From a virus: DNA of 22,106 bases. The notes under the pieces were generated by a model. That model had not been told where the DNA came from. It worked only from the letters and a program-made list of their open reading frames with translations, and ran no database searches. The stretch covers positions 1 through 22,106 of the IMG/VR virus record IMGVR_UViG_3300013133_000078; one strand, given 5' to 3'. Position numbers and translations under genes: made by a program. Shown one piece after another: positions 1-22,106 of the stretch. How positions within the stretch are numbered: the stretch's first letter is position 1; each line of letters begins with the position of its first letter.

Positions 1-785
1 TCCTTCAGCTGCTCCAGAGACTTCGGCGGCGCTTCGTACCAGCCCGTTTTGCCGATTATGTCTTTCATTTGACGGCGAACGGCCTGCACCCACAGGTGCT
101 GATCTCCAATGCCGTAGGTGCCGCGCGCAGCATTGCGATCATTCGCCCCGCTGCCCCACTCCGTCGCGAATGCGCCCTGCGCATCCCCCTCAAAGTACAG
201 GTGCCGATAATCCGCGTACGCAGAGATCTTGACGGCACCGTTGATCGTCACCTCCGCGATCTTGATCCACTCGCCGTTCCCAGGCGGGGCAGGTGCAGCA
301 GCATCCTGAAACGTGACCTCCCACCCGGCAACAAGCCTCGTGGACACACTGTCTACGAACTCAGCTGCGACAGACGGATTCCAAAACACGCGGTTCTCGA
401 ACTCCGCGTAGGTTCCCGTTGCACGGATCCACAGGGCTTGCACGCTCGACGCAGGTGCCGTGGAAAAATCCACCTCCAGCGTCGATTCGCCTTCGCCACC
501 GAACAGCAAACCAAACTCGATCTCGCTTGTGTCCGTCAGGTACGGCAAGAATCCCGCGCCACGGTGAAGCACCAGCGAGTCGTCCACGCCAAACGCAATC
601 GTGCTAGGCGTGAACCCGTTCAGGATTCGAGCCTGCGTGCCCGTCGTGCCCGTCGCGCGCCCCGCTGGCAGGAAGAACGTGCGCCCGCGGCGCAGTAGAT
701 CCCGCTCGACCAGGCGACCGCCCGCTCCGTCCTCGAAATCGTCCAGGCCAACACGCTCGTTCGGCAGAATGTTCACGCGATCCAT
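1..785 (-). CDS. Phage tail structural protein, C-terminus beyond window
   Basis: The reading frame opens with ATG at 785 and runs to the left edge without a stop; about 261 residues are visible. The start has an AGGAGA Shine-Dalgarno about 9 nt upstream and lies 15 nt after the stop of the preceding gene. The N-terminus reads MDRVNILPNERVGLDDFED, and the visible part ends with a segment around WVQAVRRQMKDIIGKTGWYE followed by PPKSLEQLK. From memory, this kind of segment is common in distal tail or structural proteins of large myoviruses. The middle is beta-rich, with no transmembrane segment or signal peptide. Its position after a gpI/adhesin-like gene fits a tail-fibre or baseplate-attached protein. 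Family and exact role are inferred from context only, and the missing C-terminus could carry a receptor-binding or fibre domain. Confidence 0.72.
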   Translation of the reverse strand, partial: MDRVNILPNERVGLDDFEDGAGGRLVERDLLRRGRTFFLPAGRATGTTGTQARILNGFTPSTIAFGVDDSLVLHRGAGFLPYLTDTSEIEFGLLFGGEGESTLEVDFSTAPASSVQALWIRATGTYAEFENRVFWNPSVAAEFVDSVSTRLVAGWEVTFQDAAAPAPPGNGEWIKIAEVTINGAVKISAYADYRHLYFEGDAQGAFATEWGSGANDRNAARGTYGIGDQHLWVQAVRRQMKDIIGKTGWYEAPPKSLEQLK

Positions 786-800
786 TGTTCAGTTTCTCCT

Positions 801-3470
801 TCAGAATTTCCGTTTGTACGCTGGCAGGACACCGGCAATCGTAATGCTATTCACTAGCTCCCGCGTAGCGCGATCAACGTCGAATACGTAAAACGGGTAG
901 TACTCGTCAGGCGGACCCGCCGCTGCCCCATCATTCTGCACAAATTCGTCGCGCAAGATCTGAGCACTTGGGATCGTCGTGTACTGCACGTCCACGTTGC
1001 CCGATGCGATAGGAAACGGATCCCGTGGCGTGACCGTCGTACCGGACACAGTACCTGCATCCACCAATTCCCAGTCCACGCCGGACTGGATCGGGAAGGC
1101 CCCGCTCGTCACCCCATCGTACGGGTGAAATTGCCAATCGACAGACTGCTCGTTGACAAAGACAGCACCCGAGACGCGCACCCGTCTCGGATTCACGAAG
1201 GCCAAGATCGTGCGCGTGCCGTTGTTGCCCAGCACGCTGCCCGACAACACAATCTGCTTGCCCACGTCACCGACCCGGAAGGACACGTCCAGCGTGTCCA
1301 CGTAGTGCAGCCCAGCTACCGTTTCCAGCGTCGCCGCATCAGCCTGCACAATCCCGGCCAAAGACAAGATCGTCCCGCTCACGTACGTCACGCCCCACTC
1401 ACCCTGCGCGCGCGTGTCCCCGCTCCGAATCCGGATCCGACGGCCAGTGTCCCCCGACAGGAACAATCCCGCCACGCTCGACATTTGCGGGCCTCCACCG
1501 GCAAACGCTCCGTCAGCTCGGCGCAGATTGAAATGGTTGCGCTCCGAAGACACCTGCACGCGGACCCGATCCCAGTACACCGTCCAGTCCTGCGCGGGTG
1601 ACGACCCCGAGTACCCGAAGCTGATCGTGGACCCGCCAGACGCCACGAACCCGGCCACGTTGGCACGGGCCTCCTCTTTGCCGTCTCGGTACAGCACCAC
1701 CTCGTGCATCCCGTTCGGACGTGTCTCCCTCAGCACTTCGATGCGAGTCCAGCGACCGATCACCAAGGGCCCGTTGCTCCAGGTGCCCGTGATCGCGCCA
1801 GGGTCTGCCAGCGTCCCGCCCAGCTGCCAGCCCGTGTCGTTCCAGAACGCTCCGTATTTGCGCCCCACCACCGAATCGTCCACCTCCACCGACCAGGCGT
1901 AGCCCGTGGCCGCGCCAATCGCGACAGGCTTCCACCAACACCCAAAGGACACGCGCGAGCCCGGCACCCAGTCCTGCCGGTCCAGGGCACGCGAATACCG
2001 GCCACCGTTGGCCGTCGGCGACGCTGCATCAGGCGTGCACTCCAAAGCGGTCTGCCCAGGCCCTGTAGCGACGATAGCGAAGCTACCTACCTCGGCACCA
2101 CCCGCCACGGAAACGTACGTCCAGACGGGTGCCGCTGCGCTTGGCAGCACTCCCATTTCTAGGGTTTGCTGGTACGGCTCGACCAGCAGGTCCACAACCT
2201 TCGTCGGCGTGTGCGCCAAGGCCGTCAGGGCCGACACCCCCGTGATCACCTTGCGCTCGCGATGCCCGCGTCCCTGCGCGGTTCCGCCCAGGGCAGGATC
2301 CACCGACGGCGTAACGTCGGCTCCCGTCGGGACCATCCAGGTTTTACCCTCGCTGATATTCGTGGTCCCCGTTACGGACTCTAGGAGCACAAACACCTGA
2401 TTCGGAAACGACTCCAAGTCCTCGTAAATCTCCCAACCCCCACCGGGATACAAACACTCCAGCAACAGCTCCAGGCCGTACACCGTCCCCCGCGGCAAGT
2501 ACGGCAGCACCTGCAACAAGCACCTGTAAATCTCGTCGCCCAACGCGGGCAATCGCTGGATCCCATACCGGCGTCCGATCCGGTCCAGCTCGTCCCCCTC
2601 GGCGTACGCTGTGAGCATCGCTCGGCGTAACTTGTCGAGCGCACTGTACGACTGCGAAGCGTCTACCACTTCCGACAGCGCCGGAATGGGGGCGCGCACC
2701 TTCGGACGACGGGGCACGCGCCCACTCAGGTGCCCTCGATCCGTGTCGTACTGCTTGATCGCAATCCGCCCGTCAGTCGATTCCGTGGCAGCAAACGCAG
2801 ATCCACTCACCGTGCAGCTCTTGCCGTTGCCTGCCACCGTCAGGATCAAGCGCGGGCCTTCGTTGCCGTTCAGTGTCGCGCGCGGGTACACCCACAGCGC
2901 GCGTCCAACGTCAGCCGCGGAAAAGATCGCACCGTCTGCGCTGATCGTGTTCCCTGCCGCGAGGATCGTGACGAACAGCATGCGCTGCGGACCCAACCCG
3001 CGGAACTCTTGCAGCGAAGGTGTCAGCACCGTCTGCGCGTACGGAATCGCCACGGGTTCTTCGCCGATCCACAACGCCTGCGCGCGATCATTGCGCGGGA
3101 ATCCCAGCGTGCTCTCCACGCGTAACGTTGTGAAACGCCAGCGCACCGGGTTTTGTGCTGAAAAGGCAGCTGCGGTTCCGTCGATCTTGTGCAGCGTAAC
3201 CAACGTCGGATTGACGTAGGACGCGATCACGTAACTGCCCTCGTTCCCTGTGAAAGCACCCGCAACAGGTTGGATGATATCCAGCCCCATGCCCACCATT
3301 CCCGCGTCGAACACGGCCACCAGGCTCGTAAGGCTGGACCCACTGACCTCAGCGTCGTTCTGCCCGAAGATGTGCGCACGTTCGCGCGTGCGCGTAATGA
3401 GTGTGCCTCCGATCTCGTTGTCGGATTCAGCAATCGCATCTAGCGTGGCTTGTAACTCGTTGACTGGCAT
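801..3470 (-). CDS. Multidomain tail protein: gpI-like core, LamG-like domain, four beta modules
   Basis: This 889-aa protein probably sits at the baseplate periphery or fibre attachment point. Residues about 275-350 (KLRRAMLTAYAEGDELDRIG, then RYGI and PRGTVYGLELLLECLYPGG) resemble the tail protein I / P2 gpI group that joins baseplate wedge to fibre. Residues about 450-642 look like a concanavalin/LamG-type jelly roll (WVPGSRVSFGCWWKP, IGRWTRIEVL, VVLYRDGKEEA), suggesting glycan or surface binding. A beta module of about 50-60 residues recurs four times, near 56-113, 183-238, 669-716 and 731-781, typified by DVGKQIVLSGSVLGNNGTRT and a closing W-x-F. The ATG at 3470 overlaps the preceding TAA as TAATG, implying coupled translation. 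Domain assignments are by eye; the gpI-like core and repeats are clearer than the jelly roll. It is much longer than a standalone gpI, consistent with fusion of adhesin domains. Confidence 0.75.
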   Translation of the reverse strand: MPVNELQATLDAIAESDNEIGGTLITRTRERAHIFGQNDAEVSGSSLTSLVAVFDAGMVGMGLDIIQPVAGAFTGNEGSYVIASYVNPTLVTLHKIDGTAAAFSAQNPVRWRFTTLRVESTLGFPRNDRAQALWIGEEPVAIPYAQTVLTPSLQEFRGLGPQRMLFVTILAAGNTISADGAIFSAADVGRALWVYPRATLNGNEGPRLILTVAGNGKSCTVSGSAFAATESTDGRIAIKQYDTDRGHLSGRVPRRPKVRAPIPALSEVVDASQSYSALDKLRRAMLTAYAEGDELDRIGRRYGIQRLPALGDEIYRCLLQVLPYLPRGTVYGLELLLECLYPGGGWEIYEDLESFPNQVFVLLESVTGTTNISEGKTWMVPTGADVTPSVDPALGGTAQGRGHRERKVITGVSALTALAHTPTKVVDLLVEPYQQTLEMGVLPSAAAPVWTYVSVAGGAEVGSFAIVATGPGQTALECTPDAASPTANGGRYSRALDRQDWVPGSRVSFGCWWKPVAIGAATGYAWSVEVDDSVVGRKYGAFWNDTGWQLGGTLADPGAITGTWSNGPLVIGRWTRIEVLRETRPNGMHEVVLYRDGKEEARANVAGFVASGGSTISFGYSGSSPAQDWTVYWDRVRVQVSSERNHFNLRRADGAFAGGGPQMSSVAGLFLSGDTGRRIRIRSGDTRAQGEWGVTYVSGTILSLAGIVQADAATLETVAGLHYVDTLDVSFRVGDVGKQIVLSGSVLGNNGTRTILAFVNPRRVRVSGAVFVNEQSVDWQFHPYDGVTSGAFPIQSGVDWELVDAGTVSGTTVTPRDPFPIASGNVDVQYTTIPSAQILRDEFVQNDGAAAGPPDEYYPFYVFDVDRATRELVNSITIAGVLPAYKRKF

Positions 3471-4045
3471 TACGACACCAATGGGGGCTCGGCGTCCAAG
3501 CGACGAGGGCCCGTCTCTGCTTGTGGAGGAAAGCTACTGCGCATGACGTGCACTTTTCCGTACCACGCACGTTCTACAAACGTACCCGCCTGCACGATCA
3601 ATTCCACGGACGGGGGCACTACCACTCGAATCGCAAAGTCCCCGACAAAGGGAACAGGGGGCAGCACGACGGGCAGCGATACCCCGTCTGCCGAACGGGG
3701 TGCATACCCATATCCAGATCCACCGTACGCAGGGTACAAGTAGGGGCCACCCACGGGCCCGATTGACACGGCCACGGGTACCCCTATCGGAAACGTCCCC
3801 GTCAAGCGAAGGATATCCCCGCCGTGGTTGCCGAAGATCTTTCGCTGGCTCAGCGGGATGAACGAGACGGGAGGCGAACAGTTTCCCAGCTCCAGCAGTT
3901 CTGCCGCATGCGCGCCCGCGGAAGCGTCGTTGCCGTACGCGTCCGTGATCCCGGCAAGATATTCCGCGGCAACAGCGCCCGATGGAGCGTCGTTGCCGTA
4001 CGCTTCCGTGGTCCCGCCAAGATATTCCCCGTCGAAATCAGCCAT
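3470..4045 (-). CDS. Tail protein with 21-residue N-terminal repeats and possible IPT/TIG-like domain
   Basis: A 191-aa protein. The N-terminus holds two tandem 21-residue repeats, EYLGGTTEAYGNDAPSGAV.. and EYLAGITDAYGNDASAGAH.., followed by a shorter third (ELLELGN). The rest, about residues 65-165, is beta-rich. KIFGNHGGDILRLTGTFPIG and the later LPPVPFVGDFAIRVVVP are compatible with an immunoglobulin-like IPT/TIG fold, as found in accessory domains of tail proteins; this is a weak, by-eye match. A Gly/Tyr-rich loop (YLYPAYGGSGYGYAP) lies between them. The ATG at 4045 has GGAG 4 nt upstream and overlaps the end of a 50-aa ORF by 8 nt; the stop overlaps the next start (TAATG). The location between baseplate J and the gpI-like protein suggests a virion decoration or fibre-network component. 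Function otherwise unknown. Confidence 0.72.
   Translation of the reverse strand: MADFDGEYLGGTTEAYGNDAPSGAVAAEYLAGITDAYGNDASAGAHAAELLELGNCSPPVSFIPLSQRKIFGNHGGDILRLTGTFPIGVPVAVSIGPVGGPYLYPAYGGSGYGYAPRSADGVSLPVVLPPVPFVGDFAIRVVVPPSVELIVQAGTFVERAWYGKVHVMRSSFPPQAETGPRRLDAEPPLVS
3921..4028. repeat. Two 45-bp imperfect direct repeats with 63-bp period
   Basis: Bases 3921-3965 and 3984-4028 align over 45 positions with four mismatches. The 63-bp period equals 21 codons and encodes the tandem EYL[GA]G-T-[ED]AYGNDA units at the N-terminus of the 191-aa protein. The second unit runs into the 26-bp repeat that begins the gene. In-frame units of this kind can expand or contract by slippage. Confidence 0.88.
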
Positions 4046-4190
4046 CGGACTCCAACCCAGAAATCACCGGGTAATCAGGATCGATAGGCGGACACGGATC
4101 GCGGTACTCGGCATCGCCCGCACCGGACGTGTCATCCTCCAACAACTCGGCAGTGGTACCCGCCAGATATTCCCCGTCGAAATCAGCCAT
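4038..4190 (-). CDS. 50-aa micro-ORF, partial duplicate of the next gene's start
   Basis: A short frame from ATG 4190 to TGA at 4040-4038. It begins MADFDGEYLAGTTAELLEDD, and the following gene begins MADFDGEYLGGTTEAYGND, so the first nine residues are identical and the first ten or so codons are a DNA duplicate. It carries one 21-residue repeat unit (EYLAGTTAELLEDDTSGAGDA) and then an acidic, Pro-rich tail (EYRDPCPPIDPDYP). It starts 3 nt after the TAA of the upstream gene with no visible Shine-Dalgarno, so translation would rely on re-initiation, and it overlaps the next start by 8 nt. It could be a real small virion protein, a leader for the next gene, or a remnant of a tandem duplication. 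It fills what would otherwise be the only sizeable gap in this region, which favours translation. Confidence 0.5.
   Translation of the reverse strand: MADFDGEYLAGTTAELLEDDTSGAGDAEYRDPCPPIDPDYPVISGLESDG
4165..4190. repeat. 26-bp direct repeat, copy 1 (copy 2 at 4020-4045)
   Basis: The 26 bases at 4165-4190 are identical to those at 4020-4045, a period of 145 bp. On the coding strand each copy begins with the ATG of an ORF and encodes MADFDGEYL. The perfect identity at DNA level, with divergence just outside, points to a recent duplication or gene conversion rather than protein-level selection alone. Confidence 0.9.
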
Positions 4191-4193
4191 AGG

Positions 4194-5381
4194 TTACGCA
4201 GTCTGCATGACCGTGGTGTTCCAGGGGTGGACGAAGCTGCCCAGGTGCACAAAGTTTCGCGTACCGGCCAACGGGTACGAGTCACCTTCCGCAGGGCCGC
4301 CTAGTTCCGCACTGACGCCGTGGAACAAGTCAGTGGCAATCCCCGCACGCCCGTAGTACCCCGCCGTAACATTGACGTAGCCCAGCGGCAAAATCGGCGA
4401 CAACCCGTTCAACAAAGAGATCGAATTCAACTGACAGAGTGACTGTGTGCTCTGCCCCCACGGGTTCTCTGACGAGAATTGCAGCAAGGTGCGCTCAACC
4501 TGTGTCGCGTTGCCGTTTTGTGCCATGAACGACGAGGCAGTCCTGCTAGCAAGCCATCGGTCAAAGCGCAGAATACGGGTGGTGTCTGCATCGTGGGAAG
4601 TGCCCCTGTGAAACGCGACGATAGGTTGGTCCAGGCCGTTCCAGATGCGGTCAGGCGCACCAGGAATCACAACAGGGCTCTGCGGTTCTTCGATGTTGAG
4701 AAACATACAGGCACGCCCGCTGCGGAACGCGACGATACGCCAGACTTTGCCGTCAGACGACGCCATGACGTGCAATCTGTGAGCGACGGCCCCACCAGCC
4801 GTGCCTCCCCAGACCGTAGGACCGTAGGAGTCAACCCCCACAGTATCGCCAGCGTTGAACTGCGCGTGATTGTTCACGCTGCTCGTCAGTGGGGGTACCG
4901 TCAGCGAGCCATTGGTGCCTCCGTTTGAAGTGCCGTACCCAGTGAACGACATATTGAAGCCCGACTGCTCACCGAAATTGGCAGCGTCTCCGACAAAATG
5001 CGACCCAGACGAACCGTTACTCCCGAACCGGAGCCTGATATGGAGGCCCAGCGCCGAATTGAACAGGTGGGACCATGTGCCTCCCGTGAAAACACCGTAA
5101 ACGACATCGGCAAAAGTATTAATACGCTTAACGTCGTCGTTGTTTCCGAACGCCACCGTATTGCCCTCGGATTTTGGCACCCACAGCGCAGCAGGTGCCG
5201 CCGCTGCCGCGTTCGCGGAATCCGTCCACGCCAGAGGCCCCGAATTGTCAGGCAGCCGTCCGCACAGGGCGTTGTACATAGCCCACCACAGGTAGCGATT
5301 CGTTTCGTTGGTATCGATGCCAGCGGGCACCGAAAGGTTTGCGGCGAATCGCCAAGTTTTGACCAGCGTGGGTAGTGGCAT
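4194..5381 (-). CDS. Phage virion structural protein of unknown role (395 aa)
   Basis: A 395-aa protein starting MPLPTLVKTWRF, with GGGAGA 10 nt upstream of its ATG and a 17-nt gap after baseplate J. The opening MPLPT-x-VKTW, a following segment ending in a tryptophan (PLAW), and a Gly/Asn/Ser-rich body resemble a group of structural proteins I recall from large myoviruses; I cannot name a Pfam family. Features include SFTGYGTSNGGTNGS, HRLHVMASSDGKVWRIVAF (a beta segment near the middle) and a C-terminal half rich in aromatic residues. No signal peptide or membrane helix is seen. It sits between baseplate J and the gpI-like protein, where classical Mu- or P2-type operons have none, so an accessory baseplate, decoration or receptor-binding role is plausible but inferred. 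Confidence 0.7.
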   Translation of the reverse strand: MPLPTLVKTWRFAANLSVPAGIDTNETNRYLWWAMYNALCGRLPDNSGPLAWTDSANAAAAAPAALWVPKSEGNTVAFGNNDDVKRINTFADVVYGVFTGGTWSHLFNSALGLHIRLRFGSNGSSGSHFVGDAANFGEQSGFNMSFTGYGTSNGGTNGSLTVPPLTSSVNNHAQFNAGDTVGVDSYGPTVWGGTAGGAVAHRLHVMASSDGKVWRIVAFRSGRACMFLNIEEPQSPVVIPGAPDRIWNGLDQPIVAFHRGTSHDADTTRILRFDRWLASRTASSFMAQNGNATQVERTLLQFSSENPWGQSTQSLCQLNSISLLNGLSPILPLGYVNVTAGYYGRAGIATDLFHGVSAELGGPAEGDSYPLAGTRNFVHLGSFVHPWNTTVMQTA

Positions 5382-5398
5382 TTTGTTCGGTTCTCCCT

Positions 5399-6784
5399 TT
5401 ACGAAACTGTGATGTTCGACGCGATCAACCGCGCCAATTGATTGTCTTGCACGATACGATTTTCTACAGGCAGGAAAAACGAAACGTCGTACATGCCAGG
5501 AATGGCCATCGCACGTTCTTTCATTTCGTTGAGAATCACATCGTCACTGATCCCCAACCCGTTGACGTACTCGCTGATCGCAGACTTCACGTCCGCGGCG
5601 ACAGCGGCTTGGTTGAATCCCGCCAGCACCGTGATGTTCGCACGAACAACGATCTGCACAATCGCGGGTGTCAACACGCGCACTCGAACACCAGCACCAC
5701 GGTACCCAGGGAAGTTGGATCGGTCCCCTGGATCGCCGTCGATCACCTTTTGCGTGAGTGCAATCAACCCCGTGAAGTACGTGTACGACGCGTCGATCAA
5801 ATCCCCTGCGGTCAACCCCGTGGGGAACGTACCCGGCAACAAGTTGATCTGACCGCTGGCAGGGTTCAGCGTGTAGTCCACACCGAACACCAGGGCAACC
5901 GTGTTCCGTCGGAGCGTGAACGTATTCTCGATCTTGATCGGCTTGTCGGGCAGGTTCAGCTTAGTCTCGCCGCCCAAGGCGACGGCAAGCACCACCTCCT
6001 CGACCTTGACCGCCGTGGTCTCTGCCGTTCCAGATCCGTCGTCGATGTAGATCGTGACGCGACCCAGGTTGATCGGATCTTCCACCACGTTCGCGAACAG
6101 CACACGCTTGCCGGTATTAGTGTCCTCCACCGACAACGCAGCAGGTTCTAACCCTGCCGCGTGACAACGTGCCAGCCCCGCAACTTGATCGACGATGCGC
6201 TTCAGGAACGCGTCATCTTGTTCGCGATCTCGCCCGTTTGTGAACGCAGCAGGGTTAGTCACTCCAGTCACGCCAGACGGTTTGGAAACAAAGCCCTTGA
6301 TCACGCCCACAGCTGCATTGCCGCTCGCGCCTGCGTCTGCCGCTTCCACCGTCACCGCGTTCGATACCGTGTTCCCGCCCAGAATCGTCCCCAACGTGGT
6401 CGTGGTGAAGACAACTTCAGGCTGTGCACCGTCCGCAGGGATTGTCACCTGCGTCCCTATGGCTATCGTGACAGATCCGATGGTCCCCGTGCGCGAAAAC
6501 GTGACAGTCCCCGTGGCTTTGCGCGCGTCCAACCGCTTGACCAGGCTCGGGTTGTATTCCTTCGCGCGCTCGTCCAGATCGTTGCCGCGGCACTTGAACA
6601 GATCGAACAGGTCCAGCAGGTTGATCATCTGCACGTACGTGTCGTCGTCCTCACGTGCAGCTGCGGCCAGCACCTGCTTCAGGTCCGACAGGTTGTTCAG
6701 ATCGTTGAGCGAAGATCGGGCAACGACGCGATTGATCATTCGCGTGAGTATCTGATCCCGTGTCTTCGGCTTGAACTGACCCAT
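5399..6784 (-). CDS. Baseplate wedge protein J (baseplate J-like family)
   Basis: A 461-aa protein of the baseplate J / P2 gpJ / Mu gp47 / T4 gp6-like group, which forms the wedge ring that dilates when the sheath contracts. The hallmark is residues about 91-197: a beta-rich domain starting TGTVTFSRTG, then VTIAIGTQVTIPADG, VEAADAGASGNAAVG, and the signature NGRDREQDDAFLKRI, which matches the G-x-D-x-E-x-DD-x-[FL] pattern of the family. The N-terminal 90 residues are helical, and the C-terminus carries VNGLGISDDVILNEM and SFFLPVENRIV, typical of the last domain. The ATG at 6784 has AGGAG 9 nt upstream. The gene follows the gp25-like/LysM fusion directly, as W is followed by J in P2- and Mu-type tails. 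Confident assignment. Confidence 0.93.
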   Translation of the reverse strand: MGQFKPKTRDQILTRMINRVVARSSLNDLNNLSDLKQVLAAAAREDDDTYVQMINLLDLFDLFKCRGNDLDERAKEYNPSLVKRLDARKATGTVTFSRTGTIGSVTIAIGTQVTIPADGAQPEVVFTTTTLGTILGGNTVSNAVTVEAADAGASGNAAVGVIKGFVSKPSGVTGVTNPAAFTNGRDREQDDAFLKRIVDQVAGLARCHAAGLEPAALSVEDTNTGKRVLFANVVEDPINLGRVTIYIDDGSGTAETTAVKVEEVVLAVALGGETKLNLPDKPIKIENTFTLRRNTVALVFGVDYTLNPASGQINLLPGTFPTGLTAGDLIDASYTYFTGLIALTQKVIDGDPGDRSNFPGYRGAGVRVRVLTPAIVQIVVRANITVLAGFNQAAVAADVKSAISEYVNGLGISDDVILNEMKERAMAIPGMYDVSFFLPVENRIVQDNQLARLIASNITVS

Positions 6785-6795
6785 TCAAAAAGCTC

Positions 6796-8676
6796 CTACG
6801 TCAACTGGCGCAAAATTGTGCGCGCGCTCGTGAACCCAAGGGGTACCACGTTCGCTTCCATTTCCAAACGGTCCTCGACTGGCGTGAACCGCAAACCAGC
6901 AATGCGCACAACTCGCTTATCGGCCAGCAATTGCTGCCGAGCCTCGAATTGCGCGCCCACCAGATCGTCGCCCGCGATACGATTGCCCACTTGCCTGCGC
7001 ATCCCGTCGTTCGGGTACAGCACGTTGTGTCCGCGCTCCGTGCGCAAGCGGCCCTCCAGACCCTGCTCCAGGTTCGGCACTCCCGAAATCGTGCGGATAT
7101 CCGTCCCACCGGACGCCGTGTCTACCGACCAGCCGTACTTTCCGTTGGGCAGCAATTTGCGCTCAATGTCGGTCCCCAACAGCGCGGCAATCTGACTGCC
7201 TCCCTCGTCAGGATTCCCCGTGGTGAAGGAATCAGGATTCGGCGCAACCTCTCGCACGGGCAGCACGATACGCTCACCGGGATGCAAGGTGCCCGGCAAC
7301 TGGGCAGACGCTGTGATGTACGGTGGCCTCAACCGATTCAGCTCTACCAACGTTTTCCACTCGTTCGGATCCCCGAGATACTTCGCCGCCAGAGATTGCA
7401 GCGTGTCCCCCTGCGCGACGATCCGCTCCTGGAAACCCGTGTATCGCTGATTCTTGCGATCATCTGCCGTCGAAACCATGCGCCCGCGGATAGCGTCACC
7501 CGCTCGAATGCCCTCGCCGAATGCCTTGCGCAAAGGCACGCGCCCGTTAGAAGCAGACGCTCGGGACTTGGCAGTGGTCACTGCCTCGTCTGTGATCGGA
7601 TCTTCCCCGGCGCGGTACCCCGCCGTCGCCTCCGCGTACCGTTGCTGCGTAGACTCAACGTCGAACCGCGCGTTCGCAAACAGTGAACCCGTCCACAGCT
7701 TATCCAGGCCGTCCGCAATCGAATCATAGGTCGCCGCAAGCGCAACAGTCAGATCCGCGGGCAAGGCTCCTGCGTTGGCGAAAAACGTGGAGGCGCTGTC
7801 CGCCAGCTCAGCCGTCGAATTGATGAACGACGCAGGGATATCCAGAAAGCGTCGCGTTCCGTTCAGAAACGCAGTCGCGGAATCCAGCACGCTGCGCACG
7901 TCGTCCACGACACCCGCTGCCCCGACAAACACGCGGCGAATATCGTCCTGCGCTGCCGTCAGATCGATGATATCCGCGTTCAGCGATTGCACGGCATCGC
8001 GCATGCTTGCCACGCCGTTTTTCAAGGAGGCAAGCGCACTCGCATCAGGGCTTTCCACCTTCACGCTATCGACGGCAGGGCCCACCACCGCAAGGCGAAT
8101 GGCGTACCGATACGTTACGCGCTCGCGGCCAGCACCGCGCTTGAGGTTAAACGTACGGGGCACCACTTGCAGGTGCAGATCGTCCTTCAGCGAGTGAAAC
8201 TCCAGCGTGGTTGTGTGCGCCGTCGCCGGGTTCTTTTTCAAGGCGCTGTACTGATCAAAGCACCGATTCCCCAGCCGCCAGAAGTGCATGTGACCCGACA
8301 TGGGATACGCGTCAGGATTCGTCAGCGTGGCCTTGCCACCAGGATCGACGCCCCCCACAAATTCGGGATTCCCTTGTCGCTCCGAAGAATCGGCCAGGGA
8401 CAGGCGCGTCGTGAAACCAGTGGTCCCCCCAATTGAGATCTCCCCGATTACGATCCCGCCCTCCTCACTGACGACGCCACCCTCCTGCAATGGCGTCAGT
8501 TCCACGGCAAACGGCAGCGTGTACTCAAAATCCTCGGGATTGATCACCAGCGGGAATTGCTGCGCGGTATCCCCTGTCCGCAGGACGAACGCGTACAAGC
8601 CTTTCATCGCGTAACGGGTGTCCCCCGTCGCGGACTGGCGCGCTTTCTCGTACTGTATTTGCGTCAGGGAAGGCAT
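6796..8676 (-). CDS. Baseplate fusion protein: CIS-tube-like, LysM and gp25-like domains
   Basis: A 626-aa protein that appears to combine parts usually encoded separately. The N-terminal 200 residues (FPLVINPEDFEYTLP, later TTTLEFHSLKDDLHLQ) resemble the N-terminal domain of contractile-injection tube-initiator proteins and XkdP/gp53-like baseplate proteins. Residues about 200-400 are helical and Ala-rich. A LysM domain lies at about 417-473 (ERIVAQGDTLQSLAAKYLGD, PNEWKTLVELNRL, LHPGERIVLP); in tails it binds the hub or tube rather than cell wall. The last 125 residues look like GPW/gp25 sheath-initiator proteins: NLEQGLEGRLRTERGHNVLY then PNDG. If so, one chain links hub, tube and wedge. 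The start is ATG 8676 after a 51-nt gap with only a weak ribosome site; an in-frame TAA upstream rules out a nearby longer version. LysM is confident, gp25-like fairly so, and the N-terminal call weaker. Confidence 0.85.
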   Translation of the reverse strand: MPSLTQIQYEKARQSATGDTRYAMKGLYAFVLRTGDTAQQFPLVINPEDFEYTLPFAVELTPLQEGGVVSEEGGIVIGEISIGGTTGFTTRLSLADSSERQGNPEFVGGVDPGGKATLTNPDAYPMSGHMHFWRLGNRCFDQYSALKKNPATAHTTTLEFHSLKDDLHLQVVPRTFNLKRGAGRERVTYRYAIRLAVVGPAVDSVKVESPDASALASLKNGVASMRDAVQSLNADIIDLTAAQDDIRRVFVGAAGVVDDVRSVLDSATAFLNGTRRFLDIPASFINSTAELADSASTFFANAGALPADLTVALAATYDSIADGLDKLWTGSLFANARFDVESTQQRYAEATAGYRAGEDPITDEAVTTAKSRASASNGRVPLRKAFGEGIRAGDAIRGRMVSTADDRKNQRYTGFQERIVAQGDTLQSLAAKYLGDPNEWKTLVELNRLRPPYITASAQLPGTLHPGERIVLPVREVAPNPDSFTTGNPDEGGSQIAALLGTDIERKLLPNGKYGWSVDTASGGTDIRTISGVPNLEQGLEGRLRTERGHNVLYPNDGMRRQVGNRIAGDDLVGAQFEARQQLLADKRVVRIAGLRFTPVEDRLEMEANVVPLGFTSARTILRQLT

Positions 8677-8727
8677 CGTCGGCTCTTACTCGTAACGGAT
8701 ATGATCGAGTGTGGGAAGTGCAAGGGG

Positions 8728-9243
8728 TCAGAAGATCGGCAACGCGCAGACAAATGGAGGCCCCGGCAACGGGTGCGTAACCGCCACGGTGCGCGTCCAC
8801 GCATCGTAAATGAGTGCCAACCCAGCCGCACTGGCCTCCAGTGTGGGGGCCGAAAAGGCGGCCAGCTGCGAGAGCAGCACAGGTGTTACGCCAGGGACCA
8901 CCAGTGTCGCGGGTAGCGCGGGAGGCACGGGCGTCCACAGCAACGGATTCGCCCAGAACGCCGTCAGCGCATTCGCGTACGCGTTGGAGCCCGCAGCCGG
9001 ATCGCGGGCAGTCCGCAGCCCCGCGGCCAGCAGGTTTGCCAGCACCGCTTGCTGCGCGGGCAGCACGGTCACGTTGATCAGCCCGCCGCAGGACTGCGCG
9101 TCCTTCGCGTAACCAGCGTACGCCTCCGCGAAGGCCATAGCCCCATCCTGTACCAAATCCGGACTGTACGACCCCACTTCGCGCGCGTCATTGAGCACGT
9201 ACTGCCGCAGCCGCGATTCCAGCAACGTCACGTTCAACGGCAT
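8728..9243 (-). CDS. Baseplate-region protein of unknown family (171 aa)
   Basis: The ATG at 9243 overlaps the spike gene's stop as TGATG, the same coupling seen elsewhere in the operon. A longer frame upstream (to 9357) only reads through the spike gene and is not a better start. The protein begins MPLNVTLLESRLRQYV, is Ala/Leu-rich and probably helical, contains ALTAFWANPLLWTPVPP, and ends in a hydrophobic PGPPFVCALPIF. No membrane segment is convincing. It lies between the spike and the LysM/gp25-like fusion, where some phages place a small tail or spike-associated protein. A spike-tip, wedge-bridging or spike-chaperone role is possible; the sequence does not decide between them. Confidence 0.75.
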   Translation of the reverse strand: MPLNVTLLESRLRQYVLNDAREVGSYSPDLVQDGAMAFAEAYAGYAKDAQSCGGLINVTVLPAQQAVLANLLAAGLRTARDPAAGSNAYANALTAFWANPLLWTPVPPALPATLVVPGVTPVLLSQLAAFSAPTLEASAAGLALIYDAWTRTVAVTHPLPGPPFVCALPIF

Positions 9244-10193
9244 CAGTACGTTTTCTTCCCGAAAATAAAATCCGAGCTGTGCTCGTTCGCGTCGAATCGA
9301 CTGAACGCGGCCTCGAACTCCGCAAGGTTCAACGGTGGGCCAATCGTGGGCCCCCACGCGGTCATTAACTTCAGGTTCTGAATGGCAGTGCGCAGATCCC
9401 CCATGATCGACTTCAGCTCGTTGCCCAGCGTAATCGGATCAGCAGCCCCGGCTCCAGGTGCACCCCCGAACAGGATGCGCCCCTGCGCGTCCAGTAACAG
9501 GCTCGTCTCGTTGGACCCGTCCGTCGTGCGTAACATCACCTTCCCGCCCACGCCACTGTTACTCTGCTCCGCACCACCAGGCCCCAGCTCAGGCTTTGCG
9601 GCACCCCGCGCGTCGATTGTCACGTTCCCAGCCGCGTCGATCTCCACCAACACCCCGTTGTGCCTGATCCTGCGCACGCGGCCATCTGCCGCTTTCGGCG
9701 TGTACCCGGCCTGCGGGTGCGGCACTTGCCACGGCAAAATCACAGGTTGTTCCGGATCGTTGTCCAGGAACGCCACCACCACGTGATCCCCGTCCGTCTG
9801 CTCAGAAGGCGTGGGCCCCTGCGCACTCGTCGGTTCTGACACCAGTTCGCCGCCCCCAAGGTGGATCGTCGCCCCCCGCGGCGTACGAAAATCCTCGTCC
9901 CACAGACCGTGCACCATCTGCAAATGAGGCACCTTGCTCAGTACGCGCGTGTACCGGCCAATCGTGCGCACGTCGCTCAGCATGCACCGCTGCTTGCCTG
10001 CCACCCACCCGTTCCGATCATCCTCGTCCGCGTAGTACGTCTGCAAAATCACGGCGGGAGTGATCCACCCCTGCGTGTTCTGCGGATTGTGATGCTCGTT
10101 CAGCGGCGCACGACGCACACCCGCCTGCGAGATATCCCCCGTTGGCAATCGCTGCACCTCGTAGCCAGACTGCAACCGTCGTCGTCGAAACAT
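9243..10193 (-). CDS. Baseplate central spike protein (gpV/gp5/gp45-like OB-fold)
   Basis: A 316-aa spike at the tip of the tail tube. Residues about 45-157 form an OB-fold of the gp5/gpV type, recognised from DGDHVVVAFLDNDPEQPVIL, which matches the usual G-D-x-V-x-V-x-F-x2-x-D-P-x2-P-V-I pattern. Residues about 170-245 are a short beta-rich needle segment (RIRHNGVLVEIDAAGNVTID, KVMLRTTDGSNETSLLLDAQ). The last 60 residues are helical and end SSDFIFGKKTY. There is no T4-type lysozyme insert, so cell-wall digestion must be supplied by another protein or is unnecessary. ATG 10193 overlaps the hub stop (TGATG). The order hub, spike, gp25-like, J is the canonical one. Confidence 0.88.
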   Translation of the reverse strand: MFRRRRLQSGYEVQRLPTGDISQAGVRRAPLNEHHNPQNTQGWITPAVILQTYYADEDDRNGWVAGKQRCMLSDVRTIGRYTRVLSKVPHLQMVHGLWDEDFRTPRGATIHLGGGELVSEPTSAQGPTPSEQTDGDHVVVAFLDNDPEQPVILPWQVPHPQAGYTPKAADGRVRRIRHNGVLVEIDAAGNVTIDARGAAKPELGPGGAEQSNSGVGGKVMLRTTDGSNETSLLLDAQGRILFGGAPGAGAADPITLGNELKSIMGDLRTAIQNLKLMTAWGPTIGPPLNLAEFEAAFSRFDANEHSSDFIFGKKTY

Positions 10194-11803
10194 CAGAACG
10201 CCTCCTTGTACAGCTCGGCCAACCCCTCTGTTACGTCCACCAGTTCCGCGTCAGTTCCCGAGAATCCGCGCGTAACCGTGAACGTCGTGGTGCTGGACTC
10301 CCCCGCCCCGGACGTGGCCGATCTCCACGTCCCTGCCACACCCTCGACGTAAAACTGCTCTTGATGCCCATGATCCCCACCGTCCAGGATCAACCGCTGC
10401 CCGATTCGGATCTCAGGCGCGAGTAACTTCGTCACGACCGTCCCTTGCCGCAGATACGGGTTCGGCGCGTTCCAATCCCGCAAGATCCGCTGCCAGATCC
10501 GACGCTCTGCCTGCCAGTCAGCCTCGCCCCCCTTGCCCTCGGCCACGTATTTCGTGGACTCCTGCAAAGCGCGCAGCCCACGGACTTCAATGTCACGCGG
10601 CCTCCAGACAGGCTTGCCGTACGCTGCCTGATTCGTTTTCGGGCCCAGCCCTACCTCGGCCAGCAATTCAAAAAGATTGAACCTATCGTGTCCTGCGCGG
10701 CCCAGGTCGGTTTGCAGCAGCGTCCAGGTTGGCAGCCTCCACGTCGGCAACGCGAACCACATTGAGTCCAGGCCCAGATCCGTCGTCGGGAATGGCCGCT
10801 CCCGGCAAAACGCGGCCATCGTCCCAAAGGGCTCCACGTCCGCCGTCGGCGACTGCCCGCCCAGCCGACTCGCAAACCGCTCGTTCTTGACCGACAGGAA
10901 CCGCGACAGGCCGTTCGGTGGCGTGAACGCCGCGGGCATCGCCAGATCGTACCAAAACTCGTTCAGCATCGGGTTCGCCCACTGCGTGAGCAACGAGTGC
11001 AAATCCTGCTCGCCCACCGTCCACAACCCAGGCTGGTTGTAGTAACCACCCCTCAGCCCCTTCGTGCCCGGCACCGCGTCGAACGTGATCACGTTCAGCG
11101 CATCGATCAGACGCTCGCCCACCTGCTTGCTGGCCAACGACGTAGGAAGCACCCACTGCCCCGCGGGATTCCCCGCAGCCGCTTCCGACGGATTGCTGTC
11201 AAACGCAGCCGTGATCAGAATCGAAAACAACTCGTCAGGTCGGCCACCCACAGACCCCTGGACCCGATCCGTGAACAGACCGCGCGCCAGCTCCCCCAAC
11301 GTTCGCGACCAAAGGCTTGACCACGTGATCGGGTACTCGAAAAACGCCCCGTGGTCCCTGCCCGTCAACGTGTACGTGATCGACGTGGCACCCCCGACAC
11401 TTGAACGCGCTTCCCTCACAGAATCCACTACCCCGCGCATCACTGGGATCTCAATCCCGTTGCGTAGCACGGACAAGTCTATCCAGTCCCCGTCGAGCAC
11501 AGCCTGATTCGTCAGCTCCAACAGCTCCCCGGTTTCCGTGTGCTTGGGCTTTACCGTCGCACTCCAACTACCTGCGGACTGCCCCATCTGCTTCGACCAC
11601 TGGATCGAAACAAGGGCAGCGTCACTGTCTTCCGTCCAATCCAGGACGATCATGCGCGAGCTGCGCGACCGCTTGAACGGGCTCAGATCGGCAACCGGAT
11701 AAATGCGCAGACGGGCACGCGTGTGCGGCGCAACAAACGCGCGACCAGGCTGTGACGCCAATCCAGGTAGCGAGACAGGCGATATTTGACGTGCAGTGCC
11801 CAT
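10193..11803 (-). CDS. Baseplate hub protein (gp27/gpD/gp44-like)
   Basis: A 536-aa protein encoded between tape measure and spike, the standard position of the trimeric hub that adapts six-fold tube to three-fold spike. The N-terminal region has a beta-barrel-like stretch (ALVSIQWSKQMGQSAGSWSA, DWIDLSVLRNGIEIPVMRGV, SITYTLTGRDHGAFFE) typical of tube-like hub domains. The C-terminal 100 residues (APEIRIGQRLILDGG, EQFYVEGVAGTWRSA, STTTFTVTRGF) match the last beta domain of gpD-type late control/hub proteins. The centre, about 200-440, is long and mixed, with many aromatics. The start ATG 11803 overlaps the tape measure stop (TGATG). Assigned from location plus C-terminal resemblance; subfamily unknown. 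Confidence 0.85.
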   Translation of the reverse strand: MGTARQISPVSLPGLASQPGRAFVAPHTRARLRIYPVADLSPFKRSRSSRMIVLDWTEDSDAALVSIQWSKQMGQSAGSWSATVKPKHTETGELLELTNQAVLDGDWIDLSVLRNGIEIPVMRGVVDSVREARSSVGGATSITYTLTGRDHGAFFEYPITWSSLWSRTLGELARGLFTDRVQGSVGGRPDELFSILITAAFDSNPSEAAAGNPAGQWVLPTSLASKQVGERLIDALNVITFDAVPGTKGLRGGYYNQPGLWTVGEQDLHSLLTQWANPMLNEFWYDLAMPAAFTPPNGLSRFLSVKNERFASRLGGQSPTADVEPFGTMAAFCRERPFPTTDLGLDSMWFALPTWRLPTWTLLQTDLGRAGHDRFNLFELLAEVGLGPKTNQAAYGKPVWRPRDIEVRGLRALQESTKYVAEGKGGEADWQAERRIWQRILRDWNAPNPYLRQGTVVTKLLAPEIRIGQRLILDGGDHGHQEQFYVEGVAGTWRSATSGAGESSTTTFTVTRGFSGTDAELVDVTEGLAELYKEAF

Positions 11804-13773
11804 CAGAACGTCGGCACCAACTTGCGGGCCAACTCCTCAAAGAACGCCTTGATCTTCTCCCACATACCGCCAAACCCGCCCTTCGTGAAATCCACAATAG
11901 TGTCTATCGCGTACCGCACAAGTCCGTTCAGCTTCGAGATCTCGTCTTTGAAGTTGCCCACTAACTTGCCCGTTTCGATCAAGTTGGCCTCCATCCCCTT
12001 CATGATTCCCGCCACCTCGTTTCCGATCCCGACACGCTGTGCCTCCAGCTCAGCGGCACCTCGTGCAGCGGGCGATACTTCCCCCGTGAGGCCCTTCGCC
12101 GACTTGATCATGTCCTGCATGCCGCCCCCAGCCGCTTGTCGCGACAGGATGGACGAAATGTCGGGCGTCTTGCCGTCGGCGAATGCTTTCAGCAGCGCGT
12201 CCGCTTGATCGAAATCAATGGACATTCCTGCTTCCCCCATTCGATCCACGAGGCTCAACGCAGCCCCAGGCTTGCCAAATCCACCCGATCCCTCCACCAA
12301 GCGCGCGATCATGTTCTGCCTCGTGGCAGCGTCGTTCTTGCTCAGCTTCCGGCGTGCGTCCTCGTACGACTGCAACCCGCCCGATGGATCGTAGCCCGCA
12401 GCACGCATCCACATCAGGTCCATTGGATCTTGCACGCCGTGCATGCCCGTCTTCTGCGCAGACGCAACAAGCCCGCTTGTGATCCTTCCCGCCTGCGATC
12501 CCTTCAGGCCCGCCGCGTTTAGGCTCATAGCCGTGGCCATCGCCTCGTCCATGCTCACCTTCATGCCCTCGCGCTCGGCCTTGGTTTGCAGATCCACCAA
12601 CGTCGTCAGCAGCTCGACAACCTGCGAACCCTCCAGATCCATCGCCGTCGCACCCTGCAACACCGACGCGAGGCTCTGCCCAGACATACCGCCGCCCCCG
12701 GCCATCCCGCCGCGCTGGAACCGTCCCGCCGTCTGCGCGTCCACGCCGTACACACGCTGCGCGGCCAGCGCCTCCTGGAAACGGTACATGTCGTACGTCT
12801 GCATTCGCCCGCCCTTGGCGTGCGCGAACTGACCCAGGTGGGCTTGCACCTCCGTCGGGGTGAAACCCATGTCCACCCCGAAATCCACACCGGGAAGTCC
12901 CCTGCTCGTCCCCGGCATATCCGTCACCGGACGTGACATCGCCTTGGGCTTGCTCTTTTGCTCTTTCGCCTGCGCGTCCAGCGCCGTTTGCAGATCCTTG
13001 GCGCGCTTCACGTCGTTGTCCGCGTCCTCGAACACGTCTCGGTGCTTGACCGCAGTGTCGGCCTTTGCCTGCGCCAAGATCTGACGCAACTCCAGGGGCA
13101 GCAGCGACCGCTCAGGCCCGCCCATCTCCTCCACGGCGACAGATCCGTTCTCGCGCCCCATGTACGGGATGTTCCCCATGCGCGCTTGCTGCCAGCCCAC
13201 CGCCGACTGGTACGACCCCGAAGCACTTCCCAATGCCCCCGCCGCGAACCCGCCCAGGATCGGAATGCCCGCCACCGCTTGCTGCAACCCACCCAGGCCC
13301 GGCGTCATGAACGGTGCCGCCCCCGCGCGCATCGCCTGCGCAGCGCCTGCGCCCAGCATCCTCCCTCCCATCCCAGGATCCGTCGGAATGTACTGAGCCA
13401 AGCCGCTCCCCTGCCCGAACCCCGCCACAAAGTTGCGCCCAAACCCCTGCGACTTTTTGCGCGTGGCGCGCGCCTCCGCGGCGTCCAACCTGCTCAACGA
13501 CTGCGACAGCAGATCGCCTTGCGTCTTTACGCTCTTGAGCTGCGCAGCCAGCTCCTTGTACGCCTCGGTCCCTTCCTTCACGCCCTTCAGCTGCTCGACC
13601 AGGGCAGCTTGCTGCTTCACAACCGCCGAGAAATCTTTTTCGAGCCCGACAGCTTGCTTGCGGAAATCTGAAATTCGGTTCGGCGCAAACGTCTCGCGAA
13701 TGGTCTGCGCCATCTTCTTGAGCGCAGACCCTTCCGCTTCAACCTTGATCCTTGTTTTGACTTCCGTGGTCAT
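11803..13773 (-). CDS. Tail tape measure protein (656 aa)
   Basis: I choose ATG 13773 because it overlaps the chaperone stop as ATGA and follows GGGACGAAGC; a GTG four codons upstream (13785) would add MGRS and is less likely. Residues about 35-105 form a coiled coil (DFSAVVKQQAALVEQLKGVK, LAAQLKSVKTQGDLLSQSLS). A Gly/Ala-rich hydrophobic stretch at about 143-188 (GGLQQAVAGIPILGGFAAGA) may be the membrane-active part used during DNA ejection. The rest is helical with many Gln, Met and Gly. The C-terminus, EKIKAFFEELARKL, is amphipathic. Placement directly after the frameshifted chaperone and before the hub is diagnostic. If about 1.5 angstrom per residue applies, the tail would be roughly 100 nm. 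No peptidase or lytic transglycosylase motif is evident. Confidence 0.9.
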   Translation of the reverse strand: MTTEVKTRIKVEAEGSALKKMAQTIRETFAPNRISDFRKQAVGLEKDFSAVVKQQAALVEQLKGVKEGTEAYKELAAQLKSVKTQGDLLSQSLSRLDAAEARATRKKSQGFGRNFVAGFGQGSGLAQYIPTDPGMGGRMLGAGAAQAMRAGAAPFMTPGLGGLQQAVAGIPILGGFAAGALGSASGSYQSAVGWQQARMGNIPYMGRENGSVAVEEMGGPERSLLPLELRQILAQAKADTAVKHRDVFEDADNDVKRAKDLQTALDAQAKEQKSKPKAMSRPVTDMPGTSRGLPGVDFGVDMGFTPTEVQAHLGQFAHAKGGRMQTYDMYRFQEALAAQRVYGVDAQTAGRFQRGGMAGGGGMSGQSLASVLQGATAMDLEGSQVVELLTTLVDLQTKAEREGMKVSMDEAMATAMSLNAAGLKGSQAGRITSGLVASAQKTGMHGVQDPMDLMWMRAAGYDPSGGLQSYEDARRKLSKNDAATRQNMIARLVEGSGGFGKPGAALSLVDRMGEAGMSIDFDQADALLKAFADGKTPDISSILSRQAAGGGMQDMIKSAKGLTGEVSPAARGAAELEAQRVGIGNEVAGIMKGMEANLIETGKLVGNFKDEISKLNGLVRYAIDTIVDFTKGGFGGMWEKIKAFFEELARKLVPTF

Positions 13774-14249
13774 GCTTCGTCCCACTCACTTTCAGGTGGT
13801 GCTTGCTTCCGCTCGAAATCCGCAGCCGTGATCAACCCGTGCACGGCCCTGTATTCCCAGTAGTCGCCCAATGGATCCCCTGTCCTGCGAACCTGATTCC
13901 ACGCTTGGGCCGCTTGTGCTTGCGACGCGCCGTAAAGCACCTTTCGCTCGCTCGGCTCCAGAATGTCTTCGAGCGAACGCAACCGATCCAGCTGCGCGAC
14001 CGATAACTCGGCCACGGTGCTCCTCAACGCATCCCACTCGGTTGCCGCGTGGAAGTAAAACTCCTCCAGCAAGTCCCCCGGCGTGCGGTCCTCGAACGGC
14101 ACCCCTGCGTACTGCGGATATCGCGTGGCATGCCATGCTCGTAAACGTCCGATTCCGGTGCTAACCGCTGCTTTCGCCGCTTCCCGCAGACGATCCCCGT
14201 CGGAGAAACGTGGCCTCGTGAGAGACGACCTCCGTGTACAGCAGGTCAA
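13770..14249 (-). CDS. Tail assembly chaperone, downstream frame (T part of a G-T frameshift fusion)
   Basis: This frame overlaps the first chaperone ORF by 89 nt in another phase and ends at TGA 13770, overlapping the tape measure ATG. It has no ATG codon anywhere; the only nominal start is a TTG at 14249 directly after a stop. Its first 17 or so residues (CCTRRSSLTRPRF) look like out-of-frame translation, and sensible sequence begins near DGDRLREAAKAAV. That is what is expected when it is made only as an extension of the upstream ORF, as in lambda G/GT and the Mu, P2 and HK97 equivalents. The phase needs +1 or -2 slippage. The domain is mostly helical (LLEEFYFHAATEWDALR, SQAQAAQAWNQVRR) and would recruit the tape measure. 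The fusion would be about 284 aa. Confidence 0.82.
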   Translation of the reverse strand: MTCCTRRSSLTRPRFSDGDRLREAAKAAVSTGIGRLRAWHATRYPQYAGVPFEDRTPGDLLEEFYFHAATEWDALRSTVAELSVAQLDRLRSLEDILEPSERKVLYGASQAQAAQAWNQVRRTGDPLGDYWEYRAVHGLITAADFERKQAPPESEWDEA

Positions 14250-14625
14250 TCAGCTCCTCGTAAAACAGATCGTCCAGCTTCCGCGCCCACTTTGGAAACC
14301 CCTCGACCGTCTGATCCAGGGACACCATCAGGTGCGCCAGCTTTTCGTTCAGGATCCACACGTCCGCGTCCAGGGCAGCAACCGTGAGATCAGCTGCCAG
14401 CTTGGCCTTGATGATCTTCACCTGCCGACGCTGGCCGACCGTGAGCACCTTGTTGCGGAAATGACCACGCCACCGATTCCCCTGCGGATCCCGCCAGTCG
14501 ATCTCGAACTCGTACGTCAGCGCGGCCTTCGGGTCCACAGAAGCTGCGTCGTCGCCCGCTTCCTGATTGCGCCCAGTCACCTTGTCCGCGATAGCTGCCG
14601 AGTCTCCCAGTTCCGGTATGTTCAC
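14161..14625 (-). CDS. Tail assembly chaperone, upstream frame (G part)
   Basis: A 154-aa protein with GTG start at 14625 and GAGGAG 5 nt upstream, a strong ribosome site. It opens with an acidic, disordered 30 residues (MNIPELGDSAAIADKV). A globular domain follows: ALTYEFEIDWRDPQGNRWRG, KVLTVGQRRQVKIIKAKL, and ALDADVWILNEKLAHLMVSL. This layout resembles chaperone subunits of myovirus tails. It ends in a low-complexity RRGSSAGSGESSG at TAG 14161. Position between tail tube and tape measure and the overlapping second frame are the hallmarks of the G/GT pair, which binds and solubilises the tape measure before tube polymerisation. Not part of the finished virion in known systems. Confidence 0.85.
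   Translation of the reverse strand: MNIPELGDSAAIADKVTGRNQEAGDDAASVDPKAALTYEFEIDWRDPQGNRWRGHFRNKVLTVGQRRQVKIIKAKLAADLTVAALDADVWILNEKLAHLMVSLDQTVEGFPKWARKLDDLFYEELIDLLYTEVVSHEATFLRRGSSAGSGESSG
14194..14208 (-). promoter_or_regulatory. Candidate programmed frameshift region in chaperone overlap
   Basis: In the overlap the zero-frame codons read TTT CTC CGA CGG GGA TCG. Two slips would enter the downstream frame. One is +1 on TTT, re-pairing tRNA-Phe with TTC, then TCC GAC GGG. The other is -2 on GGA, re-pairing tRNA-Gly with GGG in the CGGGGA run, then GAT CGT. Both join the frame just before DGDRLREAA. No obvious pseudoknot was identified by eye. The region is well supported; the exact slip is a guess. 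Confidence 0.5.
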
Positions 14626-14723
14626 AGTCGCTCCTCGTTTGGAGCCTCCGCCGTTGGCGTCAAAACCGACAAGTCGGTAAGTTGCAGAATCAGCAACTTA
14701 CCAGCTGCGGTCAATCCCGGCTA
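14626..14723 (-). other. 98-nt non-coding gap, longest in the window
   Basis: This is the only intergenic stretch near 100 nt in an otherwise overlapping operon. It holds the 10-bp hairpin, a second short palindrome followed by TTTT, and the GAGGAG ribosome site of the chaperone. I find no convincing -10/-35 promoter by eye. Confidence 0.7.
14676..14702 (-). terminator. Perfect 10-bp inverted repeat between tail tube and chaperone genes
   Basis: Arms 14676-14685 and 14693-14702 are exactly complementary around a 7-nt loop (coding-strand arm GGTAAGTTGC). The structure starts 21 nt after the tail tube stop. In the coding direction it is followed at once by a second short palindrome (CCGACTTGTCGG) and TTTTG. 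It may act as a weak terminator, attenuator or RNA end-protector that keeps tube and sheath expression above that of the chaperone. The T tract is short, so full termination is unlikely. Confidence 0.55.
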
Positions 14724-15176
14724 CTAGGTTGCGATCTCGGACTCGTCCTTCATGCGGATCAGCACGAAAGAATTGTCGGTGCCCACGATGCCGCGCGCAC
14801 TGACCGCGAAGTTTCGCGATGCGATCTTCACCTGCTCAGCCGTCATGGAAATCGCAGAAGTCTTGCTGTCTTCGAGCGTGGCAACCATGTCCTCCTGCGC
14901 GAGAATGTTGCTCAGGTGCTCCTCGGTGTTTTTGCCGTTCTTCGGGAAGAACGCCAACGACTTGTCCGTCTCCCCGATGATCCGCACGTGCGAAGCTGTG
15001 AGCGAGCACCTGTACGCGACAGGCACGTACTCCTCCACCTCGATGTTGTCCAACACCTCAACGGGTTGGTACTCGATCTCCTCGGTGCCGTTCACCTGCG
15101 TGGCGTAACCCACCTTGCGACCGCGAATCGAAAAGCGTGCCCGAGCACCCGTGTACACTCTGCCTTTTTCAGCCAT
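14724..15176 (-). CDS. Tail tube protein
   Basis: A 150-aa protein encoded 14 nt after the sheath, with GGAGAT 7 nt before its ATG. It has the length and beta-rich composition of contractile-tail tube proteins: KVGYATQVNGTEEIEYQPVE, then VLDNIEVEEYVPVAYRCSLT and ASHVRIIG, followed by a helix-loop with PKNGKNTEEHLSNIL and final strands AISMTAEQVKIASRNFAVSA. Such proteins stack as hexamers to make the DNA conduit inside the sheath. It is predicted to be highly expressed, given its strong ribosome site and the hairpin behind it. No cysteine-rich or membrane features. The assignment rests on sheath adjacency, size and pattern. Confidence 0.88.
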   Translation of the reverse strand: MAEKGRVYTGARARFSIRGRKVGYATQVNGTEEIEYQPVEVLDNIEVEEYVPVAYRCSLTASHVRIIGETDKSLAFFPKNGKNTEEHLSNILAQEDMVATLEDSKTSAISMTAEQVKIASRNFAVSARGIVGTDNSFVLIRMKDESEIAT

Positions 15177-15190
15177 GTTTGATCTCCGAT

Positions 15191-17518
15191 TTACGCAGCC
15201 GCGGATTGCGGTACAGCAACAAGGTGTACCGTCGATTTTACGAAATTGACCGGCAATACCGGCGAAATCTCCACCGACACCTCCAGCACGTCCAGGATCA
15301 GGTCAACCGACAACGCGCGGAACGTTGTGATCGCGACGTTGACCAGCAAGCCCAGGATGTTTGTCGCGAGCGCCTTGCCCGCGTTGGCCGTGCCCGCAAA
15401 CCCCGACCGACCGACCATCGCTTCCATTTGCGTGCGGAAGTTGTACACCGCGAAGTTGGTGGCCTCGTTGACAGACGCCTCCGTGAACGCGATGTTCGCT
15501 GAAGTCAGGTGCGTCGTCACGTTGCGCACGACTCGTCGGCCAATGCCGTCCACCACTTCGAGGAAGCACAGACCAGCCTGAATCAGCTCCTCTGCGTCGT
15601 CGGCAGGATTCCAGCTCGAATGCTGGCGCAACTTCAGAACGTTCGCGAACTTGTGCGTGAGTGACGTTCCCACAGGCGAGCCCGCCTGCATACCGGCCAG
15701 CACGCACGCCGTGAACGGTGGCAAGAACTCCTGCCGCTCGCCCGCCGTGTTGAACCGCTCCATTGCCTGCCCGACCAGGCGCACGTGCCGCGTGTTCAGA
15801 TCCACAGCCTGCGTCTTGTACTCGGCCTTCGTGGGCACGTTGTTCAAAGCGCCCGTCAAGGCACCCAGCACCGCATCCCGCTCCGAACGACCGACGCCAC
15901 CCATGTACTGACAATGGGCCTTGATCGCTGCGTGCACAGCAGGGTCGCCCGTCAGGGCCACCAGCGTGTTCACGCGTACCTTCTTCAGCACGTCAATGGC
16001 GGCCTGCCAATCCCCAAAGGTTGCCGTGGGAATGCCTTCCTGCCCGGAAACAGACGATCCCTCGTGCCCACCGGCCAGGAACACGGGCGAGGCCGTGTTC
16101 GATGGAGGCCCGCTGGCCACGCTGCCCTTGCTGGCCACCACCAACACCGACTGCGCGTTCAGCGTCTCGATGATCGCGTGGAGCGTGCCCGTGACCGTCA
16201 TCACCGCAGGGTCCAGCACGTTGACCGCCGTTTGGCGATCCAAGTCCGCACTCGGGAACACCGTCGGATTCGGGACAGACACGGCCATCGTGTAACCGGG
16301 GCGTCCATTGAACAGATCGGCCAGTTTCTGAATCGTCGGGTAGCTCGTGTACACGGCATCCACCGACGTGCCCGAAATCGTGAGCGTGCGGGCAGCAGCC
16401 AACTCGCCCAACGCCATCCCGTTGATGCGGGACCACGCGGCGACGCCTGCAACCGGCGTGGCTCCGTTGAGCTGGATCGTCTCGGTCTGAAACGCGCCAG
16501 CCGCCGACAGCCCGAACAACGTCACACGTGCCGTCGAGGCCGCGTCAGCCACGTACGAAACAGCGCCCGTGACAGCGTGGTCCACAGTGAACTCCACGCC
16601 AGCCTCGGTCCCCGCAGGGGCGATAGTGGCGATTGTCGTGCCCGCTCCGTCGTTGCGAATCGTGAGCGTGCCCACTAGGACGCCGCTGATCACCTCTGCC
16701 CCGTGGAAAGAATTCCACGTAACCAAGGTGTCCACAGGAGTCACGCCGTTCAGCGTGATCACGGCAGACTGCGTGCCGTTGGTGCCGTTGGTGCCGTACA
16801 GGCGCACCTGCACGCCCACGTCAGATGCGCTGCTCGACAGGGATTCGATCACCTGCCCAGCCGTCACCTGATTCGTCACCTCATTGTTCAAGCCAATCTG
16901 CGTGCGCGTGAACAACGTCTTCAGGCGGGCAGCTTCGATGCTTGCCGTCAACGTCGTGAACCCGTCGGCGGGCGTAGCGGCCTCGTACTGCAACGTGAAC
17001 AGCGTATCGCCGCCCACGTCGTCAAACGTCTCCACAGTGGTTTCCAGGGTCAGCGTGATCAGCTTGCCCTGCGTGGTTCCGTTTGCGATCTCCACCTGGA
17101 TCTGATTCGTGAAGTTGCCCCAGTCCGCAGACGACAGCACCAGCGACTGCCCATCGGCGTTGCTGAAGCTCGCCGATGCCTTCGCAGCCGGGTTGACCTT
17201 CACAAAAACCACTTCTTGCGCACCCGCGTTGATCTGCTCGTCAGCAGACGGGTCAAACAGCATGCCGCCTGCCTCGCGCAGATCGCCCTCTCGGAAGAAC
17301 TGGCGCACCTGCGAAGGTTTCGTCGCCACCTGCAAATTGCCCTTCGCGTCCGACACGTCCACAGCGTTGTAGGGCTTTCCGCCCTTGGCCATTCCCAGAC
17401 ACGCCACGATTCCAGAAGCGCCGAGCCCCACCGATTCGAGCCCGCTGGCATCCACCTCGGAGTAAGAACCAGGAACGCTGATTACGCGCCCGTTGAAAAA
17501 AATTGAAGTCGCGGCCAT
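15191..17518 (-). CDS. Contractile tail sheath protein
   Basis: A 775-aa sheath subunit; contraction of the sheath drives the tube through the envelope. The N-terminus (SIFFNGRVISVPGSYSEVDA, with GLGASGIVACLGMAKGGKP) is typical of the linker strand and first domain. Residues about 500-640 include FGDWQAAIDVLKKVRVNTLV, VALTGDPAVHAAIKAHCQYM and RHVRLVGQ, the conserved core. The C-terminus (LTSANIAFTEASVNEATNFA, VYNFRTQMEA, ISPVLPVNFVKSTVHL) matches the sheath C-terminal domain that donates inter-subunit strands. Between about 237 and 392 lies an insert with two related beta modules sharing LNG-x-TPV...W...G...LTI. This makes the protein longer than simple sheaths of about 400-500 aa. ATG 17518 has GAGGAG 8 nt upstream, among the strongest ribosome sites in the window. 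Confidence 0.93.
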   Translation of the reverse strand: MAATSIFFNGRVISVPGSYSEVDASGLESVGLGASGIVACLGMAKGGKPYNAVDVSDAKGNLQVATKPSQVRQFFREGDLREAGGMLFDPSADEQINAGAQEVVFVKVNPAAKASASFSNADGQSLVLSSADWGNFTNQIQVEIANGTTQGKLITLTLETTVETFDDVGGDTLFTLQYEAATPADGFTTLTASIEAARLKTLFTRTQIGLNNEVTNQVTAGQVIESLSSSASDVGVQVRLYGTNGTNGTQSAVITLNGVTPVDTLVTWNSFHGAEVISGVLVGTLTIRNDGAGTTIATIAPAGTEAGVEFTVDHAVTGAVSYVADAASTARVTLFGLSAAGAFQTETIQLNGATPVAGVAAWSRINGMALGELAAARTLTISGTSVDAVYTSYPTIQKLADLFNGRPGYTMAVSVPNPTVFPSADLDRQTAVNVLDPAVMTVTGTLHAIIETLNAQSVLVVASKGSVASGPPSNTASPVFLAGGHEGSSVSGQEGIPTATFGDWQAAIDVLKKVRVNTLVALTGDPAVHAAIKAHCQYMGGVGRSERDAVLGALTGALNNVPTKAEYKTQAVDLNTRHVRLVGQAMERFNTAGERQEFLPPFTACVLAGMQAGSPVGTSLTHKFANVLKLRQHSSWNPADDAEELIQAGLCFLEVVDGIGRRVVRNVTTHLTSANIAFTEASVNEATNFAVYNFRTQMEAMVGRSGFAGTANAGKALATNILGLLVNVAITTFRALSVDLILDVLEVSVEISPVLPVNFVKSTVHLVAVPQSAAA

Positions 17519-17533
17519 TGGTTTTTCTCCTCG

Positions 17534-17812
17534 TTACACGTGTCGGTTCTGGAAAAGCTCAAATTCAGCTGCCCACACCTCACGTGTGTTCAGCGCGCCC
17601 TCGGCGAACTTGCGCCGCATCTCGTACAAAAACCCGGCAGTTTGTTCCCACCGCATCTTCCGGATGCGTACCCACTGGCGTGCAGTGCACGTGTAGACCG
17701 ACTCCGCGGGCCGACGCGATACGCGAACGGGTTCCGGCGCAGCCTCGACAGGCTCTGCCTCCGTCACCGCTTCCCAAGTTGGGGCGTCAGCAGTCTCGCT
17801 CTTTTTCCGCAT
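17534..17812 (-). CDS. Small neck/tail-region protein of unknown function (92 aa)
   Basis: I start it at ATG 17812 (MRKKSETADAPTWEAV), preceded by GGGATCGGAAAC. A TTG at 17836 overlapping the previous stop (TTGA) would add eight residues and fits the overlap habit of this operon, so it remains an alternative. The first 40 residues are acidic and Pro/Glu/Ala-rich, hence probably disordered. The rest is helical and basic/aromatic: YTCTARQWVRIRKMRWEQTA then FLYEMRRKFAEGALN. No family recognised. It sits immediately upstream of the sheath, separated by 15 nt that hold the sheath ribosome site. It could be a tail-completion or assembly factor. Confidence 0.65.
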   Translation of the reverse strand: MRKKSETADAPTWEAVTEAEPVEAAPEPVRVSRRPAESVYTCTARQWVRIRKMRWEQTAGFLYEMRRKFAEGALNTREVWAAEFELFQNRHV

Positions 17813-17832
17813 GTTTCCGATCCCAGTAATCG

Positions 17833-18564
17833 TCAATCGTCGTCGTGGTGAGTAACTTTCACGCCAGCCTTCACACTGCCAGCCCCCTCCGTAACCCCAC
17901 CGCCATCGTCCACGTGAATGCCACGCACCTTATCCGCACGCAAGCCAGTAGCAACGGACTCCACCCAGGTTTCGTCCGTTTCGAGCGTAACGGTCAACAC
18001 GCGGACAAACACGTCGTGCGGTAGGTAACGGGCATCCGGTGCGAGATCCGCACCCGAAATCTGCACGTTGTCCAGGCTCTTGCTCAGCAAATAGCGGATC
18101 CGCTTGCGCAGCAGGTACTTCAGCAGGTGGTAGTAATACAGCGTCAAATCGGGATGATCCGCGATCACGAGGAAGTTGTACGCGTACTTCACGCGCACCA
18201 CCTTGCACTCACCAGGCTTGCCGTCGGCGTCGAAAAACGGCATCCCATCCTCGTCCACAGGCGACCCGTCGTCCCCGATGTAGAAATTGGACTCGTTCTC
18301 GCTGGCCAACGTAAGCGCCCATTGCGGAAAAGGGCCCCCTTGCCGCGGGTACCCATGCGTCAGTGTTGGCGGCCTCGCCACGACGGGCATTCCGTCCAAC
18401 GTGCCGCCTGCGAAATACAGGCGCGCTTGCTCGGCCTCCTCCTCCTCCAGCTCAACCTCCTCCAGCAGGAACTGCTTAAACCGACGCCCATTGTTCGCGG
18501 GCTCCGTGTACACGGCCAGCTCGTCCGCGACGGCAGAAAACAGAATGCGTTCGGCCATGCTCAT
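17833..18564 (-). CDS. Probable tail terminator / neck protein
   Basis: A 243-aa protein whose ATG overlaps the preceding stop (ATGA). It has an acidic helix (FLLEEVELEEEEAEQARLYF), an acidic loop GDDGSPVDEDGMPFFDADGK, then VRVKYAYNFLVIADHPDLTL, a helix LLKYLLRKRIRYLLSKSL and the strand VRVLTVTLETDETWVE. A helix flanked by beta strands that ends in a long beta hairpin is the usual plan of tail terminator proteins (gpU, gp15-like), though I cannot show homology. Located between the gp10-like protein and the sheath, exactly where a terminator is expected. The C-terminus is Gly/His/Asp-rich (HVDDGGGVTEGAG, THHDDD), possibly metal binding. Moderate confidence in role, high confidence in being a gene. 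Confidence 0.75.
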   Translation of the reverse strand: MSMAERILFSAVADELAVYTEPANNGRRFKQFLLEEVELEEEEAEQARLYFAGGTLDGMPVVARPPTLTHGYPRQGGPFPQWALTLASENESNFYIGDDGSPVDEDGMPFFDADGKPGECKVVRVKYAYNFLVIADHPDLTLYYYHLLKYLLRKRIRYLLSKSLDNVQISGADLAPDARYLPHDVFVRVLTVTLETDETWVESVATGLRADKVRGIHVDDGGGVTEGAGSVKAGVKVTHHDDD

Positions 18565-19412
18565 GCGCTGGACCCTTTTAGCGCATTCTGCACAGCAGCC
18601 GTTACGATCTTCGGGGCGATCTCACGTATGTGCGTGATCACCTTGGTGGACAGCATTCGCGCAGAAATACCGGGGTGACGCCAGCCTTCAGGGTTTGCCT
18701 CGGAAATTGTACGGAACGTGACGTATTGCGCCTGCGTGGCCGACGCGTACGTCTTCGTCTCGCGCTTCATCCCCGCGTAAATGTCGGTTTTGTGATGCGG
18801 GGCCAGCTTGGGCACCCACTCCACCCCCGTGCGTGTCTTGCCGGATCGCACGGGCACGTAACCCGTTCCGGCCTTCGTGCCCAGCCGCTGCCCAGACTCC
18901 AGGACTCGCGCTCTCGCGTAGATCCCCTTGCCCAGGGAGGCCGCTGCGCTCTTGCTCATGACGCCCGGAATCCCCTGCGAGTGCTCGTGCTGCGGGCCCA
19001 TGCGCGATCCCATTGCAGGTGCCGCGCTCCCCTTGGTCCCCGGCACCGAATGTCGGAACGGAATCGCCGCGTACTTCTGACCTTGTGCGTTGGTTTTGGC
19101 ACGCGGTCCCCGCAGTATCGTTTCCCGCAGATCGTACCCCTTCAAGCCCTGCTCCACCGCGTTCGGCAACCACCCCTCCAACTCGATAACCCGCACGCCA
19201 GCAGCCTCGACGGCAACAGGCTGGATCCCGTTGATGTAGTCGCGCTTCGACGTGTGCAGCTCACGCTGCGCCAACACAATCCAATGCGCTCGCGCAGCTG
19301 CCGCCACGTCGTCGGCTACCACCGACGGAAACTCAGATCCCAGCAGCGCCAGCAACGTCGGTGGCAGCAGGTCTTCCAGTTTCACGTCAATCACACGTGA
19401 ACCGTACCGCAC
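18561..19412 (-). CDS. HK97-gp10-like neck / tail-completion protein
   Basis: A 283-aa protein starting with GTG 19412, which abuts the preceding TGA. Residues about 233-250 read RTISEANPEGWRHPGISA, closely following the F-R-T-[IV]-S...GW.HPGI signature of the HK97 gp10-like group that closes the head-tail junction. The N-terminal 100 residues are helical (VVADDVAAAARAHWIVLAQR, YDLRETILRG). A Gly/Lys/Ser-rich middle region (120-200) seems extended and may wrap neighbouring subunits. The ending HIREIAPKIVTAAVQNALK is a C-terminal helix. It overlaps the next gene by 4 nt. An alternative in-frame GTG at 19394 would trim six residues. Confidence 0.78.
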   Translation of the reverse strand: MRYGSRVIDVKLEDLLPPTLLALLGSEFPSVVADDVAAAARAHWIVLAQRELHTSKRDYINGIQPVAVEAAGVRVIELEGWLPNAVEQGLKGYDLRETILRGPRAKTNAQGQKYAAIPFRHSVPGTKGSAAPAMGSRMGPQHEHSQGIPGVMSKSAAASLGKGIYARARVLESGQRLGTKAGTGYVPVRSGKTRTGVEWVPKLAPHHKTDIYAGMKRETKTYASATQAQYVTFRTISEANPEGWRHPGISARMLSTKVITHIREIAPKIVTAAVQNALKGSSA

Positions 19413-20249
19413 TCATTCCGCGTTGACTAGATACTCCAGTTTCACCACGGCCTGCACGGGCAGGATCGTGAACTTTTGCGAAGGAATCCCCTTCCCGCCT
19501 TCCACCTGCGTATCGCGATACGCGTGCACAATGTCCATCACGATCCACACGGGACGCACAGTGCCGTGCACCACCAGGCGAGTACCCGTTGCGGGCCGCG
19601 CGGTAAACGCAGGGTGCCACTGAATCTCCCCGTCCACCGTCAGAATCCAATCGCGATTCTCCCTGTACACGGTGTCCACGCTCCGAAAATCGTGAACGCG
19701 CACCATTGGGTAGCGTAACCCCTGCTTGTTTCGATCTCCCACGACAGCAATCACGTCCCCGCCTGCGTAGTCAATGTGCTGCGCGTACACCATCTCGCTT
19801 TTCATCGCCGTCAACCGATCACGGTACCCAAGCCGGTTCCCGGCCTGCGTCGTGACCCGTGACGTGCCGAACACCCATTCCCCGAACTTCTCGAACACCT
19901 GCACGTCCTGAGTCATGCTCGTCATGATCGCCTTGATGCTTATGGCCTTTCCATCAGGGCTCACCACAACCTCGTTTCCGTACCGATCCTTTGTGCCGCC
20001 TGCGATCACAGTAGGCTCGGGCAAGAACAGATAGAACCCCGTGCCTTTGCACAGCGTGCACAAGATGTTCGGTTGCTCTGTTTGCACGTTGTTGCTGCAT
20101 GGGCAGGGCGCACTACGCGACCACCAAAGATCGTACCCCTTGGATAGAATCGCTTGATCGTACTCCGTCGGATTGAAGTCCGCGCGCGGACGGTCCTTCA
20201 CCGACGGTGGCAACCCAGTCGCAATTTCAGGTTTCAGATTTCCAACCAT
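19413..20249 (-). CDS. Head-tail junction protein with CxC...CxxCxGxG zinc-type motif
   Basis: A 278-aa protein. Near its N-terminus Cys49, Cys51, Cys64 and Cys67 occur as C-P-C, 12 residues, then CTLCKGTGF. The second half is the CxxCxGxG unit found in DnaJ-type zinc domains. Similar CPC...CxxCxGTG segments also occur, to my recollection, in structural proteins of other tailed phages, so it most likely binds one zinc ion as a folding element. The remainder is beta-rich (VYAQHIDYAGGDVIAVVGDR, DWILTVDGEIQWHPAF, GTRLVVHGTVRPVWIVMDIV). The ATG at 20249 lies inside the end of the J-domain gene (16-bp overlap). The place between the gp6-like and gp10-like genes suggests a head-completion or stopper-type role. 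Function inferred. Confidence 0.75.
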   Translation of the reverse strand: MVGNLKPEIATGLPPSVKDRPRADFNPTEYDQAILSKGYDLWWSRSAPCPCSNNVQTEQPNILCTLCKGTGFYLFLPEPTVIAGGTKDRYGNEVVVSPDGKAISIKAIMTSMTQDVQVFEKFGEWVFGTSRVTTQAGNRLGYRDRLTAMKSEMVYAQHIDYAGGDVIAVVGDRNKQGLRYPMVRVHDFRSVDTVYRENRDWILTVDGEIQWHPAFTARPATGTRLVVHGTVRPVWIVMDIVHAYRDTQVEGGKGIPSQKFTILPVQAVVKLEYLVNAE

Positions 20250-20602
20250 ATGTAGCCGCCTCCGTCAGATGTTGCAGTCGTGCTGTAATGCGAATGCACA
20301 CGTATGTAGGTGCGTCTGAATGCAAACGCAACAACCGGACGGGGGCGATCCATTGATGCCAGTGCTTCGTCGATTGAGGCCGTCAGCACGTCCGCCGCAG
20401 CATTCGCGATAGCCATTGCCTCGGCAGAACCCCCACGATCCGGATGCACAGCCAACGCTTTTTTCACGCGGGCAGCTTTGACCAGGGCACGCATTTCCGT
20501 GAAGGCAGCGCGAACATCAACTGTAGACGCGAGTGCTTCCAATGCTTCAAGCAGGTCCAGCTCTTTCGCAGCCGCGACAATTTGATCGTAACTACCGCGC
20601 AT
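20234..20602 (-). CDS. Phage-encoded J-domain (DnaJ-like) protein
   Basis: A 122-aa protein with ATG 3 nt after the previous stop. Residues 46-77 carry RVKKALAVHPDRGG and then AEAMAIANAAADVLTA. That is helix II with the invariant His53-Pro54-Asp55, the loop DRGG, and helix III, as in J-domain co-chaperones; polyomavirus T antigens have the similar HPDKGG. The HPD tripeptide stimulates the ATPase of Hsp70 (DnaK). The preceding helices (IVAAAKELDLLEALEALA, VRAAFTEMRALVKAA) are longer and more acidic than a classical helix I. The C-terminal 35 residues (VVAFAFRRTYIRVHSHYS, GGYIWLEI) are beta-like and specific to this protein. It might recruit host DnaK to fold or assemble connector proteins. The J motif is clear; biochemical activity is inferred. 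Confidence 0.82.
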   Translation of the reverse strand: MRGSYDQIVAAAKELDLLEALEALASTVDVRAAFTEMRALVKAARVKKALAVHPDRGGSAEAMAIANAAADVLTASIDEALASMDRPRPVVAFAFRRTYIRVHSHYSTTATSDGGGYIWLEI

Positions 20603-20605
20603 GCT

Positions 20606-21634
20606 TCACCCCAAAGGCGCGAGATCGATCCGCTTGTAGTACCGTTGCAGTGTCGGAATCACTTCCTTGATCTCCTTCGAGTACTGGATCAGGCGGGAAC
20701 CGTAGCCCGCGTTGGTCGCGCTCGACGTGGTGTTCACCGACTGCGACAGGCCGTCGATTGAGATCGACTTGGACGCGATACCAGCACCTGCAATCAAATC
20801 GCCCGCGATGTTCAACGGACCGAACGAGGCCAGCTTCCCGATCAAATCGCGGATATCCATAGGAACTTGCCCGTCGGGAAAGCCTGCCGTGTAGTCCACC
20901 GACAGCATATTGGGCACGAAATCTCGGCCACTCGCGATGATCGGCAAGAACGATCCACCCGCCGTCAGCAGCATTTGAGACAGCGATCCGCTGGCCGGAA
21001 CGATGTTCACCTGCCCCGAATCCTGCCGCACCTGGATCCACTCTGGCGGAAAGTCGATCACCGTCTGATTCGACGGCCACGTCACACGCACCTTTTCAAC
21101 GCTGATCACCGGGCTCTCGCGCAGGTTGATGATCGTCCAGGCCACGTAATCGTTGCGGTAGTAGTCATACCGCTCGTCAACAAGCACAGTGGGCCTGATC
21201 CGAATGTCCAGCTTCCGCTCAACCCAGGCAATCGCCCACCGAATGCCCCACTCGAACAGCAAGTCCGGGAACGGCTCACCAGCGTCATTCGTGAGATCCA
21301 CACCGAACAGGTACAGATCCTTGAGATCGCTCACGGTCATGATGTTGGCCGTGGATGCCTCGTCCCCCAGAATGGGCGCACTGAAATTCGACGCGTTCAG
21401 CGTACCCGAATTGAAGTACCGGGTTTTGTAGTAGTAGATGATGTCGCCGTTGGTGTCGTCGTATTCGTACGACTCCACGCCTTGCTGCATGTTGATCCGC
21501 GTACCAGGGCCCGAGATCTCCGTGTACACCCCGTTGATCCCAGTGGTGCTGCGGAACACTTGCAGCTGATCGAACGACTGCAACACGTTGTCCAGTTTGG
21601 CCACTCGTACCGTGATCTTGATCTGCGTAGGCAT
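20606..21634 (-). CDS. gp6-like head-tail connector with Fn3-like N-terminal domain
   Basis: A 342-aa protein with ATG overlapping the previous stop (TGATG). Residues about 5-90 resemble a fibronectin type III fold: ITVRVAKLDNVLQSFDQLQV, YEYDDTNGDIIYYYKTRYFN and SNFSAPI, i.e. two sheets ending in the usual Y-x-Y-K...S-x-F-S-x-P. From about 100 the sequence is helical then mixed (SDLKDLYLFGVDLTNDAGEP, FEWGIRWAIAWVERKLDIRI, NLRESPVISVEKVRV), like the gp6-type head-tail adaptor. The C-terminus (GYGSRLIQYSKEIKEVIPTL then QRYYKRI) is helical and may insert in the portal ring. It is the most upstream complete gene here; portal and capsid genes would be expected beyond the right edge. Confidence 0.78.
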   Translation of the reverse strand: MPTQIKITVRVAKLDNVLQSFDQLQVFRSTTGINGVYTEISGPGTRINMQQGVESYEYDDTNGDIIYYYKTRYFNSGTLNASNFSAPILGDEASTANIMTVSDLKDLYLFGVDLTNDAGEPFPDLLFEWGIRWAIAWVERKLDIRIRPTVLVDERYDYYRNDYVAWTIINLRESPVISVEKVRVTWPSNQTVIDFPPEWIQVRQDSGQVNIVPASGSLSQMLLTAGGSFLPIIASGRDFVPNMLSVDYTAGFPDGQVPMDIRDLIGKLASFGPLNIAGDLIAGAGIASKSISIDGLSQSVNTTSSATNAGYGSRLIQYSKEIKEVIPTLQRYYKRIDLAPLG

Positions 21635-22106
21635 CAGCAGTCCCCTTTCGACGTTTCAGGTCGCAGCTCGTCGCCCTCGGCAGAAGGCCGCTCGTCTACA
21701 ACGTCCGAACCGCTCAGGCTCGGCACCAGATTCAAACCGTGGGCTTGTGGCACGGGGTCCACGCTATCAGATCCCATGTCCGGGCGCAGTTCGTCTGCTC
21801 CCGCGATGGTCGGTTCCAGGCTCGCGCTGTCCGCTCGCATGGACGGTTCCAACGCGTCCCCCACACCTTCGGGCACCAGCACCACGGATTCCGCTATCGC
21901 GTCAGGTGCCAGCTCCAGCGCAGTCCCCGTGGGCACCAGCACGACGGCCACCGACGCCAACGCGGGCACCAGCTCCAGGGCACCCGTCATTGCGGGCACG
22001 TGGCATCCAGGCAAACGCCCCTCCAGGGGCACCTCCTGCCGACCACCCCACCCGTACGTCGTGACCAGGCCCCCCTGGCTCCCCCAGCCGAACGTCGTGA
22101 TGCTCA
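21634..22106 (-). CDS. Repeat-rich phage structural protein, N-terminus beyond window
   Basis: The frame is open from the right edge (22106) to TGA at 21634, about 156 residues, so the true start is outside. The first visible part has two similar hexapeptide units, TTFGWG and TTYGWG, within SITTFGWGSQGG and VTTYGWGG. About 11 degenerate repeats of some 10 residues follow, each with an x-L-x-P or V-L-x-P step (ALELVPAL, VVLVPTG, LELAPDA, VVLVPEG, SLEPTIAG, ELRPDMG, LNLVPSLSG). It is strongly acidic. Beaded Leu/Pro repeats of this type occur in phage structural proteins as elongated beta strands. An internal GTG at 22032 gives a shorter frame but is not needed. Role unknown; a head decoration, spacer or neck fibre is possible. 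Confidence 0.65.
   Translation of the reverse strand, partial: SITTFGWGSQGGLVTTYGWGGRQEVPLEGRLPGCHVPAMTGALELVPALASVAVVLVPTGTALELAPDAIAESVVLVPEGVGDALEPSMRADSASLEPTIAGADELRPDMGSDSVDPVPQAHGLNLVPSLSGSDVVDERPSAEGDELRPETSKGDC

Follow-up and report, generated by a model that had tools for sequence, protein, structure and literature searches.

A minimal J-domain protein encoded at the adaptor/stopper junction of the neck in a clade of SPO1/812-like phages, a possible late co-chaperone

Phage-encoded J proteins are already known, as is the zinc loop of the phage neck stopper. The only characterised phage J protein that we found in the literature searched is Rki (gp057w) of Escherichia phage RB43, an early, host-directed protein whose J domain works with DnaK and which stabilises sigma-32 (PMC3486835). 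A short tail can give a J protein its partner, as in AtcJ of Shewanella oneidensis, where a 21-aa tail binds the product of another gene of its operon (PMC6715715). The crystal structure of gp97, the stopper of Staphylococcus phage 812, shows zinc bound by a CPC-(X)n-CxxC loop, and this zinc site and the stopper core move together as one rigid body upon tail docking and gate opening (PMC12886913).

We analyzed a virus record of 22,106 bases (the window), whose minus strand carries the genes of a contractile phage, with neck, tail sheath, tail and baseplate genes; PHROG matches were obtained for a head-tail adaptor, a tail sheath and a baseplate wedge, and a Pfam match for a phage sheath. Both open reading frames singled out in the preliminary description (122 and 278 aa), together with the HPD motif of the first and the cysteine motif of the second, were confirmed in place on the minus strand, where they overlap by 16 nt. 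The neck genes and their features, in window coordinates, are as follows.

20606..21634, minus strand: 342-aa neck adaptor of the phage 812 gp96 / SPO1 gp6.3 family (matches to 8q01_b and SPO1 gp6.3)
20234..20602, minus strand: gene for the 122-aa minimal J-domain protein (syntenic HPD open reading frames in L003-L006, profile matches to solved J domains, predicted model)
20447..20515, minus strand: codons of predicted helix II, residues 30-52 (AlphaFold model)
20438..20446, minus strand: codons of the HPD tripeptide, residues 53-55 (sequence; invariant in all five members)
20348..20425, minus strand: codons of predicted helix III, residues 60-85 (AlphaFold model)
20237..20347, minus strand: C-terminal tail of the J protein, residues 86-122, with phi-x-phi-R-phi, an S/T-rich stretch and an aromatic residue near the end
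20234..20249, minus strand: 16-nt overlap between the end of the J gene and the start of the stopper gene
19413..20249, minus strand: 278-aa neck stopper of the phage 812 gp97 / SPO1 gp6.4 family (matches to 8q01_S by phmmer, profile and Foldseek)
20049..20105, minus strand: tetra-cysteine loop CPC...CxxC, residues 49-67, the stopper zinc site (invariant in 12 sequences; zinc in the phage 812 gp97 crystal)

Elsewhere on the minus strand of the window, two small open reading frames, 14161-14625 and 13770-14249, share 89 nt in different frames and lie directly ahead of a putative tape-measure gene (11803-13785). They may be tail assembly chaperones made through a programmed frameshift, and no slippery site was established for the pair within positions 13770-14625.

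Judged from sequence comparison and the predicted structure, the 122-aa protein, although divergent, is a genuine J-domain protein. Taken alone, it scored 12.0 bits (E 0.23) against the Pfam DnaJ profile (PF00226), below the gathering cut-off of 27.8 bits. Four relatives (L003, L004, L005 and L006), however, carry an open reading frame of 109-124 aa at the identical junction, with the HPD tripeptide in 4/4 (AHPDRSGG, AHPDLGGD, AHPDRGGS and NHPDHGGD), and all five family members match PF00226, with a best E of 0.004. The J-domain assignment of the preliminary description thus failed the Pfam cut-off for the single sequence but held for the family, because the five-member profile, searched against PDB sequences, placed J domains first: SV40 large T (8.6e-7) and small T (2.6e-6), with DnaJ 2 (2.9e-4), human Hsp40 (4.2e-4) and TIM14 (6e-3) among the further J matches. 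Histone H2B, in which an HPD-like stretch also occurs, ranked lower in this search, with the exception of one fused H2B chain (6e-4).

Conservation within the family is concentrated around the HPD tripeptide. Loss of HPD from close homologues had been named in advance as a sign against a J domain; instead, the tripeptide is kept in all five syntenic members. Ten of the 11 invariant columns fall in residues 49-69, and the corresponding p of about 1e-7 for this 21-column block serves only as a guide, because the block was picked after the data had been seen. Mean pairwise identity among the five members is 60% in residues 49-69 versus 19-35% elsewhere. Synteny and column conservation together rule out a chance HPD, and the codon-position pattern indicates protein-level constraint on the J gene in most pairs. 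By contrast with its neighbours, the J protein diverges fast: overall identity between the window protein and its four relatives is 23-36%, compared to about 70% for the adaptor and 55% for the stopper. A scan of the J proteins against a defence library gave nothing convincing, one member matching Cas7b with an E of 0.009.

The AlphaFold model, for which the five-row alignment was the input, has helices at residues 5-14, 18-24, 30-52 and 60-85, with a core pLDDT of about 90. In this high-confidence model, a basic helix II (30-52) precedes the HPD loop (53-55) and runs antiparallel to helix III (60-85), which is the arrangement expected of a J domain and agrees with the helix spacing that had been proposed from the sequence. 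The two N-terminal helices are short, there is no helix after residue 85, and the tail is predicted to be disordered from residue 89 to residue 122; helix IV and a canonical QKRAA-like J-domain end are not apparent in the 122-aa protein. Foldseek searches with the model returned the J protein Tim14 as the top PDB match (probability 0.94, E 1.6) and, from a viral library, T antigens together with J proteins of phages as the highest-ranked matches. We take these searches as supporting only, because the top ranks are sensible but the E-values are not significant.

Despite its divergence, the tail has recurrent features. A short phi-x-phi-[RHE]-phi motif (TYIRV, TVVRI, VQVRV, VQVEV and TVIHV), defined from these same sequences, recurs in all five tails, as do an S/T-rich stretch and an aromatic residue near the end. 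A conserved C-terminal Trp could, in the window and in L003 and L004, have arisen simply because the stop and start codons overlap there; L005 and L006 keep the Trp where it is not so constrained, and this explanation was rejected.

To place the gene among relatives, we retained 80 adaptor loci from viral contigs. The neck J gene was present at 5/80: in one contig identical to part of the window (5,881/5,881 bases) and in L003-L006. In a tree of adaptor plus stopper, the five J-positive loci make up one side of a single branch, with a support of 94/94 that lies below the strict threshold of the tool, and this distribution fits a single gain. In the close relatives L007, L008, L009, L013 and L022, the adaptor leads straight into the stopper, with no neck J gene. 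Two of these, L022 (109-kb contig) and L009 (113-kb contig), each have a J domain elsewhere, in the replication region, as the C-terminal part of a phrog_9210 protein encoded beside recombinase-like and primase-like genes. In near relatives lacking the neck J gene, a J domain therefore sits in the replication module. The phrog_9210 proteins of these near relatives, lying between the recombinase-like and primase-like genes, are those of L102 (1006-1662; AHPDF) and L103 (859-1671; THPDK). The contigs that carry the neck J gene are themselves short. Two more distant long contigs, L099 among them, also encode a J protein, and nine long contigs of about 88-110 kb gave no J-domain match. A search of viral contigs and named phages with the J sequences recovered only the five known loci and unrelated larger J proteins; L130, for instance, is a phage J protein of 342 aa from a different genomic context. 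An adaptor scan of genome contigs yielded two loci, with a J gene at the junction in 0/2.

The J gene is tightly packed between its neighbours. In 5/5 J-positive loci its start coincides with the adaptor stop or lies only a few bases from it, and in 5/5 the stopper gene begins before the J gene has ended, the overlap being 1 to 16 nt according to which start codon is taken. No promoter-like site of the sigma-70 type, the type covered by the search, was found in the region. Co-expression of the J gene with the neck genes is the natural reading of this layout. The same junction is occupied in L051, L052 and L053 by open reading frames with repeated CxCGCG motifs, one of which has a weak HNH endonuclease match, and in L092 by an unrelated 111-aa open reading frame. 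The adaptor/stopper junction thus seems to tolerate inserts, so that position alone is weak evidence for the function of the J gene.

Starting from the observed homology, HPD core, synteny, clade pattern and stopper-gene overlap, we propose, with a probability of about one half, that the 122-aa protein is a small co-chaperone, expressed late, that delivers host DnaK to a client protein of the phage, plausibly a neck protein. According to this proposal, the gene for a minimal J protein, made of a J core and a short tail, would most simply have entered the adaptor/stopper junction a single time, within one clade of contractile phages of the SPO1/812 type, and would be translated together with the neck genes. 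The HPD face would engage the host Hsp70, DnaK, and trigger ATP hydrolysis, while the disordered S/T-rich tail would hold the phage client, a role for which AtcJ serves as a borrowed model. The client would most plausibly be encoded on the same mRNA, as are the adaptor, the stopper or another neck protein, and DnaK would thereby be aimed at its folding or assembly. The neighbouring zinc site is a structural element of the stopper in its own right.

Several observations argue for a late co-chaperone. The HPD is kept in five syntenic members while the rest of the protein diverges, the family profile matches solved J domains, and the model has the helix-HPD-helix arrangement at a pLDDT of about 90. 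Foldseek ranks J proteins at the top, and the members form a single clade (support 94/94). In each of the five loci the gene follows closely on the adaptor stop and runs into the stopper start, with no sigma-70-type promoter-like site between. There are also precedents, Rki for a J domain working with DnaK (PMC3486835) and AtcJ for a tail that contacts an operon partner (PMC6715715). On the other hand, helix IV and the QKRAA-like end are not apparent, and because the junction takes unrelated inserts the position of the gene may be incidental. A stronger form of the proposal, in which the protein is dedicated to virion assembly, its tail binding the adaptor, the stopper or another neck protein so as to direct host DnaK to neck assembly, and its synthesis kept in step by the overlapping genes, we hold only tentatively. 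The main points against such a dedicated neck role are that the J protein diverges faster than the adaptor and stopper, and that close relatives build their necks without a neck J gene.

A somewhat unlikely alternative is that the J protein is directed at the host, diverting or modulating host DnaK as Rki does, or blunting a DnaJ-dependent defence, with the neck position setting only its late expression. Rki is a precedent for a phage J protein that is something other than a generic co-chaperone, rapid divergence outside the HPD core would fit a protein adapting to its hosts, the near relatives that lack the J gene at the neck have a J domain in another part of their genomes, and a DnaJ-dependent defence is cited in PMC12619734. 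However, Rki is expressed early, whereas the present gene lies inside the neck cluster, and the conserved tail motif suggests a specific partner.

We consider it improbable that the gene is moron-like cargo or encodes a minor virion protein, its product being J-derived in fold but not acting through DnaK. An insert-tolerant junction, where the HNH-like open reading frames of L051-L053 and the 111-aa open reading frame of L092 occupy the same place, would suit such a gene, as would its absence from most relatives, but the most conserved part of the protein is the HPD and the start of helix III, which is the part needed for Hsp70, and the codon-position pattern points to protein-level constraint in most pairs.

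The zinc motif next to the J gene belongs to the stopper. By homology and predicted structure, the 278-aa protein is a neck stopper, homologous to phage 812 gp97 and SPO1 gp6.4: it matches the phage 812 chain 8q01_S with an E of 2.7e-6 by phmmer, a 12-sequence stopper profile matches the same chain at 2.5e-13, and Foldseek with the model gave 8q01_S (1.4e-10) and 8qgr (6.6e-10), the latter entitled 'Stopper protein of phage 812 in closed conformation'. The confidence of this model is moderate, and the cysteine loop lies in a part with a pLDDT of about 50-60. Consistent with a neck module of the SPO1/812 type, the 342-aa adaptor matches 8q01_b (E 6.2e-25) and SPO1 gp6.3 (E 1e-33). The cysteines of the 278-aa protein are arranged as C49-P-C51...C64-x2-C67-K-G-T-G, and C49, P50, C51, C64 and C67 are invariant across 12 aligned stopper sequences, including those from loci without the J gene. 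The preliminary description had called this a DnaJ-style CxxCxGxG motif. The four cysteines bear this out in being invariant among relatives, but the second Gly of the 'GxG' is not conserved (GDA, GTG, GHG, GRG and GYG), and the motif is characteristic of stoppers of this family.

Type I DnaJ proteins combine a J domain, a G/F region and zinc modules with repeated CxxCxGxG. Instead of four such repeats joined to a J domain, a single CPC...CxxC site was found here, in a separate stopper protein. Stopper homology, invariance of the cysteines without the J gene and loss of the second Gly make the motif a feature of the stopper rather than one half of a DnaJ. A single co-chaperone divided between two genes, with the J domain in the 122-aa protein and a zinc client-binding module in the 278-aa protein, as the adjacency of the genes and the superficial CxxCxGxG match had suggested, is therefore rejected as extremely improbable, since the Cys4 loop belongs to a stopper family with a solved zinc-bound structure (phage 812 gp97), is kept in relatives without a J gene at the neck, and offers one zinc site where DnaJ has repeats, while the distant relative L099 carries both CxxCxGxG repeats and a J domain in one polypeptide. 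The other alternative that had been offered agrees in outline with our results: the J protein is genuine, and the zinc element next to it is an unrelated structural part of a neck protein. The L099 protein (1447-2292; 281 aa) has an N-terminal J domain followed by several CxxCxGxG repeats in a DnaJ-like layout. Neck genes with a tetra-cysteine stopper were also found in a 3.5-Mb Myxococcales MAG chromosome (L124; CP070713.1 3213667-3222704), as a prophage or a misassembly, and in a 99-kb contig of a Planctomycetota MAG (L123; JALORE010000001.1). The loop, which had been reported as confined to Herelleviridae, is thus widespread in uncultured phages, among them the loci in one Myxococcales and one Planctomycetota bin.

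Compared with the known systems, the neck genes themselves are familiar. The 342-aa and 278-aa proteins are homologues of phage 812 gp96/gp97 and SPO1 gp6.3/gp6.4, in the same order and with the same tetra-cysteine loop, although identity over the stopper is about 25%. In SPO1, by contrast, the end of the adaptor match (45303) and the start of the stopper match (45369) are too close together for a J gene to lie between them. A family consisting of the J domain alone at the adaptor/stopper junction was not found in the named phages, PHROG descriptions or papers searched, within the limits of those resources, nor did the literature, of which coverage was partial, yield a J protein encoded by a phage within a neck or assembly operon. 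The J segments of PHROG 9210, 13942 and 7739 match the HPD J core described here (E down to 3e-7), but these families are far longer (204-565 positions), and the two phrog_9210 members seen, with their C-terminal J domains, lie in the replication region, unlike the present neck gene. AtcJ, whose gene lies next to those of its partners, is likewise a short protein in which a J domain is joined to a short C-terminal tail (PMC6715715), much as the present protein has a J core and a short tail; AtcJ is, however, a bacterial cold-adaptation protein, and the likeness is one of layout. Sister phages without the short J protein between their neck genes provide a natural comparison for asking whether a phage can bring its own Hsp70 targeting factor to virion assembly. 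Like the 122-aa protein, Rki is a phage-encoded protein with an HPD J domain, but whereas Rki is an early host-takeover factor encoded outside the neck cluster, the present gene lies between adaptor and stopper, a position that suggests late expression.
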